In this document: in pieces, positions 1 to 64,000 of the stretch | Numbering within the stretch: position 1 is the stretch's first letter | How the letters are laid out: each line of letters starts with the position of its first letter | Source of the DNA: Nitrospira sp. | GTDB taxonomy: Bacteria > Nitrospirota > Nitrospiria > Nitrospirales > Nitrospiraceae | DNA: 64,000 bases | Assembly: GCA_024998595.1 (NCBI GenBank) | Contig: JACOEK010000002.1 | Location: forward strand, 372,001-436,000 | Direction: 5' to 3' | Notes under the pieces: model-generated | What the model saw: only the letters and a program-made list of their open reading frames with translations | The model's database searches: none | What the model was told of the DNA's origin: nothing | Program-made: the position numbers and the translations under genes

Positions 1-1
1 G

Positions 2-754
2 TTAGAACAGGCGGGAGCTGAAGGCGGGAGATTCAAGCGGGCGCATGTCTTGATTCACTTCCCCCACTTGATCCGTAGAACGCAATCGAATCTTAAAGAC
101 CACGCGCCGGCTTTTGTCGCGGTTGAGCACACGCGATTGATCCAACACCAAATCCTGCCGACCTCGCCCGCTGGCCGACGTTTTTTCGTGAAAGCAGCGA
201 TAGGCCCAGGGTGCTGAGTCTTTGATCACCTCAAGCCCCTTGACCATAACGTTCAGCGATCGTTCCTGACTGAGCTTTAAATTGTAAATGTCCGACCCAC
301 GATCGTCGGTATGCCCTTCGATCACCAGCGAATCGATGCGATCGCGCATGGCTCCGCAGAGAAGTCCCGCATAGGTCGGCATCGCATCCACCAAAAACTG
401 ATCTGCGACGGACGACAGCGTTCCCTTCCCAAACTCAAAGTTCAGCAAGGCATCGGGCACGACAATCCGCACGACATTGGGGTCTGCGGGGTCGGCATCC
501 AGCGAAAGATCAAACCGCTGAAAGTGATCTCGGAGCACCCCCTTCATATCCTCCGTCGTGCTCTTGGCCACATTCCGGTCGGGCGCCTGTACAGGGGCTT
601 TCACTTTCGTTTGCGGTTCCGTTTCAGACACCTTCGTCACGTAAGCGCTGAATAGCAGGATAAAAATAACCGCCAGCGAGGTCATCAGGTCTGTGACCCC
701 GATCGTCAGCACCGATGAATGTTCGGAAGGTTCCGCCGAATGATTGGTGCGCAT
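2..754 (-). CDS. OmpA/MotB-type stator protein, ZorB-like
   Basis: A 250-residue protein with one N-terminal membrane segment beginning TDLMTSLAVIFILLF (about residues 20-40) and a C-terminal OmpA/MotB peptidoglycan-binding domain containing GHTDDRGSDIYNLKLS. The Asp just before the membrane helix is where MotB and ZorB carry their proton-path Asp. The ATG lies one base after the stop of the MotA-like gene at 756-2006, so the two are translationally coupled. A two-gene MotA-like plus short OmpA-tailed protein is the core of Zorya anti-phage systems, where ZorC/D or other effectors follow zorB; any such genes would lie beyond the left edge of the window. A generic ExbD/MotB stator is the alternative. 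The stop codon at 2-4 shows that this gene is complete. Confidence 0.75.
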   Translation of the reverse strand: MRTNHSAEPSEHSSVLTIGVTDLMTSLAVIFILLFSAYVTKVSETEPQTKVKAPVQAPDRNVAKSTTEDMKGVLRDHFQRFDLSLDADPADPNVVRIVVPDALLNFEFGKGTLSSVADQFLVDAMPTYAGLLCGAMRDRIDSLVIEGHTDDRGSDIYNLKLSQERSLNVMVKGLEVIKDSAPWAYRCFHEKTSASGRGRQDLVLDQSRVLNRDKSRRVVFKIRLRSTDQVGEVNQDMRPLESPAFSSRLF

Positions 755-755
755 G

Positions 756-2006
756 TCAGGCTGCGCCTTTCATCGTGGCACCTTGCCGCCAATTCGCAAA
801 CCATCTCAACCCGAGCATGCTGTCATCAGGCTCGTCATCTTGGTGAAGGCGCTGCTCCACCTCCGGAGTAGGCACCTCGTCCAGCGAGTCGAATTCAAAC
901 TCGTCCGTATCCGGTTTGAGACTTCGGTCACGTTTGAGTTCTTCTACCGATCGAGCGAGCGTCTGAATGGCCTGATTCAATTGCTGAATCGGTGCCGCCA
1001 TCGTCTCTTGCATCACCCGTGAGAGATCCTCTGCCAAACGATCGGGAGCCCCTGTGCGACCTCCATGCTCACGTCTGGCTAGCACCTCCACCGCCTCCCT
1101 CAGGGCAGTAACCGTAGGGCTTAATCGATCACTCAGGCTGCCCGCCAGGCGATCGCCGAGGTCGCCTGGAACCGCACCTACAGCTGCCTGTGCTTGGGCC
1201 GACGCTGAACCGGCCCCAGGCGTGAAGTTTTCCAGCATCTGCTCCATGGTCTTACGGGGGAACAACTCGTCGACCATCGTCACGAACTGCTGTTGAGTCG
1301 TCGCCAAACGATGCATGGCCGACTTCTCGAGCAGCACGAACACATTGGCGCAGAGCAATCCGACGATCGACGTCAGAAACTTTCCTGCCAACCCGTTAAT
1401 CAATCCTTGAATCCCGACGATATGAGATCCGTCCGCATGAAGCTTGCTTAAGCCGATCAGGATTGCCAAAAACGTGAGCAGCAGGCCTCCCCCCGTGATC
1501 AGTGACGGAAACTGATGATAAAAAGCCAGATTGAGACGGCTGTTCAACAGGTCGCGCGGGAAAAACTCCGCCGCCGTCCGGGTGGTGAACACTTTGGGTT
1601 CGATAAACCACGCTGTGCGCTCGACCACGAAAGTCTTGCGAAAGTGAAGCCAGGCCTGCTCCAGGCGCGGCTCACGGCGCATGGCCTTGTCCAGCGTGTG
1701 GAGATCGTCAAGATCCACGCGTTCGGGTTGCGCGCCGGCCTGAGAAGAGACTTTCTTGACGTCGCTCAAACTGGGAACCATCAACCACTCGGACTGGAGG
1801 CTCTTGCGGCTGGCGGCGAGGCTCGTCAGGGTCGGCCACACCCGCATATAACAACCCTGCACGCTGGAAATGGCTGCCGATAACCGTCCGGCGTGCCACA
1901 TGAACAAAGCGATGAGGCCTCCGGACCCGAGCCAACTCAACATCGGGCTATGAAGGTCTCCGAAAAGGGTCACATCCCGACCGAAAAATTCCCATATAGA
2001 CATCAT
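756..2006 (-). CDS. MotA/TolQ/ExbB-type channel protein, ZorA-like
   Basis: About 416 residues: a short hydrophobic N-terminal segment, a cytoplasmic stretch, then two strong membrane helices (ITGGGLLLTFLAILIGL and a second around LTSIVGLLCANVFVLLEK), followed by a long soluble, probably helical tail of about 180 residues. This order fits MotA/ExbB and especially ZorA, whose cytoplasmic tail follows the last helix; the tail here is shorter than in many ZorA proteins. Three in-frame ATGs lie close together; a GGAGGT sits directly against the first (2015), so the ATG at 2006, nine bases downstream, is preferred. It is coupled to the OmpA-tailed partner downstream. Assignment to Zorya rather than another stator pair is an inference. 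Confidence 0.7.
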   Translation of the reverse strand: MMSIWEFFGRDVTLFGDLHSPMLSWLGSGGLIALFMWHAGRLSAAISSVQGCYMRVWPTLTSLAASRKSLQSEWLMVPSLSDVKKVSSQAGAQPERVDLDDLHTLDKAMRREPRLEQAWLHFRKTFVVERTAWFIEPKVFTTRTAAEFFPRDLLNSRLNLAFYHQFPSLITGGGLLLTFLAILIGLSKLHADGSHIVGIQGLINGLAGKFLTSIVGLLCANVFVLLEKSAMHRLATTQQQFVTMVDELFPRKTMEQMLENFTPGAGSASAQAQAAVGAVPGDLGDRLAGSLSDRLSPTVTALREAVEVLARREHGGRTGAPDRLAEDLSRVMQETMAAPIQQLNQAIQTLARSVEELKRDRSLKPDTDEFEFDSLDEVPTPEVEQRLHQDDEPDDSMLGLRWFANWRQGATMKGAA

Positions 2007-2367
2007 GGCGCTCATACCTCCACGTCTACCCCAGCAAACTCCACTATGCTCACGCTGGATCTTTCAACAATCAGGCCAGGAGGCACGCTTCATGAAAGCT
2101 CTGATAAATCATTTAGTTCAGTGGCTCAGCTTCAACGTTGAGAAGGAAACCGGGCAAGAACTGCCGACCTGACAGAATCTTTCTGCAGCCCACATGAGTG
2201 TCACATACCCGTCCGGTAACAAACTCAGCCAGTGTCCTCTTCAACGCATCAGGAAAGTTCCTGATACCACAACCAGCCCATGCGTGGCTGAGACCATGGA
2301 TTTGGGCATCACTCCTGTGTCATGAATAGAAGAAGATGCGTTTATTTTGCGATTGAGACACGCCCAC

Positions 2368-2697
2368 ATGAGCATTCCCTGGGTCGCCGCGCTGCAGATT
2401 GCGAAGAAGTTGCTACCGGTCGTCGTAGACCACGCTCCGGAGTTACTGAAAACGATCGGACGAATTCGCGCAACCTCTCCTGTGCCCGACACGGTGCCCA
2501 CCGACCCGGCGATCACCGTCTTGCAGGAACAAATCAACAGCCTGCAGCAGACGATCGCCCTTCAGGCGGACACGATTGGACAATTCCAAACGACCTTGCG
2601 CGCCACTCAACGATCATTGACTCTTGCCTGGAGTCTGTTTGCCACGACCGTATTCCTCTCCATCATGATGCTCGCGTACTTCGTCCTCCGGGCCTGA
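2368..2697 (+). CDS. Small coiled-coil protein with C-terminal membrane anchor
   Basis: A protein of about 109 residues starting MSIPWVAALQIAKKLLP, a beginning seen in small conserved proteins of unknown function. The middle (VLQEQINSLQQTIALQADTI) should form a coiled coil and the last 25 residues form one membrane helix. The ATG at 2368 is preferred over an upstream in-frame TTG at 2347; no good ribosome binding site is visible for either. It stands alone between divergent neighbours. Function unknown. Confidence 0.55.
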   Translation: MSIPWVAALQIAKKLLPVVVDHAPELLKTIGRIRATSPVPDTVPTDPAITVLQEQINSLQQTIALQADTIGQFQTTLRATQRSLTLAWSLFATTVFLSIMMLAYFVLRA

Positions 2698-2878
2698 GTT
2701 CAAGTCATATTCCCACGTCGTCGCGAGACAATCTCTCGACCTACCTGATGGAGTGTGATCACACGCAACTCTAGCCTTGCGCGTGCGAACGCGCGATAAC
2801 ACGGCGCGGTCACTTTCCGGCTCGGGAGTGGGTGCGAGTTATGGTACAGCGGTGAAGGAGGGGCAGGCGCGAAACGTT

Positions 2879-3631
2879 TTAGCCGACGTATTCGTAAAAT
2901 ACGTCACGTGTTTGAACGAGTTTCACGAGTTGAAGCCGGCCCGTCGGAACGGCCGCCACAATGCGATCCCATACGGCTTTGGCGAGATATTCTCCCGTAA
3001 CGGACGGAGTCGCCAACACCATGCGCAAATCTCGTCCATCAAATGGAATCAAGACGCGTTCTTTCAACAGTCGATCCAGCGCGACGATGTCAGTGACCAT
3101 CCCGGTCTCAGGATGAATCTGCCCATGCACGGATACAAAAAGGTCCCACGTGTGTCCGCGATGGCCCTCATGTACGGCCGTAAATGAATACCGTCTGGTA
3201 ACCGAGGCCACCTCCAGGCCGGCCTCTGCCGTGAGATCGGCACAGAGATCCTCATCTTCATAGAGAGACAGCCGTTGAAGCGTGCCGATGTCGTGCTGGG
3301 CTTGGAGTTTGTCCCAGAGAACACGCGCCAGATTTTCGGAGGTTGGAATCTGGTGAGTGAAGTAGGGCAGATCTAGGTTCAGATGCTTGTGATCGAACTC
3401 TTCCAGCACCTGCAGCAACACCCGCTTGAGATCGAAGAGGTTCACGACCATGCCGGTTCGCTGATCGACTTCTCCCGCGACGGTCACTTCCAGCATATAA
3501 TTGTGCCCGTGCCCAGGATCATTATTGCAGGCACCGAAGGTGGCACGGTTCTTTTCGGCATCCCACTCCGGCTTGTGGTAGCGGTGGGAGGCGCAAAACT
3601 CGATGCGCTTATTCAGAAGAACGGACGCCAT
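2879..3631 (-). CDS. 6-pyruvoyl-tetrahydropterin synthase/QueD-like, tandem two-domain
   Basis: Two T-fold domains in one chain of about 250 residues. The first half has the full PTPS/QueD signature: a zinc-ligand His in FCASHRYH, then CNNDPGHGHNY with the catalytic Cys five residues before the HGH zinc ligands, spaced as in PTPS. The second half repeats the fold (FTAVHEGHRGHTWDLFVSVHG) but has no Cys before its HRGH, so it is probably non-catalytic. Single-domain family members have about 120-150 residues. The likely reaction is conversion of dihydroneopterin triphosphate to 6-carboxy- or 6-pyruvoyl-tetrahydropterin. ATG at 3631 chosen over an in-frame TTG at 3649. It lies 92 bp after the DUF3501 gene on the same strand, possibly in one transcript. 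Confidence 0.85.
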   Translation of the reverse strand: MASVLLNKRIEFCASHRYHKPEWDAEKNRATFGACNNDPGHGHNYMLEVTVAGEVDQRTGMVVNLFDLKRVLLQVLEEFDHKHLNLDLPYFTHQIPTSENLARVLWDKLQAQHDIGTLQRLSLYEDEDLCADLTAEAGLEVASVTRRYSFTAVHEGHRGHTWDLFVSVHGQIHPETGMVTDIVALDRLLKERVLIPFDGRDLRMVLATPSVTGEYLAKAVWDRIVAAVPTGRLQLVKLVQTRDVFYEYVG

Positions 3632-3723
3632 AGTGTTCCATGTGATCAATGTGCCGGCTGAGTGTTATCTACGAGGGATTGTCGTTGAATTCCACCTTAA
3701 ACGCCACCCCAAACATTCACCAC

Positions 3724-4311
3724 TCAGCCCCGGAGGTCAGACAACCATTCTTGCCGCATCGTCCAGGGCACCTCGGCGTCAGCCTCATACCCGGCATGGC
3801 GAACAGAGAGGGCCACGCGCACGGCCGGATCAGCCAGGGCCGTGATCATGGCCGGGGTCGGACGGAAGCGCACGAAATGCACCGCACTGATCTTCGTTTC
3901 ATGGCTGTGGCCACCTTCGAACTCCCCGTAGACGACTTCGCCCCCGGCCCGCAAGCCGAGCTTCTGGCCATGATCCAACCCCATAAACAGATCAAGCCAA
4001 TGTTTCATCGTGTCGGCCTCAGTCAGCTCGATCAACAGGGTCGCGCTCAATTCACCGGAGGACGGCAGGAGGGCATTGTACACATCTAACTCATCCTGCA
4101 CTTTCTGCCGGTCAACGATCCGCTCCACGCGGATCATCTCCTGAATTTGGAAGCGTAGGGTCTCTCGATTTTCGAAGACCATTGTCACCTTGTCACCGAT
4201 GCCAATCCGTCTTCGGCGTTTGAGTTCGATGATGGTCTTCCGGTACGCCTCGCGCTGCCGCTCATACTCGTCGAGTGCAATCAAATCATCATGCGTAAGT
4301 TGGTTCATCAT
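3724..4311 (-). CDS. DUF3501 family protein
   Basis: About 195 residues with the DUF3501 pattern: an N-terminal acidic/basic segment (LIALDEYERQREAYRKTII), then ELKRRRRIGIGDKVTMVFEN and a QIQEMIRVER helix. The family is typically found next to rubrerythrin and a GlpC-like Fe-S oxidoreductase, exactly as here; its biochemical role is unknown but the context points to peroxide or oxygen stress. The chosen ATG is preceded by AGGA; extending further upstream would overlap the stop of the Fe-S gene and give an unrelated N-terminus. Confidence 0.85.
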   Translation of the reverse strand: MMNQLTHDDLIALDEYERQREAYRKTIIELKRRRRIGIGDKVTMVFENRETLRFQIQEMIRVERIVDRQKVQDELDVYNALLPSSGELSATLLIELTEADTMKHWLDLFMGLDHGQKLGLRAGGEVVYGEFEGGHSHETKISAVHFVRFRPTPAMITALADPAVRVALSVRHAGYEADAEVPWTMRQEWLSDLRG

Positions 4312-4336
4312 TTTGTCCTGGCGAAACGTGGATCTG

Positions 4337-5623
4337 CTACGAAGCCCGCGGATCTTGGGGCAGTCCGTAGGCATCGCGCACAATTTGAATGGGATGCCGG
4401 GCCGCCTTGCCCCCAACATGGGCGGCAGCCCCGGCTTGATCGAGTTGAAGCCCTGCCAGGGGACAATCGGATGCCACCATATCAGCCGGAACCTGTTCCA
4501 CCAGACGTACGGCCTTCTGCGCAATCTTCATCGAGAGCGGGAAAAATTCAGTTTTGGCTGACCAAGAGCCGTCATGACCGGAGCACTTTTCAATCACCTC
4601 GACTTGCGCGCCGGCACATTCCATTAGTTCCTTGGACTTGAACCCGATGTTTTGGTCGCGTAAGTGACAGGGCACTTGATAGGCCACCCGTCCAGGCTTC
4701 TGCGTGAAATCGGTCGCCAGGCTCCCCTCTCGCTTGAGCTTCATGAGGTACTCGCAGACATCGTAGGTACGGCCGGCCACGCGAATGGCATCTTCCCCGG
4801 CAACTAAATGTGCATACTCCCGCTTTACCATGAGACTGCAGCTGGGAGTGGGAATGACCACATCGTAGCCTTGATCGATCCAGGGTTTCAGAGACGCAAT
4901 CGTCTGCTCTGCCGCCTTCACCATCGCCGTCGTATCACCGATGTCAAAAGACGGCATGCCGCAACAAGACTGGTTCGGAAACACCACCTGTATGCCGTTT
5001 TTTTCGAGGACTTGCACGGTCGCCTTGCCAACATCGGTCGCCTGGTAGTTGACGAGGCAGCTGGCAAACAACGCGACTTTCTTGCCCGTAGCCGGTTTGT
5101 TCGCGGACGATCGCCTGGCCCACCAACGCGCAAATGTTTCGTGCTGATAGTGCAGGACCTGTCGGTCTTGATGGACTCCCATCATCGTTTGCAGGAGGGT
5201 TCTCAACCACCTCTGGCCCAACCCCCAGTTGACCAACGGGGCAAAGGCACTGTTGAGTCGTCCTAGTAGATCAGTCCTAGTCAACAACCAATCCCGCCAC
5301 CGAATCCCCCGCACCTCGGCCAACCGCTTTTTCCACACCGCCATCAACAACGGAAAATCTATCCCGTATTGATGCGGCGGCGTATAGGGGCAATGGTTGT
5401 AACAGAGCTTACAATAGTAACATTCGTCGACGACGCGATGATGATCGGCCGGCGTGAACTTCGAGACATCACTCTCGTACTCATCGATCCGGTCGAGGAG
5501 CGTGTTGAAGGATGGACAGAGATTGAAACAGCGGCGGCAGCCGTCGCAGACATCGTAGATCCGCAGCGTTTCCTGTTCGAGGGTGGCCGGATCGATCGCT
5601 TGGAGGAGACGAAGTTCTTTCAC
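4337..5623 (-). CDS. GlpC/HdrD-like Fe-S oxidoreductase with CCG domains
   Basis: 428 residues. Two 4Fe-4S ferredoxin motifs lie near the N-terminus (CDGCRRCFNLCP and CYYCKLCYNHCP), followed by two cysteine-rich CCG domains of the heterodisulfide-reductase/GlpC type (NQSCCGMPSFD in the first; a more divergent second one with VPCH and EKCSGHDGSW). Such proteins shuttle electrons between a quinone or carrier pool and a partner; with rubrerythrin upstream and DUF3501 downstream it probably supplies reducing power for peroxide reduction. The GTG start at 5623 is preceded by AAGGGA at a somewhat long distance. It is 26 bp from the DUF3501 gene, so co-transcription is likely. Confidence 0.88.
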   Translation of the reverse strand: MKELRLLQAIDPATLEQETLRIYDVCDGCRRCFNLCPSFNTLLDRIDEYESDVSKFTPADHHRVVDECYYCKLCYNHCPYTPPHQYGIDFPLLMAVWKKRLAEVRGIRWRDWLLTRTDLLGRLNSAFAPLVNWGLGQRWLRTLLQTMMGVHQDRQVLHYQHETFARWWARRSSANKPATGKKVALFASCLVNYQATDVGKATVQVLEKNGIQVVFPNQSCCGMPSFDIGDTTAMVKAAEQTIASLKPWIDQGYDVVIPTPSCSLMVKREYAHLVAGEDAIRVAGRTYDVCEYLMKLKREGSLATDFTQKPGRVAYQVPCHLRDQNIGFKSKELMECAGAQVEVIEKCSGHDGSWSAKTEFFPLSMKIAQKAVRLVEQVPADMVASDCPLAGLQLDQAGAAAHVGGKAARHPIQIVRDAYGLPQDPRAS

Positions 5624-5668
5624 TGAAGAGAATCCCTTATGACGCCGGCCAGCAGGTGCCTGACATCT

Positions 5669-5696
5669 GGGTGGGGCGGAAGGCTCCGCCCCACCC
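5669..5696. promoter_or_regulatory. Perfect 12-bp hairpin between rubrerythrin and Fe-S gene
   Basis: Positions 5669-5680 and 5685-5696 form a perfect 12-bp GC-rich inverted repeat with a 4-base loop. No T-run follows on either strand, so it is a poor intrinsic terminator. Its place between the rubrerythrin stop and the Fe-S oxidoreductase start suggests a partial attenuator or an mRNA-stabilising structure that sets a higher level for rubrerythrin. Confidence 0.5.
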
Positions 5697-5730
5697 GATC
5701 GATGTGCCCAACCCTGGAAGGTAGCGGCTG

Positions 5731-6156
5731 TTACTGCTTCAAGCTATCGAGGCCCTTGGTAAACCGATTGGCGTGGGACCGCTCGGCTTTGGCCAGCGTC
5801 TCGAACCATTCCGCCAGTTCCGAGAACCCTTCGTCACGGGCTGTTTTGGCCATGCCCGGATACATCTGAGTATATTCGTACGTTTCACCTTCGATCGCGG
5901 ATTTCAAATTCGCCTCGGTGTTTCCAATCGGCACGCCGGTGGCGGGATCGCCGACTTCTTTCAAGAAATCCAAGTGACCAAAGGCATGGCCGGTCTCCGC
6001 CTCGGAGGTGTCGCGGAAAAGTCCACCGACATCGGGGTACCCTTCAATATCGGCCCGGCGCGCAAAATAGAGGTACCGTCGGTTCGCCTGCGACTCGCCG
6101 GCAAACGCGTGCTTGAGATTCTCATGACTTTTCGTGCCCTTCAAACTGTTTCCCAT
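5731..6156 (-). CDS. Rubrerythrin
   Basis: 141 residues from the ATG at 6156, which has a strong GGAGGAG a few bases upstream; a longer reading from a TTG would place that ribosome site inside the coding region. It is a ferritin-like diiron protein: HAFAGESQANRRYLYFA and HAFGHLDFLKEVG carry the Glu/His iron ligands, with a further ExxxH near the C-terminus (KAERSHANRF). The C-terminal rubredoxin domain of classical rubrerythrin is absent, as in the short Nitrospira/archaeal type. It reduces hydrogen peroxide in the cytoplasm, probably fed by the downstream Fe-S protein. Confidence 0.92.
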   Translation of the reverse strand: MGNSLKGTKSHENLKHAFAGESQANRRYLYFARRADIEGYPDVGGLFRDTSEAETGHAFGHLDFLKEVGDPATGVPIGNTEANLKSAIEGETYEYTQMYPGMAKTARDEGFSELAEWFETLAKAERSHANRFTKGLDSLKQ

Positions 6157-6183
6157 GCTCTCCTCCTTCAATAAATGACGAGC

Positions 6184-6636
6184 CTACCCGCGACGTGACG
6201 GCACGTCCCGCCTGGCCTGCCGACAACTCACACAATATCCATGAAACTCGACTCGATGCCCCAGGACATCAAATCCTCTCGCCTGCCCGCTCGAAAGCTG
6301 TAACCGATTCAAATCGTCATCCATCACATCCATAATCTGCCCGCATCCCAGGCAAATGAGATGGTGATGCATACTCACATTCCCGTCATACCGCGCCATA
6401 TCGTGACCCACGTTGACTTCCCGCACCAACCCCGCGTCCCGCAGTACGCTCAGCGTGTAGTAGACGGTATTGCGCGACATCATTGGCTGCTGACGTTTTA
6501 CCATCTGGTAGAGATCATCGGCGCTGGGATGACTCGTAGTCTCAGCCAATGCTGCGTAAATAGCTGTACGCTGGCGGGTGACACGTACGGCGTGCCGACG
6601 AAAACGGGCCTCAATTTCCTGCGGATGTAGTTTCAT
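6184..6636 (-). CDS. perR: Fur/PerR family peroxide-type repressor
   Basis: 150 residues: an N-terminal winged helix (RQRTAIYAALAETTSHPSADDLY), then HHHLICLGCGQIMDV and GYCVSCRQ, which give the two CxxC pairs of the structural zinc site. The His/Asp cluster around MHHHLICLG resembles the regulatory metal site of PerR. It is the first gene of the minus-strand stress run (PerR, rubrerythrin, Fe-S oxidoreductase, DUF3501) and a PerR-box-like palindrome lies 18 bp before its start, so autoregulation and control of the run by peroxide or metal is likely. Fur rather than PerR cannot be excluded from sequence alone. Confidence 0.88.
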   Translation of the reverse strand: MKLHPQEIEARFRRHAVRVTRQRTAIYAALAETTSHPSADDLYQMVKRQQPMMSRNTVYYTLSVLRDAGLVREVNVGHDMARYDGNVSMHHHLICLGCGQIMDVMDDDLNRLQLSSGQARGFDVLGHRVEFHGYCVSCRQARRDVPSRRG

Positions 6637-6653
6637 GCCCTTGGTCCCTAGTC

Positions 6654-6666
6654 AGGAATGATTCCT
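6654..6666. promoter_or_regulatory. PerR/Fur-box-like operator
   Basis: AGGAATGATTCCT is a perfect 13-bp palindrome about a central base. Its core AATNATT is the core of the Bacillus PerR box. It lies 18 bp upstream of the start codon of the PerR-type gene, a position suited to autorepression. Confidence 0.6.
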
Positions 6667-6845
6667 ACATAGCATGGAGGTCCATCGCACGGCAAGGCTG
6701 AAGCAGTCTTCCCCACTAGCCGCAACTCAACAAGGGCGAAAGACATACCGAGCACCGGACACGCGTGAAACGAAGAGGAGCCCTTCGGGTGACTTGTCAC
6801 GTCCGGTTGGATCGGAGAAAAACGGAAGAGTGAATTAGGCTTCGC

Positions 6846-7403
6846 CTAATCAGCCTGGTAGCGAGGCAACTCCGCCGCCATCTCGGCGAGGCATTTATAG
6901 ACTTGGTCTTTTGCCGAAAGGAGGGGCGCCGTGATCGGCCAGGCGATGGCCAATTTCGGGTCGTTCCAGACGATGCCTCGTTCATCGGGCGGGGAGTAGA
7001 CATCCGTGCATTTATAGAGAAACCCCGCTTCTTCGCTGAGCACGCAGAACCCATGCGCAAAGCCCGGAGGAATGTAGAGCTGTCGCATATTCGAATCGGA
7101 CAACTCTACCCCATACCATTGTCCGAATGTCGGTGAGCCCTGTCGAATGTCGACTGCGACGTCATAGACTGTCCCTTTCACGACCATGACCAGTTTCCCT
7201 TGGGGCCGAGCCAACTGATAGTGCAGGCCTCTCAACGTGCCGCGGACGGACCAGGAAAAATTATCCTGCACGAAGGGCTTCGTGATGCCTGCCGCCTCAT
7301 ATCGCGACTCCCGAAAAATCTCTACAAACTTTCCCCGCGCGTCTCCGAAGACATCCGGCTCGATTTGAAACAGGCCGCTGAGCGGCGTCGGCGTAATCTG
7401 CAT
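6846..7403 (-). CDS. rfbC: dTDP-4-dehydrorhamnose 3,5-epimerase
   Basis: 185 residues, the normal length for RmlC/RfbC. It shows the cupin core GLHYQLARPQGKLVMVVKG with the catalytic His, VYDVAVDIRQGSPTFGQW, and the PPGFAHGFCVLSE segment. The enzyme epimerises dTDP-4-keto-6-deoxyglucose at C3 and C5 on the way to dTDP-L-rhamnose for surface polysaccharide. The other rml genes are not in this window, so the gene is separated from its pathway partners. Confidence 0.95.
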   Translation of the reverse strand: MQITPTPLSGLFQIEPDVFGDARGKFVEIFRESRYEAAGITKPFVQDNFSWSVRGTLRGLHYQLARPQGKLVMVVKGTVYDVAVDIRQGSPTFGQWYGVELSDSNMRQLYIPPGFAHGFCVLSEEAGFLYKCTDVYSPPDERGIVWNDPKLAIAWPITAPLLSAKDQVYKCLAEMAAELPRYQAD

Positions 7404-7555
7404 AACACCCCTTCAATCGATTGGATCCGACGGGCGCATCATACCTCGTTCTGGCACAGTGTAAAAGCTGCCAGTAAACATGCGCCTCGGCACTTGTCCG
7501 GCCCCGTCTCGCACAACAGGTCTGTGCCTAGCGAACGAGAAATGCGACGCGGTGG

Positions 7556-7957
7556 CTAATTGTTGTCTGAAGGGCCGGAAGTGGGAGGAGGGTCTGGATA
7601 CAACTTCTGCAAACGATCAATGAGCGGCTCTGCGGCAGGACTGCTGGGACGCGTGGGCTCGCTGGGCGGGTGGTCCCAGGTCAGCGTGCCAATTCCAGCT
7701 TCTGTGAAAAGTTGGCGAATCGTGGCAACCAGCGCGTCGAGCGTCAACTCCGTTCCCGACCGCAAATCCAGCACACGCTCCTGCCGGGTGGTCGGGGGCG
7801 GGGCGGTACTAACGAGCGCCCAACAGGCATCAAATACTCTGCGACGCAGATCTTCCGGCACGTTCAGCGTCTCGAGACCGGAGGTACACAGTGCGGAGAC
7901 CACGAGAACAAATTGGAGATCCGGCATGCCCGGCCGCTGGATATTGAGGGATTGCAT
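7556..7957 (-). CDS. Conserved hypothetical protein
   Basis: About 133 residues from the ATG at 7957 (MQSLNIQRPGMPDLQFVLVV); an in-frame GTG at 8017 would add 20 residues and neither start has a clear ribosome site. It has a helical N-terminal half and a proline-rich C-terminus ending PPTSGPSDNN. No recognisable motif. It is divergent from the MoaD-like gene at 8056. Confidence 0.5.
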   Translation of the reverse strand: MQSLNIQRPGMPDLQFVLVVSALCTSGLETLNVPEDLRRRVFDACWALVSTAPPPTTRQERVLDLRSGTELTLDALVATIRQLFTEAGIGTLTWDHPPSEPTRPSSPAAEPLIDRLQKLYPDPPPTSGPSDNN

Positions 7958-8055
7958 AATGGTAATATTAGTCGCGGCCGCCAGGGGAGTCAATTTGCAT
8001 CCATCCACCCGGCGCACTGAGAACCGGTTGCTTATCTATCAAAGGATCGCTTCGC

Positions 8056-8328
8056 ATGATTACGATTACCCTTATGGGACAACTTCAAACGACAGATGGA
8101 GAACGGGATCTCGCCTGCGAACTGCCGACCCCCGTGACGGTGCGGCAGGTGATTCAACGGCAGGGCCGCGGCCTTCGTCACATGCTCCAGCTCTTGCGAG
8201 AGAAAAAAGTCCTGGTCACCATCAACAAACGCATCGCCAGTGAAGATTCGATGGTGCAGGATGGAGATGCGGTGCGCTTCGTGGGACATGACGGCGCGGG
8301 GGGGAGCGGACTGGCTCCGTCGTTCTAG
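8056..8328 (+). CDS. MoaD/ThiS-like beta-grasp protein with C-terminal extension
   Basis: 90 residues with a ubiquitin-like beta-grasp pattern (MITITLMGQL, a variable middle, then VLVTINKRIASEDSMVQDGDAVRFVG). Family members act as sulfur carriers and normally end in an exposed Gly-Gly that is adenylated and thiocarboxylated. Here a GG occurs at residues 82-83 but is followed by SGLAPSF, so the carrier end is not terminal unless it is trimmed. No E1-like or JAB-type protease gene is adjacent. A sulfur-carrier role is therefore uncertain. Confidence 0.7.
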   Translation: MITITLMGQLQTTDGERDLACELPTPVTVRQVIQRQGRGLRHMLQLLREKKVLVTINKRIASEDSMVQDGDAVRFVGHDGAGGSGLAPSF

Positions 8329-8389
8329 CGTTGCAGAGCCTGACGACTGAATGGCGGCGACCGGCTGCTGACAATCTGCTGACAATGCA

Positions 8390-8422
8390 AGGGCCGGTGC
8401 CTTACAGGAAAGCACCGGCCCT
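8390..8422. terminator. Hairpin terminator between MoaD-like gene and HU
   Basis: An 11-bp inverted repeat (AGGGCCGGTGC, loop, GCACCGGCCCT) lies between the stop of the plus-strand beta-grasp gene and the stop of the minus-strand HU gene. The T-run is weak on both strands. The position between converging genes suggests a bidirectional terminator. Confidence 0.6.
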
Positions 8423-8447
8423 GGAATCACAAGAGGAACGAGGCCTA

Positions 8448-8735
8448 TTACTTCTTTCCGAGGATCGAATCTTTGGCCATTTTCGCGACCCGGAACTTCA
8501 CCACGCGCTTAGCGGGAATCTTGATCGGCTCACCGGTCTGCGGATTCCGGCCCATGCGCGCCTTCCGGTTGGCCAGCACCAGCTTCCCGATGCCGGGAAC
8601 CACGAAAGCATTCTTCGCTTCCCGATAGGCAAGGGCGGCGAAATCGTCCAGGAATTGGACAGCCGTCTTCTTCGTAATTCCCGCCTTTCCAGCAAGATGG
8701 TCAGCAATCTGCGATTTCGTCATCGACTTGGCCAT
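8448..8735 (-). CDS. HU-family DNA-binding protein
   Basis: 95 residues with the HU/IHF signature: N-terminal helices (MTKSQIADHLAGKAGITKKTAVQFLDD cut at its edges), the hinge PGIGKLVLANRKARMGRNP and the DNA-contact arm QTGEPIKIPAKRVVKFRV. The start is supported by GGGAGG a few bases upstream. A dimeric nucleoid protein that bends DNA; it may also serve as the host factor for integration of the nearby island, but that is inference. Confidence 0.93.
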   Translation of the reverse strand: MAKSMTKSQIADHLAGKAGITKKTAVQFLDDFAALAYREAKNAFVVPGIGKLVLANRKARMGRNPQTGEPIKIPAKRVVKFRVAKMAKDSILGKK

Positions 8736-9032
8736 GCGTTCCTCCCTTTGAACAACGAATGAAAGTGAACTGACTTGTGCGGTCTGCGATCTATAAACTC
8801 GTACGTACAGAGGTGGAGCCGGAAATCTGCGCGTGGTCTGCAGAATCAGTCCGAAAACAGGGCGAGAGTGTATCCAAAGCCCCAGGGGCTGTCAAGAGCC
8901 GACAAATGGAAACATGCGCGCCCAGACTGGCGAGACGCGCGTTTGACGCCCTTGCGCGCCAACTGGATCCCAGAGTAGAGTACACGGACGCGTCGTTACT
9001 CGGCGTCATATTTAGGAATAAGAGGCGTCTTC

Positions 9033-9590
9033 ATGGCCAAAGAACTCCCGATCCTTCCCTCGAATGCGCAGCCTGCTGAAGGCACCGCACCCGAAGCGGT
9101 AATCTACTCTCGGGTCTTTTGTAAGAATGATAATGCGCCTCCCCTTCGCCTACTGATGGAGTTTTTGAAGTCGCGAGGGCAATCCCCGATCCTTCCTCCC
9201 GACATGGACGACTCTTTGCTGGATGAATGGGCATGGGTCCAAGTGATACTTGGATATGCACGCGAACGCAAACCGATTCAGGTATTTTGCATCCGCGATC
9301 GCGGTACGTATCAGGACCTCTTCGAGCAAGAGCAAAAACAATTTCAGGAAGACCTGTCCTCCCATGACCATCTTGAAGCGAGCCTCGCGCAGGAACACGT
9401 CACGCGCGCGCGCTTCATACTGACCACACGCATGATTGAGGCCGATGTCACGGAGGAAGGCTACGATTTCAACGGATGGATCTTGGAGTTTTTTCAGGAG
9501 CACTGTAACGGGATCGTGCAGATCGATCGGCAAGGATTTTTTTCTCCGAAGGGAGAACTCATCGTCGATCTCTCCTTGCCTGAAGAGTAG
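9033..9590 (+). CDS. Conserved hypothetical protein
   Basis: 185 residues, soluble, acidic, no signal peptide. Notable stretches are VFCKNDNAPPLRLLMEFL, CIRDRGTYQDLFEQEQKQF and a C-terminal half with YDFNGWILEFFQEHCNG. No family recognised. AAGAGG lies upstream of the ATG. It is followed after four bases by the YkgJ-type gene, so the two are probably one operon. Confidence 0.7.
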   Translation: MAKELPILPSNAQPAEGTAPEAVIYSRVFCKNDNAPPLRLLMEFLKSRGQSPILPPDMDDSLLDEWAWVQVILGYARERKPIQVFCIRDRGTYQDLFEQEQKQFQEDLSSHDHLEASLAQEHVTRARFILTTRMIEADVTEEGYDFNGWILEFFQEHCNGIVQIDRQGFFSPKGELIVDLSLPEE

Positions 9591-9594
9591 CGTC

Positions 9595-10203
9595 ATGGGG
9601 ATCGACGCACCCGCCTCGCTCCCACTTCCCTTATATCAACAAGCCTCACACTGGTTCCGACGCGCCCAGGCCTCGTTGCTGGGCGCCATTCCTTGTCGGC
9701 AAGGCTGCTGTGCCTGCTGCATCGGCATCTTTCCCATCACTCGGCTCGATGCCCTGGAATTGCACCGGGGCCTCAACCTACTACCATCCGCCCACAAAAC
9801 TGCCATCGTGACGCGCGCGCGAGCGCAGGTCGCCTCACTCGAAGCAGCGTACCCTGCCCTTAAGTCCAAACCTGGCCTGGATGAATGGGCAGACAGCAGC
9901 ATTGATGACATAGTTGAACGCTTTGCGGATCTTCCCTGCCCCGCCCTAGCCGCCGACGGAAGTTGCGGCATTTATGCGTTCAGACCAATCACCTGCCGCA
10001 CAATGGGCATTCCTGTCGAACATGATGGCATGGTCCATGGCGCCTGCAGAGTCCAGACCGCTGTCCCCATTATCCGGCCCTCGACAAGTGTACTGGGAGA
10101 TTCTTCCCGATTGGTCGAAGACGAAGCGGTTGCTTTGTCGATCCTGCGACACGCCCAGCCAGAGGCAGGTGACGAACTGCTCCTCCCATACGGATTCGTC
10201 TAG
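9595..10203 (+). CDS. YkgJ-family cysteine-cluster protein
   Basis: 202 residues from the ATG at 9595, four bases after the previous stop. The N-terminal CRQGCCACC and the later CPALAADGSCGIY...PITCR form the Zn/Fe cysteine cluster typical of the YkgJ (UPF0153) family, whose function is poorly known. The next feature is the tRNA-Arg that hosts the island, so this is the last host gene before the integration site. A second family member lies at 38798-39595. Confidence 0.85.
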   Translation: MGIDAPASLPLPLYQQASHWFRRAQASLLGAIPCRQGCCACCIGIFPITRLDALELHRGLNLLPSAHKTAIVTRARAQVASLEAAYPALKSKPGLDEWADSSIDDIVERFADLPCPALAADGSCGIYAFRPITCRTMGIPVEHDGMVHGACRVQTAVPIIRPSTSVLGDSSRLVEDEAVALSILRHAQPEAGDELLLPYGFV

Positions 10204-10270
10204 ATCGCGCATCAACTCCCTAGACAGAAACAGAAACGCTATGTTAATGTGCCTGGTCTGATCGACGGGA

Positions 10271-10347
10271 GCGCCTGTAGCTCAGCTGGATAGAGCATCA
10301 GCCTCCGGAGCTGAGGGCCACAGGTTCAAATCCTGTCAGGCGCACCA
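10271..10347 (+). tRNA. tRNA-Arg(CCG)
   Basis: A 77-nt cloverleaf: acceptor GCGCCTG pairs with CAGGCGC, anticodon stem TCAGC/GCTGA with loop CTCCGGA gives anticodon CCG, T-arm ACAGG TTCAAAT CCTGT, and the 3' CCA is encoded. Its 3' half is the attachment core of the island; integration has kept the gene intact on this side. Confidence 0.97.
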
Positions 10348-11503
10348 AAAAATCAAGCGGTTGTGCGAAGCTCGTTAGCGCCGTCGGTTGGTCACTCCCA
10401 GTTTTACTCCCGGTTCCAGTTTTTTCCTTCTCCCCGCTCAACGCAAACAAGCTTCCCCGATTCGCGGCGTCTCGCAGAAACCCTGGCGTCAGGTGCGCGT
10501 ATCGTTGCGTCGTCGCAATATCCCGATGGCCTAAGATTTCCTTGATGCGGTAGAGATCCACCCCGGCAAGGGCACGGCGTGAGGCGGCCGTATGCCTCAA
10601 CGTGTGCCAAGTAACGCTCTCCATCCCTGCCCGTCGCACGGCTGGATCAAAGGCACGGCGGACGAACGCCCGGCTATCCATTGGCTTGAGGATATTCTTG
10701 ACGCCAGGGAACACCCACGGGGAGCGCATGATGGAATCCCACGAGCTCAAAAGCTTGTGCGCCCCTTCGCTCAATGGGACATAGCGACTCTTTCCACCCT
10801 TCGGCATGGGCAACGCGAGCACCCTGTTTTCCAAATCCACCTGTTCCCATCGCAGTCGAAATTGTTCAGATCGTCGCAACCCGGTTTCGATCGCAAAGGC
10901 GACCATTTCCCAATCTCGCGGCTTCATTAAGTCGCGCAGCCGAGTAATCTCTTCGTCACATAAGAATCGAGTCTTCACCGCTTCGGGGAAGAATGTCACA
11001 CCCGCCATGGGATTCCGGTCTAGCTTCCCATCTTTCACGGCCAACATGAGGACATGGCGTAGGAATGAAAAGTACCGATTGATCGTCGGTGGCGCCTTGA
11101 GCCGCGTTCCCGCCGGCTTCTTCATGTCGAATCGCGCCTTCAGTTGTGCCTGAATCCTTCGCAAATCTTCCGTGGTGATATCACGAAGAGCTCGCTTGCC
11201 CAGAAGCAACGACCAGAACCGACCATACCGTTTTTCATTCACTACGCTTCGGTTGCTCGCCCCTTCCAAATGCCGCGTGATCCACGCGCGGAGAGTGATT
11301 TCCTTCGGCTTTTTGTATTTCTCTGGGAAGTACGTTCCCTCGCGGGCCTCAGCCTTCAACCTGCCATAGAGCGCTTTCGCTTGGCTTTTATTCGTCGCCC
11401 GGAACCATTTCTCCCGCCCTTGGATGGTCAAACGTGTCCACCAGATTCCAGAGCCCGCGGGCTTTTCAACAATGCCTCTATCCTTTCCGTTTTTCCGTGC
11501 CAT
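10298..11503 (-). CDS. int: Tyrosine recombinase/phage integrase
   Basis: 401 residues from the ATG at 11503, preceded by AAGGAGG; longer readings would run into the CGNR gene and add unrelated residues. The N-terminal AP2-like arm-binding part (SGIWWTRLTIQGREKWFRA) is followed by a SAM-like core-binding domain and the catalytic domain with R210 (ETGLRRSEQFRLRW), H300-x-x-R303, H326 and nucleophile Y335 (TTQRYAHLTP). The last 16 residues (LVRLTGFEPVALSSGG) are read antisense through the attL core and tRNA-Arg, and the stop lies beyond the core in host DNA. After excision the C-terminus would therefore change. Catalyses integration at tRNA-Arg. Confidence 0.95.
   Translation of the reverse strand: MARKNGKDRGIVEKPAGSGIWWTRLTIQGREKWFRATNKSQAKALYGRLKAEAREGTYFPEKYKKPKEITLRAWITRHLEGASNRSVVNEKRYGRFWSLLLGKRALRDITTEDLRRIQAQLKARFDMKKPAGTRLKAPPTINRYFSFLRHVLMLAVKDGKLDRNPMAGVTFFPEAVKTRFLCDEEITRLRDLMKPRDWEMVAFAIETGLRRSEQFRLRWEQVDLENRVLALPMPKGGKSRYVPLSEGAHKLLSSWDSIMRSPWVFPGVKNILKPMDSRAFVRRAFDPAVRRAGMESVTWHTLRHTAASRRALAGVDLYRIKEILGHRDIATTQRYAHLTPGFLRDAANRGSLFALSGEKEKTGTGSKTGSDQPTALTSFAQPLDFLVRLTGFEPVALSSGG
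10303..10348. repeat. attL core: 46-bp direct repeat in tRNA-Arg
   Basis: The 46 bases from the anticodon loop to one base past the CCA recur exactly at 26437-26482. Flanks differ on both sides (GC before and AAAA after here; GT before and TCGC after there). This is the pattern left by tyrosine-integrase recombination into the 3' end of a tRNA. Confidence 0.95.
10394..10415 (+). repeat. Integrase arm-type site candidates, attL side
   Basis: Two direct copies 12 bp apart, ACTCCCAGTT (10394) and ACTCCCGGTT (10406), about 45 bp inside the attL core. The same word occurs four times near attR at 26271-26315 in the same direction. Paired clusters flanking both core sites are what arm-binding sites of lambda-type integrases look like. 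Confidence 0.55.
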
Positions 11504-12146
11504 GTGAGGGCCCTCCTTGTTTTTGACCTTTACGTTTTGATTCCCTCCGTCTGCCTCTATTCCAATACGCGCCGGAGCATTTTGGTGAGCAGCGTTTTTT
11601 CCTCCGATTAGAAGTATCGTCAACGAACCACGTTTGACACGCAGGACATCGCCGAAAGCGTTCCCACCCCTCATCATGAAAATAGGCTTCCCAAAAAACA
11701 TCGAGCGCTTGTGCGCGCGGTGACGGATGGCATGCCGTCGTAAAAGGCACGGGAACCTTCTTCTCATCCCCGTCTTCGTCTGATGCTTTCGCATCCTCAA
11801 AATCGGTTCGCTCTGGCGGAAGCTCCTTCTTGTCGTCCCCACCGTGTGCTGTCCTCATGCGGACCTGCTGTTTCACAGGATGGGCCGCTGCTTCTCTGTT
11901 AAAACGCGCCGCCCGAGTGGCTAACGTGGGTAGAGTAAGGATCTCCTCAAGCAGCCCCCAACCATCAGCCAGAGCCGAGTAGTACCGGCGATCGCTCTCA
12001 GTCTTTGCATCAACCACTTGTTGTCGGTACTTCGGAACGTCGTTCAATCGTTCGGCCAGATTGGTCAATTTATAAAATCGCCGGTATCGACGCTGCACAC
12101 GACGCTGTTCTTTTTTATGTCCGTTTGATTTCGCCCGAACCGGCAT
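11478..12146 (-). CDS. CGNR zinc-finger protein
   Basis: About 222 residues. The C-terminal zinc finger RRCPACQTWFVDDTSNRRKKRCSPKC (cysteines at its two ends) is of the CGNR/ABATE type found in predicted stress-related transcription factors; a lysine/arginine-rich tail follows. The N-terminal half is helical and basic. ATG at 12146 chosen (AAAGGGG upstream); an ATG at 12200 is possible, but a TTGACT and GATAAT pair overlapping it suggests a promoter there. It overlaps the integrase start by 26 bases, so it probably controls and is co-expressed with int. Confidence 0.7.
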   Translation of the reverse strand: MPVRAKSNGHKKEQRRVQRRYRRFYKLTNLAERLNDVPKYRQQVVDAKTESDRRYYSALADGWGLLEEILTLPTLATRAARFNREAAAHPVKQQVRMRTAHGGDDKKELPPERTDFEDAKASDEDGDEKKVPVPFTTACHPSPRAQALDVFWEAYFHDEGWERFRRCPACQTWFVDDTSNRRKKRCSPKCSGAYWNRGRRRESKRKGQKQGGPSHGTEKRKG

Positions 12147-12266
12147 GGATAAACCCCTTTCGCGCTCATGCTCACAATCAGTTGCTTTGATTATGTGCAT
12201 TATCTTCTCTAGTATTAGCCCTAAAGTCAACGATTTAAATCTCTTAGCTCTGAATAAGGAGGTTCT
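12147..12266. promoter_or_regulatory. Divergent control region of the island
   Basis: The stretch between the leftward CGNR/int genes and the rightward excisionase/primase genes. On the minus strand TTGACT is followed, 20 bases on, by GATAAT, a plausible though long-spaced sigma-70 promoter. On the plus strand an AT-rich TTAAAT lies before the AAGGAGG of the excisionase gene. This is where a lysogeny/excision switch would act. Confidence 0.4.
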
Positions 12267-12473
12267 ATGCAACAGGAGATTAAAGAGAACGACCGACTGT
12301 TAACGGTTTTCGAGGCGGAAGCATTGACCGGCCGTAAGGCCTCAACGTGGCGCCGGGATATTCTGGAAAAGCGAATCCCGGTCGTTCGATTGGGCCGGCG
12401 ACAAGTGCGAATCCAACTTTCGGTGATTCAAAAGATGATCCGCGAAGGATTTTCGCCCGCGGTATCGCAATAG
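12267..12473 (+). CDS. AlpA/excisionase-like small HTH protein
   Basis: 68 residues with AAGGAGG ideally placed. The sequence LTVFEAEALTGRKASTWRRDILEKRIPVVRLGRRQVRI has the layout of MerR-like excisionase/AlpA domains: a helix-turn-helix followed by a basic wing. Such proteins bind att or promoter DNA and direct excision or activate satellite genes. It is the first gene of the rightward island transcript. Confidence 0.75.
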   Translation: MQQEIKENDRLLTVFEAEALTGRKASTWRRDILEKRIPVVRLGRRQVRIQLSVIQKMIREGFSPAVSQ

Positions 12474-12548
12474 ATAGGTGAGCAGGCTGCACAGGCTGCT
12501 AATGGCGAAACCACAAGGCGAAGCATTAAGCAAAGCGCGGAGGGTTCG

Positions 12549-14759
12549 ATGCCAGGTGAAGTGGTGGTTACTACTGACGAAAAAGCTCAAGAGCTCGCGC
12601 GTCAGGGATTCTACGTCTTTCCGTCGGCGCACAAAAAGAAGCACATCAACGGATGGCCCACTGAAGCCACCCGCGATCCCGAAAAGATTAAGAAATGGTT
12701 CGGCCCCGGAGGCACCCACGAATCGTGGAAGATATCAATTTTCACCGGCAAATTTGGGGACGATGAAGCCCTGGTGGTCGTCGACATTGATCCGCGAAAT
12801 GGCGGTGATGAGACCATCCGAGCCATAGAGGCACAGCATCCCGATGCCTTCCCTCCAACCCGTGAGCACCGCACGCCAAATGGTGGCTTACATAAGCTGT
12901 ATCGCACAAAAGGACCGGGCTTGAGATCTGTGGCCCATGCCTACGGTCAAGGCGTGGATGCTAAAAGCGCCGGCGGACTCGTGCACTTTGGGGATGGGTA
13001 TGAACTTATCCACGATCCACCCGTTGCAGAGGTGTCCCAATATCTCCTCGCTCAAAGTGAGTCGGTCGGCAGTACGAGCCGGCCTCACCCACGAGCGCAA
13101 GCGCTGCCTTCTGTAATTATTAATCAGGAGCACGCGGAGGCGCGTGCTATTTGGTACTTAGAACACGACGCCCCCATCGCCATCCAGGGGAAGGGCGGGG
13201 ATCAGATGACGTTTGCCGTTGCGGCGCGAATAAAAGACTTTGGTGTGCCAGAACAGGCCGCGACGATGCTCATGTGGGAGCACTGGAATGAGCGATGCTC
13301 CCCGTCATGGGCGCCGGACGAGTTGGAAACGAAAGTAAGAAACGCCTATCGATACAGTCAGAACCCGCCCGGCGCCGATGCCCCCGAAGTCGTATTCCCT
13401 CCTCTCAATCCACCTGCGCCGGGAGAAACGAAAGAACTCCATCCCTACGACAAGCTCAATAAGGATCACGCCTTCGTCATCGCCGGAGGTGGATCTCACA
13501 TTCTATGGGAGACAACGAATGCCGACGGACAAGAGGCCGTCGAACACCTGGACCTCGCTACTTTTAAGAACAAACTCGCAAACCAAAAAATGATGGTGGG
13601 CAATAAGACTACTTCCGTCGCAAGCCAATGGCTCGAATGGAAGGGGCGCCGATCGTATGACGGTATCATCTTCTCGCCGGGACAACCGCCAGCAGTCTCC
13701 ACGAATATCAACGGGCGCCTTAAAAAGTATTTCAACCTCTGGCGCGGCTTCGCATACGAACCCGCTCCTTCCGGCTCTTCGCATCCCTCCCTCGGTCTGT
13801 TCCTCGAACATCTCAACTTGAATGTGTGCGGAGGCTCTGAGGCGCTTTATCGGTGGCTACTCGGATTCTTCGCCCATCTCGTTCAATGCCCGGAACAAAA
13901 ACCGGAAGTGGCGATTGTGCTTCGGGGCGGAAAAGGTGTCGGCAAAACGATGGTTGCGGAAACGATCGGCGATTTGCTCGGACGCCATTTTCTCCTCACC
14001 AGTGATCGCCGCTACCTCACGGGAAATTTCAACGGACACCTTGAGAACTGCCTCATGCTCGCCTTGGATGAAGCGTTCTGGTCCGGAGATAAACAGGCAG
14101 AAGGGACGCTCAAGAATCTGATTACAGGACGAGAACACGTCATCGAACACAAAGGCAAAGAGCCGTATGTCGTCGCCAACAAAACCCGCATCATTATTTG
14201 CAGCAATGAGAATTGGGTGGTGCCTGTTTCCCACGATGAGCGCCGTTTTGCCTTCTTCGATGTGGGCGACGGACGCAAACAGGACCGTGTGTTTTTCGGG
14301 CAGATTCGCGATGGTCTGCGAAATGGTGGCTACCCTGTGCTCCTTCGCTACCTGAAGGATTATGTCTTCAGTGCCGCCGAGGTGAACACAGCGCCGGTCA
14401 CGGAGGGATTATTAGATCAAAAACTATTGAGCGACGATCCTCTGATGCAGTGGTGGTATCAGTGCCTCGTCGAAGGAAGAATCATCAAAGGCGGATGTGA
14501 AGGATGGCCGGAATGGATGGAGAGTGGGCAGTTCCAGGACGCGATGAAACGATCGGCAAAGGACCGAAACATTCAGGCGCGAAGTCCCGATCCCCGCACT
14601 TTTGGAAAACGGATGAAGCCGCTAGGTGTGGCAAATAAGCGACAGCGCGACGAGGACCGAAAGGGTCAGTTCATTCACGCCTACAGTATTCCGCCGCTCC
14701 TGGAAGCTCGAAAGCATTGGGACGCTTCTGTGGGTCAGTCGACGAAATGGGACGAATGA
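12549..14759 (+). CDS. Primase-polymerase/superfamily-3-type helicase
   Basis: 736 residues. The N-terminus is an AEP-type bifunctional primase-polymerase domain: catalytic DID at 79-81 and NGGLH with His at about 115. After a helical linker (GGDQMTFAVAARIKDFG) comes a P-loop helicase of the D5/DUF5906 kind: Walker A GGKGVGKT at about 460-467, Walker B-like LMLALDEAFW, and the sensor segment TRIIICSNENW. Such proteins melt the origin and prime replication of satellites, plasmids and phages. The iteron-rich, AT-rich region directly downstream is the likely target. The start ATG gives MPGEVVVTTDE. Confidence 0.9.
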   Translation: MPGEVVVTTDEKAQELARQGFYVFPSAHKKKHINGWPTEATRDPEKIKKWFGPGGTHESWKISIFTGKFGDDEALVVVDIDPRNGGDETIRAIEAQHPDAFPPTREHRTPNGGLHKLYRTKGPGLRSVAHAYGQGVDAKSAGGLVHFGDGYELIHDPPVAEVSQYLLAQSESVGSTSRPHPRAQALPSVIINQEHAEARAIWYLEHDAPIAIQGKGGDQMTFAVAARIKDFGVPEQAATMLMWEHWNERCSPSWAPDELETKVRNAYRYSQNPPGADAPEVVFPPLNPPAPGETKELHPYDKLNKDHAFVIAGGGSHILWETTNADGQEAVEHLDLATFKNKLANQKMMVGNKTTSVASQWLEWKGRRSYDGIIFSPGQPPAVSTNINGRLKKYFNLWRGFAYEPAPSGSSHPSLGLFLEHLNLNVCGGSEALYRWLLGFFAHLVQCPEQKPEVAIVLRGGKGVGKTMVAETIGDLLGRHFLLTSDRRYLTGNFNGHLENCLMLALDEAFWSGDKQAEGTLKNLITGREHVIEHKGKEPYVVANKTRIIICSNENWVVPVSHDERRFAFFDVGDGRKQDRVFFGQIRDGLRNGGYPVLLRYLKDYVFSAAEVNTAPVTEGLLDQKLLSDDPLMQWWYQCLVEGRIIKGGCEGWPEWMESGQFQDAMKRSAKDRNIQARSPDPRTFGKRMKPLGVANKRQRDEDRKGQFIHAYSIPPLLEARKHWDASVGQSTKWDE

Positions 14760-14783
14760 TGCGTCAAAGGCCCGAAAGGCTAC

Positions 14784-15086
14784 GATTGTGCCGGTTGTTC
14801 CGGTCGCCCCTTACACAATCGGAACAGCTAAACGCCGCTCTGGGAGCTGGTGTGCCGATTGTGCCGGACATTCCGATCATTTTTGCCCCGGTTGGCATGG
14901 GGGAGAGTATAGCGAGGAGCACGCCGCTACTCGGCCACGGGGGAGAGTTAAGAAAGATATGAATTCTATAACTCTTAAAAATAACCGGCACAACCGGCAC
15001 AATCGGAACAACCCAATGGACATGCGGGGTTTGGCTGTTCCGATTAAAAACTCCACATCGGAACAAAAGGGGCCTAATCGGAACAG
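14784..15086. other. Iteron cluster flanking AT-rich DNA: candidate replication origin
   Basis: Eleven exact copies of the heptamer CGG(A/C)ACA in either direction: reverse at 14787, 14796, 14851, 14860 and 15036; forward at 14820, 14986, 14995, 15004, 15059 and 15079. Several are spaced exactly 9 bp apart, and 14984-15010 is a threefold tandem of 9-mers. The left and right groups surround an AT-rich stretch at about 14947-14984. Position directly behind the primase-helicase gene and this architecture match satellite and plasmid origins. No convincing gene runs through it. Confidence 0.65.
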
Positions 15087-15599
15087 CGATGGCAGACGTG
15101 TCATTTTTACAACGTCCTGTTTACGGGTAAAGGCGGCGGCCCCTCGTGCGACTCCGAAATCCCCCGGCTGGATGATTGCCCTCTCTCCCGTAGCCCCGGA
15201 AGGCCGCTGGACCCCTCAAGACGATCCAATTCAGCGGAGTCTAGCGTCAAACATGGGAGCGAAACCGGGAGTGGAAAAGGGGCGTCCAATGGAACCCGTT
15301 GATAGCCGGCCATTCTCTGACTGCAGCCCTCAGTCTAGGTGTCTGGTTCCTGTGGCTGAGAGAAGGAATGCCAGGAATCAGATGCCCTATCGATCTGAAC
15401 GGCCAATGAATCAACGATTCCTTTTGATACCGGGGATGGCATGCCGGGTGGGGGGCCCTTTTCGACTGTCTGTGTCCACGATCGGTACCTGTGCACGATG
15501 TCTGTTTAATTTTTGAAACAAGACGCCATAAATTTTTTGAAAAATAGACATTTTCCGTAACTCGCCACCCCAGAACCTCAACAGAAAGGAGGACAGACG
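15087..15599. other. Non-coding stretch behind the origin candidate
   Basis: No convincing gene. At 15255-15272, on the minus strand, lie two adjacent words ACTCCCGG and GCTCCC matching the arm-type repeats near attL and attR. The last bases hold AAAGGAGG, the ribosome site of the gene at 15600. Confidence 0.4.
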
Positions 15600-15821
15600 A
15601 TGAACCAAGACCCGGCACTAGCCAGAATCGAGGAGAGTAACAGGCTGGCCGAAGAGCGCGCCCTCGCGGGGCTTAAGGCCGCTGGGGATGCATTACTCGC
15701 CAAGCCACGCAGCCCCACGGCAAAACGGAATTATCGCAATGCCCAAGCGAAACTGGCGGATGTGCGTGAATTCAGCCAAACGCTACTCGATCACTACCAC
15801 GCCAAACACGGCAAATTGTAA
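15600..15821 (+). CDS. Small helical island protein
   Basis: 73 residues, highly charged and almost certainly all-helical (NRLAEERALAGLKAAGDALL, then KRNYRNAQAKLADVREF). AAAGGAGG sits at the right distance before the ATG. No family recognised. It heads a tightly spaced run of four genes to 17554. Confidence 0.65.
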   Translation: MNQDPALARIEESNRLAEERALAGLKAAGDALLAKPRSPTAKRNYRNAQAKLADVREFSQTLLDHYHAKHGKL

Positions 15822-15834
15822 AGGAGATGGAACC

Positions 15835-16410
15835 ATGGCACTTCTGCAAACACTCAAAAACAAAATCACGCTCAGTGACGCCGACAAATTAGCCAAACTC
15901 GGGGCACAACTTGACGCCGCCGAAGCGGATCGAGATGCAGCCCACGCGGCACTCGGCGCGGCGCTCCTGGACGAGCGGCCCACCGCGGACGCGGTAGCGC
16001 GGATCGAGGCCGCGGACAAACGAATCGTGGAGTTAGGGGCCATGATCCAGACGGCGGAAACACGTATTCAGGTGGCCGCAGATCGAAAAAGGGAAGACGC
16101 GAGAGCGGCACAGCGCGAGGTTCTTCGGTCTGCCCTAGCGAAGGTCCAATCGGATGCCAAGGCCCTGGAGCGAGATTTCGAGACGTTGCAGCAGCATACG
16201 GCGGCGTTGAAAAGTTCAGTGAATGTGGCGCTTGCGGCGGCCTCGACGCTAGGAGCCGACAATTGCCACTCTATGCTGGCGAATGGGCGGGCCAAATTCA
16301 AATTTTATGCGATGCATCACGCGTCCGCACTGCCGGGATGCGCGGTGCCCTATGTCGAAAAGCTTGCGCCCTATGCTGAAAACTTTCCCAAACCAGCGGA
16401 GCTCAAGTAA
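15835..16410 (+). CDS. Coiled-coil island protein
   Basis: 191 residues starting MALLQTLKNKITLSDADKLAKLG, with AAGGAG before the ATG. Residues 15-125 are a long alanine/glutamate-rich coiled coil; the C-terminal part contains two cysteines (GADNCHSML and LPGCAVPYVEK). No recognised family. It lies in the module with the scaffold-like and terminase-like genes, so a packaging or virion-interference role is possible but unproven. Confidence 0.65.
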   Translation: MALLQTLKNKITLSDADKLAKLGAQLDAAEADRDAAHAALGAALLDERPTADAVARIEAADKRIVELGAMIQTAETRIQVAADRKREDARAAQREVLRSALAKVQSDAKALERDFETLQQHTAALKSSVNVALAAASTLGADNCHSMLANGRAKFKFYAMHHASALPGCAVPYVEKLAPYAENFPKPAELK

Positions 16411-16445
16411 CGATTACACGCACGAAGAGAAAGGAACTCCCCATC

Positions 16446-17108
16446 ATGGACGAACTTACATTGAAGACAAACCCAAATCCCAGCGCCCCTGATCCGGCCC
16501 CCAATGGACAAGAAGCCTCGAGCCTGGAGCACACGACGGTTGCTAACTGGCTACAGGAAGATTTCAACGCGGGCAAATTGACAGCCGACGAGTTCGCCAC
16601 GGCCTTAGAAGAATTAAACGGCAGCGATGACACGCAAGGCCCTGATACGCGCACGGAGTCACAGAAGGAGCATGACGCCAGCTTTCCGCCGGCCAAACCA
16701 GAACACTACACCTTCCCACCCGCTGCCCCTGGCGAACAGATTTCATCCGAGATACGCGCCGCCGAAATGACGACGCGTACCTGGTTATCAACGGCGCTCT
16801 TTAGCCGCGAGCATGGAAGCGCCTTGGCCGCTGAGGTTGATCGCACGGCCCGAAGAATCGAACACTTCACTCCCGCACAGCATGAACTCTTCGCACGGTC
16901 GGAAAGGCTCGTCCTAGAGAAGGTGTGGGGCGCGGAGACGCAAAAGAATCTGTCGATTGCCAAGGCCTTCGTTCGAGAAGTGGCCGAGAAACATCCGCAG
17001 ATTATTGATTTCCTCAATCAAACAGGTTTGGGGAATTCGTCAGGGGTGATCATCGGGCTTTATCACCAGGCCGAACGGCTAGCGGCCCGGAATGGCGACT
17101 CGCTATGA
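16446..17108 (+). CDS. Phage scaffold-like protein
   Basis: 220 residues: a low-complexity Pro/Asn N-terminus, a short helical segment, then PAKPEHYTFPPAAPGE and a helical C-terminal half with LEKVWGAETQKNLSIAKAF and FLNQTGLGNSSGVI. The PEHYTFP element, WGxxxxxNLxxAK and the tGLGN near the end recall capsid-assembly scaffolding proteins of tailed phages. No capsid or portal gene is present, so it might redirect a helper phage capsid; this is inference. It overlaps the terminase-like gene by four bases (ATGA). Confidence 0.55.
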   Translation: MDELTLKTNPNPSAPDPAPNGQEASSLEHTTVANWLQEDFNAGKLTADEFATALEELNGSDDTQGPDTRTESQKEHDASFPPAKPEHYTFPPAAPGEQISSEIRAAEMTTRTWLSTALFSREHGSALAAEVDRTARRIEHFTPAQHELFARSERLVLEKVWGAETQKNLSIAKAFVREVAEKHPQIIDFLNQTGLGNSSGVIIGLYHQAERLAARNGDSL

Positions 17109-17554
17109 AAACGTCTCAGGAGATGAAAGAAGCACGCTATGCGGCGGGCATTATCAAAGGCCTCACCAAAAAGCAGGCGGCGATTGAGGCGGGTTTCTCC
17201 GTCTCTGTCGCCGAGCATTCCGTGAGCAAGATCCATGAAAAGCCCGCGGTGCAGGCAGCCATTGAGCAAGCCCGGACGGAGATCCGGGCGGCCGCCGTGT
17301 ACGATCATGCGCAGGCCATGGCAGAAGCCGGTGAGGCGATTGCATTCGCGAAGAAGCACGGCAACTCCATGGCCCTTGTCAAAGCCATCGAGTTGCGATC
17401 GAAGCTGTCAGGCCTGCTGATCGATCGCGCAGAGGTCAAGGTTGCGGTGGTCGATGTGCGCGCGGCTCTTCAGGAAGCAAAGGCGCGGGTTCGGAACTGG
17501 AATGGACATCTCTCACTTCAAGGGCCCGCCTATGTAGACCCGCTTTCGGAGTAG
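17105..17554 (+). CDS. Terminase small subunit-like protein
   Basis: 149 residues. KGLTKKQAAIEAGFSVSVAE followed by a conserved helix (KIHEKPAVQAAIEQARTEI) is the DNA-binding HTH layout of the Terminase_2 small-subunit family, which recognises pac/cos sites. The C-terminal half is helical, in keeping with oligomerisation. No large terminase follows. A lone terS is a hallmark of phage satellites that redirect the packaging of a helper phage. Translationally coupled to the gene before it. Confidence 0.65.
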   Translation: MKTSQEMKEARYAAGIIKGLTKKQAAIEAGFSVSVAEHSVSKIHEKPAVQAAIEQARTEIRAAAVYDHAQAMAEAGEAIAFAKKHGNSMALVKAIELRSKLSGLLIDRAEVKVAVVDVRAALQEAKARVRNWNGHLSLQGPAYVDPLSE

Positions 17555-17562
17555 GGAAATCC

Positions 17563-17781
17563 ATGATGAGCGGGTTCTTGTACCCGTGGAGACGTGCTAT
17601 GCTGTGGAGGTTCCAGGTCCGCAAACAATCAGCCTCACCCATGATGGCCCTCGTCCTTTTGGTGTTGCTCATCGCCCCGGTAGAATGGGAACCCTGGCCC
17701 GGTCCATCCACGCCGCCGACGGGGCCCGCGCCGTATCCGGCACCCTATCCCGCCCCATATCCCACGCCCTCGCCGTCCTGA
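17563..17781 (+). CDS. Putative small membrane protein with Pro-rich tail
   Basis: 72 residues: basic N-terminus, one membrane helix (MMALVLLVLLIAPVEW) and a tail built from PAPYP repeats. TAGGGA lies before the ATG. The topology would fit a spanin- or lysis-like accessory, but the length and composition give no family. It may not be a real gene. The following 17782-17946 holds nothing recognised. Confidence 0.35.
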   Translation: MMSGFLYPWRRAMLWRFQVRKQSASPMMALVLLVLLIAPVEWEPWPGPSTPPTGPAPYPAPYPAPYPTPSPS

Positions 17782-17946
17782 TCCCGAACGGAATGTCAGC
17801 TTGATTGCTCACGGTCTACGTGAGCATCCTTCCTACAAGATGTTTATTTAACTAGGACTCCCCCATGATGGCATAAGCTCCCTTTAGATTGAGACAGCCA
17901 TAAAAAGAAATACTGGCACAATCGTCACCCTAGCCAAGAGGTTCCC

Positions 17947-18854
17947 ATGCGCCAGTTGAAGTTCACCGAGACCAAAATGGTGTCGATTTTGAAAGGAGCC
18001 GATGCTCAGCGCCCGGTCCACTACAAGTGGAAAGCCAAGTACGGTGGTCTGGAAGCCTCGGAGGTGAAGCGACTGAAGCGGGCTTGCCACGCAGTGAGTT
18101 GGGACGAGCAACGTACTACCGGCCGCTCAGGGACTGGGCTCGGCGGGCTGCGCCGGTGATCGCGGCGTTGACGACGCTCGTCGCGGCGAAGAGTCGCTGG
18201 GGCTTTTGGAAGTGCTGGGGGCGACTCCGATTGGAGGGACATCGGTGGAATCACACGCGCCTCTGGCGGGTGTACTGCCAGCTCCGCTTGAGTCTCCCCC
18301 GTCGGACGAAGAAGCGGCTCTCAGCTCGTCTGCGACAGCCGTTGGGCGTGATTCCGTACCCGAACGCCGTTTGGGCCGTGGACTTCATGAGTGACACTCT
18401 GTACGGCGGCCGACGATTCCGGACGCTGAACCTGCTGGATGAAGGCGTGCGGGAAGGCTTGGCGATTGAGATCGATACGTCGCTCCCGACTGAACGCGTG
18501 AATCGCGTGCTGGAGCACATCGTGAGCTGGCGGGGCCAGCCGCAAGCGATTCGGCTCGATAATGGCCCGGAATTCCTCGCCGACCGGTTCATCACCTGGT
18601 GTGCGGAACGGGCGATTCAGCTGTGGAACATCCAACCGGGCCAGCCGGGTCAGAATGCCTTGATTGAGCGGTAAAACCGGACCTATCGGACCGAATTGCT
18701 CAATGCATATGTGTTCGAGTCGTTGGATCAGGTGCGAGAGATCAGTGCCGAATGGGTGCAGAGTTATAATGAAGAGCGGCCCCATGACGCGTTGGCGGGC
18801 CTGCCGCCCCCCCCACGTATCGAGCCCAAGTGGAAGCCAGAAATTCTCGCATGA
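17947..18854 (+). pseudogene. IS3-family transposase remnant
   Basis: The N-terminus of orfA is present (MRQLKFTETKMVSILKGADA ... WKAKYGGLEASEVKRLK), then the sequence jumps straight to the middle of orfB in another frame (GRATYYRPLRD), with the leucine zipper and the start of orfB missing. The DDE residues are visible (VDFMSD, DNGPEF, ALIER), but a TAA at 18672-18674 replaces the Phe codon usual in ERFNRTYR; the frame then continues to 18854. An internal deletion plus nonsense change make it inactive. Terminal inverted repeats were not recognised. It separates the satellite-like core from the GTPase operon. Confidence 0.85.
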
Positions 18855-19045
18855 AACTGCCTCCTTCACGAGGGAGCTGGCAGTGCCAAATGGGTTAATA
18901 TAGGCTTTGGATCTCGGAATGGGCGAAGCTTACACGTGCGCTCTCATACTTGAAGGAGTCGATTGCAGTGTTAATCCAGAGCTTAGATACGGAAGATGCT
19001 GGAGGATGCGCGAGTGGTATGAACGCGGGATAAACACACAACTTG

Positions 19046-21124
19046 TCAAGTTGACATCTTAACTCTACGAACAAACTCCCCACCTCCTTCAACCTTATTC
19101 GCACTCCGAATAATTTCCTGGAATAATTGATTTTTCATATTTACGTAGCGGATTTTGCTAGGAGGCCACTCGAAGCGTACGAATGCCATAACAAGACCTC
19201 TACGGAGACGTTCGCATTTATCCCAATTGGAAATCCAGGACAGTTCGGGCACGAATGGCTCAACTATCATCCAAGCACTATCGGATAAGGATTCAGTCCT
19301 TGCAGCCTCATGGACGCATTCAAAGGATTCTGAAAGTAGATCCAGGGGAGATGGTTGTGCGTTGCCAAGAGCCAGCGCCAGCAAGAATGCGCTAACATAG
19401 TTAAGTGATTTTTCGTCGCCGGCGCTTTTCAGATTACGAAATGCGGATAGCCACATGGCTGTGTCGTCATGCAGGATGCTTGTAACACTAGGCGCAACGA
19501 TGCGTACAAGTGCAAAAAGGCTTCTGAATGAGGTTATTTCTGTATTTTTAATCCACTCTATCACCGGCACAACGTGCGATTGCAGTGCGCTTAAGCACGT
19601 TTCTGGCGGCGGACCATTATGGGCCGTTAACCAGTCAAGCACTCCAAATACAGCATCTTTGCCCCATAGGACCAGCGCCCGAGATACTAAATAGTCGGAC
19701 TCACTGTCTAAGATGGCACGAGTAATTTTTTTTATTAGTCCGGCATCAAGATCTTTATGAGAAGCAATTGCTTCAAAAAGCTCTCTTTTTCGACCACCGC
19801 CTGCTCTCCACAATTCGGACGCTGAAGCCAGGCTTGGATTCGCCCTAAAGAGAGCGGGCAAAAATCTCAACTGATTTTTTGTGACCTGATATGCTGTCTC
19901 TGGTTCGATGCAGGAAATTAGTCCGGCAATTATTTCTTCGCCCAAAGGATTTAAATTTGATTGGAACAATTGAGTAATTAGCCAATTGCCCGCGTTTGGA
20001 TGCTTTTCGAAAAGTTTTCCTCCTCGACTCCTTAAGTTTAGTTCGACCCCATTGAAACCTAAATATTTATTTGTCGTGCCCAATGCAAAAAGAATATCTT
20101 GTTCTTCATGACTTGGCGCAATAACATCATTACTCTCTCCGTTAAATAGAAACTGCTTAAGAAAACGCCCCATTCTTGGTTCAGGAAAAAGTTCGGCTAC
20201 TAAACTAATAAGATCCACCGTTCCTATCCGCTCATTTAGGGCTTCAAAGATGCGGACGTAGGAAACGAAATCTGTTCTTTGGCTCTTCTCATCCGATACG
20301 CTCCATAAAAATCTCCTAAACGCCCCTCCCTCTATTTTGGATGCATCCTTAGATGCTTCCAAGGCCCAGGCCGGGATATTGTGTGTTCCAGAATTCGCCA
20401 CTACCGGATCTGACGAGCCAACACTTTTCATGTCGGTCACTATCTCGCGTGTTCTAGCTTTTGGAACGCACAGAACATCGAAGGGATGCTTGTCGAACGT
20501 TCGCGCGGAGAGAGCGCCTGTGCAGAATGTAAAATTCATTCTGAGATGCGGCCACATTTGAGACCAGAGAGAAAAAACGATATTTTCGTACTCACTTGAG
20601 GTCTTTGCGGCAAGTATTATGGGAGTACTATCTTTCTGATAGTGCAGGGACAGGATTACCCCCATAAGATCAGATGGGAGAGGCGTTGATGCCTCGAACA
20701 GATGCTCCTCTTTCCAGTGAAAGGACTTTGTGTATGAACCTGTAGGAGCGTCCAGTCCGGGCCGCTTGAACAACTTTTTCAGACCGCCTAAAGACCTGAT
20801 CAGAGCCATTGCTACTTGCGGTACCACGATCGTATGTGTCCAAACACAGCCCGGCCTTGGCATTTCCGGGGCATACCAGGTCTTCGCCAGTGCATATGCA
20901 TTAATTGACGTTAGGGGATATCCTGTAATGTATTCCTCAAACCCCGGCGCCATGTTGGTACCTGAGATGTCGCTTAGTCGAAGAACTGACCTGCTAAGGT
21001 CATCAGGCAAGTTAATTGAGCATTCCAGAAGCCGATGGCCGTTAGCGTAACCATGTAGAAATTGATGGAGAAGAGGAGGATCGACTTCAGCAGCTGAGGC
21101 TGCGTTTTTTAATGCATTAGCCAT
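19046..21124 (-). CDS. GAP1-like GTPase-associated protein
   Basis: 692 residues, last gene of the GTPase operon. The N-terminal region begins LLHQFLHGYANGHRLLECSINLP, the (Y/G)xxGHRLLaxS signature of the GTPase-associated protein 1 N-terminal domain, and continues with VWTHTIVVP. A long, mostly helical remainder without catalytic motifs follows. In predicted conflict systems GAP1 always accompanies one or two double-GTPase proteins and is thought to regulate or be regulated by them. Its ATG overlaps the preceding GTPase gene by 16 bases. The coding sequence is visibly AT-richer than the host genes around the island. Confidence 0.75.
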   Translation of the reverse strand: MANALKNAASAAEVDPPLLHQFLHGYANGHRLLECSINLPDDLSRSVLRLSDISGTNMAPGFEEYITGYPLTSINAYALAKTWYAPEMPRPGCVWTHTIVVPQVAMALIRSLGGLKKLFKRPGLDAPTGSYTKSFHWKEEHLFEASTPLPSDLMGVILSLHYQKDSTPIILAAKTSSEYENIVFSLWSQMWPHLRMNFTFCTGALSARTFDKHPFDVLCVPKARTREIVTDMKSVGSSDPVVANSGTHNIPAWALEASKDASKIEGGAFRRFLWSVSDEKSQRTDFVSYVRIFEALNERIGTVDLISLVAELFPEPRMGRFLKQFLFNGESNDVIAPSHEEQDILFALGTTNKYLGFNGVELNLRSRGGKLFEKHPNAGNWLITQLFQSNLNPLGEEIIAGLISCIEPETAYQVTKNQLRFLPALFRANPSLASASELWRAGGGRKRELFEAIASHKDLDAGLIKKITRAILDSESDYLVSRALVLWGKDAVFGVLDWLTAHNGPPPETCLSALQSHVVPVIEWIKNTEITSFRSLFALVRIVAPSVTSILHDDTAMWLSAFRNLKSAGDEKSLNYVSAFLLALALGNAQPSPLDLLSESFECVHEAARTESLSDSAWMIVEPFVPELSWISNWDKCERLRRGLVMAFVRFEWPPSKIRYVNMKNQLFQEIIRSANKVEGGGEFVRRVKMST

Positions 21125-22350
21125 TGAAGAGGTTCAGTAATATCGTGAGGATTGATGACATGCCGTCCATTTAGGAATGTTCGTCGAGCGGGGTGTTTTT
21201 GATGGAGATCTAAGATAGCTTGGTCGTATTGCTTTTCTCTGGAAATATTCAACGGATATGCATCTTCTAGGAGGCAACGATTAAGCCGCAGAACATCTTT
21301 TTCCGACTGGTAGTGCCTGTTTGCAAGCAAATCTTTGGTTTCCCCGCGCAGATGAAACTTCGCAAAGCGTTCCTCCTCGTACATGCCTGCTTGCGAAATA
21401 ATTTCATTAAATCTTTTCGCCAACCGGGACGATACTTGATTAGGATCTGAGGTTTTATCTTGCAACAGAGCTTGTGCAGCATCTCCGATCCGCCCCCAAA
21501 GCCATGCCGACAACTTATCGCCTCCTTTGGACAAGATTTCCACTAAGTCCTGAGGAGATTTGAAATCAGTCGGCAGAAATTGTACGGCCGCGTAACGCCC
21601 CCCCTGAGCACTTAGGCCGTAATAGGCAACTTCGAAACTAGTCCTATTTGAGGTGAGATACTGGTTAAGAAGTGGAAGTTCACTCGAGATCCAGTCATCG
21701 GGAGATTTTGATGTTGCCCCTATCAGGTCCCACGCTGAAATAACAACTGCAAGCCTAAATGGAGGTGAGAAATAATCGCGACCAGCAATAATCTGCAATA
21801 ACTCCACGAGCTGTACTTGAGTTGGCGCCTTCTCTACATCCCAAGGCTTCACTAATGACTGTGCGAGATCTGGCTCGCTAACCTCACTCGCGCCTTGAAT
21901 TCCTTCTATAATCTCGGTCAGAGCATTGAGGCTATCAGTACGATGTGGCTTCAACACGTTATCTGGATGGATGAATAGTATGCAGCCATTCGAATGGCGC
22001 AACAGAGCATCGTACTTAGTCGTGACTTGTCGTGTCGCCCACTGTGATGTGAACGATTCACCTGAAAGATCCGGGAAGGTGAGCCTTAAGATTTTCTGTG
22101 TTTGTTGATCCTCTAATAACATTGAAACTTCGATTTGAGATTCCAATCTTGTTCTGGGTACTGACTGATATTCTAGCCATGCATCCCGAATAAGATTTAA
22201 GTAGGAGCTGTCACCTTCTAGCCTTTCAAGCTTGAGCGCGCACTTAATGTCAGATTGATTGACCATATACCAAAGAGCTGCGAGAAAACTTGTCTTGCCC
22301 GCGCTAGGCAACCCAATGAGTAAGAATTGATTCGATGGTACATTGGTCAT
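21109..22350 (-). CDS. P-loop GTPase, double-GTPase type 2-like
   Basis: 413 residues from an ATG that overlaps the previous stop as ATGA; the open frame extends further upstream but only through the other gene. Walker A is GLPSAGKTS at about 13-21, Walker B/switch FPDLSGESF at about 92, and VVISAWDLIG supplies an NKxD-like specificity motif (SAWD). This matches the second member of the paired TRAFAC-like GTPases described in predicted NTP-dependent conflict systems. It probably acts with the type 1 partner as a switch that senses invasion. Confidence 0.75.
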   Translation of the reverse strand: MTNVPSNQFLLIGLPSAGKTSFLAALWYMVNQSDIKCALKLERLEGDSSYLNLIRDAWLEYQSVPRTRLESQIEVSMLLEDQQTQKILRLTFPDLSGESFTSQWATRQVTTKYDALLRHSNGCILFIHPDNVLKPHRTDSLNALTEIIEGIQGASEVSEPDLAQSLVKPWDVEKAPTQVQLVELLQIIAGRDYFSPPFRLAVVISAWDLIGATSKSPDDWISSELPLLNQYLTSNRTSFEVAYYGLSAQGGRYAAVQFLPTDFKSPQDLVEILSKGGDKLSAWLWGRIGDAAQALLQDKTSDPNQVSSRLAKRFNEIISQAGMYEEERFAKFHLRGETKDLLANRHYQSEKDVLRLNRCLLEDAYPLNISREKQYDQAILDLHQKHPARRTFLNGRHVINPHDITEPLQWLMH

Positions 22351-23324
22351 GATTTCTTTGCTGTTTCGAAGTGACGTTGACCGAATAATTCGCTTTCTCG
22401 TGATCCAGAGAATCCCGCACTGAGCTTCATTGATCGAACGCGTGGACAGACGGTGACCCATTGATTGAGCAAAATACCCACTCCCTTAGCAAATCCTAGG
22501 TTAGGGGCTTTTGTGGGGCGCGAGGCAACTTCCCTAAACTGAAGATGTCGAGTTCGTGACTCGAAATCGCTTTGAAATCTCGTCATAACTTCATCACGAA
22601 ATTCTTTATGCTCTTGCTTGTCTCCGGCCTCGACAAAATAGTCAAACTTGGACCAGACAATGTGGATGACGCAATCACGCCTCAACATTCCGCTGTCAAA
22701 ACAGGATCGTAGAAGGGTTCGTGCGCCCTCGACCATTACCCAACGTTTTTCAAAGCGTAAAGCCTTCTCACTGTCTAGCAACATCACAAAATGACTAGCT
22801 CGTCGCAGAAATTTCAGTTCTTTGCATGCTTCCGTAGAATTGGAAGCATACTCAAACATTTCCCCGGACACATCGGTAAAAAGTAAGTCCTTGCAGCTTC
22901 GCTTCGTTGTGGAAGAACACACTTTGAGATGAAGATAAGTTGGAGGATCGTATGGAGTTCTGGCCGTGTCCGGTTCAGGAATATCTGAAATCATACGTGA
23001 AAGATGACATCGTTCCTCAAGGGCAGGTAACGTGAGCGACTCTGCAAACAAATGGTTTTCAACACAGCCCCACTGAAAAAGTTCGTAGAGACTCGTTAGT
23101 AGAGTTGTTTTTCCTGAACCCACTGGTCCAGCAATGACTACCCACTGAACTGGCTTTGAATATGCCAGCGCTATTGCACTGGTTTCAGTCAGTTCCTTAC
23201 CACGATGTACATCAATAAAGTCTGGAACAGCTGCCTCCGACGTGCCTTTAGCAGTGCCACCAGTCTTAGCTTGAGCATTACCGGAAGCATTAGGATTCAT
23301 AGGATCGTGAGGAGCTTCGCTCAT
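22347..23324 (-). CDS. P-loop GTPase, double-GTPase type 1-like
   Basis: 325 residues starting MSEAPHDPMN, four bases after the preceding stop. A low-complexity N-terminus of about 55 residues precedes Walker A GPVGSGKTT (66-74). Then come FTDVSGEMF as the Walker B/switch-II region and HIVWSKFDYF with SKFD in place of NKxD. The set is that of a TRAFAC-class GTPase. Tight coupling to the second GTPase implies a heteromeric pair, as in the named double-GTPase systems. Confidence 0.75.
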   Translation of the reverse strand: MSEAPHDPMNPNASGNAQAKTGGTAKGTSEAAVPDFIDVHRGKELTETSAIALAYSKPVQWVVIAGPVGSGKTTLLTSLYELFQWGCVENHLFAESLTLPALEERCHLSRMISDIPEPDTARTPYDPPTYLHLKVCSSTTKRSCKDLLFTDVSGEMFEYASNSTEACKELKFLRRASHFVMLLDSEKALRFEKRWVMVEGARTLLRSCFDSGMLRRDCVIHIVWSKFDYFVEAGDKQEHKEFRDEVMTRFQSDFESRTRHLQFREVASRPTKAPNLGFAKGVGILLNQWVTVCPRVRSMKLSAGFSGSRESELFGQRHFETAKKS

Positions 23325-23328
23325 GATT

Positions 23329-24348
23329 TCATTTACATTCTTTCCATGAGCGGCATAATATTGCCTCACGGAAAACCTGGTGAGCGAGTAGGTGAGGCGC
23401 TATAGAGGCGCTAGAAGATATGCCAGTCCCTTCCTCGTAAAAGGGCAGCCAAGAGGTTTTACCACTCGATTCTAAGGACAGTTTGACTCCTTTTCCAATA
23501 GGGAGAAGGTCTTGCAGTTCTGATGGGCAGTTTGTCTCAGCGAATTTTTCACGCCACTCCCTAGGCGTAGTGTTAATTGCATCTTTCAGACTCACGGATG
23601 CCGGCAGGCTTCCTTTTGCACACCTAATGATGCGGTCGAGGAACGCTGCGGCCGCAACGGGACCAGGGATTTCGCGCGTTAGATCAGCAAGTTCCTTTCC
23701 GGCCACTATGGCAATCACCGCCGCCGTGTATTTATCCCATCGTTGTCTCAGATCCCTACTGAATTCTGAAAAAAGCCACCACAACATGTTGCTTTCTTCT
23801 GTTACTACGGCAATCTGCTTCTGCATCCTTCGAAGCTCGAAGACCAGATTTTCATAAGGTTTCCCTAAACTTAAGAGTTCCTTGAACATCTCGCCGGGTA
23901 TTTCTTCTCCAAGCTCGTCTTCATCTAATCGGATACGGTCGCTTGACCTTTGCCCCAGATGGTCTGCGGCTATTTCAGGAATATCGGGAACGCATGGGGA
24001 AGATCGTAGATTCTCCGCAGCGGCTGAAACTAAAGACAGTGCAGCAAGGTCCTTCAATTTGGAATTAGATCGCTCCATGACATCGACCAATTCTGCGCCT
24101 GCAAGCAGCGATAATTCATACTCATTATTTCGTATATGAAAAAGAGGATCAGAATCTTGGAACGGCTTCACAAACCCCGACAAAAAGCTCTCATTGGGCT
24201 TACCTAAACGATAGAAAAGACGTGTCAGCGAAATTACACCGTCTCGATCCGGTGAATACGCTTCAATGGCCTTCCAGCGTTTGGGTAAAATATCTGCGTT
24301 AGGCGGGATATTCGCTACCCTGTACCATTCGGCAAAATCATCATGCAT
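23329..24348 (-). CDS. GTPase-associated adaptor-like protein
   Basis: 339 residues from the ATG with GAAGGA seven bases upstream. Mainly helical, without catalytic motifs; it starts MHDDFAEWYRVANIPPNADILPKRWKAIE and ends with a small beta-rich segment (SGKTSWLPFYEEGTG). Its fixed position between an effector-like gene and the two GTPases fits the GTPase-associated adaptor domain proteins of these systems. The family call rests on context and general shape more than on a motif. Confidence 0.6.
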   Translation of the reverse strand: MHDDFAEWYRVANIPPNADILPKRWKAIEAYSPDRDGVISLTRLFYRLGKPNESFLSGFVKPFQDSDPLFHIRNNEYELSLLAGAELVDVMERSNSKLKDLAALSLVSAAAENLRSSPCVPDIPEIAADHLGQRSSDRIRLDEDELGEEIPGEMFKELLSLGKPYENLVFELRRMQKQIAVVTEESNMLWWLFSEFSRDLRQRWDKYTAAVIAIVAGKELADLTREIPGPVAAAAFLDRIIRCAKGSLPASVSLKDAINTTPREWREKFAETNCPSELQDLLPIGKGVKLSLESSGKTSWLPFYEEGTGISSSASIAPHLLAHQVFREAILCRSWKECK

Positions 24349-24362
24349 GGCATATCCTTCAA

Positions 24363-25301
24363 TCAAGGCACCTGAAAAGGGTTATTTCCGATTTCGCCGT
24401 CCGAGTGGTTTGCTTCGACTAGCTGCCAAAGCTCTGCAAGCTTACCGGCTGCCCTCGCCCTCTGAAAAATAAGAGCAAATTGTTCAACGAGAGGCTTTCC
24501 ACTGTCTTCTTCCGTCCGAAGGCCAAGCGTATGGGAGACCTGATATTGCAAGTGATACGGCAGCTCAAGAAATCTGTACGCTAGTCTGCGAGCTGGGCTA
24601 AACACTGCGGTTTTGCTTCCTGTCAAAGGAGGATTTTCCGTTTCCGCCCGATAAATTTCATCGCGCGCGATGACGGTCGTGCTATCCGGCTGCTCCCAAC
24701 TCTTCTTCATAACTTCCATAAATTGCAGGAAGTTACTACGAGGAGCATAAATCAAATCCTTGACTGAATCCAACTTTAGAACACGTTTGTAGAACGAGCA
24801 TGAACTGGAAGTAGCCTCACCCCAAATTGCGTCGCATTCAAACCGTTTAGCCACAGAACTGAGAAAATAGAGGAGAGCGGAGCCTATACCCTTCACTTTA
24901 CGGACGTCTTCGTTCGGGGGACTAAGGATGAGAGGGTGAATTGTAAGATAATCTAGAATGATGCTATTGCTCCAAGATCTGCGAAAATGTGATATCCCAA
25001 TTATTTCAGAGGCTGAAAACCAATCGCACTTCAGGACTACAAAACACGCCACCTCGCCCTGAGGATCATCTGTGAGGAAATTCTGAATATCTTCAAGGCT
25101 GCTTGCATACTGTTCCAGGGCTGAATGTGCCTCAAACCTATGCACCGCAATCTCCGCTAAGTCTACAGCATCGATTCTCGATGAATTTTGGTCCTCGCCA
25201 AGTGATTCCCGCCACTTTCGTATAGCGGAAAAATCCTCTCGCTGAGCGAATACTACCTTCGCCGTAAGCCCAATCTCAGTCGATCCAATCGGAAGGTTCA
25301 T
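24363..25301 (-). CDS. GNAT-like protein with C-terminal helical adaptor module
   Basis: 312 residues, first gene of the operon. The middle has GNAT acetyltransferase features: a beta strand SIILDYLTIHPLI, the acyl-CoA-binding turn-like VKGIGSALLYFLSS, and ATSSSCSFYKRVL as the last helix/strand. The final 80 residues (RRLAYRFLELPYHLQYQVSH ... FQRARAAGKLAELWQLVE) form a small helical module resembling the effector-associated, death-like adaptor domains that link effectors to NTPase switches. It is therefore a candidate effector or signal-producing enzyme of the GTPase system. No good ribosome site precedes the ATG. Confidence 0.6.
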   Translation of the reverse strand: MNLPIGSTEIGLTAKVVFAQREDFSAIRKWRESLGEDQNSSRIDAVDLAEIAVHRFEAHSALEQYASSLEDIQNFLTDDPQGEVACFVVLKCDWFSASEIIGISHFRRSWSNSIILDYLTIHPLILSPPNEDVRKVKGIGSALLYFLSSVAKRFECDAIWGEATSSSCSFYKRVLKLDSVKDLIYAPRSNFLQFMEVMKKSWEQPDSTTVIARDEIYRAETENPPLTGSKTAVFSPARRLAYRFLELPYHLQYQVSHTLGLRTEEDSGKPLVEQFALIFQRARAAGKLAELWQLVEANHSDGEIGNNPFQVP

Positions 25302-25886
25302 GCAAGCAGTGGCGTCGGCCCTTCAGAGCGAAGCCCGGTTGTTGACCCGTGAGGCCTCCATCCGCAGCCTGAAGGAATAAACACGTCCGACCTGTACTTC
25401 GGTTAAATTGTTATGCCGCCTCGGAAAAATCGCAAAGACAATACATCAAGGGCCTCCCAAATTAAAGGTGTTGATTTACCTGTTCAATAACTCAAGTCAC
25501 CAAGAAATCAACCAAAGATGGATCGAATTCGGCATTGCGTCGCCTTCGAAGGTGACACCAAGCGTGATGGAAACATCCTCAAGCTGGACGACGGAGCCTT
25601 CGAACCACTTTCAACCTCGATCAGCTCTATGGACAACTGATAGGGTGCACCGACCAGGAGGCTAATTGCACATATTCCTCAAGACGTGCGAAACCAAATG
25701 TATGCGGGGGGAGCGACATGGAGTTTTAGCAAGATCCTGTTCGTATTATTCACTCTCAAAAGCGCATTTAAATGATAGATTCTAAGGGTGCCGAGGGACA
25801 TAGCCGAACTGTCGACACCAGTCTTTTTGGTCAGGATTTGTAGGGGCATGGACAGCGTGGTCTGTTAGATAGCAGAAACTCCAGCT
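25302..25886. other. Upstream region of the GTPase operon, no gene seen
   Basis: About 580 bp without a convincing gene. It should contain the promoter of the minus-strand GTPase operon, but no clear -35/-10 pair was picked. Short open frames here lack ribosome sites and family features. Confidence 0.4.
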
Positions 25887-26141
25887 TCACGAAGAGCCAT
25901 CAATGACCTCGCTCGCACTCCTATCGGGTGCAAACACTCGATAAACGTGCTGAATTTCGCCCTCCTTGATAACTAATCTAAAGCGTTTCAATGGCGTCGT
26001 GTGGATCGTATCGACCGTTTTGCCATTAATCGCTCGGAAAGATCCGTCATGCCATGTGGAGCTCCCTAGATGACGAGTAAGCTCCATCGTCGATAGGAAC
26101 AGATAGTGCGGTCCAATTTGGTTTTCTACCGAAGTCTTCAT
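25887..26141 (-). CDS. Possible small hypothetical protein
   Basis: 84 residues from an ATG at 26141 (MKTSVENQIGPHYLFLSTMELTRHLG). A mixed alpha/beta composition with conserved-looking stretches (KRFRLVIKEGEIQHVYRVF) makes it protein-like, but no family or ribosome site is visible. It may be a decayed cargo gene at the attR end of the island. Confidence 0.3.
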   Translation of the reverse strand: MKTSVENQIGPHYLFLSTMELTRHLGSSTWHDGSFRAINGKTVDTIHTTPLKRFRLVIKEGEIQHVYRVFAPDRSASEVIDGSS

Positions 26142-26270
26142 TGCCTCAGCGACCAACGCTCATATAGTTGGCACATTTTGGAGGCACTGCTTCATACTGA
26201 CCCAGTACGACCAAGTACAGGAATCCCGATGTAAGGGAGGTGGAGATCCTCCAGAAGTTTGTTGCCGATC

Positions 26271-26315
26271 ACTCCCGGTTTCACTCCCGGTTGACTCCCG
26301 TTTTCGCTCCCGATT
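26271..26315 (+). repeat. Integrase arm-type site candidates, attR side
   Basis: Four direct copies at 11-12 bp steps: ACTCCCGGTT (26271), ACTCCCGGTT (26283), ACTCCCGTTT (26294) and GCTCCCGATT (26306), about 120 bp before the attR core. They match the pair at 10394-10415 beside attL. Confidence 0.6.
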
Positions 26316-26436
26316 GTTAGTCTGTCTCAATCGTAATTAATCACCCTCTCGCCCCTCATTTTTCACTTGTTTTACGCGAGGTAGGTCGCTATCCTTCGCA
26401 TTCAATCGTTCTTCGTGGTACCTATCTCCGAAGAGT

Positions 26437-26482
26437 CTCCGGAGCTGAGGGCCACAGGTTCAAATCCTGTCAGGCGCACCAA
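26437..26482. repeat. attR core: second copy of the 46-bp repeat
   Basis: Identical to 10303-10348. It reproduces the 3' half of tRNA-Arg without its 5' half, so it is not a functional tRNA. It marks the right end of the island, 46 bp before tRNA-Lys. Confidence 0.95.
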
Positions 26483-26528
26483 TCGCTCTGTCAGGCATAT
26501 CACGATCGAGACATAGTGCACACCGGTG

Positions 26529-26604
<76 letters not shown>

Positions 26605-27166
26605 TTTTCTCTAAAATTTTCTCCTCGCTTCGCGTTTCAATCTTTCCTTCTCCGCCAGTAGCCACTTATTTTCCCTGTTCAATCATTTCCTTCGGCTAAA
26701 ATCCGCACTACTTCCCAACTGTCATTCAGTGGCTTTCGCTCTGGGGCAAAGAGCCCACACTCTCTGGAAGATTCACATCTCGAATTAGCTACATCTCCAG
26801 AGACTTAATTGCCCTGCTCAAACTGGTCGCACCGGCTTTGCGTATCTCTCGGGCTTCCCTTTTGAGAATTTAATCAACCCTCCTCGATTCACGAAAATAA
26901 ACATTCCCCGCATACGTACGGAGCCTATATTATGATTTTGATAATTGATCTCACAATAGAACTGCCCTGCTTCGATCTTGGGCGCAACCAGGACTTGAAT
27001 GGTTTATGAAGTCCCGCGCCTGAAGATGTTACGGCGCTGACACTGCCCATCAGTCCGAAGGAGCAGCGTGGGATGAACCCGTTGGACGGAGAGGAGGCGA
27101 CACGTTTCCTGGCCCCCTCCGTTCAGCGGCTTCTTACACAATATTACGCACGGAAAGGACTAAACT
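26605..27166. other. Gene-free stretch after tRNA-Lys
   Basis: About 560 bp with no convincing gene, known RNA motif or repeat. AAAGGA near 27156 is the ribosome site for the zinc-ribbon gene that follows. Confidence 0.4.
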
Positions 27167-27421
27167 GTGAAATGCTCTCGATGCGGAGGATACCTGGCAG
27201 AGGAACCATCAAACGATTTTTATTATCCGGAAGGTCGGTGGCGATGCGTTAATTGCGGAGCACGCAAGACCCACCATTCTCGTGGCTCCCGTAGACCTAT
27301 AGAGAAATCACCGCGAATGATTTCCGTCGTTCCCACAAATCACGCCCGCACCGCGCGGCTCCCTTTGGATCAGAACGATACATCCACAATGCTCTCTACC
27401 ACTGATGGAGCTCACCAATGA
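27167..27421 (+). CDS. Small zinc-ribbon protein
   Basis: 84 residues from a GTG start with AAGGA upstream. The N-terminus carries CSRCGGYL and, 25 residues on, CVNCGARK, a CxxC...CxxC zinc ribbon; the rest is basic and low in structure. Function unknown. Its stop overlaps the start of the next small zinc-ribbon gene (ATGA). Confidence 0.6.
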   Translation: MKCSRCGGYLAEEPSNDFYYPEGRWRCVNCGARKTHHSRGSRRPIEKSPRMISVVPTNHARTARLPLDQNDTSTMLSTTDGAHQ

Positions 27422-27570
27422 AGATTTATGACTGCCCCCGATGCCGACATCACAGTTTGGTCCCGACCGGGGGATTTTTGTATTGCGGACAGTGTGACTA
27501 TGCCATCACCGCCTATGCCTTAGCCGTTGAACAACGACCACGCAATGCGCCGCACACCTCGAAACACTGA
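27418..27570 (+). CDS. 50-residue zinc-ribbon protein
   Basis: A short gene coupled to the previous one. It starts MKIYDCPRCRHHSLVPTGG and continues LYCGQCDYAITAY, giving a CxxC...CxxC zinc ribbon. Two overlapping zinc-ribbon miniproteins suggest a functional pair, but nothing shows their role. Confidence 0.55.
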   Translation: MKIYDCPRCRHHSLVPTGGFLYCGQCDYAITAYALAVEQRPRNAPHTSKH

Positions 27571-27951
27571 CCTGCCAAGCTGATGCACCAAAATTGAAAG
27601 AGTTCATCACCCACTGCGCACCATCAGAAGGGTACGCGTCCCGTCCACTGTACCTACCTTTCATGCCTTGACTAATTGATACCTCTTGAGCCCATTCCTG
27701 CACTTCGACTGGCTCATGCGTTCAATCTAATCAGCTAAACTGGTGCCGCCCCCTAACGACTGTCTACGTGCATACTGCGTCACTGACACCATCCTCTAGC
27801 CAGTGAGCTTGGCCCCACCTCCACACCTTATCGATGCCGAGACTTATTGCGACCGCACTTGGCCTTGGTATCCGAACGGATTCACCATTATCGGATCGGA
27901 TACAACCTACATATTCAACTAAGACGACATACACTTTTTGAGACAGTACGA
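27571..27951. other. Gene-free stretch
   Basis: About 380 bp in which no convincing gene, RNA or repeat was recognised. Confidence 0.35.
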
Positions 27952-28164
27952 ATGGCCAATACAAAGGAATTTGAGCCTTCGCACAAGGCCACGAAGCGAT
28001 CGCTGAATGGTACGCGAGTTGCTACCTATCAGGACATCACATGTAAATTGACGGGCCAGTATGACGACAAAGAAAGCGAGGGCATCATGATCTGGGCCAT
28101 TATAATCGCCGGAACTTATGTAGCAGGAATTTACGTGATTCGCTTGGTATGGTGGCAGGAGTGA
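27952..28164 (+). CDS. Possible small single-helix membrane protein
   Basis: 70 residues: a charged N-terminus (MANTKEFEPSHKATKRSLNG) and a C-terminal membrane helix (IWAIIIAGTYVAGIYVIRLVWW). No ribosome site is visible. Unknown function, may not be expressed. Confidence 0.35.
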   Translation: MANTKEFEPSHKATKRSLNGTRVATYQDITCKLTGQYDDKESEGIMIWAIIIAGTYVAGIYVIRLVWWQE

Positions 28165-28386
28165 TGAATTCTCAGGTGCAGTGCGGTCGAGGGGAATACG
28201 CAGGCTATCTGCGCTACAGTCCGTTTGATTTACTCACTATACCGTATCGGGACCGGTTATCCTGCATGGCAACTCAGATTCACCCTGAGAGCAACCTCTG
28301 CTCGGATATCCCAGCCCCATCCGTGTCGGACTCATAACCCTGGGGCAGTGCAAATTTTGTCGAAAGTTCTCTCCGCAGATCACCCT

Positions 28387-28557
28387 ATGTCCATCGCGGC
28401 TGCTCCCGAGACCTCGCATTGTTGCCCTCTTTGCGCTGGAATCGTGCGTCGCTCTGAACGCCGTGGGTGGCGCGACTACTTTTGGCATCTCCTGGGTCGC
28501 TTTCCCTGGCGGTGTCGATCCTGCAGTTATCGCTTCCATGCCGCCAGCCGAGAGTAA
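28387..28557 (+). CDS. Small zinc-ribbon protein
   Basis: 56 residues with CCPLCAGIVRRSERRGWRD, a hydrophobic linker (YFWHLLGRFPW) and CRSCSYRFH. This CPxC - RR - aromatic linker - CxxC design recurs in small proteins of several GC-rich phyla; their role is unknown. Third small zinc ribbon in 1.4 kb. Confidence 0.55.
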   Translation: MSIAAAPETSHCCPLCAGIVRRSERRGWRDYFWHLLGRFPWRCRSCSYRFHAASRE

Positions 28558-28652
28558 GTTTCCCTTCAGTATTCCTGGGATCAGTTTGAGATGAGCCGCA
28601 CTGGTGCAGCCCCTCTAAGGTGGGATGTTCCGGTCTCTCTGGCAGCATTACA

Positions 28653-29036
28653 ATGCCATCCATGCAGTCACATCTATCATTACCGCGAACGTCGCGAGTC
28701 CGTCCCTCTACTTCAGAAACCTCTCTCTCCTTTCAACGTTCCCGAGATCGCCTTGGAATTGTATGTCCCGTCATGTTCGCCGGTGCCAGATTCATTGGAG
28801 AAGGGAGTGTGCTGAATCTGTCACTGGATGGATGCCTTCTAGAAGGGGAACGGACCATACTGGAAGGCAGCTATCTGACGGTACGGCTCCTGCTTCCTGA
28901 CAATGCCCGTGCGCTGGTAGTAGAACTCGCGGCTGTCCGCTGGGTTCGCACGCAATACTTCGGTATCGAATTTCTCCGGCTACCCCCTCTGGAACTCAGC
29001 CGCCTTGAGCACTTCTTAAGTGCCCACCGTCAGTGA
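28653..29036 (+). CDS. PilZ-domain protein
   Basis: About 127 residues, essentially one PilZ domain. An arginine-rich N-terminal element (SFQRSRDRLGIVCPV) stands for RxxxR and VLNLSLDGCLLEG for the (D/N)xSxxG motif, followed by the barrel strand AAVRWVRTQYFGIEF. PilZ domains bind cyclic di-GMP; the Arg and Ser/Gly elements are kept, so binding is plausible. Several ATGs are possible, 28653 is chosen without a clear ribosome site. Confidence 0.75.
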   Translation: MPSMQSHLSLPRTSRVRPSTSETSLSFQRSRDRLGIVCPVMFAGARFIGEGSVLNLSLDGCLLEGERTILEGSYLTVRLLLPDNARALVVELAAVRWVRTQYFGIEFLRLPPLELSRLEHFLSAHRQ

Positions 29037-29216
29037 CCTTCACAATCACCACATATCAACGACGGTTCCTCTGTGAGAGCGTGGAGCTGCTGGAATTCTA
29101 GCCCAGCGTGGATGCTAACCGCTCGCGTAGAACTGGTGGGCCGGAAATACTGCAACAACAAGAGTACTTGGGAAGTAACTATGTCCGCGAAGCCAGGACG
29201 GATGCGGACCCACGCC

Positions 29217-29663
29217 TCATTTCTCACCGAATGAGCGCACATACGTCAGCACCTGCCAGGCCTCTTCTTCCGTCAAGACCAAGGGAATGAAAGAGGCCAT
29301 ATCTGTCCCTGGGCTCCCGTTTTTTAGAATCCAGAACAATTCGCCGTCCGTACGTGCCTGCTGCCACATCTTGTCCGTGAAATTTCGTGGAAGTGGGCCC
29401 TTGAACGTAGAATAGTCCAAATCTATACCCAGGCCCTTCCCATCAGCCCCATGACAGGCACGACAGAAGGCTTTTCCTTCAAACAGAGCCTTGCCCTTCT
29501 CACGCATGTCCGGGGTCACAGGAAACGGATTCGTCACCGTCCGTGCCGATTCTATCTGATCGATCGGCACGCGAGGACGCAACACTTCGGAATCCGCTGA
29601 CCAGGCCACAGCCCTCACGCCGACAAAAGCCCAGGCAAGAAGAAAGAGGTGTCCGGCTTTCAT
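29217..29663 (-). CDS. Periplasmic mono-haem cytochrome c
   Basis: 148 residues from the ATG at 29663, with AGGAAG upstream; a longer start gives no signal peptide. A cleavable signal (MKAGHLFLLAWAFVGVRAVAWS) is followed by one haem site CRACH in GKAFCRACHGADGKG and a Met ligand candidate in GTDMASF. Class I-type electron carrier in the periplasm. It heads the left end of a minus-strand cluster with two DUF1264 proteins and a di-haem peroxidase. Confidence 0.88.
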   Translation of the reverse strand: MKAGHLFLLAWAFVGVRAVAWSADSEVLRPRVPIDQIESARTVTNPFPVTPDMREKGKALFEGKAFCRACHGADGKGLGIDLDYSTFKGPLPRNFTDKMWQQARTDGELFWILKNGSPGTDMASFIPLVLTEEEAWQVLTYVRSFGEK

Positions 29664-29747
29664 CACAGCATCTTCCTCTACAAAAGATCCCAGGTGGAGA
29701 AGGCACAGAAGTGCGCCCCCTCCGCCCGGTGACTTCAGCAAGCCTGC

Positions 29748-30302
29748 TTACTCAGTTCGATGCTTGTGGCCAACGGACTGTGGATGCCCGACTTCTCCAT
29801 TCGGCGCCTTCGCTCCGTCCGGCCAGAGATGAAAAATGATGCCATCGGTCTTCGCCGCGACCGCCGCGACTTCTTTGGCCTGCGCATCCGGCATATCTAG
29901 AATCTGAACACGCCCCGTCGCAATTTCGACCTCATGATCGTGGTAGTACTTATTCCAGGTGTCCAACGGAACATGAGCCCGCGACACGGATTTCGCCACA
30001 AAGTATTCGATGTCGGTCAGCAAGGCGTTCGAATCCGTTGATTCGAACAATAAGCACTGCAAGATCTCCGGTGAGATCGGCTTACAATAGTGATGATACG
30101 GACCATGCACCGACCCGTCTTCAAATTTATGAGGGGCCATCACGTGGATGGTATACCCCTGGGCGGGTGTCGGCATGGCTTTCGCCGCCGCTGCCGCCGG
30201 AGCAGCCGCGGCCGTGGACTTTCTTTCGTGGGACGTTTCGGCACAGCCGGCAACCGTAAAGGCAGCCGCGCACAATCCGATCATCGCAATCGCACTTCGC
30301 AT
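29748..30302 (-). CDS. DUF1264 lipoprotein
   Basis: 184 residues from an ATG with AAGGAGG upstream. The signal ends in FTVAGC, a lipobox, so it should be a lipoprotein; an alanine-rich linker follows. The DUF1264 core has HVMAPHKFEDGSVHGPYHHY, CLLFESTDSNALLTDIEYF and YYHDHEVEIATGRVQ, rich in histidines. The role of the family is unknown. It is a tandem paralogue of the gene at 30355-30861, which has a plain signal peptide instead. Confidence 0.85.
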   Translation of the reverse strand: MRSAIAMIGLCAAAFTVAGCAETSHERKSTAAAAPAAAAAKAMPTPAQGYTIHVMAPHKFEDGSVHGPYHHYCKPISPEILQCLLFESTDSNALLTDIEYFVAKSVSRAHVPLDTWNKYYHDHEVEIATGRVQILDMPDAQAKEVAAVAAKTDGIIFHLWPDGAKAPNGEVGHPQSVGHKHRTE

Positions 30303-30354
30303 AAGGGCCTCCTTACCATAGGTCAACAGATCGTCGATCTTCATACAACCACTA

Positions 30355-30861
30355 TTATTCCGTCCGGGGTTTATGTCCTACAGACGTGGGATGCCCGACC
30401 GATCCGTCAGGGGCTTTCGCACCTTTAGGCCATAAATGAAAGATGATGCCGTCGGTTTTGGCTGCGGCCGCGGCCACTTCTTTGGCCTGCGCATCCGGCA
30501 TGTCCAGCACCTGAACACGGCCGGTGGCAATTTCTACTTCGTGATCGTGATAGAACTTGTTCCACACATCGAGCGGTACCGCGGAGCGAGAAACGGGTTT
30601 CGCCACGAAGTACTCCACATCGGTCAACACGGCATTGGGCTCAGTCGACTCGAACAGTAGACACTGCAAAACCTCGGGCTTGATCGCTTTGCAGTAGTGA
30701 TGGAACGGACCGGCCACCGATCCATCTTCCATCTTGTGCGGGGCCATCACGTGAATATCAAATCCGTCGGCTGGACCCGGCTTCATATCCGCGGCCGATA
30801 CTGGCCCGCCGATGGCGAGCGCGAGCGTGCTCGCACCAAGCACGCAAAGATGTCGAAACAT
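30355..30861 (-). CDS. DUF1264 secreted protein
   Basis: 168 residues with a Sec signal (MFRHLCVLGASTLALAIGG) and a core closely matching its downstream neighbour (HVMAPHKMEDGSVAGPFHHY, FYHDHEVEIATGRVQVLD). GAGGAGG precedes the ATG. The pair looks like a recent tandem duplication that split one copy to the outer or inner membrane and left the other soluble. Neighbouring haem proteins suggest a periplasmic redox or peroxide context. Confidence 0.85.
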   Translation of the reverse strand: MFRHLCVLGASTLALAIGGPVSAADMKPGPADGFDIHVMAPHKMEDGSVAGPFHHYCKAIKPEVLQCLLFESTEPNAVLTDVEYFVAKPVSRSAVPLDVWNKFYHDHEVEIATGRVQVLDMPDAQAKEVAAAAAKTDGIIFHLWPKGAKAPDGSVGHPTSVGHKPRTE

Positions 30862-30972
30862 AACAGGCCTCCTCTGGTTGGGGTTGGAATGCGTGGATGT
30901 GTCTTATCGACAGACCGATCCATCGTGCCTCTCTGCCCGTAAGAGTCACCGCCGCCCGAAAGGATTCGCGAT

Positions 30973-32043
30973 TTATTTCGGCAACTGCGGCATGCTGAAC
31001 TTTATCGGCTCTCCCGTCAACGCCTTCAGGAACATCACGAGATCGGCTTTCTCGTCGGCTGTCAGACTCAGCGGGTGCATGAGCGGACTGAGAGTGGGAT
31101 TGCTGCCGCCTCCCTGGTCTAAGAATTCGACGACTTCCTCCAAAGTTTTGAAGGCACCGTCATGCATATAGGGAGCAGTTTCAGTGATACTGCGAAGAGT
31201 TGGCGTTTTGAATGCCCCTTTGTCCTTCTCCGCCCTGCTGACACTGTAACGTCCCAAATCCTCTTTCATCGGCCCTACTTGAGGTACACCGAGATTGTGG
31301 AATTGGTTGTCTGTAAAGTTCGCCCCGTTGTGACACAGAATACATCGAGCCTTTCCTTTAAAAAGACCCAACCCTCGAACCGCCGCTTCATCCATAGCTT
31401 TTGCATCGCCGAGCACATATTTATCAAAAGCGGAATTCGTGGATAGGACCGTACGCTCATAGGCGGCGATTGCCTCGGCAATGCCCTGTAAATTGACGTC
31501 CGTCCCGAAGACGGCTCGGAATTGTTGTTGATAGCCTTTAATCTTTCCCAGTTTGGCCACCACATGTTCGTGGGTCTCCGCCATCTCAACAGGGTTGTGA
31601 ATCGGCCCTATCGCTTGCTCTTCCAACGACCGCGCGCGGCCGTCCCAGAATTGCACCTGATTAAATCCCGTGTTGTAGACGGTCGGCGATTGGCGACCGC
31701 CGACGCCGCCGCCCACGCCAATGGACGTCTGCCGGGAGTCCGCAAATCCAGTTCCCGGGTTATGACAAAACGCGCAGGAGATCGCATTATTTTTTGATAG
31801 TCGTCCGTCAAAATAAAGCTGCTTTCCAAGCTCAAGTTTCGCCGCATAGTTCACGTTCGAGGACGGGGTGGGAACCACCGTCGGCAGTGGCCCGATATCA
31901 GGCACTGTTATGCCGTCGATGGTCACCGTTCCGTGAGGCGCGTAGCCGGAAGGTGAGGCACCCACGAGACTCTCGCCGATCCCGAATGCAGAAACACACA
32001 GCAGTATGAGGATAAAGCAGCGCGGCAAAACCGTTCGCACCAT
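30973..32043 (-). CDS. Di-haem cytochrome c peroxidase (CCP/MauG family)
   Basis: 356 residues from the second of two close ATGs (GGAGG is too near to the first at 32049). A signal peptide is followed by two c-haem sites: CAFCHNPGTGFAD in the N-terminal domain and CILCHNGANFTD in the C-terminal domain, with the usual TPTLRSITETAPYMHDG segment giving the Met ligand. It reduces hydrogen peroxide in the periplasm using a cytochrome c, perhaps the one at 29217-29663. Confidence 0.93.
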   Translation of the reverse strand: MVRTVLPRCFILILLCVSAFGIGESLVGASPSGYAPHGTVTIDGITVPDIGPLPTVVPTPSSNVNYAAKLELGKQLYFDGRLSKNNAISCAFCHNPGTGFADSRQTSIGVGGGVGGRQSPTVYNTGFNQVQFWDGRARSLEEQAIGPIHNPVEMAETHEHVVAKLGKIKGYQQQFRAVFGTDVNLQGIAEAIAAYERTVLSTNSAFDKYVLGDAKAMDEAAVRGLGLFKGKARCILCHNGANFTDNQFHNLGVPQVGPMKEDLGRYSVSRAEKDKGAFKTPTLRSITETAPYMHDGAFKTLEEVVEFLDQGGGSNPTLSPLMHPLSLTADEKADLVMFLKALTGEPIKFSMPQLPK

Positions 32044-32211
32044 ATACATGACCTCCTGTCTGGACTTCGTGTCATAGAACCGATGGAATTGCTGCCATCG
32101 CGCCGGGCATTGTACGCAGATTCATGGATTTGGTCGAGACTCTCATTCACCGTGAGACATGCCTCGAAACGCGTGGCACCCGACGATAGGCAGTGAAAAG
32201 CCGCAGTTTGT

Positions 32212-32805
32212 CTAGCGCATGGTAGAGCGCATGAGACTATCGGCTTGCGGAGGAAGAAAACCCTGATAGCCTTCGTGCCGTTCGGCGAGTTCGAGCACCG
32301 AAAAAGGCTGTCCGTCAATCATCTCCGGAGCAGTAAAAATCTGCCGCAGGGGGCCTCCGCGCGCGCCGACGATTTCGCCGGCGAAGACCACGCCCTTTGA
32401 TTTTAGTTTCAGGATTGCCTGCTCGATATTCTCTACCCGGACAGCCACATGATGAAACACACGATCGCCGAACTTCTCCACCCAACGCGGAACAATGCTG
32501 GTCTGCCCCCGAGCGTCCGGATAGGCCTGATCCACAAACAACGCCGGATATCCGGCTTTCCTGAAGACTTTTGCATACCAATCGTCGTAGTAAATCGTTT
32601 CATCGTACTCATACCCGAGGGCGGTGAACTCCTCCGCCCGGTGATCGATGTTCATGGTTCTGATGGTTAAGTGATCCATTACGGGCACAAACCCAACTCC
32701 GATGTCGTCCAGTGCGCGGCGAAGCATTCCGGCCGCGCTATTTTGTGAGAGGAATTCAGCCGTCATTCGTGCAATGACGGCATCAAGCTCAGCGGCTTGC
32801 CCCAT
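32212..32805 (-). CDS. VOC-type metalloenzyme, short DUF1338/HglS-like
   Basis: 197 residues; GGAGG before the ATG, which overlaps the ALDH gene end. MDHLTIRT gives a metal His followed four residues later by Arg, as in the HxxxRT of 2-oxoadipate dioxygenase/decarboxylase (HglS, DUF1338); FHHVAVRV and SVLELAER would supply the second His and the Glu of a VOC metal site. HglS proteins are much longer (over 400 residues), so this is a compact relative at best. Coupling to aldehyde dehydrogenase and saccharopine-dehydrogenase-like genes points to the lysine/2-aminoadipate route; the exact substrate is inferred. Confidence 0.65.
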   Translation of the reverse strand: MGQAAELDAVIARMTAEFLSQNSAAGMLRRALDDIGVGFVPVMDHLTIRTMNIDHRAEEFTALGYEYDETIYYDDWYAKVFRKAGYPALFVDQAYPDARGQTSIVPRWVEKFGDRVFHHVAVRVENIEQAILKLKSKGVVFAGEIVGARGGPLRQIFTAPEMIDGQPFSVLELAERHEGYQGFLPPQADSLMRSTMR

Positions 32806-34345
32806 GGGTCCCTCCTTCCGCCCGCCCAAAAGTGATACCCTGCGCCAATGGCAATTCAGTCCCCCAATTGATCGTCGTGGTCTGGCGTCGCATGTAGGCC
32901 TTCCAGGAGTCAGATCCCGCCTCACGCCCGCCGCCTGTGCTTTTCTCTCCGCCGAATGCTCCGCCGATCTCCGCACCGGAGGTGCCGATGTTGATATTGG
33001 CAATGCCGCAATCGCTTCCCGCCGTCGACAGGAACGCTTCGCCATGGCGTAGGTGAGTGGTAAACAGCGCAGACGATAGTCCCTGAGGAACGGCATTCTG
33101 CATTTGAATGGCTTCATCCAGGGTTCGATACGTCATGACGTACAAGATCGGCGCAAACGTTTCCTGTTGAACAATCTCCCAATGATTCTGGGCTCGCACA
33201 ATCGTGGGTTCGACAAAATATCCCGGACGGGATAATACCCGTCCCCCGCAGAGCACCTCGCCGCCGGCTTTCCTCGCCACATCGAGAGTCGATCGATAGC
33301 GCGCCACCGCTTCACCATCGATCAATGGCCCCATCATGACGTGAGGCTGAAGTGGATCCCCGATCGTAACCTGCTCATAGGCGGAAAGGAGGCGCGGTAT
33401 CAGCTTTTCATACTGGGACTCCTGCACGATCAGACGCCGCGTGCTAGTGCAGCGCTGTCCCGCGGTGCCGACTGCGCCGAAGACAATCGCTCTCGTGGCC
33501 AAGTCGAGGTCGGCGGTCTCATCGACAATGATGGCGTTGTTCCCGCTCAGTTCCAGTAAACTTCGCCCCAGGCGACGCCCGACCACCTCCGCCACATGCC
33601 TTCCCACCGGCACAGAACCGGTAAATGAGATCAGCGGAAGTCGTTCATCCCCAACCATGCGCTCGGCCAGTTCGACCCGATCCGTCGTAAACAGCCCGAA
33701 CACACCTGGGTATCCCGCGTCTTCCATGACGCGATTGCAGAGATGCTGTATGGCTAACGCGCAGAGCGGCGCTTTCGGCGAAGGTTTCCACAACACCGTA
33801 TTGCCCGCCACGGCCGCAATAAACGCATTCCAGGCCCAGACCGCAACTGGAAAGTTGAACGCGGTGATCACGCCCATTACGCCCAGCGGATGCCATTGTT
33901 CATACATCCGATGTTCCGGTCGTTCCGAGTGCATGGTGTGCCCGTACAGCATGCGGGAAAGCCCCACGGCGAAATCCGCCATGTCGATCATCTCCTGCAC
34001 TTCGCCATCGCCCTCGGCTTTGATCTTCCCCACTTCGAGCGAAATCAGGCTGCCCAGGGCATCCTTCTCTTCTCTCAATGCTTTCCCGATCAGGCGAATC
34101 ACCTCGCCGCGTTTGGGAGCCGGCACCGTCCTCCAAGACCGATGTGTCTGCTGCAGGCTGGTCACCATGGCGTCATAATCTTCGTCGGAGCACCCATACA
34201 CGCGAGCTAGGGGCATTCCTGTCGCTGGATTGTGGGATTCCATTACCCCAGCCTGCGTCGTATGCGTCCAGGCTGAGGAAGAACAGCCTCCTCCCGACAG
34301 TTCCTGGGCCAAACTCAACCGTTTGAATAGTTGTTGTGTCGTCAT
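32789..34345 (-). CDS. amaB: ALDH7-type aminoadipate-semialdehyde dehydrogenase
   Basis: 518 residues. Cofactor segment ITAFNFPVAVWAWN, WKPSPKAPL, FTGSVPVGR; catalytic Glu265 in LLELSGNN and Cys299 in GTAGQRCTSTRRL. GQRCTSTRR and the overall sequence are those of ALDH7/AmaB, which oxidises 2-aminoadipate 6-semialdehyde (or piperideine-6-carboxylate) to 2-aminoadipate. Coupled upstream to the saccharopine-dehydrogenase-like gene (4-bp overlap) and downstream to the VOC gene, so the three form one operon. The gene symbol is by family similarity. Confidence 0.85.
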   Translation of the reverse strand: MTTQQLFKRLSLAQELSGGGCSSSAWTHTTQAGVMESHNPATGMPLARVYGCSDEDYDAMVTSLQQTHRSWRTVPAPKRGEVIRLIGKALREEKDALGSLISLEVGKIKAEGDGEVQEMIDMADFAVGLSRMLYGHTMHSERPEHRMYEQWHPLGVMGVITAFNFPVAVWAWNAFIAAVAGNTVLWKPSPKAPLCALAIQHLCNRVMEDAGYPGVFGLFTTDRVELAERMVGDERLPLISFTGSVPVGRHVAEVVGRRLGRSLLELSGNNAIIVDETADLDLATRAIVFGAVGTAGQRCTSTRRLIVQESQYEKLIPRLLSAYEQVTIGDPLQPHVMMGPLIDGEAVARYRSTLDVARKAGGEVLCGGRVLSRPGYFVEPTIVRAQNHWEIVQQETFAPILYVMTYRTLDEAIQMQNAVPQGLSSALFTTHLRHGEAFLSTAGSDCGIANINIGTSGAEIGGAFGGEKSTGGGREAGSDSWKAYMRRQTTTINWGTELPLAQGITFGRAEGGTHGASR

Positions 34346-35442
34346 TTCATCTCGGAACGGAAACAGTCCCCGAAGCGATTGTCCAGCACGTCCTGCAAGG
34401 GAAAATGTTCCTGCCTGATGAAGCCCCGATAGGCTGAGGGCGTGGCCATCACCAGATCAAGCACGCAACAAAGGGATGACGCGGTGGTGACTTGAATCGC
34501 AGACCATGTACGTCCGAACATCGTTCGTGGATACACCTTCTTGACGTAGGTCTCCTCAATTAACTCACCCTGCCGGGTACCCGTGACAGCGGCGTACATC
34601 AACACCACATCCTGATGCGTCTGCGGAATCGCCCGCTCCAGGATACGCTTGAGCGTCTCCCGGTCCTCGTTCAGCTTGAGATCGTTCATGAGAAACTGGA
34701 TTTTTTCGCAATGGCCGGGGTACCGGAGCGTCTTGTAATTCATCGTTCGGACCCGGCCGCGATAGGTGTCTGCCAGGGTGCCCAGACCGCCGGAGGTATT
34801 GAACGCTTCGTAGAGCAGACCGTCCAATTCAATTGTCTCGTATCCCTCCAGAGGCCTCAGCTGGACCTCCTCCCCGCCTTCAATCCCGACGCACGCGTTG
34901 CCATACTCATTGAGCAACCCGTCGGTAGACCACGTCAGGGAATACTTTAAGGCATTGCTCGGATGGACCGGGAGCGCGCCCACACGCATCTTGACGTTGT
35001 CGATGGATTCGAAGTGGCCGATGAGGTCGTTCGTGACGATGCTGATAAAGCCTGGAGCCAAGCCGCACTGAGGAAGAAACGCCCGATCCGCGCCCTCGCT
35101 GATCGCCTTAACGCGTCCGGTCACGGCCACGTCTTCGGTCAGGTCGAAATAGTGAAGATGATGAGCTCGCGCAATCTCGGCGACCGCCGGATTATAAAAA
35201 TACGGCAGACTAGAGATAACAGCATCAAAGCGGTGCGAAGTCACATAGGCGACCACAGAGTCGGGTCGGCGTAGATCCAATGCGCAGGGAGTGACCGTCG
35301 AAAGCGTCAGGGCATCGATCAATCGTTTTGGCGCATCCAGGGTGACATCCGCCAGATGCACCTGGTACTGCCCCCTGGCCGACAGTAGCCCTGCCACGAG
35401 AGACCCGATTTTCCCGCATCCGAGCACCAATACCTGAGGCAT
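34342..35442 (-). CDS. Saccharopine dehydrogenase family / lysine 6-dehydrogenase-like
   Basis: 366 residues. N-terminal Rossmann fold with VLGCGKIGSLVAGLL; the middle has YFDLTEDVAVTGRV and the catalytic-domain segment CGLAPGFISIVTNDLI. This arrangement is that of the saccharopine dehydrogenase superfamily, including lysine 6-dehydrogenase, which yields aminoadipate semialdehyde. Product would pass to the ALDH encoded next. GAGGTGAC is upstream of the ATG. Confidence 0.85.
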   Translation of the reverse strand: MPQVLVLGCGKIGSLVAGLLSARGQYQVHLADVTLDAPKRLIDALTLSTVTPCALDLRRPDSVVAYVTSHRFDAVISSLPYFYNPAVAEIARAHHLHYFDLTEDVAVTGRVKAISEGADRAFLPQCGLAPGFISIVTNDLIGHFESIDNVKMRVGALPVHPSNALKYSLTWSTDGLLNEYGNACVGIEGGEEVQLRPLEGYETIELDGLLYEAFNTSGGLGTLADTYRGRVRTMNYKTLRYPGHCEKIQFLMNDLKLNEDRETLKRILERAIPQTHQDVVLMYAAVTGTRQGELIEETYVKKVYPRTMFGRTWSAIQVTTASSLCCVLDLVMATPSAYRGFIRQEHFPLQDVLDNRFGDCFRSEMK

Positions 35443-35562
35443 CCGTCACCTCATGCTCATTATACTCTTTCATATTCAAATCACGAGACTTTATGAGCGC
35501 AGCTGATGGACGACACGAGACGGGGGTGCACAACAAACGGATGTATGGGAATGGGGGCCGAA

Positions 35563-36336
35563 TTACGAAGAGGCCAGACGGGAACGAGCGGGCGTGATGA
35601 GTGCGGACGGTTTCGACGACGAAGGTGCGGGCTGACTCTCCATCGCTTCGAACAGGAGGCAACACTTGAGGCGACCACAGACTCCTAGCAATTTGGGATC
35701 ATCCACAGGAAGCCCCAACACACGGGCTTGTTTCACGGTTACTGGTTTGACTTCCGTCAGAAATGCCGCACAGCACAAGACCAATCCGCAGGTATCGATT
35801 CCGCCCAATCGGCTGGCTTCGTCCCTGACCCCCACCTGACGCATTTCGATGCGACCACCGAATCGGCGAGCGAGCAAGCGCACTAATTCGCGAAAATCGA
35901 TGCGATCCTCAGCCGTATAGACGAAGGTCATCTGCCGGCGATGAAACGAGCAAAACACTTCGACCAGCTTCATCCTGAGTCCCAAGGCGGCGGCCTGCTC
36001 ACGGCAAGCTTTCATGCCCTCGGATGCCAGCCGTTCATAGCGATCGATGGTTGCCGCATCTTCAGCGGTGGCTTTACGGGCAAGGGGCTGCAAGACACGC
36101 ATAGGCGGGATAAATGGCACCGCCTGGGGAGCCCCGTAGACGACTCCATAACTCAGTTCACCAGCAACCTCGACCAGTACGCGATCGCCTACAGCCAGGC
36201 TGGATTCCCCCGCATCAAATTTCTTCACCTCGCCGCGGTCACGGATCTTCACACCGACAATCCTGACGACCGAGGGATAGGGCTTGGCAAGTTCTTGCGC
36301 GAGAAGTTTGTCGACCATGGCCGAATGATACACCAT
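35563..36336 (-). CDS. PSP1-domain protein (RicT/YaaT-like)
   Basis: 257 residues with the PSP1 C-terminal domain: FCSFHRRQMTFVYTAEDRIDFRELV cut at its ends, RIEMRQVGVRDEASRLGG, and the cysteine set CGLVLCC, GVCGRLKCC. In Bacillus the homologue RicT belongs to a complex that binds Fe-S clusters and stimulates RNA maturation by RNase Y. ATG at 36336 chosen; 36318 is also possible. A low-complexity Ser/Pro tail ends the protein. Confidence 0.85.
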   Translation of the reverse strand: MVYHSAMVDKLLAQELAKPYPSVVRIVGVKIRDRGEVKKFDAGESSLAVGDRVLVEVAGELSYGVVYGAPQAVPFIPPMRVLQPLARKATAEDAATIDRYERLASEGMKACREQAAALGLRMKLVEVFCSFHRRQMTFVYTAEDRIDFRELVRLLARRFGGRIEMRQVGVRDEASRLGGIDTCGLVLCCAAFLTEVKPVTVKQARVLGLPVDDPKLLGVCGRLKCCLLFEAMESQPAPSSSKPSALITPARSRLASS

Positions 36337-36425
36337 CCGATCTTTCAATTGAAATCCTCAACACCGTCTCTGCGCCGGGAGACCCAATCCGAAAAGAAAG
36401 AAGGCGACTCGAGCCAACAAAACAT

Positions 36426-36447
36426 AACTCAATGAAACTATTGAGTT
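36426..36447. promoter_or_regulatory. Palindrome in divergent promoter region
   Basis: AACTCAAT, six bases, ATTGAGTT: a perfect 8-bp inverted repeat in an AT-rich stretch between the divergent PSP1 and metalloprotease genes. Could be an operator or a weak terminator; nothing decides between them. Confidence 0.35.
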
Positions 36448-36495
36448 TATAAACGGGGAAGACGAAACAGGAAATATGTTAGGCTATCCGGGGGC

Positions 36496-36789
36496 ATGAA
36501 TTCGGCGCAGTGGGCGCCCATAAGAAAGGCAGTGAGGGGCACAGTGCGAATACCACACAAAGTCGTCCTTCCGTTCGGGTACCATATTATGATCCGGCAA
36601 GTCACCGATTCGGAGATGGACCGCCAGGATGCCAACGCGGATGGGATATGGGATAACGAAGCCAAAACGATCTATATCCGCAAGCGACTCCCCGTTACGC
36701 GACGACGGTACATTCTTGCTCATGAGCTCGGCCACGCATGGCTCGACTGGCAACATCGCTATCTGGACGACGGAAAAGCCCGCAGCTAA
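36496..36789 (+). CDS. Short IrrE/ImmA-like zinc metalloprotease
   Basis: 97 residues. ILAHELGHAWLDWQH carries the HExxH zinc motif of the ImmA/IrrE (DUF955) peptidases, preceded by AKTIYIRKRLP, a typical strand of the fold. It is shorter than most members and lacks a third-ligand domain or HTH, so it could be a minimal peptidase. Stand-alone gene; no partner repressor is adjacent. Confidence 0.7.
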   Translation: MNSAQWAPIRKAVRGTVRIPHKVVLPFGYHIMIRQVTDSEMDRQDANADGIWDNEAKTIYIRKRLPVTRRRYILAHELGHAWLDWQHRYLDDGKARS

Positions 36790-36847
36790 TCCTCCCCCTG
36801 AGAGGCGCACGGAAGCATGAACAGACGATCCAACCCAGGAAGGTTCC

Positions 36848-37330
36848 TCAATCGGTGTGAGTGCGCGCGAGTCGAAGGATTGCATTCCACTCGGTAGGCT
36901 TCACCGGCTGAACCGACAAACGCGATCCCTTTCGAAGCAGTTCCATCCCCTTCAAGCTTGCCTCCTCCCTGAGCTGATCCAGCGAGAGCGGCGCAGCAAA
37001 CTTGCGCACGAACCGGATATCCACCACATCCCAGCGGGGCTCGTCAGGATCGCTCGCCGGGTCATAATGCGCATCCTTCTTATCGAATTGGGTGGCGTCG
37101 GGGTATGCAGTTTTGACCACCTCGGCGATCCCCACCACGGACGGAGGCTGCGCGTTGCTGTGATAAAACAACACCTGGTCACCGATGTTCATCGCGCGCA
37201 TAAAATTGCGCGCTTGATAGTTCCGCACCCCATCCCAGGACGTCGTCTGCTTCGGCGAGCGCGCCAAATCATCGATTGAAAACGCGTTGGGTTCGGATTT
37301 CATTAACCAATAGTGTCGTCCTTCTGCCAT
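36848..37330 (-). CDS. EVE-domain protein
   Basis: 160 residues, a complete EVE (PUA-like) domain: HYWLMKSEPNAFSIDDL, TTSWDGVRNYQARNFMRAM, GDQVLFYHSNAQPPSVVGI and DPRWDVVDIRF-type strands. EVE domains recognise modified bases in DNA or RNA; stand-alone bacterial forms are of uncertain role. AGGAGG lies before the ATG. Confidence 0.93.
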   Translation of the reverse strand: MAEGRHYWLMKSEPNAFSIDDLARSPKQTTSWDGVRNYQARNFMRAMNIGDQVLFYHSNAQPPSVVGIAEVVKTAYPDATQFDKKDAHYDPASDPDEPRWDVVDIRFVRKFAAPLSLDQLREEASLKGMELLRKGSRLSVQPVKPTEWNAILRLARTHTD

Positions 37331-37412
37331 GCAATCCTCCTGAACACTTGGTGTCTGTTACACCTCCGTGTATGCTGAGCGTTCCGCCTCTTCGGCCAAC
37401 CTTGGAGCACCT

Positions 37413-38231
37413 ATGGAACTGACGCCTATGTGGTTCGGCGTGTATAAGGCCTTGAAATTTCTGCTGTATCCCTTGTCATGGATCATCGCTGCGGGACTAC
37501 TAACTTTGCTCATCGCGGTCCTGCCGGTCACGCCCCGACGAACCACCTGGGTCAGGCGATTCGCGTTCTGCACTATGCTGCTGTTGCTGCTGACCGCGAC
37601 CCCTCTTCTTTCAAACATCTACATCTCGCTGCTTGAGGCACGATATCCGCCGTTCACAGCGGCGCCTGCATCGAAATTTGACGCCGTGGTTGTTCTGGCA
37701 GGAGGTGTCTTTCACAAAGGATCGCTCCGACCAGCCGACGAAACGTCGGAAGCCTCACGCCATCGAACCGCCTGCGGTGCCGAATTATGGCGTCAGGGCC
37801 TGGCTCCTAGGCTGTTGCTCACCGGGGGCGACGCGACCGTACTTCGAACCGGACCGTCTGAATCCCGTGAAATGAAACGGTGGGCGCTCAGCCTGGGTGT
37901 GCCGGAATCGGTCATCCAAGTGGAGGAGAACTCCCGAACGACTTACGAAAATGCGGTGCAGACCAAGGCCGTTCTCGGGCCAGCTCACATCCTACTGGTC
38001 ACCGCCGCCTATCACCTCCCACGCGCAGTAGGCTTGTTTCAAAAGCAAGGCTTTGTGGTTACCCCGGTTGCCTGCGGGTATGAATCGACCCACCATCCGC
38101 AGCAGGCATGGGAACAAAAAAACGTTTTCGACTTCATCCCCACGGCTCGCGCGCTTCTTCTGAGCACGCAGTCCATCGACGAAGTGGCCGGAATCCTGGT
38201 CTATTGGATCACCGGAAAGTGGCAACCGTGA
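37413..38231 (+). CDS. YdcF/ElyC/SanA family membrane protein (DUF218)
   Basis: 272 residues from the ATG at 37413 (GGAG seven bases upstream). Two N-terminal membrane helices, then the DUF218 domain: FDAVVVLAGGVFHKG, APRLLLTGGDA, EENSRTTYENAVQTKAVLG and VTAAYHLPRAVGLFQKQG. ElyC-like proteins act in envelope or peptidoglycan/undecaprenyl-phosphate metabolism. Confidence 0.9.
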   Translation: MELTPMWFGVYKALKFLLYPLSWIIAAGLLTLLIAVLPVTPRRTTWVRRFAFCTMLLLLLTATPLLSNIYISLLEARYPPFTAAPASKFDAVVVLAGGVFHKGSLRPADETSEASRHRTACGAELWRQGLAPRLLLTGGDATVLRTGPSESREMKRWALSLGVPESVIQVEENSRTTYENAVQTKAVLGPAHILLVTAAYHLPRAVGLFQKQGFVVTPVACGYESTHHPQQAWEQKNVFDFIPTARALLLSTQSIDEVAGILVYWITGKWQP

Positions 38232-38263
38232 GCAACGTCTTCACGATCCACCGCGCGGCAGGG

Positions 38264-38635
38264 TTACTCCGTCGCGGAGTCCTCTTCGAGATGTGTGATG
38301 AGCGCGGCGTACGTCAATTCTCGAATCCGCGCCTTGGATGAGCCCGGCGGACCGAGATTCGTTTCCAGCCACACCTGCTCCATCACCTGGCTGCGCGCCT
38401 CGTTACAATGCCGCCACATTTCATGTAGGAACTCAAGCGGCATGCCAACCTGCAGACCTTCTGACTCAATCCGATCGTCCAAAATGGAGAGCAAATCCGC
38501 AATCGCATGATCGGGCTGATACGGAGGCGTGGAAAAGCCGAACGCCTGCTGAGCCTGCGACTCCTGCCGAGCCTGCTCGACAAGATCCCGCATGTACTCT
38601 TTTAATAAGCCGATGATATGACCGGATACACGCAT
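38264..38635 (-). CDS. Conserved hypothetical protein
   Basis: About 123 residues from an ATG at 38635 (MRVSGHIIGLLKEYMRDLVEQARQ); starts upstream or at 38593 cannot be ruled out. It is helical, with DHAIADLLSILDDRIESEGL and a conserved-looking LEFLHEMWRHCNEARSQV. No family recognised. It converges with the ElyC-like gene. Confidence 0.55.
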   Translation of the reverse strand: MRVSGHIIGLLKEYMRDLVEQARQESQAQQAFGFSTPPYQPDHAIADLLSILDDRIESEGLQVGMPLEFLHEMWRHCNEARSQVMEQVWLETNLGPPGSSKARIRELTYAALITHLEEDSATE

Positions 38636-38797
38636 CGGCGACAGAGTAGCCGCAACCGTCCCCGTGGGGCAAGACCGGAGTCCGGCGCCTCTCGGTTGAC
38701 CGTCGATTCGGTGCTTCTCTATGATAGCAGCGGCAACCGGTCCCAAGGGACTTCAGCCCTATTTCATAGCTGCAAAAAACCAGCGAGCGCCATATCC

Positions 38798-39595
38798 ATG
38801 AGTCACCAGTCACTAGTGGAACACTTCGAAATTTCTTTGCAGACCCCGATCGGCGAGGTCTCCACTGCCGTCGGAGTTCCAACGAGCTTCGTGCCGGTGA
38901 CGGCAATCCTTCCCCTGACGCGCAGCCTTGGCGAAGAGGTCCAGACCCTGGAACTCGGCCACGTGCGTGAAACCGGTCAGACCGTATCCTGTCACAAAGG
39001 CTGTGCGGCCTGTTGTCGCATGCTCGTGCCGATTTCAGCGCCCGAAGCCTTCGCCCTCGCACAAAGCATTGATCGCCTCGCCCCACCGGAACGCGAACGG
39101 CTCCTGTCAAAACTTGACGTCGCTCAGCAGCAACTGGCCAGGGCCGGAATCCTCCAACAACTGTCCGCCTTGGCTGAGTCTCCAGACCCGGTCAGTGACG
39201 AAGCCATCGAGCCGTTGAACCGGGCGTATTATGCGCTTCGAATGCCCTGTCCCTTTCTGGACAATGAAGTGTGCAGCATCTACGACGATCGACCCGCGGC
39301 CTGTCGGGAACTTGCCGTCACGTCGCCGGCCGCGGACTGTCAGGACATAACCAACCAGACGATCCGTCCGGTTCCCGTTGCGGTCCGCATGAGTACGGCG
39401 TTGAGTCTGCTCTGGGCGGACCTTACCGCCACCACAGCACGGCTGATCCCGCTCCCGCTGGCCGTGGATTGGGCCAAACGGCATCAGACTGAGCAGGCGG
39501 GCCGATGGGCCGGCACAGAATTGTTTGAAAAGGCGATCGATAAGATCGGTCGATATCTTGCTCAGGAAAGAGCCCGACGCAGGAGCGGCGGGTAG
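38798..39595 (+). CDS. YkgJ-family cysteine-cluster protein
   Basis: 265 residues from the ATG at 38798. CHKGCAACCRMLVP and CPFLDNEVCSIYDDRPAACREL are the two halves of the Zn/Fe-binding cysteine cluster of the family. A helical C-terminal third follows. Larger paralogue of the gene at 9595-10203. Confidence 0.85.
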   Translation: MSHQSLVEHFEISLQTPIGEVSTAVGVPTSFVPVTAILPLTRSLGEEVQTLELGHVRETGQTVSCHKGCAACCRMLVPISAPEAFALAQSIDRLAPPERERLLSKLDVAQQQLARAGILQQLSALAESPDPVSDEAIEPLNRAYYALRMPCPFLDNEVCSIYDDRPAACRELAVTSPAADCQDITNQTIRPVPVAVRMSTALSLLWADLTATTARLIPLPLAVDWAKRHQTEQAGRWAGTELFEKAIDKIGRYLAQERARRRSGG

Positions 39596-39684
39596 AGGTC
39601 GTTTTGCCTGTTGGGTTTACGGGAGTGGTTCCGTACGCCACTCATCCCTCACGAATCAAATGTGCGATTTTCTGGAGGAGATAA

Positions 39685-40305
39685 ATGCAGAATCCTGTCA
39701 TTGTGTGTCTCGACCTCGAGGGTGTGTTGGTTCCTGAAATCTGGGTGAACTTCGCCATCAAGACCGGCATTGAAGAGCTGAAGATTACCACACGCGAAAT
39801 GCCGGACTATGACGCCTTGATGACGCGCCGGTTGAATATTCTTGATCAGCATGGATACACCCTCGCCGATATTCAATCGGTAATCGACGCCATGGGCCCG
39901 ATGGAAGGAGCAGCCGAATTCATTGCCTGGCTGCGTGAACGAGCCCAGGTCATCATCCTGTCCGATACATTTTATGAATTTGCCCTGCCGTTGATGCGGC
40001 AACTGGGCTTTCCCACTATTTTCTGCAATCAATTGGAGATCGGACCCAACGGCCGCATTGTCAGCTATAAACTCCGACAACCCAACCAGAAGAAACATGC
40101 GGTCGCTGCGCTGAAGAACCTGAATTTCCGCGTCATGGCCGCCGGGGATGCGTACAACGACACCGCGATGCTGGGAGAAGCCCATGCCGGTTTCTTCTTC
40201 CGTCCTCCCGACCACCTCCCGAAAGAGTTTCCGCAGTTTCCCGTAACCAGGACCTATGCTGAATTGCAGGAACAGTTCCGTAAAGCGGGTGGACTGAGAG
40301 CCTAG
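39685..40305 (+). CDS. thrH: ThrH-type phosphoserine phosphatase/homoserine kinase-like
   Basis: 206 residues with the HAD motifs I (CLDLEGVLVPEIW), II (IILSDTFYEF) and III/IV (KKHAVAALK and GDAYNDTAML). The D-L-E-G motif I, EIWVNFAIKTGIEEL and LRQPNQKK are those of ThrH, which dephosphorylates phosphoserine and can transfer the phosphate to homoserine. GGAGGAGAT precedes the ATG. Stand-alone gene, convergent with recQ. Confidence 0.92.
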   Translation: MQNPVIVCLDLEGVLVPEIWVNFAIKTGIEELKITTREMPDYDALMTRRLNILDQHGYTLADIQSVIDAMGPMEGAAEFIAWLRERAQVIILSDTFYEFALPLMRQLGFPTIFCNQLEIGPNGRIVSYKLRQPNQKKHAVAALKNLNFRVMAAGDAYNDTAMLGEAHAGFFFRPPDHLPKEFPQFPVTRTYAELQEQFRKAGGLRA

Positions 40306-40352
40306 TACCAGCAGTGGAGCAGGCAGGGCGGGAGATCACGGAATGGAGGAGA

Positions 40353-42203
40353 CTACCGACACTCCTCGTTCACTATCCCGAGCACACGACGGCCGTATCG
40401 CTCCACCTTGATCTCCCCGATGCCGGGAATCTCCATCAGGGCGCTGAGCGTCACGGGTTTATGCCCGGCGATCGTGCGAAGAGTTTTGTCGTGGAAAATT
40501 ACGAAGGGGGCAACACCTTCCTCCTCAGCCAACTCTTTACGCAATTGACGGAGCCGTTCGAAGAGTTGCGGATCCACCGACGAGGTCAGTGACGCGGGCG
40601 GTGAATTGTCTCGTCCACTGACCGCGGGCTTTAGCGGCGGCTCGACCGCCTGACTCACTTCCACAACGCTGAGGCCTTTCAAGACTTCCTGCCCCCGTCG
40701 AGTCAGGTCAAGCGTGGGATATTCCAGCCCCTCGACCTGCAGATACCCGGAATCAATCAGGGCTTTCACAAGCCGGGTGAGTGCCGTCTTGGACCAGGTC
40801 TGATACAGCCCGTACCCCGGACAATCTTCAGCCCCGTAAGCCAGCAGACCTTTTGATCGACTTCCACGAAGCATCTCCACGATTCGGGTTACCCCAAATC
40901 GCCCTCCGCACCAGGAGACTGCCGAGAGGACGGCCTTCGCGCACCCCGCCTCATCATTCGCGACGTCCGCGGGCAACTGCGACGGCATCTTACAACGATC
41001 ACACAACCCACAAGGGCCCAAGGCCCGCTCCGCCTCATCGCTGAAATAGTCCAGGATGGCAAGCTGGCGACAGGTCGTCACTGACACATAGTCCAGCAAG
41101 TCCTGAAGCAACGTCTTCATGCGTTCCACACGTGCCGAATTGCCGGATTCTTTGGAGGCCTGTTGAATGAAGTATTCCTGGGTGGCCACATCACGCTCAT
41201 GGAACAACAACAGGCAGGCGGCCGGCTGACCGTCACGTCCTGCTCGTCCGACTTCCTGGTAATACGCCTCCAGGCTTCCGGGAATATCGAAATGGACGAC
41301 CAGGCGGACATCCGACTTATCGATCCCCATGCCGAACGCATTGGTCGCCGCCAATATTCGGATCGTCCCCACGCGAAACTCCTCATGAACCGACCGGCGC
41401 TCTTCATCCGACAGTCCGGCATGGTAGTACCCGACGGACGAATTGGACCGACTCAGACAGGCCGCCACCTCCTCCACCGCGCGTCGTGTGGCGCAATAGA
41501 TGAGGACCGTCCCCGTAGGATACTCGCGCACCACACGCTCCACTTGGGTGAGTTTCTCCTGGCGTGAACGGCACAGTCGAACGGAGAGGGCAAGATTCGG
41601 TCGACGAAAACCCGTCACCAATCGCAACGGATCGTGGAGCGACAACCGCTCACAGAGATCCCCCTGCACACGCGCAGTGGCGGTGGCGGTTAAGGCCAAA
41701 CAGGGCGGATTCTCGAGTTCCCGGCGCAGGCGACCGATGTTGAGATAGTCCGGCCTGAAATCATGCCCCCACTGTGAAATGCAATGCGCCTCGTCCACGA
41801 CCAGCAGAGACACCCATAACGATCGCAAGAGGCGAAGGAACCGCTCATGCTGCATCCGTTCAGGGGCAAGATAGAGTAATTGGAGGCGCCTCAATTTGAG
41901 GTTCAGCACGATTTTGTCCCGCTCCGGTTCAGAGAGGCCGGAGTGGAATGCCGCAGCGGCAATGTGGCGGGATTTGAGACTGTTCACCTGATCCTGCATC
42001 AAGGCGATCAACGGGGAAATGACCAACGTGAGGCCGGGCAGAATGGTAGCCGGCAACTGATAACAGAGTGATTTCCCCTGGCCGGTGGGCATCACGGCCA
42101 TGGCATCGCGGCGGGACAAGACGGCATCGATCACCTCCCGTTGGCCGGGGCGGAATGACGAAAATCCGAATTGTTGGTGAAGCTGTTTGCTCAGATCATC
42201 CAC
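40353..42203 (-). CDS. recQ: ATP-dependent DNA helicase RecQ
   Basis: 616 residues. Walker A MPTGQGKSLCYQLPA, DEAH box VDEAHCISQWGHDFRPDYL, helicase motif VI YYQEVGRAGRDG, a RecQ-Ct zinc site with CxxxxxLAILDYF...CGLCDRC, a winged helix, and a C-terminal HRDC domain (HDKTLRTIAGHKPVTLSAL, GIGEIKVERYG). A 3'-5' helicase for recombination and fork repair. The start codon is a GTG without a strong ribosome site. Confidence 0.96.
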   Translation of the reverse strand: MDDLSKQLHQQFGFSSFRPGQREVIDAVLSRRDAMAVMPTGQGKSLCYQLPATILPGLTLVISPLIALMQDQVNSLKSRHIAAAAFHSGLSEPERDKIVLNLKLRRLQLLYLAPERMQHERFLRLLRSLWVSLLVVDEAHCISQWGHDFRPDYLNIGRLRRELENPPCLALTATATARVQGDLCERLSLHDPLRLVTGFRRPNLALSVRLCRSRQEKLTQVERVVREYPTGTVLIYCATRRAVEEVAACLSRSNSSVGYYHAGLSDEERRSVHEEFRVGTIRILAATNAFGMGIDKSDVRLVVHFDIPGSLEAYYQEVGRAGRDGQPAACLLLFHERDVATQEYFIQQASKESGNSARVERMKTLLQDLLDYVSVTTCRQLAILDYFSDEAERALGPCGLCDRCKMPSQLPADVANDEAGCAKAVLSAVSWCGGRFGVTRIVEMLRGSRSKGLLAYGAEDCPGYGLYQTWSKTALTRLVKALIDSGYLQVEGLEYPTLDLTRRGQEVLKGLSVVEVSQAVEPPLKPAVSGRDNSPPASLTSSVDPQLFERLRQLRKELAEEEGVAPFVIFHDKTLRTIAGHKPVTLSALMEIPGIGEIKVERYGRRVLGIVNEECR

Positions 42204-42348
42204 AGGGACAACTCAGGAACGGACCTACTGTGCACAGTGGGGACGAGCCGAGTATAAGACGCCCGACGAACCACGGGCAAGCCGTCAAGTGCATAGCGTG
42301 GGTGGCATCTGCAGCGAACCACAGTGGCAGAACGATTCACCCAAAAAG

Positions 42349-42379
42349 AAACCCCGCCGGGGATCACCCGGCGGGGTTT
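42349..42379 (-). terminator. Intrinsic terminator of the 42438-42866 gene
   Basis: AAACCCCGCCGGG, five bases, CCCGGCGGGGTTT: a perfect 13-bp stem. On the minus strand it is followed by CTTTTTGGG, a T-run, so it ends the transcript of the secreted protein gene upstream. Confidence 0.85.
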
Positions 42380-42437
42380 CAGAGTCGAGACAGACAGGGG
42401 ATCTCCCCTCATACCTCGAAAATCGCCAAAGATCTGG

Positions 42438-42866
42438 CTATGGCGCGGTGTAGCTGCCGAACTTCGGCACGGTGTCGCAGCCTGGGCCCTGATCTTGATT
42501 CGCCACGCACAGATGGCGCAATGCACCCTGTGCGGACAAACGGGCTTCCTTATGCAGGCGAGCCTTGCCGTAATCTACCGCCATTTTCAATTGACGCATG
42601 GCATCGGCGCCGACTCCGCCGGACTGGGCCTTGCTCAGCCCATCCTGAAGTTTTGCCGTGGCGCTGTCGATGACGGACCGATCGGACCCCCACCGCTTCG
42701 TCACATCGACGGTCGTCCGCTTGCCTAGAGCCGGCGCATCGGTCAACTCGACGATAGCATCGTTCACTGCTTGAATCGCATCCGCGACCTGGGCCTGCAC
42801 GGGAACCGGCTGACTGCCGATCGCCAACGCTGCGACGCCCAGCGTTACGAACATGAGTTTCTTCAT
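42438..42866 (-). CDS. Secreted hypothetical protein
   Basis: 142 residues with a signal peptide (MKKLMFVTLGVAALAIGSQP). The mature part is helical with repeating spacing (DAIQAVNDAIVELTDAP, DSATAKLQDGLSKAQSGG) and ends with two cysteines (HLCVANQDQGPGCDT), perhaps a disulfide. It resembles small helical periplasmic proteins such as the SmbP type only in size and shape. Followed by a strong terminator. Confidence 0.75.
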   Translation of the reverse strand: MKKLMFVTLGVAALAIGSQPVPVQAQVADAIQAVNDAIVELTDAPALGKRTTVDVTKRWGSDRSVIDSATAKLQDGLSKAQSGGVGADAMRQLKMAVDYGKARLHKEARLSAQGALRHLCVANQDQGPGCDTVPKFGSYTAP

Positions 42867-42977
42867 TGCGTGTCTCCTTTTCTTGTCATCGTCAGGAAAA
42901 GAAGAACTGCTGTGGCCTGCATGACCATTTCAGCCTCCCTGTCTCCTGACGCATCACGTTTCACGCTTCACGCATGC

Positions 42978-44633
42978 TTAGAAGTTCATCCACAACGACA
43001 TATACGCCCAGTGTTGATTCTGCGTCTGGTTCAAGGTGCTGGTCAAATAGCCACCGCTGAAAATCGTACCATACGCAGCCTGCAGGGCGACTTTGCCGTC
43101 GGCGAACATCCGGGTGTAGGCCACGTCGATTTCGTCGCCGATGTGGGTCTTCGTGTTGTTGGCGTTCGAGAACACGTAACAACCCTGCGATCCACGATAC
43201 CAGCAGTCCTTTGAGTTGGCCAGGTTCAGGTTCGTGTACCATAATTCGATATGGTCACGCGCCGAAGGGCGGGCCTGCAAGTTGACTGAAGGAGACAGCA
43301 TGTTCTTCCACGCTTGCACGTCCATGTACCCCATGTGGATGTGGTTCGTCGGGAAGAAGTTTTCAAAGGTGTTGGCTGTCTTACAATTGGTCCCGTTGGT
43401 GCAGGTATTGTTCCGGCTATCGCCGGACGCGTAATCGAGGTTGAACGCCAGACGGGTCTTCCACGCCGTATCATAGAACGTGTAGCCGATCCAGTTTCTG
43501 GTCGCCCAGGCGTTGATGTGCAAACACTTTTGCTCGCCCGCGCAAGCACCGACCTGGCCCATTTGACCAAACTGCCAAGCGATTTCGTTCGAGAAGTCGA
43601 ACCCGCCTTTGCGGACTTCAACCCGGTTTCCGATCATGTGACGGGTCTGGTTGGAGTGCTTGGCCGTCCCAAGACCTTGACCCGCGTTGTCGGCCGAACC
43701 ATAGCGGTTCGAGTACAACACGTAGAACGGCTCGATGACCATGCCAGGGACCATCTTGATCTGGTTGTAGAAAATGAACATGTCGGCATCGCGCTGCGCA
43801 TCCTGCGCGCCCGTGCCGGCAATGTTCGGAGCGCCGCTGCCGACCGGGGCAGCCTGACCAAGATCGCTTTCCGAGTTCCGGAACCAGCCGAAGTAGCTGT
43901 CCCAATTCTTGGTCTGGTAAGCGAACATCACACCGTCATGTGAATAGCCGGTGTTGGCCCAATCGAAGTGGCCGAACAGGGAGTGATTGCCGAAGACCAC
44001 ATATTGACGACCGACCTTCACGCTCAAGCCCTGAATGTCGCCCAAATTTCTGATCAACATGTAGGCTGCACGAACGCCCAGACGACCACTGTTACCACCG
44101 CCGCCGGACACACCACCATTGTGGTTCAGGGGATCGCCCGCGTTGCCGGCATTGACCGCACTGCCGTTTCCGCCCCAGGTCGCACTGTCGATGATTTCCA
44201 CATAGAAATTCACGTCAGGCGAGAGGTCATACCCGATGCCCAACCGCATCCACTGCTGCACGAACATATCGTTCCCCTTGTTACCGCCACCGGAAGCAGT
44301 CCCTCGGGTCCCGAATGAGTTACATGTTCCGCCCGCCCCCTGGGCCAGACCGAAGCAGGCATTGTTCCGCATTTCCGGCCGCACACGCAAATCGGCGCGC
44401 ATCCAGAGGTTCTTGATGTCGAAATTCCGGCCGATGACCGGATCGTACAGCTCGTACGCTTCTTTCTGCGGCATTTGGCGAGGAATTGCGGGGAGATTGG
44501 TGATACGTTCGCCCGGGGGAAGTTCGAATCCGGCAAAGGCCGGGAGCGTCAGGCACTGCAGAGCTGAGATTGCCGCAGCGCCGAAGATGGCGGCCAACCG
44601 GCCCCATCTGGTCCGTCCATGGATGCTGTTCAT
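42978..44633 (-). CDS. Outer-membrane porin, alginate-export (AlgE-like) family
   Basis: 551 residues from an ATG with AGGAGG upstream. A Sec signal is followed by a long beta-barrel sequence: alternating strands such as NLWMRADLRVRPEMRN, GYDLSPDVNFYVEIIDSA and GLSVKVGRQYVVFGNHS, and a C-terminal aromatic end (SLWMNF) suited to the BAM machinery. The family is common in Nitrospira genomes; transport substrate unknown. Four loop cysteines may pair. Confidence 0.85.
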   Translation of the reverse strand: MNSIHGRTRWGRLAAIFGAAAISALQCLTLPAFAGFELPPGERITNLPAIPRQMPQKEAYELYDPVIGRNFDIKNLWMRADLRVRPEMRNNACFGLAQGAGGTCNSFGTRGTASGGGNKGNDMFVQQWMRLGIGYDLSPDVNFYVEIIDSATWGGNGSAVNAGNAGDPLNHNGGVSGGGGNSGRLGVRAAYMLIRNLGDIQGLSVKVGRQYVVFGNHSLFGHFDWANTGYSHDGVMFAYQTKNWDSYFGWFRNSESDLGQAAPVGSGAPNIAGTGAQDAQRDADMFIFYNQIKMVPGMVIEPFYVLYSNRYGSADNAGQGLGTAKHSNQTRHMIGNRVEVRKGGFDFSNEIAWQFGQMGQVGACAGEQKCLHINAWATRNWIGYTFYDTAWKTRLAFNLDYASGDSRNNTCTNGTNCKTANTFENFFPTNHIHMGYMDVQAWKNMLSPSVNLQARPSARDHIELWYTNLNLANSKDCWYRGSQGCYVFSNANNTKTHIGDEIDVAYTRMFADGKVALQAAYGTIFSGGYLTSTLNQTQNQHWAYMSLWMNF

Positions 44634-44884
44634 AGCGTTCCTCCTGTGAATTGGATGGCAACCCTTTGTGTACCCATTCACTCCGGGTGCCGCCTATACA
44701 TCCAACCGCTATTGCACTACAAAGCTAACTCGTGTGTGCGGGTCTAAGTCTGCCGAACCCGAATGGTGCCCACCATCCGGCAATGACCCTGCTTCAATCC
44801 CGAAGCGAGCCCCTCACACCGTCAGTCTTGTATTGTTGCCGTGGTCACCTCCCTTCACAGCCGTAGAGCGAGTATGAAATGGTA

Positions 44885-45184
44885 TTAGGCCTGCTTGGGC
44901 AAACCCGATTCCTCTGCCCCATGCTCTACGCCCGATGTTGCGTGGTTAATCTGTTCTTCCGCTTCTTTCATTGACGATTCGAAATCCTGCTCCACCATCT
45001 TCATTTCCTGCTGGATCATGTTGAGTTCAGGCTCTACCGTCTTCTTCAGGTCGTCGGCCGTCTCCTTGAATCCCTTGACGGCTTTGCCCACCTGACGCCC
45101 GATTTCGGGCAATTGCTTGGGCCCGAACAACAGGAACGCGATGACCAGGATGATGAGAATTTCTCCAGCGCCAAGACCGAACAT
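44885..45184 (-). CDS. tatA: Tat translocase subunit TatA/B-like
   Basis: 99 residues: membrane helix GAGEILIILVIAFLLFGPKQLPEIG with the FGPKxLP hinge, an amphipathic helix (RQVGKAVKGFKETADDL) and an acidic helical tail. The longer tail is slightly TatB-like. The family member builds the pore for folded, twin-arginine-signal proteins. tatC is not in the window. Confidence 0.9.
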   Translation of the reverse strand: MFGLGAGEILIILVIAFLLFGPKQLPEIGRQVGKAVKGFKETADDLKKTVEPELNMIQQEMKMVEQDFESSMKEAEEQINHATSGVEHGAEESGLPKQA

Positions 45185-45279
45185 GGTGTTCCTACTGAGG
45201 TGGTTGTGTGAAAGACCGAGCGGCGCGAGTTCAACGTACGATTGCCGTCACTCAGTCTGCATCCTCAGTCTCGCAAGTG

Positions 45280-45564
45280 TTACCCCTGCGTAGTCCGTGG
45301 CGGTGGAACCGCACCGGCCTGCTGCGCAGGCGGCGGTGTGGCCGACTGTCCGGTTTGCTGGATTTGTGCCGCCGGCTGAGGCGCGGGAGGTTCCGCCTCG
45401 TTTGCCGTGACATCAATAGCATCCGCTTCGTGAACCGATTTCTTGAACCCCTTGATTGCTTTACCTAATCCCTCACCGAGCTGGGGAATTTTCCCCGCCC
45501 CGAAGATGATCAGCACGATGATGAGAATCAGCAGCAGCTCCATCCAGCCGAACGAACCAAACAT
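45280..45564 (-). CDS. tatA: Tat translocase subunit TatA
   Basis: 94 residues: MFGSFGWMELLLILIIVLIIFGAGKIPQLGEGLG split as helix, FGAGKIP hinge and amphipathic helix (GKAIKGFKKSVHEA), then a Pro/Gln-rich tail. Canonical TatA. About 95 bp upstream of the second copy, in the same direction. Confidence 0.92.
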   Translation of the reverse strand: MFGSFGWMELLLILIIVLIIFGAGKIPQLGEGLGKAIKGFKKSVHEADAIDVTANEAEPPAPQPAAQIQQTGQSATPPPAQQAGAVPPPRTTQG

Positions 45565-45833
45565 GGTACTGTATGCTCCTTGTTACAGCTGTGCGATTAT
45601 TCGCACGACACATACCCACGAAACCGGCGTCTCGACTGCCTCTCGTGAAGTACGTCGTCTGAGATGATCTTGCCTGAGAACCCCATCCTCTTCTGAATTT
45701 TCGCGACGCACGGAGAAGGACGGTCTTCTATCGGAAATCGCGGGAAAGGCTATAGAAACGACTGGAATTAGTCAAGCCCTTTCTCCTACAGTCGCCCCCT
45801 TACGTCTCTTTCCCCCGATAGCGAAACCAGCGT

Positions 45834-47291
45834 CTACGGCCGAAACGCGAAGTGATAGTATTCGACAGGACTCGGAGGCGCGCCGAGCGCCATCAACCAG
45901 GCCTCCCGTTCGTACCCGAGAAGTTCTAATTCACCCTGAGCCTGACTCAACTCTTCTTCAGTAACATAGGCGATGGTATCGGGAATCCCGTTGGATTTCA
46001 TCGAAAGGAGCGTACCTTGCGCGGCCTCACGTTCTTCCGCGGGCATTTCACTTCGCAAGGGAAACTCGATCTTCCGTTGATACGGGCTTTCGTAGATTTC
46101 ATTCAACGTGCGAATGGTTTTCAGCGTCAGCCGATCCAACTGCCATGGCTGCACTTTAGACCCCACCGTCGGATGGCAGGCCAGCAGATCCATCAGCGTC
46201 ATCACATTCGTCCCGAGTCGACTTCCCACGAACTCACGCTGGGTCTCAATGATAGTGGTCGTGATCCCGAGATGCTTCGCCACGGCTTGAATAAGGGCCA
46301 AGTTGACCATGAAACTGTACTGGCCGCCGAATTGGCCATAACAGGGCTTCTCGGGATCATTGAGCACCTGCATATCCGCCGTTCCGGCATCGAAACTGCT
46401 GAAACCAATGGCATCCGGTGCCAGCACCCGCTTCGCCTCCTTGATCGACGCGCAGGCACCGAGATTCACGGGTACTAACACTTCATCGTCAATCGCCTTC
46501 ATAAATTCGGTCAGGGTCTTGCGATACGGAACGTCCTTCCAATCGACCTTGTGATATTCGCGTTCCCAAATCAGGTCGTCCAGAAACGGCGGGAACTGTT
46601 TCAATTTTTCGATGTCTTTGGCGTCGAAGGCGCGAACAAACCCCGACCAATCGGCAATCGCCGCCGCCTTGCGCTCATTGAGGTTTGGACGGAGATGCTC
46701 TTCCTCATACTCCCCGCCCTTCTTCACCACCAGCTTGGTGGCCAGTTCATTCCACAGCTCATTACAGATGATCCGGTCGACGGTGCCGTCGGCGATCGTC
46801 GCCATGTCTTCGACATCGGCACATAAGGACTCGACCTTCGACAGGTGCGGGACCAAGTCAGGATGCGCGCGCGCGCGGTCCAGCGCAGGGGCTTGGGAGT
46901 CGACCAACAGATATCGCACTCGGGGATAGACCTGACCTGCCTTGTCGAGACGCTGCAGATGGGTGAGAAAGCAGGCCGCCAGATTGCCGTTACCGGGGCC
47001 CCACTCCATGACTGTCAAGGACCGGGGGGGTGAATCGCCGGACGCAGAAGCCTTCGTAGCAGCTTTCTTGTCACGTTTGACCACCTGTTCGAAATAATCG
47101 GCCGCCAACGCATGGGCCAATCGATAGTCGGCCGAGGCGAAGGTCTGATAGAAGCTGCGTTGCTGATCACCACGCAGTTGATAGAACAGAGTGTTGATAT
47201 GCGCCTGCCAATAATCGACCGGCTTGTACTCCCCGATCGGTTGCGGTAACGCGTCGGGATCCTCAACCTGTGCCATGAGGTGCTGTTCCAT
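45834..47291 (-). CDS. SAM-dependent methyltransferase, MidA/DUF185-like
   Basis: 485 residues from the ATG at 47291. Motif I VMEWGPGNGNLAACFL marks a class I SAM methyltransferase; YLLVDSQAPALDRARAH and DRIICNELWNELATKLVV recall the MidA family (complex I assembly methyltransferase). The C-terminal 150 residues are helical. Target not known; complex I NDUFAF7-like arginine methylation is the family precedent. Confidence 0.75.
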   Translation of the reverse strand: MEQHLMAQVEDPDALPQPIGEYKPVDYWQAHINTLFYQLRGDQQRSFYQTFASADYRLAHALAADYFEQVVKRDKKAATKASASGDSPPRSLTVMEWGPGNGNLAACFLTHLQRLDKAGQVYPRVRYLLVDSQAPALDRARAHPDLVPHLSKVESLCADVEDMATIADGTVDRIICNELWNELATKLVVKKGGEYEEEHLRPNLNERKAAAIADWSGFVRAFDAKDIEKLKQFPPFLDDLIWEREYHKVDWKDVPYRKTLTEFMKAIDDEVLVPVNLGACASIKEAKRVLAPDAIGFSSFDAGTADMQVLNDPEKPCYGQFGGQYSFMVNLALIQAVAKHLGITTTIIETQREFVGSRLGTNVMTLMDLLACHPTVGSKVQPWQLDRLTLKTIRTLNEIYESPYQRKIEFPLRSEMPAEEREAAQGTLLSMKSNGIPDTIAYVTEEELSQAQGELELLGYEREAWLMALGAPPSPVEYYHFAFRP

Positions 47292-47450
47292 TCTGTCCCC
47301 CCGTAGAAAGAGGGAAAGTCTAACAGGAAGCAAAATTCAGCCGCAACCTCTTCCGGAGGAATCCACTCCTCCATCATCCCCGTTTCTTCTCCGCCGAATG
47401 CCCTGACGCCTTCCTTGACAGGCCTGGCGGGCGGAGTGTACCAAGACAGG

Positions 47451-48026
47451 ATGAGATCGGGGTGCGCACTTGTCTGTCCCATCGTTCTTCTCTGCAGCTC
47501 CCTCGTCTGGGCCGAAGACCTTCCTCTGACCCGCAACGTACCGGTTCCGGATTTCCAAAACCGTACCGAAAGCGCCAAACCGTACAATTTCGATGCGCCA
47601 CCCGAAGGCATGTTTCGCCACATCGTGCTGGCCGAAGGGTTCGATGAAGAACTGGGATTCCAGCGGACCCATGAAATCGTTCCCGTCAAACCGACCGAAC
47701 GGTTCTCCGCCGGTGCCAGGCCGATCTTCATCGTATTTGAACTGCACCAGCACTACCAATCGTTCCAGGTCTTCGGGCGCTGCTATCCGGAGGACGTGGC
47801 TGGAGTGGACGGAGAACGCGTGGTCGCTGAAGATGCGATGTACATCGCCCTGGAAGATCAAACCGGCTATCTGAAGTTATTCCCTACTGACAGCGGCTGG
47901 AAACCGGGACGGTATAAGGTCGAAATCCATGCCGGCGAACAAATCAACGACATGAGTCTGATGGGGACCATGCGCTTTACCATCACCGCCACAGCAGAAT
48001 CAGAAGTCCCTGCCAGGAACAAGTAA
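47451..48026 (+). CDS. Periplasmic hypothetical protein
   Basis: 191 residues from the ATG at 47451, with a signal peptide (CALVCPIVLLCSSLVWA). The mature part is beta-rich (RPIFIVFELHQHYQSFQVFG, PGRYKVEIHAGEQIND), resembling an Ig-like fold seen in secreted proteins that modify stress responses. No family named. Divergent from the methyltransferase gene. Confidence 0.65.
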   Translation: MRSGCALVCPIVLLCSSLVWAEDLPLTRNVPVPDFQNRTESAKPYNFDAPPEGMFRHIVLAEGFDEELGFQRTHEIVPVKPTERFSAGARPIFIVFELHQHYQSFQVFGRCYPEDVAGVDGERVVAEDAMYIALEDQTGYLKLFPTDSGWKPGRYKVEIHAGEQINDMSLMGTMRFTITATAESEVPARNK

Positions 48027-48173
48027 CCGCCCTGACCCGCCGCAGACCAATTGAGGGCCGCTCAACAGCGGCGTTCTCAGTCACTCTGACGCAGGGTGCC
48101 TCACAAAGAGGCGTTGTCTTGACGGAGAAACGGCTCTCAGACTAGACTTTGCCCCAGCCATACAGATCCTTCA

Positions 48174-48234
48174 GGTGATGGAGTTCACCGAGAACCGCCG
48201 ATCGCGATCATCGCAGCGGCTGATAACTCCTACC
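48174..48234 (+). ncRNA. Fluoride riboswitch aptamer (crcB motif)
   Basis: All conserved parts of the crcB motif are present: P2 with its invariant loop GGTGATGGAGTTCACC (48174-48189), a short joining segment, P3 formed by CCGC (48195-48198) and GCGG (48216-48219) with an extra hairpin, then CTGATAACTCCTACC. The sequence aligns nearly base for base with the Bacillus cereus crcB riboswitch apart from the length of P3. It is followed directly by its expression platform, a terminator that shares CTCCTACC. It should switch the downstream gene on when fluoride is bound. Confidence 0.95.
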
Positions 48235-48259
48235 AGCGCCCACGCGGTAGGAGTTTTTT
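48225..48259 (+). terminator. Riboswitch terminator overlapping the ribosome site
   Basis: AACTCCTACC (48225-48234) and GGTAGGAGTT (48246-48255) form a 10-bp stem, followed by TTTT and at once by the GTG start. The 3' arm contains TAGGAG, the ribosome binding site, so the hairpin can both stop transcription and hide the translation start. Fluoride binding keeps the 5' arm in the aptamer and opens the gene. Confidence 0.9.
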
Positions 48260-49951
48260 GTGAACCAGTCCCCCGCAAAGACCCCAACCTATCCGCAGTA
48301 TCAGCTGACCGAAGTCCTTCGCGATATTTTCGCCCACCTGGGCATCCTCCTGAAGCTGGAGCGATCGATCCTGGGCATCATCGCCTCGTATGCGGTGGCC
48401 ATTGGATTCTTCCTCCTCTGTGTCCCCATTGCCGTCCAGGAGCTCGTCAGCACGTTCTCCTTTGCGATGGAACCCAGGATGATCTTTACCCTGGCGCTGT
48501 TCGTCGCCAGTTCCTTAACCGGCGTCGCAGCCTTTCGTGTGCTGCAGGCGCGCGCAGTGGAGACCTTGCAACAGCGAATCTACGCGCGCGTCGCGATCGC
48601 ATTCACCCGCCTCCTGCCCCGTCTTCGCGACGACACCTTCTCCACGCCCCAGGCTTACCGGTTCATGGAGGCCGACTTGCTGACCCGCGCCCTAGTGGCG
48701 ATGGTGGCGGATCTCTTTAACGTCGCTGTGGTCGGCACCATCGGGATGACCATGCTCATCATGTTTCACCCCTTCTTCGTTCTCTACATTTTTGTATTGA
48801 TCGTAGGATTTGTGGGCTTACTCACCATCTTCGGCCGTGGAGGGTTTTTTATTACCCTGGAAATGTCTCGTCTGCACTACGAGATATTCGGCTGGATTCA
48901 AAATATCGCGCACAATCTTCCCCATCTTCGTGCGGCCGGGGACAGCCCGTACCTGCTGGAGCGAACCGATGCCCTGACTCGCATCTATGCCCGAATCCGA
49001 CAGCGCCGTTCCGATACGCTCACCGGACGACAGTACAAAGCCGCGGCCCTGTGGCAAGTCGCCGGACACAGCGGATTGCTCATCACCGCTGGGCTCCTGG
49101 TGGCCGATGGACAACTGACGGTCGGGCAATTCGCTGCCGCCGAGGTGCTGGTCGGCAACCTTCTACTCAACATGGACACGCTGGCTCGACGTATGGTCGC
49201 GATGTTCTTTACGTTCGTGTCCTGCAGGGAAATGGCCGCCCTGTTCTCCCTGCCTACAGAAGAAGGCGGCGCGAAGGAAGACGTGCCGGCAACACAGTTC
49301 GGGGGCTCCGGCATTCGCCTGACGTGTCGAGAGCTCTCCTATACCAGTGCCGATGGCGCACCGATCTTTGAACACGTATCTCTGGAGGTGGCACCCGGAG
49401 AAAAAGTGACCGTTTTGTGCGGCACGAACAGGGCCAAGACCTCTCTCGCCAAAGTCCTGGCGGGGCTTCACCCTCCGTCGACCGGATTTGTCCGGTACAA
49501 CGATCTGAATCTGATCGAGGTGAAACGCGATTCGATCAGCCGGGTTCGAGGACTCGTCCTCGATTCTCATCCCACCCTGCTGGACGGCACGCTCGAAGAC
49601 AACATCACACTGGGCCGACCTGCGATCGAGTATGAGGATCTTCAATGGGCGCTGCGGTTTGTAGAGTTAGACGGCGACATCGATTCGATGCCGCAGGGTC
49701 TGAACACCCTGGTCTCCAGTGGAGAACCGCACCTCTCTCTCAGTCAGATTCTCCGCCTCCTCGTGGCCCGCGCGATCGTGACCCGCCCGCAACTGCTGAT
49801 ATTCGACGGCACACTCCACAACATGTTGCCCGCCACACGCGACGTGCTGCTTCGCCGTCTCTGCGCCAAAGACGAACCCTGGTCAGTCATCTTCATCTCG
49901 AACGATCCAACCTTCTCGACTCATGTCGATCGGCAAATTACTGTCGAGTAG
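48260..49951 (+). CDS. ABC-exporter-like protein with degenerate ATPase, fluoride-controlled
   Basis: 563 residues from a GTG six bases after TAGGAG. Five or six membrane helices (ILGIIASYAVAIGFFLLCVP, FTLALFVASSLTGVAAF, others to about 300) and a C-terminal nucleotide-binding-type domain. The latter is decayed at every key motif: Walker A reads GTNRAKTS (about 387-394) in place of GxxGxGKT, the signature LSGGQ is LSLSQ (about 491), and Walker B ends FDG with Gly where the catalytic Glu belongs (about 516). Classical hydrolysis is unlikely. The riboswitch implies a part in fluoride resistance or response, perhaps a binding or regulatory membrane protein. Confidence 0.85.
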   Translation: MNQSPAKTPTYPQYQLTEVLRDIFAHLGILLKLERSILGIIASYAVAIGFFLLCVPIAVQELVSTFSFAMEPRMIFTLALFVASSLTGVAAFRVLQARAVETLQQRIYARVAIAFTRLLPRLRDDTFSTPQAYRFMEADLLTRALVAMVADLFNVAVVGTIGMTMLIMFHPFFVLYIFVLIVGFVGLLTIFGRGGFFITLEMSRLHYEIFGWIQNIAHNLPHLRAAGDSPYLLERTDALTRIYARIRQRRSDTLTGRQYKAAALWQVAGHSGLLITAGLLVADGQLTVGQFAAAEVLVGNLLLNMDTLARRMVAMFFTFVSCREMAALFSLPTEEGGAKEDVPATQFGGSGIRLTCRELSYTSADGAPIFEHVSLEVAPGEKVTVLCGTNRAKTSLAKVLAGLHPPSTGFVRYNDLNLIEVKRDSISRVRGLVLDSHPTLLDGTLEDNITLGRPAIEYEDLQWALRFVELDGDIDSMPQGLNTLVSSGEPHLSLSQILRLLVARAIVTRPQLLIFDGTLHNMLPATRDVLLRRLCAKDEPWSVIFISNDPTFSTHVDRQITVE

Positions 49952-50011
49952 TCTCAGGCACGTACGCCTTCAAGCCCATCCTCTAGTTACTCCGCTGTTC
50001 TGCTCGAAAGT

Positions 50012-50051
50012 TGTCCCGGATTCGGACAGGAGCCTGTCTTCAAAGCCGACA
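50012..50051. promoter_or_regulatory. Two dyads, possible activator sites
   Basis: TGTCC, seven bases, GGACA (50012-50028), then TGTC, nine bases, GACA (50035-50051). They lie about 85-125 bp before the sigma-54-type promoter, the usual place for NtrC-type enhancer sites. Confidence 0.35.
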
Positions 50052-50134
50052 AGCGATGGAGGGTTGACTCGGCGACATTCACTTAACTAGGTGACAACAG
50101 GACGTGAACGGCAAACATCCTTTCCAAGGCGGAG

Positions 50135-50150
50135 TGGCACAGGACTGGCA
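50135..50150 (+). promoter_or_regulatory. Sigma-54-type promoter
   Basis: TGGCAC, five bases, TGGCA, against the consensus TGGCAC-N5-TTGCA: one mismatch, and the GG and GC doublets are exactly ten bases apart. It would start transcription about 45-50 bases before the secreted repeat protein gene. A sigma-54 activator is encoded 4 kb downstream. Confidence 0.6.
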
Positions 50151-50209
50151 ATGCCTTTGCCGTAACGGCACCAGACACTCCCCGTTGTTTTACTGAAAGG
50201 AGTTGTACC

Positions 50210-50839
50210 ATGCGTCTCTCTCTCACGGTCCTCAGCGTTCTGCCCCTTCTCTTGTTCATCATCTCCGTGCCTCCCGGGCAGGCACAAGTCGCGCCGTCCC
50301 TCAGCGGAACCGTCCAGCAATATCTCCTGAGTCCTCACGGGGAGGTGGATGGATTGCTCCTGTCCGACGGCGCCGTGGTCAAGTTTCCTCCACATCTCGG
50401 CCTTGCGCTGGCGGCGACCGTGAAGACCGATGACGCCGTCACGGCCGTCGGATTCATGAGCCCTCACACCTCACAGGGGCGGGCGATACAAGCGCTCTCA
50501 ATCACCAACAGCAAGACCGGCCAGACGCTGGTCGATGAACCGCCAACCACTCCTCCACTGCCGCCGCACTTGCGCGGCCTGAACGACCAAGGGCTCACCG
50601 TCAGTGGAACCGTCGCCCGTTTCCTGGTGAATCCGCATGGGGATATCGATAGACTCATTTTGAGCGGTGGTGAAGAGATCACCTTCAAGCCACATCAAGC
50701 AGCCCTCCTTGTTCTGACGCTGGCTCGCATCAATGGTCCTATCAGCATCGCAGGATTTGGTACGGCAACTGAATTCGGCACGGTCGTGAACGGCGAGACC
50801 ATTACGTCAGAAGGCCACACAATCTGGACAAGGGAATAG
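50210..50839 (+). CDS. Secreted protein with two internal repeats
   Basis: 209 residues; AAAGGAG upstream of the ATG and a signal peptide (LPLLLFIISVPPGQAQ). The mature part is a duplication of an OB-like unit: SGTVQQYLLSPHGEVDGLLL and SGTVARFLVNPHGDIDRLIL, each followed by a (V/I)xFxPH strand. Function unknown. The MFS gene starts on the base after its stop, so the two are co-translated. Confidence 0.75.
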   Translation: MRLSLTVLSVLPLLLFIISVPPGQAQVAPSLSGTVQQYLLSPHGEVDGLLLSDGAVVKFPPHLGLALAATVKTDDAVTAVGFMSPHTSQGRAIQALSITNSKTGQTLVDEPPTTPPLPPHLRGLNDQGLTVSGTVARFLVNPHGDIDRLILSGGEEITFKPHQAALLVLTLARINGPISIAGFGTATEFGTVVNGETITSEGHTIWTRE

Positions 50840-52102
50840 ATGACGACCTCCCGCGCACCAAGCGCCCGCACCTTGCGGGCGCTTGACTACCTCAATGTAT
50901 TTCTCGCGGACGTCCGTGACGGCGTGGGCCCCTACCTGGCCATTTATCTCTTGGCCACTCAGCATTGGGATCCCGCAAGCATCGGCATTGCGATGTCGGC
51001 GATGGGTATCGCGACGGTCGTCGCACAAACTCCTTGCGGAGCGCTCATTGATGCGCTCACGCAGAAGAGAATGCTCATCGGCATCGCCGCTGCCTTGGTC
51101 GGCGCAAGCTGCGCCGCCATCACCCTCTTCCCGACGTTTGCCTTCATCATGACGGCGCAAGCGCTCAACGGAATCGCCGCCGCGATTTTTCCTCCCGCCG
51201 TGGCCGCCCTGACTCTCGGTATCGTGGGGCCGAAGAAATTCGCCGCCCAAATGGGCCGGAACGAGGCCTTCAATCACGCCGGAAATGTCGGGGCGGCCGC
51301 TCTGGCCGGATTGGCAGGCTACCTCCTGGGGCGGGAATGGATTTTCTATCTGGTAGCGGCCATCGCAGGGGTCAGCATGGTGTCCGTCCTGTTTATCGAT
51401 GAAAAGGATATCGACCATGATGTCGCGCGCGCGGCCATACCCGACAGCACTGGGACCCACGGCGCCGTAGCAGGTATGCGGGCCTTGTTCGCACACCGGG
51501 AGCTGCTGATCTTCGCGATGAGTGTGACATTGTTTCACTTCGCCAATGCCGCCATGCTCCCCCTCGCCGGGCAATTGCTCTCGCACGACAAGGCTACCGG
51601 CGCTTCACTGTATATGTCGGCCTGCATTATTGCCGCTCAGCTAGTCATGATTCCCGTGGCTGCCTTCGCCGGAACTCAGGCGGACAGGTGGGGACGAAAG
51701 CCCATCTTCCTGATCGGCTTTGGCGTACTCCCGATTCGCGGGTGCCTGTATACGCTGAGCGACGATCCGTTTTTTATCGTCGCCGTTCAACTGCTGGACG
51801 GGATCGGTGCAGGGATTTTCGGAGTGCTGTGGGTCACGGTTGTCGGGGATCTGACAAAAGGAACCGGACGGTACAATCTCACCCTGGGCGCCATCGCGAC
51901 GGCGCAAAGTATCGGCGCAGCGTTAAGCAATGTGGTTGCCGGATATGCGGTGAGTGCCTGGGGATACAACGCCGGGTTCCTGATGCTCGCCGGGATTGCA
52001 GCCTGTGCCTTGACGATCTTTTATTGGGCCATGCCGGAGACCAAAGAACCCGATAGGCAACCAACGCCGCAGCTGTCTCCTGCAGTCGCCCCAATAACTT
52101 AA
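50840..52102 (+). CDS. MFS transporter
   Basis: 420 residues with 12 predicted membrane helices in two halves. FLADVRDGVGPYLAIYL starts the first helix; GALIDALTQKRML and GTQADRWGRKPIF are the A-type loops after helices 2 and 8. The family exports or imports small molecules by proton exchange; the substrate is not evident. The long loop at about residues 190-215 separates the halves. Confidence 0.9.
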   Translation: MTTSRAPSARTLRALDYLNVFLADVRDGVGPYLAIYLLATQHWDPASIGIAMSAMGIATVVAQTPCGALIDALTQKRMLIGIAAALVGASCAAITLFPTFAFIMTAQALNGIAAAIFPPAVAALTLGIVGPKKFAAQMGRNEAFNHAGNVGAAALAGLAGYLLGREWIFYLVAAIAGVSMVSVLFIDEKDIDHDVARAAIPDSTGTHGAVAGMRALFAHRELLIFAMSVTLFHFANAAMLPLAGQLLSHDKATGASLYMSACIIAAQLVMIPVAAFAGTQADRWGRKPIFLIGFGVLPIRGCLYTLSDDPFFIVAVQLLDGIGAGIFGVLWVTVVGDLTKGTGRYNLTLGAIATAQSIGAALSNVVAGYAVSAWGYNAGFLMLAGIAACALTIFYWAMPETKEPDRQPTPQLSPAVAPIT

Positions 52103-52150
52103 CCCGTACCACCGTCAGGCTGCGGCAGTACGGTAGTGCGAGGATTCTTC

Positions 52151-52509
52151 ATGTCATCCACATTGATCGCCACCGTTGGTCTGCTTCTGCTCTCAAATCT
52201 GTTCATGACCGTGGCCTGGTACGGCCACCTCCGATTCACCAGCCTTCCACTGTGGCTGGCAGTGATCGCCAGTTGGGGCCTCGCCTTTTTCGAATACTGT
52301 CTTCAAGTTCCGGCCAATCGTATCGGATACCGAGCCTATTCTGCCTACGAACTCAAAACATTGCAGGAGGTCATCACCCTGTCGTGTTCATCCTCTTCGC
52401 CGAGATGTATCTGGGAGAAGGACTCAAACCAAAACATTTGGCTGGATTCGTTCTGCTTGGATTCGCTGCCTGGACAATCTTTCAGGACTATTATGGAGCG
52501 GATTGGTAA
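52151..52509 (+). pseudogene. DUF486/DMT-type membrane protein, frameshifted
   Basis: The protein begins as a DUF486 member (LIATVGLLLLSNLFMTVAWYGHL, NRIGYRAYSAYELKTLQEVIT) and ends as one in another frame (MYLGEGLKPKHLAGFVLLGF). The switch lies near 52380-52385, where CTGTCGTGTTC reads in frame if one base is added (giving LVVF). A single-base deletion or an assembly error explains this. About 110 residues, four helices, when repaired. Confidence 0.8.
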
Positions 52510-52595
52510 AACGACCGTACCGTACGGCCAGTCATCAAAGGGGTTTGCTGCGACGGACAGAGAAAGAGTAGCATTTCTGTAACACCTGGTGACCG

Positions 52596-54140
52596 ATGCT
52601 CAGCAGAGTCTCCGCCCCAACGTTCGCGCCGTTTCCCGCCAACCGACGCGGCTCGTCTCTCAAGCACCACCTCGGCGTCCTGGGAATCCTGGCCCTGGCG
52701 ACGCTCACCATGGCGGCGACCTTTGGCTGGCTGATCCTTCGCCAAACCGAATCCTCGCAAGGTGCCGATGCCGAACATCTGCTCGACAGGGCCGCAGAGC
52801 AACTCGCGGTTCGATACGCTCACCTCAAAACTTCCTTTGATGAGCGGCACACAGGGCTTGTGCTCAGGCCGGAGAACGAACAGATCCTACGGTCCGTCAC
52901 CGAGGCCACGTTGGCCGGAATGTCAGGGGTCGAAGGCGGGTTCTATTCCGCGGAGGCCGATCGCCTCTTGGGATATGCCTATCCAACGTATCCGGGGTCC
53001 GGGCCCAAGACCGATATCCCCGTCGCCGAGTCCGCAACCATCCGGCGGGTTGCCTCCACAGCCACCGCAGTGAACGGTCGCGGGGCGGAACGGGTGGTGG
53101 CTGGAGCAGACCTGATCCTGTTTCGAGCTCAGTCTCTCCCAGGCCAGGAACAGCCTGTCGGAGCCGCTTGGGTCATGCTCCGCTTGAACGGCGTGCATAG
53201 TCCCTACCAGTATCTTTCCTTGATCGGATTGCTCGGCTTGTTGATGGTCTCGGTAACGGTCGCCACCGGAGCATGGTTTCTGACTCGTCGAATCGATCGG
53301 GGAGTCGCAGAGCTTGAAGCGGGGCTTCGGATGATGGAGGCTGATCCCGCCCTGCCGCTGCCGTTGTCGGGCATCCTGGAACTCGACCGCATCGGATCCG
53401 GCATTACTCGTCTGACGGCTGCATTTCTGAACAATCAAGCTCGGCAGGCTGAACTTGAACGCCGTTTACGCCAAACTGATCGGTTGGCGGCGCTCGGTCG
53501 GCTCGTGGCAGGGGTGGCTCACGAACTCCGGAACCCGTTAGCCTCCGTGAAGCTGAAGCTGCAATTGACTCGCCGCAGCCTTGATCATCCCGATCAAATC
53601 CTGACGTCATTCGACGTGATCGAGGAAGAGGTGGGAAAAATGAACCGCCTCGTGGAGCGCCTGCTGTCGCTCGCCAGACCCTCTCACCCCTCCCCCTCCA
53701 AGAGTGATCCTTCGCATTTTGTGAAAGAGCGTCTGGTGTTATGGGAGAACCGGGCGACCTCGCAGGGAACGATCCTGGAGTTCCGCAGTGCCGCGCCCGC
53801 ATCCGAACCAATCCACATGGATCGAGATCGGGTAGGCCAGATTGTAGACAACCTCATTGCCAATGCTCTTGACGCGCTGGTCGGAGAAGGAGGGCGGATG
53901 ACCATCGAAGTGGAGCGGATTGCGCCGAACGAGATCCTTATTGCCGTCTCTGACAATGGGCCCGGGGTGCCTGAGGAAAAGATAGAACGCATTTTCGAAC
54001 CGTTCTGTACCACACGGCGTGAGGGGACAGGTCTGGGGCTCTTCCTCTCTGCAGAGATGGCCCGTGGATTGGGCGGCACGCTGGACTATTGCCGGCGCGC
54101 CGATCGAGGCGCTCGCTTTGAGCTGCGATTTCCATGTTGA
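52596..54140 (+). CDS. Membrane sensor histidine kinase
   Basis: 514 residues: TM1 (GILALATLTMAATFGWLIL), a periplasmic sensor domain of about 150 residues, TM2 (GLLGLLMVSVTVATGAWFL), HAMP, the phospho-His at about 309 in GVAHELRNP, and a HATPase with NLIANALDAL, DNGPGVPEEKIERIFEPF and TGLGLFLSAEMARGLGG. The sensed signal is unknown. It overlaps the response regulator gene by seven bases, so they form a two-component pair. Confidence 0.93.
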   Translation: MLSRVSAPTFAPFPANRRGSSLKHHLGVLGILALATLTMAATFGWLILRQTESSQGADAEHLLDRAAEQLAVRYAHLKTSFDERHTGLVLRPENEQILRSVTEATLAGMSGVEGGFYSAEADRLLGYAYPTYPGSGPKTDIPVAESATIRRVASTATAVNGRGAERVVAGADLILFRAQSLPGQEQPVGAAWVMLRLNGVHSPYQYLSLIGLLGLLMVSVTVATGAWFLTRRIDRGVAELEAGLRMMEADPALPLPLSGILELDRIGSGITRLTAAFLNNQARQAELERRLRQTDRLAALGRLVAGVAHELRNPLASVKLKLQLTRRSLDHPDQILTSFDVIEEEVGKMNRLVERLLSLARPSHPSPSKSDPSHFVKERLVLWENRATSQGTILEFRSAAPASEPIHMDRDRVGQIVDNLIANALDALVGEGGRMTIEVERIAPNEILIAVSDNGPGVPEEKIERIFEPFCTTRREGTGLGLFLSAEMARGLGGTLDYCRRADRGARFELRFPC

Positions 54141-55528
54141 GCCCATCAGCCACCATACTGGTGGTCGATGATGCCCGGCACCTACGTGAGAGCTTAGCGC
54201 AATTGTTCAGCTCCAACGGCTACCGGGTACTCGAGGCCGCGGACGGGGATGAGGCGTTGGCTGTGCTTGCACACCAACAACCAGATGTCATCCTGCTCGA
54301 CCTCAATATGCCGCACCGCGACGGACTCTCCACCCTGACGGCTATAAAATCCCATCCTTCCACACAGGCCATTCCCGTCGTGATCCTCACATCCTTCGGT
54401 GGCAGCGACCAGACCATTACGGCCATGAAAACCGGTGCCTATGATTACATCACCAAGCCCTTCGATATGGATCAACTCCTGCACATGGTCACGCGGGCGG
54501 CGGAAGTCCATCGCCTCAGTCGTGAGCTCGATCGTCTGAGGGCCTCTCAACCGGTGAGAGAACCGGACAACAACGGACTCATCGGACATCATCCGACGAT
54601 GCGCGAGGTCTTCAAACTAATCGGCAAGGTGGCCTCCTCTGATGCGACCGTCTTGATCACCGGTGAGTCCGGCACCGGAAAGGAACTCGTTGCCAGGGCC
54701 ATCCATCGGCACAGCGCCAGAGCGTCTTTTCCGCTGATCACGGTGAATTGTGCCGCCATTCCTGAGGGGCTCCTCGAAAGCGAGTTGTTTGGCCATGAGA
54801 AGGGCGCATTTACCGGCGCGCTACAGTTGAAGCCAGGCCGGTTCGAGGAGGCTGCTGGCGGAACGGTGTTTCTCGATGAGATCGGCGAGTTGCCTGTGGG
54901 ACTGCAAGTGAAACTCCTCCGAGTATTACAAGATCATACCTTCGAACGGCTTGGAGGGAAACAGCCTGTCCACGTGGATTTTCGGATCGTGGCCGCGACC
55001 AACCGAAACCTTCATCAGTTGGTCAAAGAGGGGCGGTTTCGAGAAGACCTGTTCTATCGACTCGACGTCGTCCAAATTGAGGTGCCGCCCCTTCGGGTCA
55101 GGAGAAGTGACATACCCGAACTGGCCGCTCACATGTTGCACCGATACCAGCGAACCGACAGCAAAGAAGGCATGTCATTCGACGACGACGCGCTCCGTCT
55201 CCTCATGGCCTATCAGTATCCAGGGAACGTCCGGGAACTGGAACACATGATCCAGAGAGCGGCCTTGCTGTCTCCGGGGCCGCTCATTACACGCGAGCAC
55301 CTGCCTGAACTTACCGGTGACAGCAAATCGGAGTCGAGCAACCCGGATCTAGAGGAACTGCTGAAACTCCCCTTGGAAGAGGCGACGCTCGCATTCGAAC
55401 GGATTCTCATCACCCGAGCGATGACACGTGGGGGCGGCAATAAGTCTGAAGCGGCACGCATCCTCGGCATCCATCGTCAGACGCTGTATGCGAAACTGGA
55501 AGAGCTAGGCCTTCGAGAGAGCGATTAA
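54134..55528 (+). CDS. NtrC-family sigma-54 response regulator
   Basis: 464 residues. Receiver with phospho-Asp56 (LLDLNMP); AAA+ domain with GESGTGKE (177-184), GAFTGA (224-229) for sigma-54 contact and TVFLDE; C-terminal Fis-type HTH (NKSEAARILGIHRQTLYAKL). It activates sigma-54 promoters from upstream sites after phosphorylation by the coupled kinase. The sigma-54-type promoter at 50135 is a nearby candidate target. Confidence 0.95.
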   Translation: MLSPSATILVVDDARHLRESLAQLFSSNGYRVLEAADGDEALAVLAHQQPDVILLDLNMPHRDGLSTLTAIKSHPSTQAIPVVILTSFGGSDQTITAMKTGAYDYITKPFDMDQLLHMVTRAAEVHRLSRELDRLRASQPVREPDNNGLIGHHPTMREVFKLIGKVASSDATVLITGESGTGKELVARAIHRHSARASFPLITVNCAAIPEGLLESELFGHEKGAFTGALQLKPGRFEEAAGGTVFLDEIGELPVGLQVKLLRVLQDHTFERLGGKQPVHVDFRIVAATNRNLHQLVKEGRFREDLFYRLDVVQIEVPPLRVRRSDIPELAAHMLHRYQRTDSKEGMSFDDDALRLLMAYQYPGNVRELEHMIQRAALLSPGPLITREHLPELTGDSKSESSNPDLEELLKLPLEEATLAFERILITRAMTRGGGNKSEAARILGIHRQTLYAKLEELGLRESD

Positions 55529-55720
55529 CCACTGCAGGCCCTGTCTCATCGTGGAACCGCCGCGATCTCACACACACAGGGACAGCGTGATAGTCCTTCA
55601 AGTCAGGGGAAGAAAGTCTCGGTTCATGGCCACAGAAGTTTGACCATCCATCGATTCCTTTTGTAGAATACGCCCCGTGTCTACTGATCAACGACTGTGT
55701 GAAGGAACTGATCCGGCTCC

Positions 55721-56497
55721 ATGACTGTGGCTACCCGCCCATGGGCTTCCGTTGTCATCCCTATCAAGGATGAACGCGACAATCTGGTCCCCCTGACAGA
55801 GCAACTGGTGAAGGTCTTGGACGGCCGAGAAGAGTCGCGATCGGCCTCGTTCGAGTTGATCTTCATCGACGACGGCAGTTCGGACGGCAGTTCAGACGTG
55901 CTGGATCGTCTGGCCGCGCAATACCGCACGGTTAAGGTCTTTCACTTCGATCGAAACTATGGGCAATCGGCGGCCTTCGACGCGGGGTTTAAGCAGTCGA
56001 CAGGAGACCTGGTGATGACCATCGACGGCGACCTGCAAAACGACCCGGCCGATATCGCCACACTGCTGCCGCACATCAAGACTTTCGATCTCGTCTGTGG
56101 CTGGCGAAAAGACCGCCACGACAACCTGACACGGAAAATTTCGTCGCGTATTGCCAATAGGGTCCGCAGCGCAGTCACGGGGGATCGTGTCCACGACACC
56201 GGCTGCTCGCTCAAGTTGTTTCGCCGGGCGGTGGTGGAAAAAATGCAGCTCTTTGAGGGCATGCACCGATTTTTCCCCGCCCTGGCCTTGATGCACGGGT
56301 TCACCGTCACGGAGGTGCCGGTGCGTCACTATCCGCGCACCCGTGGAACCTCGAAATACGGCGTGGGCAACCGTCTGTTCAAGGGCCTGTACGATCTGGT
56401 GGCCGTGCGATGGATGCAGCACCGCTGCCTGCGTTATCACTACCGTCTCGCCGCCACGGCCCCTTCCCGTTCGACCTCGGCCTCCGTAACGCCATGA
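55721..56497 (+). CDS. GT2 polyisoprenyl-phosphate glycosyltransferase
   Basis: 258 residues, GT-A fold: VVIPIKDERDNLVPLTE, FIDDGSSDGS, MTIDGDLQNDPADI with the DxD-type metal site, and YPRTRGTSKYGVGN near the C-terminus as in ArnC/DPM1-type enzymes. No membrane helices follow, unlike GtrB. It probably charges undecaprenyl phosphate with a sugar that the GT39 enzyme downstream transfers. It overlaps the next gene as ATGA. Confidence 0.9.
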   Translation: MTVATRPWASVVIPIKDERDNLVPLTEQLVKVLDGREESRSASFELIFIDDGSSDGSSDVLDRLAAQYRTVKVFHFDRNYGQSAAFDAGFKQSTGDLVMTIDGDLQNDPADIATLLPHIKTFDLVCGWRKDRHDNLTRKISSRIANRVRSAVTGDRVHDTGCSLKLFRRAVVEKMQLFEGMHRFFPALALMHGFTVTEVPVRHYPRTRGTSKYGVGNRLFKGLYDLVAVRWMQHRCLRYHYRLAATAPSRSTSASVTP

Positions 56498-56793
56498 AAC
56501 TCGATACCATTTGGCTCATTATCGGCTTCCTCGGGCAGGGGATCTTCTTTATGCGCTGGGTCGTCCAGTGGATCGCCTCCGAACGCCATGCTGAAAGCCG
56601 CGTGCCGACGGCGTTCTGGTACATGAGCATGATCGGCGGGTTGATCACGCTCGCCTATGCCATTTATCGGCAGGACCCGGTCTTCATTGCCGGTCAGAGC
56701 ATCGGCAGTATCGTCTATCTCCGCAACCTCATGCTCATTCACCGCCCGAATTCTGCCGACTCCGACACGGCATCCCCGGCGACCAAATCGTAA
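56494..56793 (+). CDS. Lipid-A-disaccharide synthase N-terminal-like membrane protein
   Basis: 99 residues with three membrane helices: WLIIGFLGQGIFFMRWVVQW, FWYMSMIGGLITLAYAI and IAGQSIGSIVYLRNLMLI. This is the stand-alone LAB_N domain, often found between a GT2 and a GT39/ArnT gene, where it is thought to help lipid-linked sugar handling or flipping. Coupled on both sides (ATGA before, TAATG after). Confidence 0.9.
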   Translation: MKLDTIWLIIGFLGQGIFFMRWVVQWIASERHAESRVPTAFWYMSMIGGLITLAYAIYRQDPVFIAGQSIGSIVYLRNLMLIHRPNSADSDTASPATKS

Positions 56794-58586
56794 TGGAACC
56801 TCATATGAACGGAGAAGTCCCGTCCTTGCAGACGCCTGCGCCGATCGACCGATCGATTCAGCCCGTGACGCTCGTCGTCTTGCTGGCATTGGCCGCCGTG
56901 TTGTTCTTTGTCGGGCTTGGCTCCCTCGGCTTGACCGACCGGGATGAAGGGCGAAATGCTGAAGCCGGCCGGGAAATGTACGAAACGGGCAACTACATCA
57001 GCCCCACATTCAATTACGAGCCGCGCTTCGCCAAACCGGTTTTCGTCTATTGGCTGATGACGGCCTCGTACCATGTCTTCGGGGTGAACGAATTCGCGGC
57101 ACGCTTCCCATCCGCCCTCTTCGGCGTAGGCCTCATTCTGCTCCAGTATCTATTTCTGACACGCTGTCGGGGGCCGGTGATCGGCCTATTCGGTGCCGCC
57201 ATGTTGTTGCTGAATCTTGAGATCATCGGGCTGAGTCGCATGGCCCTCACCGACAGCGTGTTGATCTTCTTTACCACGCTGTCGCTCTACGGGTTCTGGC
57301 TAGGCCTCTACGGAGAGGGACGTGAACGCCATTGCATATGGTTCTTTTACATCGGTATGGCGCTGGCCACACTGACGAAAGGCCCGATCGGCTTTCTGAT
57401 TCCTCTGTTAGCGGTGGGACTGTATCTGTGGCTGACTCGCTCCTGGTCGCTGTTCCGTCGGCAGGGACGTCTCCTCCCTGGTCTGGTCCTCTTTCTCGCC
57501 CTGGCCCTCCCTTGGTATCTCATGATGTTGAACCTTCATGGGCAACGGTATACGACCTCCGCACAGGGGGACACGATCGGCCGTTTCTTTGGAACCATGG
57601 AGGGACACGGCGGCACGCTGCTGTTCTACCTGCCCGTCTTCCTCCTCGGGTTTTTCCCCTGGAGCGGCCTCTTGCCCTTTGCCTGGTATCAGGCCTATCG
57701 AAGCTGGCGGGAGGCAAGACAGGCCGGGGCGCTCACGCCGTCTCCGAGCCCTGACGTACCATCTTCCTCACAGGCACTCGAGTGGTTTGCCGCCGTGTGG
57801 GTCCTGGCTGGACTCGTGTTTTTCAGCCTCTCGTCCACGCGTCTGCCGCACTACATCGGGCCTTTGTTTCCTGCTGCAGCGATCCTGACGGCATCATTCT
57901 GGAATCGCTGCGTGACCGACCACGCCGCGCCAAGCCTGCGTGCCGCCATCCACATGATGACGGGGGTCGGGTACATTCTGGCGCTGGCATTTGCTTCGCT
58001 GCCGCCGCTGTATGCCAAATTCGCTGTGAAACTCGTGGATGAATTTCCTCTTGCCGGACAGGTGACACTCGGACCGGCTCCCTATACCGTCGCCTCAATC
58101 TTTTTGGTGGGAATGGGGCTGGTGGCGTATTTCGGACTCAGCGAGACGCGGCGGCCGGCCGCCTTCTGGGCCGCCGGAGGATCATTAGCTCTCGTGGTCC
58201 TGGCCGTCACACAACTGGCCTTTCCGCTGGTCAATCACTTTGTCATCGACCCGCCGCAACGGTTGGCGGATGTCGCAGGACTCAATCTCGGTCCCAACGA
58301 CCGGCTGATTCTCTACGGACAGCCACGTCCCTCGCTGGTGTTCTATGCCAAACGGAAAGCCATCGTCATGCCGAAGGGTGAAGAAGCCAACATTAAACCT
58401 TATTTGAGCCAGCCGGGCCGCACAATGATCCTCTTACCGGCAGCCATGCGCAATCGATTGCCGTTTGAAACGATGGAATATCCCGTCATGCTCGAACGGT
58501 ACGGCTACATCCTCCTGGCCAATCAATCAATGATCCATGTGCCCGAAGAGGCAGAGAAACCTGCCGTTCGGATTCCAGGACACTAA
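56793..58586 (+). CDS. GT39/ArnT-type membrane glycosyltransferase
   Basis: 597 residues with about 12 membrane helices and the acidic loop GLTDRDEGRNAEAGREM after the first, the catalytic element of GT-C/ArnT enzymes. It transfers a sugar from undecaprenyl phosphate to lipid A, protein or glycan in the periplasm. The 3-gene operon GT2 - LAB_N - GT39 is a complete lipid-linked sugar transfer route. Confidence 0.9.
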   Translation: MEPHMNGEVPSLQTPAPIDRSIQPVTLVVLLALAAVLFFVGLGSLGLTDRDEGRNAEAGREMYETGNYISPTFNYEPRFAKPVFVYWLMTASYHVFGVNEFAARFPSALFGVGLILLQYLFLTRCRGPVIGLFGAAMLLLNLEIIGLSRMALTDSVLIFFTTLSLYGFWLGLYGEGRERHCIWFFYIGMALATLTKGPIGFLIPLLAVGLYLWLTRSWSLFRRQGRLLPGLVLFLALALPWYLMMLNLHGQRYTTSAQGDTIGRFFGTMEGHGGTLLFYLPVFLLGFFPWSGLLPFAWYQAYRSWREARQAGALTPSPSPDVPSSSQALEWFAAVWVLAGLVFFSLSSTRLPHYIGPLFPAAAILTASFWNRCVTDHAAPSLRAAIHMMTGVGYILALAFASLPPLYAKFAVKLVDEFPLAGQVTLGPAPYTVASIFLVGMGLVAYFGLSETRRPAAFWAAGGSLALVVLAVTQLAFPLVNHFVIDPPQRLADVAGLNLGPNDRLILYGQPRPSLVFYAKRKAIVMPKGEEANIKPYLSQPGRTMILLPAAMRNRLPFETMEYPVMLERYGYILLANQSMIHVPEEAEKPAVRIPGH

Positions 58587-58593
58587 TCGTTCA

Positions 58594-59673
58594 TCACTGC
58601 AAGGGCACGAGGCCTTTGAGGAGCTGGATCGCGACAACCCCCGCGAGGCTTGCCGCTGCGTAAAGGCCGGCATTGTGCCAGGACGGCAGAGCCGGTGAAT
58701 CGGGCTGTTGTGTGGCAGCATTCCATCGTGCCACACAAAGGAGACCGGTGAGCCCGATCATGATCGGAGTTCCGGTCGCAACCCCTAACCCTAATAGCAA
58801 GAAGCCGTTCGAGGTTACGACCGCCGCCACCCCACGGCCGGTTGCCAATCTCCATTGCGGCATCACTTGCAACACCCAACCTGCGACCACCAGCATCACC
58901 CCAGACGCAACCAGGATATGATCCGTGACCGGATCGACAATGCGGTGCGTCAGCACCCAGAACATGCCGGTCAGCACCAATACGATGGGCGCGATGCGCA
59001 CGAGTGCGCGGGCGCAGGACCTGCCCCACCAGCGCAGCGGCCCGTTGAAGATTGATCCGACCATAAAGCCCAACACCATTCCGCCCACCACGTCTCCAGG
59101 AAAGTGCGATCCTCTCCAGATCCGGCTGGCGCCGACCCATCCGGCCAGGGCAAACGGTACCCATGCAAGCCTGGGCAGCGCCCGCGCCAATACGGTCGCC
59201 ACGGCGACCGTCGCCGAGGTATGGCCTGAGGGAAACGAGTCCAACCCCGACTCTAACGAGGGCCACCAGTGCCACCCGCCCGAATGGGTCAGACGCGGCC
59301 TCGGACGGCCGAGGATATGTTTGAGGCTGTTCACCACCAACGCCACCACCCCGTGGGCAAGTAAACTATCCACCGCCGTGCGTATCCAGGCCTGGCGCTT
59401 GAGCCAATACCCGGCTCCCAGGAGGAGCACGCTGATGGTAATCAGCGTCCCCCCGTTGCCCAGCTTTTCGCCAAGATCGCCCAAGGATTGAAGCGCCGAC
59501 AAATTGTGCGAGCGGAGTAACCGGAGGATGGGAATATCGATGTGAAAGAGCGCGGCGAACGACCCGAGCACCACCAGCGCGGAGAGGATCACCGCCGGGG
59601 CCGGCGGGCAATCCGGTGGTGGCTCAGGCTGCGCGGATGCCGGCGCAGCCTGTCCGTCACCTGATTCGTTCAT
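58594..59673 (-). CDS. PAP2-family membrane phosphatase
   Basis: 359 residues. The phosphatase triad motifs are intact: KHILGRPRP, FPSGHTS and SRIWRGSHFPGDVVGG. Six helices make the PAP2 core and a C-terminal extension of four more helices follows, longer than in UppP-type BacA-independent enzymes. It likely dephosphorylates undecaprenyl pyrophosphate or a lipid phosphate. Overlaps the TolB-like gene stop as ATGA. Confidence 0.9.
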   Translation of the reverse strand: MNESGDGQAAPASAQPEPPPDCPPAPAVILSALVVLGSFAALFHIDIPILRLLRSHNLSALQSLGDLGEKLGNGGTLITISVLLLGAGYWLKRQAWIRTAVDSLLAHGVVALVVNSLKHILGRPRPRLTHSGGWHWWPSLESGLDSFPSGHTSATVAVATVLARALPRLAWVPFALAGWVGASRIWRGSHFPGDVVGGMVLGFMVGSIFNGPLRWWGRSCARALVRIAPIVLVLTGMFWVLTHRIVDPVTDHILVASGVMLVVAGWVLQVMPQWRLATGRGVAAVVTSNGFLLLGLGVATGTPIMIGLTGLLCVARWNAATQQPDSPALPSWHNAGLYAAASLAGVVAIQLLKGLVPLQ

Positions 59674-60782
59674 GGAACCCAGTCGGCAAGAAACACGTTG
59701 AATTCTCCCGGCTCTTTGGCGTTTCGGTCGGACACCCAGACGAGATGCTTTCCATCCGGAGAGAACATGGGGAAACTATTGAACTTCCCGTCAACCGTCA
59801 ATCGCTCCAGACCGGAGCCGTCCTCATTGGTGAGGTATAAATGAAAATCAGGCCGCCCCCCTTCATTGCGCGTCTCCACGTTCGATGAAAAGATGACGCG
59901 ATGCCCATCAGGATGGAAATAGGGAGAGAAGTTGGAGGCGCCGTTACTCGTGACCTGCTGCTTGCTCGACCCGTCGGCGTTCATGATAAAGATTTCCAGG
60001 CGGCCCGGTTCCACCAGGTTTTGAGCCAGGAGCGATTTATACTGGTCCAGTTCTTCCTGGTTGCTCGGATGCTGCGCGCGATACACGATGCGTTTACTAT
60101 CCGGCGAGAAAAACGCGCCGCCGTCGTACCCGATTTCCTGGGTCAACCGCCGGGGATGCGTGCCATCCAAATCCATCGCGTAGATATCCAAATCTCCATC
60201 GCGCATGGAGGTCCAGACAATCGTCTTGCCATTGGGCGCCACCGTGGCCTCGGCGTCATAGCCGGGGGTATTCGTCAATCGCTGTGGATCCAAGCCGTCG
60301 ATCCGAACGGAAAACAAATCATAGTCGTCCAACGCCCACCGGTATGCGCCGCCATCCCGCTTCGGTTTCGGAGGACAATTAGGGCCCCTCAGATGGGTGG
60401 ACGAGTACAACACACGCCGATCTCCGGGAAAGAAATAGCCGCAGGTCGTGGTGCCGGACCCGGTGCTGACCATCCGAATCTTTTCGCTCCCGAGATCCAT
60501 GACGTACATTTGATAACAGCCGAGCGGAATGTCGGCCGGATGCATAGCCGCAGCAAACGTGTCTTTCATCCAATTGTTCGTGGACTGAAAGATCAGTTTA
60601 TCTCCGCTGAATGAGAAATAGGCCTCGGCATTTTGCCGGCCGAACGTGAGTTGCCGGATATTCGTCAGATGCCGTTCGGCCGTGGAAGGCGCCTTCGTCG
60701 CAGCCTGTGCAGGCTTTGGCTCGGCCGCTCCCACCGAACTCGTCGCACCGACAACGAGCACGAGCCCCAGCATTCCCGCCAT
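59670..60782 (-). CDS. TolB-like WD40/PD40 beta-propeller, secreted
   Basis: 370 residues from the ATG at 60782; a GTG at 60818 would overlap the preceding gene. A signal peptide (MAGMLGLVLVVGATSSVGA) is followed by five or six PD40 repeats such as YDAEATVAPNGKTIVWTSMRDGDLDIYAMDLDG, broken here only by spacing, and SPDSKRIVYR, SPDGKHLVWVSDR. A periplasmic propeller, possibly binding the product or substrate of its peptidase neighbour. Eight bases follow the M1 gene stop. Confidence 0.85.
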   Translation of the reverse strand: MAGMLGLVLVVGATSSVGAAEPKPAQAATKAPSTAERHLTNIRQLTFGRQNAEAYFSFSGDKLIFQSTNNWMKDTFAAAMHPADIPLGCYQMYVMDLGSEKIRMVSTGSGTTTCGYFFPGDRRVLYSSTHLRGPNCPPKPKRDGGAYRWALDDYDLFSVRIDGLDPQRLTNTPGYDAEATVAPNGKTIVWTSMRDGDLDIYAMDLDGTHPRRLTQEIGYDGGAFFSPDSKRIVYRAQHPSNQEELDQYKSLLAQNLVEPGRLEIFIMNADGSSKQQVTSNGASNFSPYFHPDGHRVIFSSNVETRNEGGRPDFHLYLTNEDGSGLERLTVDGKFNSFPMFSPDGKHLVWVSDRNAKEPGEFNVFLADWVP

Positions 60783-60789
60783 GACCTGT

Positions 60790-62979
60790 TCAACGTGTTT
60801 CAATTCGCACCTCTGCACTCATCCTGTCCTCCCAATCTCCCCGTGCCACCACGGCTCCTTCGTGAAACACCACATAACTCTGCCATCCGTAAAAAAACAA
60901 GAGCCGAGCTACGCGCCCCAACGCCTGCGGCGTCACCCCGTAGAGAATGGTCACTACGCTACCCGGCTGATCGTCGCGTCTGCAGGACACCAGCAGTGCC
61001 ATCGTGGCTCCCTCATAGACCTTCCCTTGCACCGCAAACCCCTTCTCGGTAAAACGAAGCCGGTCGCCGCAGTATCGTAGCATGGCTGTCGCCGACGGAT
61101 TCTCCTCAGGCCCGCCCAACACGAGCAACGATCCAGTCGGCACAGCCATAGACGTTTCTTCCGACTGACTCACCGTGGTACGCGACATCCCTGGCTTTGC
61201 CGCCTCCTGTGCGACGATGCGCTGAACAATGTCGGTGAAAGGACTCGCTTGCTCTGAGGATTGCCGGGGCAACAGCAGAGTCCGCCGAGCATCTGTCACG
61301 TACACATTCAGCATGGGCGCCAATGCATTCCTCGCCACGCGTCGAAACACATGCAGGCCGGGGTCAAGCCTGACCGCCAGCGGACGTTCCGTAAGCGGCA
61401 CGACCACGTCCTGCTGTGCATCCGTCAGATGAATACGCGCTCGATGACTACGTCCTTCGTTCAGCACAAATTCCAGATCAAGCGCGATCCGATACGGAAC
61501 AGTATGCTGGACGATGTGCACCATCGCCACCAGCGTACTCGGCTCCCCGGCAGTGCCGGTTGATGGCTGCACCCGGAGGCCAGTCACCTCAATGTCGGGG
61601 GCGCCTGCGCGCTCGACCCATTGGGCAAAAAACCAACGAAGATCCCGTCCCGCCACGTCTTGGAACACTCGCTCCAGATCACGCCACTCGGCCGCCTTTC
61701 CTAGATACCGTTCTGGAATTTGTTTCAGAGCTTTCCAAAACACTGCGTCGCCGATTTCCTGCCGCAATGCATGGAACACCATGGCGGATTGTTGATAGCC
61801 GATGGCATTGTCTTTTTCATCATGCTTCTGAGCGAACTGTATGACGGGATATTCCTCGCCGGGGCGAACGTAAACGGAATAGCCCATGAGCATCAATCGT
61901 CGCTGCTCGCGAGCTTGTGCTTCATCGCCCATGAGTTCATGGTAGTAGTAATTGGACAGATAGGTCGTCAGCCCTTCCACCCAGTTGCCGCGATCAACCC
62001 GGTTGAACACGCCGTTTCCGATCCATGAGTGCACGATCTCATGCCCCAGCGCATAGGGCTGCGTATAGTGCCGCTTGATGACTCCACTCCCGAGCAGGGT
62101 AAAAGAAGGCATGCCCAATCCGCTTGAAAAGAAATTTTCGACCACGGCAAATTGAGCAAACGGATAGGGGCCAAGCAGAGGGATGTACGCGTCAAGGTAT
62201 CGCGCCGAGGCGTCCAGATACTCATCTGCCAATGAGGCTTCGTCTGGAAAAAGGTAGGTAGCCAGCCGGATTGCCTGCCCCGACTGCGCCGTCCAAGTAC
62301 GGGACTTCACCAGGAAACGGTTCGCGACGACTGTCAAAGCTTCGCTTTTCGTGGAAACCAGCCAGCGCGCCGGGTCGGGCTGAGGGGTTCCCTGGGTCAC
62401 CGCAGTCCACCCTTCAGGCAGGGCCACGGTCACGTCATAGGTGGCGAGCGAACCATCAAGGTCGGGATACCATTGGCTTTCACTGCTGAGATATACCCCC
62501 TCGGGGCCGATGTGGCCGGAGGTCTCGCTCGGCGTGACAAAACGAAGGTGCCGCGGGTCCCGTGGCGGATCGTCGATTGCCCCGCGATAGGAAAACTTCA
62601 GCTCTATCGCGCCATCTCGCCGATCAGTGGCAGGTTGCTTCAGGATCACGCGCTGCGGCTCCAACCGGCCTGAGGCCTCGTCCCTTTCAAAGGCCACCTC
62701 CGGAGCAGCTTCGCAGGGGGCCTGACAATGTGTCACATCCTGAATGTGCTCGACTTGCAGGGCGGGGGCGAGGGAAAAGGCAAGCGCCTGACCTGAAGAG
62801 CCTCCCGAGAGGATGAGGCGATCGGTCGCGATGAGCTGATGGGAATCCGGCAGCAGTTCCACCGTCAGCTGATGATGTTCGATGGTCGGTGGAGAAGAAA
62901 CGGTCTCAGCGACTGCAAGCGCAGGAAAGAGACAACCAGCAAGCAGACTGAAACGGATGAGGCGATGCAAACAATTCAC
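60790..62979 (-). CDS. M1-family metallopeptidase, secreted
   Basis: 729 residues with a signal peptide (SLLAGCLFPALAVAE). The active site HEIVHSWIGN (about residue 313) gives HExxH, and the third zinc ligand Glu lies in NWVEGLTTYLSNYY. The long N-terminal beta domain is M1-like; a C-terminal extension of about 200 residues (from RVARNALAPM) has no motif. It probably trims peptides in the periplasm. The GTG start at 62979 has a ribosome site too close, so the true start may lie a few codons further in. Confidence 0.88.
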   Translation of the reverse strand: MNCLHRLIRFSLLAGCLFPALAVAETVSSPPTIEHHQLTVELLPDSHQLIATDRLILSGGSSGQALAFSLAPALQVEHIQDVTHCQAPCEAAPEVAFERDEASGRLEPQRVILKQPATDRRDGAIELKFSYRGAIDDPPRDPRHLRFVTPSETSGHIGPEGVYLSSESQWYPDLDGSLATYDVTVALPEGWTAVTQGTPQPDPARWLVSTKSEALTVVANRFLVKSRTWTAQSGQAIRLATYLFPDEASLADEYLDASARYLDAYIPLLGPYPFAQFAVVENFFSSGLGMPSFTLLGSGVIKRHYTQPYALGHEIVHSWIGNGVFNRVDRGNWVEGLTTYLSNYYYHELMGDEAQAREQRRLMLMGYSVYVRPGEEYPVIQFAQKHDEKDNAIGYQQSAMVFHALRQEIGDAVFWKALKQIPERYLGKAAEWRDLERVFQDVAGRDLRWFFAQWVERAGAPDIEVTGLRVQPSTGTAGEPSTLVAMVHIVQHTVPYRIALDLEFVLNEGRSHRARIHLTDAQQDVVVPLTERPLAVRLDPGLHVFRRVARNALAPMLNVYVTDARRTLLLPRQSSEQASPFTDIVQRIVAQEAAKPGMSRTTVSQSEETSMAVPTGSLLVLGGPEENPSATAMLRYCGDRLRFTEKGFAVQGKVYEGATMALLVSCRRDDQPGSVVTILYGVTPQALGRVARLLFFYGWQSYVVFHEGAVVARGDWEDRMSAEVRIETR

Positions 62980-63012
62980 CCTTCACCGGCACCCCAAAGT
63001 GGACGGTGAAGA

Positions 63013-63798
63013 TTAACACTCCCGGCAGACCATCACAAGCTGGATAGCCATCAACGCCCGCTCCAAATCCAGCGGTTTATCCAATACTTCTTGCGGGCCC
63101 AATGCCCAGGCGTCCGCCAGCAAGGGGTCGTTTTGATGTCCGCTCAAAATGATCGTCCGTCCTGCATAGTCGCGCTCGGCCAGTACCTTCAATAATTCCA
63201 CGCCGTTCATCTCGGGCATGACGAGATCGAGGATCAACAAATCTGGCGCTGACTCCTCGATCATTCGCAGGGCTTCACGGCCATCCTTGGCACCGCGAAC
63301 ACGGTATCCGCGCAGGCTGAGAAAGCGCATCAAGAGATCGCGCGCCATCACATCGTCATCGACCACGAGGATCTGTTCCTCGGAAGGCTGATCGGGCTCA
63401 TTGCCCCCCAGAGACTGCCGGTTTGACGCCTCACGCCTGGCCTGTTGGGCGATTCGATGCACCGCGCCAACAAGCACATCCAGCGACAATCCCTTCCGGA
63501 AAAAATCCGTGACCTGTAATTTTCTGGCGAGATTTTCCAAGTCCTCGGTGGCGCCTCCCCCCAGAATGATCACGCCGGCGCGCGGGTCATACGTCCGAAT
63601 CTCCTTGAGCACCGCCAACCCATCCATTTCCGGCATGCGCAGATCCAGCAATGTCACAACGGGGCGAAGCTGTCGAAATAGGGACACTCCCTCACGCCCG
63701 CTTGTCGCCGTGCTGACTCGATATCCGTGGCGAGACAATGCCACCTGCAAAAGATCGCAGTGCAACCGGTCGTCGTCGATTACTAATAAGGTGGTCAT
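63013..63798 (-). CDS. Double receiver-domain protein
   Basis: 261 residues from the ATG at 63798; an ATG at 63843 is also possible. Two CheY-like receivers: VIDDDRL with phospho-Asp in TLLDLRMPEMDG, and VVDDDVM with Asp in LILDLVMPEMNG; both lack a DNA-binding or output domain. The first receiver has KG in place of the usual KP near its end (FFRKGLSLD), the second has LDKPLDL. It may relay or sink phosphate between kinases. Confidence 0.88.
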   Translation of the reverse strand: MTTLLVIDDDRLHCDLLQVALSRHGYRVSTATSGREGVSLFRQLRPVVTLLDLRMPEMDGLAVLKEIRTYDPRAGVIILGGGATEDLENLARKLQVTDFFRKGLSLDVLVGAVHRIAQQARREASNRQSLGGNEPDQPSEEQILVVDDDVMARDLLMRFLSLRGYRVRGAKDGREALRMIEESAPDLLILDLVMPEMNGVELLKVLAERDYAGRTIILSGHQNDPLLADAWALGPQEVLDKPLDLERALMAIQLVMVCREC

Positions 63799-63951
63799 AG
63801 TCGTTTCTCGCTCATGTGCAATAGTCGCTCCTCCCAGGCCCATTCGCAGCCTGGGGATCTCAATAAACAGCCTAGCATGAGGTTCGCGGGATGAGAAGAA
63901 ATTGAGCGAAAGCGTAGGAAGACAGCAGAGGGTTCGGTCCGGCTGGACAGG

Positions 63952-64000
63952 TTAGAACAATGCGTCGACAAAGGCCTTGGCGTTGAAGTCCTGGAGGTCC
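63952..64000 (-). CDS. C-terminal end of a gene cut by the window
   Basis: The last 15 codons and the stop of a minus-strand frame (ending DLQDFNAKAFVDALF) lie at the right edge. The reading frame and a plausible end fit a real gene, but too little is present to name it. Confidence 0.45.
   Translation of the reverse strand, partial: DLQDFNAKAFVDALF

Follow-up and report, generated by a model that had tools for sequence, protein, structure and literature searches.

SaPI Rep and SCCmec Cch2 are described, in the sections of PMC7581432 that deal with these proteins, as using their C-terminal domains to recognise iterons located immediately downstream of the genes that encode them, and the same sections give the plan of the SaPI origin as an AT-rich element flanked by repeats and placed directly 3' of the primase-helicase gene. 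In the record of the satellite P4, crr starts 45 bp 3' of the alpha gene and comprises two 120-bp repeats, whose type I repeats, TGTTCACC/A, occur in both directions and include 9-bp-spaced pairs; the annotated origin is a separate site, 9086-9809, whose repeats are of type 1 and type 2. For pRN1, the passages of PMC4234260 on its replication describe a 100-bp element 3' of the PrimPol-SF3 gene that is required for replication and is called a stem-loop without iterons; gel shifts and footprints reported there gave no specific binding by the homologous protein, and BIP-1/BPP-1 is said to resemble this stem-loop element. Bipartite iterons with a 9-bp period behind this primase family were not found in the open-access text of PMC, and may be in print elsewhere.

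The locus analysed here, 14784-15086 of a 64-kb stretch of Nitrospira sp. DNA (the window, meaning that whole stretch), resembles the SaPI origin and SCCmec Cch2, as far as the cited sections describe them, in having iterons directly downstream of an initiator-helicase gene: the array begins 27 bp past the stop codon (Table 1). Eleven copies of CGG(A/C)ACA, hereafter CGGMACA, had been noted within about 300 bp, in both directions and with three groups phased at 9 bp, and this was borne out by eleven exact copies at 14787-15085 on both strands, with the 9-bp phase held by the groups 14787/14796, 14851/14860 and 14986/14995/15004. The genome-wide count on which the original prediction depended also favoured it, as the 1700 copies in 4,234,307 bases correspond to an expectation of 0.12 per 303 bp, and elsewhere in the window a 303-bp interval never contains more than two. 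Across 2000 dinucleotide shuffles of the array stretch the maximum was likewise two, and the Poisson probability of at least eleven heptamers in 303 bp, a post hoc figure, is approximately 2e-18. A strict detector that is blind to the word, requiring an exact 7-mer tandem (period 8-12) and the inverted copy of that tandem 30-260 bp away, was satisfied once in the 64-kb window, at 14851/14986, and in none of 30 shuffled windows.

The two arms form a 34-bp imperfect inverted repeat with 79% complementarity, each composed of AAAAAT and three 9-bp units, of which one in the left arm is degenerate. The AT-rich element is the AT-richest 36-mer of the surrounding island (rank 1 of 16,147). Repeats on both sides of an AT-rich stretch behind the primase-helicase gene are therefore present as had been proposed, except that this stretch adjoins the right arm and does not lie midway between the arms.

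Table 1. Features of the array and of the island around it, in window coordinates.
Feature	Coordinates	Strand	Remarks
attL	10300..10348		3' part of tRNA-Arg (tRNA 10271-10347)
Tyrosine integrase	10298..11842	-	profile matches
AlpA-like HTH	12267..12473	+	HTH_17 below Pfam cut-off; PHROG excisionase/regulator; weak
Primase-helicase, 736 aa	12549..14759	+	Prim-Pol PF09250, DUF5906 PF19263
CGGMACA copies	14787-, 14796-, 14820+, 14851-, 14860-, 14986+, 14995+, 15004+, 15036-, 15059+, 15079+		strand given after each start
Outer left iteron pair	14787..14802	-	TGTGCCG-gt-TGTTCCG, 9-bp phase
Single iteron	14820..14826	+	CGGAACA
Left arm	14851..14884	-	exact iterons 14851, 14860 and degenerate third CATTCCG (14869-14875); ends ATTTTT
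AT-rich element	14949..14984	no strand	83% AT; candidate unwinding element
Right arm	14977..15010	+	AAAAAT, then CGGCACA-ac-CGGCACA-at-CGGAACA, 9-bp phase
Three outer right iterons	15036..15085		15036 (-), 15059 (+), 15079 (+)
Small-terminase-like gene	17105..17554	+	PHROG 51, E 1.2e-8; Pfam Terminase_2 just below cut-off
Cargo: GTPase-associated system, five genes	19046..25301	-	GAP1-N1, DO-GTPase1, DO-GTPase2, GASH, GAAD
attR	26434..26482		49-bp copy of the tRNA-Arg 3' part, 98%

The array lies in an integrated element of 16.2 kb between the tRNA-Arg attL and attR. With a length inside the 10-20 kb of satellites, an integrase, att repeats and a replication module, the element looks like a satellite at the sequence level. 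No capsid or tail gene was present among the searched ORFs, which are part of those in the island, and no family-A DNA polymerase was found among its ORFs of at least 150 aa. The island also contains a TerS-like gene, identified by sequence match alone, and small genes without family matches; the cargo genes gave no match in PADLOC, and a search of the host genome for a helper phage returned no candidate. Remnants of an IS3-family transposase are present in several frames at 17947-18854.

The predicted model of the 736-aa primase-helicase has a mean pLDDT of 87.7. The DUF5906 match (E 7e-22) identifies an SF3-type helicase, and the model matches the NrS-1 helicase region (Z 27.4) and SaPI5 primase-helicase structures (Z 19.2), whereas its N-terminal part matches the PrimPol domain of pRN1 (Z 13.3). 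The satellite setting claimed in the prediction is supported both by the make-up of the element and by this SaPI5 match of the helicase part. When modelled alone, the last 141 residues are predicted to form a helix-helix-strand-strand-helix arrangement (pLDDT 86.8) that is winged-helix-like, the domain spanning approximately residues 619-728. Its matches to known winged helices are weak (best Z 5.3; NrS-1 C-terminus Z 5.0; best Foldseek E 0.02), and P4 alpha is absent from the VIA-align lists for this domain, an absence that proves nothing. The C-terminal domain is presumed to be the iteron binder.

Taken with the described systems, these features suggest that 14784-15086 is the origin of a satellite and is bound by the winged-helix-like C-terminal domain of the element's own primase-helicase, a reading to which we assign a probability of about 0.72. 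The element would excise before replicating from this site, and the C-terminal domain of its PrimPol-SF3 protein would bind the CGGMACA iterons. The arms, inverted and each in 9-bp phase, could then hold a pair of helicase rings face to face; the 36-bp AT-rich element next to them would melt, and the helicases would open the bubble. Priming would fall to the PrimPol domain and extension to a polymerase of the host or of a helper phage, because the element is without a DNA polymerase of its own. The array is a well-supported candidate for an origin of the known P4 crr/SaPI ori kind. P4 is likewise a satellite with repeats in both directions directly behind its primase-helicase gene and a word beginning TGT, but differs in the word itself, in the pair of 120-bp repeats and in its separate annotated origin. 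SaPI5 provides a primase-helicase whose fold resembles that predicted for the window protein, with a different iteron. The SaPI-type architecture put forward in the original prediction therefore holds as a plan shared with the SaPI origin and P4 crr, 'SaPI-type' itself being an analogy, and the nearest geometric match found is not SaPI but the phage family described below. As a concrete and short sequence, the array gives this satellite-like island a candidate origin.

The same iterons had been expected behind homologous primase genes, and here the closest relatives did not agree. Class A, the near-full-length relatives of the window primase at 34-56% identity, comprises 49 of 68 loci after L162 and L207-L224 (partial) were left out, and 48 of these were examined, L186 being too short downstream. 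None of the 48 has an array behind the primase according to the strict detector. In the count of words, just two loci exceed every one of the 100 shuffles, namely L203 and the window; the L203 word, AGAAAT, has seven copies in one direction without 9-bp phasing. Of the 49 class A loci, 42 encode a family-A DNA polymerase, among them every one of the 40 for which 3.9 kb or more of upstream DNA was available. On a phylogenetic tree, in which every class A row bears the label 'pol' irrespective of whether a polymerase was observed there, the window falls within class A and groups with L157 and L187 (100/99). Given this placement among relatives that lack arrays, an origin at the locus requires either a gain here or losses elsewhere. 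Since the relatives carry a polymerase and the window element does not, a satellite without a polymerase seems to have gained the array or retained it; the simplest account is a gain in that lineage, the alternative being that every sampled relative has lost it. Relatives that carry a polymerase and have no array, set against polymerase-less elements with one, suggest when a replicon may need an iteron origin.

Among 14 annotated phage and plasmid records with more distant primases, six have at least seven copies of one 6-mer, a count reached by at most 1 in 200 shuffles of the same six, and controls gave 2 of 13 upstream and 1 of 12 far from the gene. The strict detector passes two of the 14. 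The generalisation that an array always follows such primases was rejected on these figures, and L134, a full-length relative at 38.6% identity, has no passing array.

Iterons in this position are common only in a more distant family, mostly with other words. Class B, a Toprim and DUF5906 helicase family found by protein search, was represented by the best 80 of 550 loci, of which 79 were kept (L262, which is cut, was left out) and 78 examined (L299 is too short). It was seeded partly by primases first found via the CGGMACA word and holds near copies, so that dereplication at 97% leaves 56 of 76 proteins. At least seven copies of one 6-mer are present within 500 bp past the primase stop at 77 of the 78 loci, compared with 1/62 upstream, 2/72 at 1.5 kb downstream and 2/78 in coding controls at the same threshold, and the count beats all 50 shuffles at 72 of 78. 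The strict detector passes 62 of 78 loci, against 0/210 control stretches and 0/390 shuffles. The arrays most often hold 10-13 copies, six inverted and six direct, in 9-bp phase, with the inverted arms flanking an 80-120 bp spacer. No family-A DNA polymerase is encoded at any of the 79 loci.

Class B members from temperate phages such as Stenotrophomonas phage S1 (gp1) therefore resemble the window in having an array directly 3' of a primase-helicase gene, 9-bp phasing and inverted arms, and some share the CGGMACA heptamer. The window differs in its eleven less regular sites and AT-rich element, as opposed to the usual six plus six, and its primase begins with a PrimPol domain, whereas class B has Toprim; the two fall in separate clades. 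Class B words vary by lineage (CCGCACA, CTCACA, TGCACA, CTTCAC, GTCTCA, GGGACA, CGGCACA and others), with ACA inside 69 of 77 consensus words. Word sharing follows C-terminal identity, with a partial correlation of 0.41 given the N-terminal part that none of 500 permutations reached; the reverse test, for N-terminal identity given the C-terminus, gave 0.10 (56 dereplicated proteins). Because the word tracks the primase C-terminus, a protein-DNA code is directly testable by domain swaps. Annotated or open frames cross phage arrays at L147 2454-2804 (e.g. S1 gp2) and at other class B loci.

The word itself is a poor guide. A tandem CGGMACA search of viral contigs returned at least 120 stretches, in most of which the repeats run in one direction and are coding (PEQ and GTS-type proteins), and a linker-specific pattern returned 16, the new ones again mostly coding. 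CGGMACA alone was accordingly rejected as diagnostic, and only mixed-direction arrays or matches of the inverted-tandem detector were kept. At 11 of 19 mixed-direction loci singled out, a primase gene ends 8-54 bp before the array; at the other eight, a primase was not seen within the DNA stretch examined. Mixed-direction CGGMACA without a primase found nearby was recorded at L017, L046, L067, L068, L072, L091, L100, L106, L338, L339 and L340; such loci may be orphan origins, or the gene may lie outside the stretch. A single-sequence search of the viral contigs with the window primase gave no match.

Array-less class A relatives, together with the use of CGGMACA by phages with unrelated C-termini, favour a different reading, in which the iterons are borrowed and read by a helper-phage initiator, so that helper infection amplifies the satellite. 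A genome of the same host family (G063) contains a prophage-like region (L363) with two CGGCACA and three TGTGCCG at 4694-4790, where a DUF3631 helicase gene has its 3' end; an S78 protease and TerS follow. The same word beside an unrelated helicase keeps the idea of a helper initiator in play, but the arms there stand in the opposite order to those of the window. Furthermore, the window array sits behind the element's own initiator gene, as in self-recognising systems; no class B primase was found in the host genome besides the window's own helicase match; and the triple-iteron pattern is confined to the window in 197 genomes around the host (absent from the 196 others), just as a 371-bp query of the array DNA matched only one of 148 genomes (none of the 147 others). 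A borrowed origin is judged unlikely on this balance. Still less probable is an array of operators, in which the heptamers would be sites for a transcription regulator, such as the AlpA-like protein, controlling the downstream genes. The array occupies a long non-coding interval ahead of small genes and includes single sites as well as sites in both directions, which would suit such a role, but no sigma-70-type promoter-like site is present in 14600-15700 and the word follows the primase C-terminus in related phages. Usual operators have far fewer sites than eleven accompanied by an AT-richest element and inverted triplets, which also counts against this reading.

The annotated P4 origin lies away from crr, and by that precedent the array could be an accessory site for copy control or incompatibility with the true start elsewhere in the element. 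This is improbable, slightly more so than operators, given that the strict detector picks up only this array in the island and the window and that the AT-richest 36-mer of the element is located at the array. The phased heptamers might instead be part of a coding sequence, as is the case for many CGGAACAGC arrays of viral contigs, which run in a single direction and encode PEQ repeats. An open frame of 296 aa runs across the window array, although 28 of 200 array shuffles also keep a frame open, and in class B a forward ORF runs through the array at 71 of 77 loci compared with 126 of 231 shuffles. However, the window heptamers are in mixed directions, and Pfam, PHROGs and the phage collection contain no homologue of the ORF; a conserved protein encoded across the array, which would have spoken against the original prediction, was thus looked for with no match in these three sets. 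Differences among class B arrays are spread evenly over the codon positions (594/731/667, from 56 non-independent pairs), and coding constraint is therefore not evident in them. A coding repeat is the least credible of these explanations, with very little probability left to it. The reading of the array as a satellite origin bound by the element's own primase-helicase is preferred.

pRN1 combines PrimPol, an SF3 helicase and a winged helix, as the window protein would with its predicted winged-helix-like domain, and has its essential element just 3' of the gene; the sequences of the described stem-loops extend the likeness. In the arm 3' of the primase gene, pRN1 (L324) has TGTCCA twice at 9 bp, BPP-1 (L323) has GTTTGCCTC twice at 9 bp, and pHEN7 has TGTCAC twice at 9 bp, whereas the pRN2 and pDL10 arms have no tandem of a 5-mer or longer. 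Among 20,000 uniform random 33-mers, 80 contain a 6-mer tandem at 9 bp. Inverted arms with 9-bp tandems are therefore common to the window, pRN1 and Bordetella phage BPP-1, with only two plus two copies in the latter two against eleven sites in the window. It is suggestive, as a pattern in the letters of three out of five replicons, that stem-loop arms of the pRN1/BPP-1 type are 9-bp iteron tandems.

A single plan, of inverted 9-bp-phased iterons with a usual TGT/ACA edge 3' of an SF3 primase-helicase gene, might unite the window satellite, a large family of temperate phages, P4 crr and the pRN1/BPP-1 'stem-loops', which would then be two plus two iterons and not structural signals. The helicase C-terminal domain would set the variable half of the word, and a satellite lacking a DNA polymerase, whether by loss or from the outset, would have gained such an origin within a phage lineage that is without origins of this plan. 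This synthesis is tentative and we hold it with less than even confidence, yet the wider rule and the reinterpretation of pRN1 would be of more interest than another member of the known P4 crr/SaPI ori kind. The word-blind rule can pick out candidate origins behind genes for SF3 primase-helicases even where the repeat word is not known beforehand. If the pRN1/BPP-1 'stem-loops' are indeed two plus two iterons, a simple experiment could address a published disagreement on the type of origin.

Other arrays were observed behind replication genes in genomes related to the host. GTTTCC or GTTGCC arrays of 22, 12 and 9 copies, alike in layout and often spaced at 11-12 bp, lie right behind a Toprim-type gene at L310, L311 and L320, respectively, in the same order or family; the L310 gene encodes Toprim and AAA_25. 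In another genome of the same order (G128; L318/L011), a primase-helicase gene matching the helicase of the window is directly followed by three GATAGG copies spaced at 11 bp, and additional GATAGG copies are present in both directions.

Follow-up and report, generated by a model that had tools for sequence, protein, structure and literature searches.

A fluoride riboswitch precedes a degenerate ABC-exporter-like membrane protein with a probable role in fluoride resistance in Nitrospira

In this work, we asked why a Nitrospira genome carries a riboswitch of the fluoride class in front of a gene for a membrane protein of ABC-exporter shape instead of a fluoride channel, and what such a protein might do. 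The DNA analyzed is a stretch of 64,000 nucleotides (hereafter, the window) from a genome of 4.23 Mb whose completeness is listed as 99.4%. Reviews recognize two types of bacterial fluoride exporter, Fluc and CLC-F. The partners that have been named for fluoride riboswitches are CrcB/Fluc, CLC-F, Na+/H+ antiporters, pyrophosphatase, enolase, formate hydrogen lyase, MutS, and Usp (PMC11139923, PMC2864571, PMC7266159, PMC5533749). A preliminary description of the locus, made from its sequence, had maintained that an ABC protein is not an established partner, and this agrees with its absence from the partners given in these four publications and in PMC9495176, the gene lists of Baker 2012 aside. 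Likewise, we found nothing relevant in the literature on Nitrospira in connection with a fluoride riboswitch or a degenerate nucleotide-binding domain (NBD).

The aptamer is an ordinary member of RF01734 (fluoride, crcB motif). The cmscan alignment covers the family model from end to end (positions 1-64 of 64) at 53.7 bits (Rfam gathering score, 34), and the conserved elements are all there (GGxGAUGGAGUUC...AACCGCC...GGCUGAUnACUCCUAC), in line with the close match that had been reported before. A chance occurrence was ruled out by the covariance-model score together with conservation across genomes. By whole-genome scan, the aptamer is the sole RF01734 match of the genome, and its start lies 95 nt 5′ of the GTG codon of the ABC-like gene. 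A promoter scan of positions 48000-48400 returned a single promoter-like site, directly 5′ of the aptamer, and 25 of 29 orthologues also have a TTGAC-type pattern 5′ of their aptamers. This arrangement would place a putative transcription start just upstream of the aptamer. The preliminary description had considered that the transcript might skip the riboswitch by way of an internal promoter; this was rejected because the sole promoter-like site is upstream of the aptamer, with the reservation that a scan of this kind may miss other promoters.

The region between the aptamer and the gene has the expression platform of this riboswitch class. AACUCCUACC, the 3′ end of the aptamer, pairs with GGUAGGAGUU (folding energy of positions 48223-48262, -19.7 kcal/mol), so that the pseudoknot strand ACUCC is common to the aptamer and the hairpin and is used by both the pseudoknot and the terminator/Shine-Dalgarno hairpin. 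Since the hairpin would mask the putative Shine-Dalgarno sequence in its 3′ arm, translational control is likely. The same layout, with the hairpin's GGAG 4-10 nt 5′ of the start codon, is found in 23 of 29 orthologues, whereas only 10 of 29 have a U-rich tail, defined as at least six T in the ten bases that follow GGAG. Masking is therefore the more general mechanism, and the riboswitch probably acts largely on translation. The terminator of the preliminary description thus holds in part: a U tract does follow the hairpin in the window's genome, where termination may operate in addition to masking, but a pure transcription terminator was rejected as the general mechanism because the U-run is not conserved while the Shine-Dalgarno layout is. 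N. moscoviensis has another terminator-like hairpin, distinct from this one and further downstream, with a T8 run. Judging by the riboswitch class, expression of the gene should be induced by fluoride.

Table 1. Features of the riboswitch, its putative promoter and the ABC-like gene (window positions).
Feature	Position	Strand	Remarks
Sigma-70-like promoter TTGACG-18-TAGACT	48119..48148	+	1 found vs. 0.1 expected
Fluoride riboswitch aptamer (RF01734, crcB motif)	48165..48239	+	53.7 bits, E 4.3e-12; single copy in genome
Expression-platform hairpin AACUCCUACC...GGUAGGAGUU	48225..48255	+	Competes with aptamer pseudoknot (ACUCC)
GGAG, putative Shine-Dalgarno, in hairpin 3′ arm	48250..48253	+	6 nt 5′ of start codon
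U6 tract, possible intrinsic terminator	48254..48259	+	Directly 3′ of hairpin; GTG start at 48260 next
Degenerate type IV ABC-exporter-like membrane protein, 563 aa, GTG start	48260..49951	+	Riboswitch-linked clade
Transmembrane domain (residues 19-330), strongly conserved half	48314..49249	+	AlphaFold2 model; dN/dS about 0.03-0.10
Degenerate nucleotide-binding domain (residues 350-563)	49307..49948	+	Pfam ABC_tran; motif loss
Walker A remnant CGTNRAKTS	49418..49444	+	Three glycines lost, lysine kept; K in 29/29 clade members
Walker B remnant LLIFDG	49793..49810	+	Catalytic Glu to Gly; G in 78/78 family members
H-switch position FISNDP	49892..49909	+	His to Asn; N in 27/29 clade members

We searched 147 Nitrospiraceae genomes for relatives of the protein and for riboswitches. 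Relatives occur in all 147, with a distinct top group at 64-100% identity that consists of 31 genes in 30 genomes. The riboswitch stands directly upstream of 29 of the 31, and this link is kept across identities of 64-91%. Among the 95 riboswitch matches listed in these genomes, 93 exceed the cut-off. When the genes behind crcB-motif riboswitches were listed, as the preliminary description had proposed, the ABC gene was found behind 29 and a Na+/H+ exchanger, the largest other target in the family, behind 27. In genome G040, the 5′ half of the aptamer is visible beside a masked run of N. The riboswitch has been lost in genome G049 (L098/L202), where the ABC gene lies close behind the upstream gene, and an orthologue in a further MAG (L196) is also without the aptamer. 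At positions 1800-1985 of the latter locus, the GGUAGGAG arm before the start codon is retained although the aptamer is gone, which may represent a constitutive variant or an assembly fault.

In a tree of 78 proteins, all 29 full-length members of the top group formed one clade with support of 100/100. The nearest outgroup gene (genome G011, L074) is the last of a same-strand run that comprises a fluoride riboswitch and genes for a dynamin-like GTPase, two small/AAA-like proteins, a Na+/H+ exchanger, Usp, and the ABC protein, with the ABC start overlapping the end of usp by 4 nt. Its position in a riboswitch-led run suggests that the link to fluoride probably predates the clade. The gene and its riboswitch are also present in Candidatus Nitrospira defluvii (FP929003.1) and in the cultured N. 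moscoviensis NSP M-1 (NZ_CP011801.1). Beyond the family, a contig scan with two exact peptide patterns (LTGRQYKA and QELVSTFSF), which detect close relatives only, matched only Nitrospira, Nitrospiraceae, or Nitrospirota records plus one labelled 'Nitrosospira'.

Profile searches found neither CrcB (PF02537) nor CLC (PF00654) in the window's genome; both models give matches in control genomes. Among the 147 Nitrospiraceae genomes, CLC was found in none and CrcB above the cut-off in 53, in 52 of them intact. N. defluvii and N. moscoviensis, both with closed genomes, each contain exactly one fluoride riboswitch, located before the ABC gene, and neither CrcB nor CLC was found in them. Since CLC is missing from all of the sampled genomes and Fluc from most, and yet many have fluoride riboswitches, the gene behind the only riboswitch of these two organisms is an obvious candidate for fluoride defence. 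Of the 30 genomes with the clade, one has an intact CrcB; of the 117 others, 51 do (Fisher p 7e-6, kinship ignored). Inside the two largest genera, this negative association is no more than suggestive (p about 0.09 for each). One genome (G078) holds the clade gene and CrcB together. Neither gene was found in about 66 of the 147 genomes, indicating that Nitrospiraceae can live without either and that a missing exporter alone is no proof.

Within the genus to which the window belongs, the gene is mostly found by itself, in a conserved housekeeping locus. A gene for a PF00999-type Na+/H+ exchanger comes next at loci L064, L065, L135-L139, and L195, and several of these loci have one for Usp as well. 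In two genomes without a CrcB match (G095 and G098), the ABC gene lies within islands of three to five fluoride riboswitches that also hold several Na+/H+ exchangers, Usp, and an enolase-like gene, and in G095 a phosphoglycerate-mutase-like gene too (eno and gpm were assigned from N-terminal sequence, not by a model). These islands resemble the riboswitch-led fluoride operon of Enterobacter cloacae FRM (ppaC, uspA, eno, gpmA, crcB, orf5249) in having usp and enolase genes behind a riboswitch, but the ABC gene and Na+/H+ exchangers are found where crcB would be (PMC5533749). Na+/H+ antiporters rank second after exporters among fluoride-riboswitch partners (PMC11139923). The suggestion that the ABC protein may be a new kind of fluoride-response protein is supported by a single clade in about 30 genomes, located in some of them in fluoride operons or islands, and by the lack of a known exporter in the window's genome. 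Other genes of the islands (L063/L064 in G095, L065 in G098) encode a dynamin-like GTPase, PepSY-domain proteins, and uncharacterised secreted proteins.

The shape ascribed to the protein was supported by an AlphaFold2 model built from 78 relatives (mean pLDDT 84.6, pTM 0.76), which fits a type IV ABC exporter with a six-helix transmembrane domain (TMD), domain-swapped extensions, and a fused C-terminal NBD. Among solved structures, ATP-bound HlyB comes nearest (Z 28.7, 2.7 A over 534 residues; Foldseek E 9e-24). ABC_tran, the sole Pfam domain found, matches the NBD with 37.3 bits (cut-off 25), and the Pfam search found no CrcB or CLC domain in the protein; NCBIfam ABC-exporter models match most of its length, but far under their cut-offs. 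What had previously gone unnoticed is that the NBD is degenerate. The catalytic motifs (GxxGxGK, LSGGQ, Walker B Glu, H-switch His, Q-loop Gln) are not found intact in the protein, in which LSGGQ has become LSLSQ. Throughout the 78 members of the family, Walker A retains only Lys and Thr, the Q-loop reads DS, the signature is LSxSQ or worse, and the H-switch His is mostly Asn. Because the Walker A Lys and Walker B Asp persist, nucleotide binding by the NBD may have survived. Paralogues without a riboswitch, which occur mostly in operons with HlyD-type, TolC-type, and 4HB_MCP-domain genes, show the same degeneracy, with Asn or Thr at the H-switch in nearly all. The degeneracy is thus ancestral, and we rejected the idea of a fluoride-specific change because it predates the fluoride link. 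No HlyD or TolC gene was found beside the fluoride clade in the loci examined. Lacking both the catalytic motifs and such partners, the protein is classified here as ABC-exporter-like and not as an active ABC transporter or a type I secretion component.

The two halves of the protein are under unequal constraint. In the fluoride clade, dN/dS is 0.03-0.10 for the TMD vs. 0.08-0.19 for the NBD (0.07-0.13 for the whole protein), and identity to the window protein in most members is 73-95% for the TMD vs. 58-86% for the NBD. The difference in identity amounts to about 9-20 points in most pairs, and to only 3 in the most distant member (G012), compared with only about 2 points on average in MsbA orthologues of the same family and about 0 in one HlyD-TolC-linked paralogue group. 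A constrained TMD joined to a relaxed NBD agrees with a membrane part that would function independently of ATP hydrolysis. A pseudogene was rejected in view of the low dN/dS and the presence of stop codons in nearly no orthologue, G113 alone having one TAG. Some clade-specific arginines occur at residues 98, 134, 204, 245, 249, and 323. The net charge of the TMD does not differ from that in paralogues (p 0.72) and is not counted as support for an anion pathway, and no fluoride-specific pore feature was found in the protein.

We propose that binding of fluoride would cause the aptamer pseudoknot to hold ACUCC, as in an ON-riboswitch, which would make GGAG accessible to ribosomes and, in genes with a U-run behind the hairpin, would allow transcription to continue. 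The ABC-like protein made as a result would confer fluoride resistance on Nitrospira without CrcB/Fluc or CLC-F, most likely by giving fluoride an exit route from the cell. The inside-negative membrane potential drives fluoride out through Fluc, so that an ATPase-dead protein could serve too; as with Fluc, fluoride would probably move passively with the membrane potential, and ATP, if bound, would do no more than gate the passage. We estimate the probability that the protein has a role in fluoride resistance at roughly 85%. Direct transport of fluoride is the leading mechanism, held tentatively and at somewhat under even odds, and is suggested by the fold, by the place in fluoride operons, and by genomes that lack known exporters and have this gene as their one riboswitch target. 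The fuller proposal, which we hold to be somewhat less likely than direct transport itself, is a third prokaryotic family of fluoride exporters, derived from a type I secretion-like ancestor, in which the ABC-exporter fold would have abandoned hydrolysis for passive conduction under riboswitch control and would replace CrcB/CLC-F in Nitrospira.

A serious competitor, to which we give less credence than to direct transport, is that the protein carries no fluoride and assists the Na+/H+ exchanger or pH, ion, or envelope homeostasis during fluoride stress, for example as a non-catalytic scaffold or regulator. The loss of ATPase residues would suit such a role, as would the fact that its operon neighbours (Na+/H+ exchanger and Usp) are homeostasis genes and that exchangers are the other main riboswitch partner in the family. 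It is harder to reconcile with the window's genome, N. defluvii, and N. moscoviensis, which have a single riboswitch and hold no known exporter to assist, or with a TMD that is the most constrained part of the protein. It is improbable that the protein is an active exporter of fluoride or another compound, which would either pair with a paralogue from an HlyD-TolC operon or hydrolyse ATP by a non-canonical NBD. The resemblance to HlyB, the conserved Walker A lysine and Walker B aspartate, and paralogues encoded beside HlyD-type and TolC-type proteins in the same genome would all agree with this, but those paralogues are as degenerate (Glu to Gly in 78/78, the H-switch altered in nearly all), and the fluoride clade lacks HlyD/TolC neighbours. 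Degenerate NBD motifs and the absence of the aptamer from two orthologues (L202 and L196) could also mean that the riboswitch is real and its link to the gene incidental, or that the protein is a decaying pseudo-enzyme. Such a reading is very hard to sustain against a link preserved in 29 of 31 genes over a wide range of identity, a whole-protein dN/dS this low, and the independent operon context in G011.

The riboswitch and its ABC-like protein can be compared with known systems. CrcB/Fluc and CLC-F genes under RF01734 share the aptamer and the ON logic, and the ABC-like protein occupies the usual position of the exporter; both known exporters are unrelated to the ABC-exporter fold found here. 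Type I secretion ABC proteins (HlyB, PrtD, PCAT1, LssB) have the fold in common, and the paralogues lie in HlyD-TolC operons, whereas the fluoride clade is without such neighbours and its NBD is without catalytic residues. CFTR (ABCC7) has an ABC-exporter fold and a hydrolysis-incompetent ATP site and serves as an anion channel (PMC10727502). The comparison is limited to how it works, as no direct kinship is claimed and a channel role for the ABC-like protein is hypothetical; furthermore, CFTR has one competent site and a regulatory domain, whereas here both sites of the presumed homodimer would be degenerate. CsABCB9, a chloroplast ABC protein of the tea plant, has been reported as a fluoride exporter that helps E. 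coli and Arabidopsis tolerate fluoride (PMC9317437), and so provides a precedent for an ABC fold that moves fluoride. This plant protein has no riboswitch and is likened by its reported function, not by close kinship or comparison of NBDs. If the ABC-like protein does transport fluoride, it would found an exporter family of its own and show that an ABC fold in bacteria can become a passive anion pathway; in a purely assisting role, it would still add a new, conserved member to the fluoride regulon and give an ATPase-dead ABC family a function that can be tested.

Several other gene arrangements were observed. Outside the window, the same genome contains an operon of HlyD-like, TolC-like, two ATPase-dead ABC, and 4HB_MCP genes (L062 5536-13088, contig C9); operons of this type are conserved across Nitrospiraceae and form a set that resembles type I secretion but has no recognisable ATPase. 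Another degenerate-ABC group (L153, L154, L155, L158, L179) has no riboswitch and is always followed by two related genes (cluster c7). Tandem fluoride riboswitches precede an MFS gene at L063 1-4743 (G095) and around L068 6885-9036 (G069), and in G095 TolC-type and HlyD-type genes come after the MFS gene, giving an EmrAB-TolC-like set that seems to be controlled by fluoride. Directly 5′ of the riboswitch at about a dozen orthologous loci (e.g., L124 10023-10853, L130 10176-10907, L188 2990-3748) is a gene for a membrane protein without a Pfam match that looks TauE/SafE-like by eye. It is absent from the window, and a true TauE match occupies the same upstream place in G095 (L064 5428-6216). 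In the window, the same-strand gene 5′ of the riboswitch (47415-48026) encodes a secreted protein of 203 aa that belongs to no known family. This gene is kept in most orthologous loci, and at L202, which has lost the riboswitch, hardly any DNA separates it from the ABC gene.
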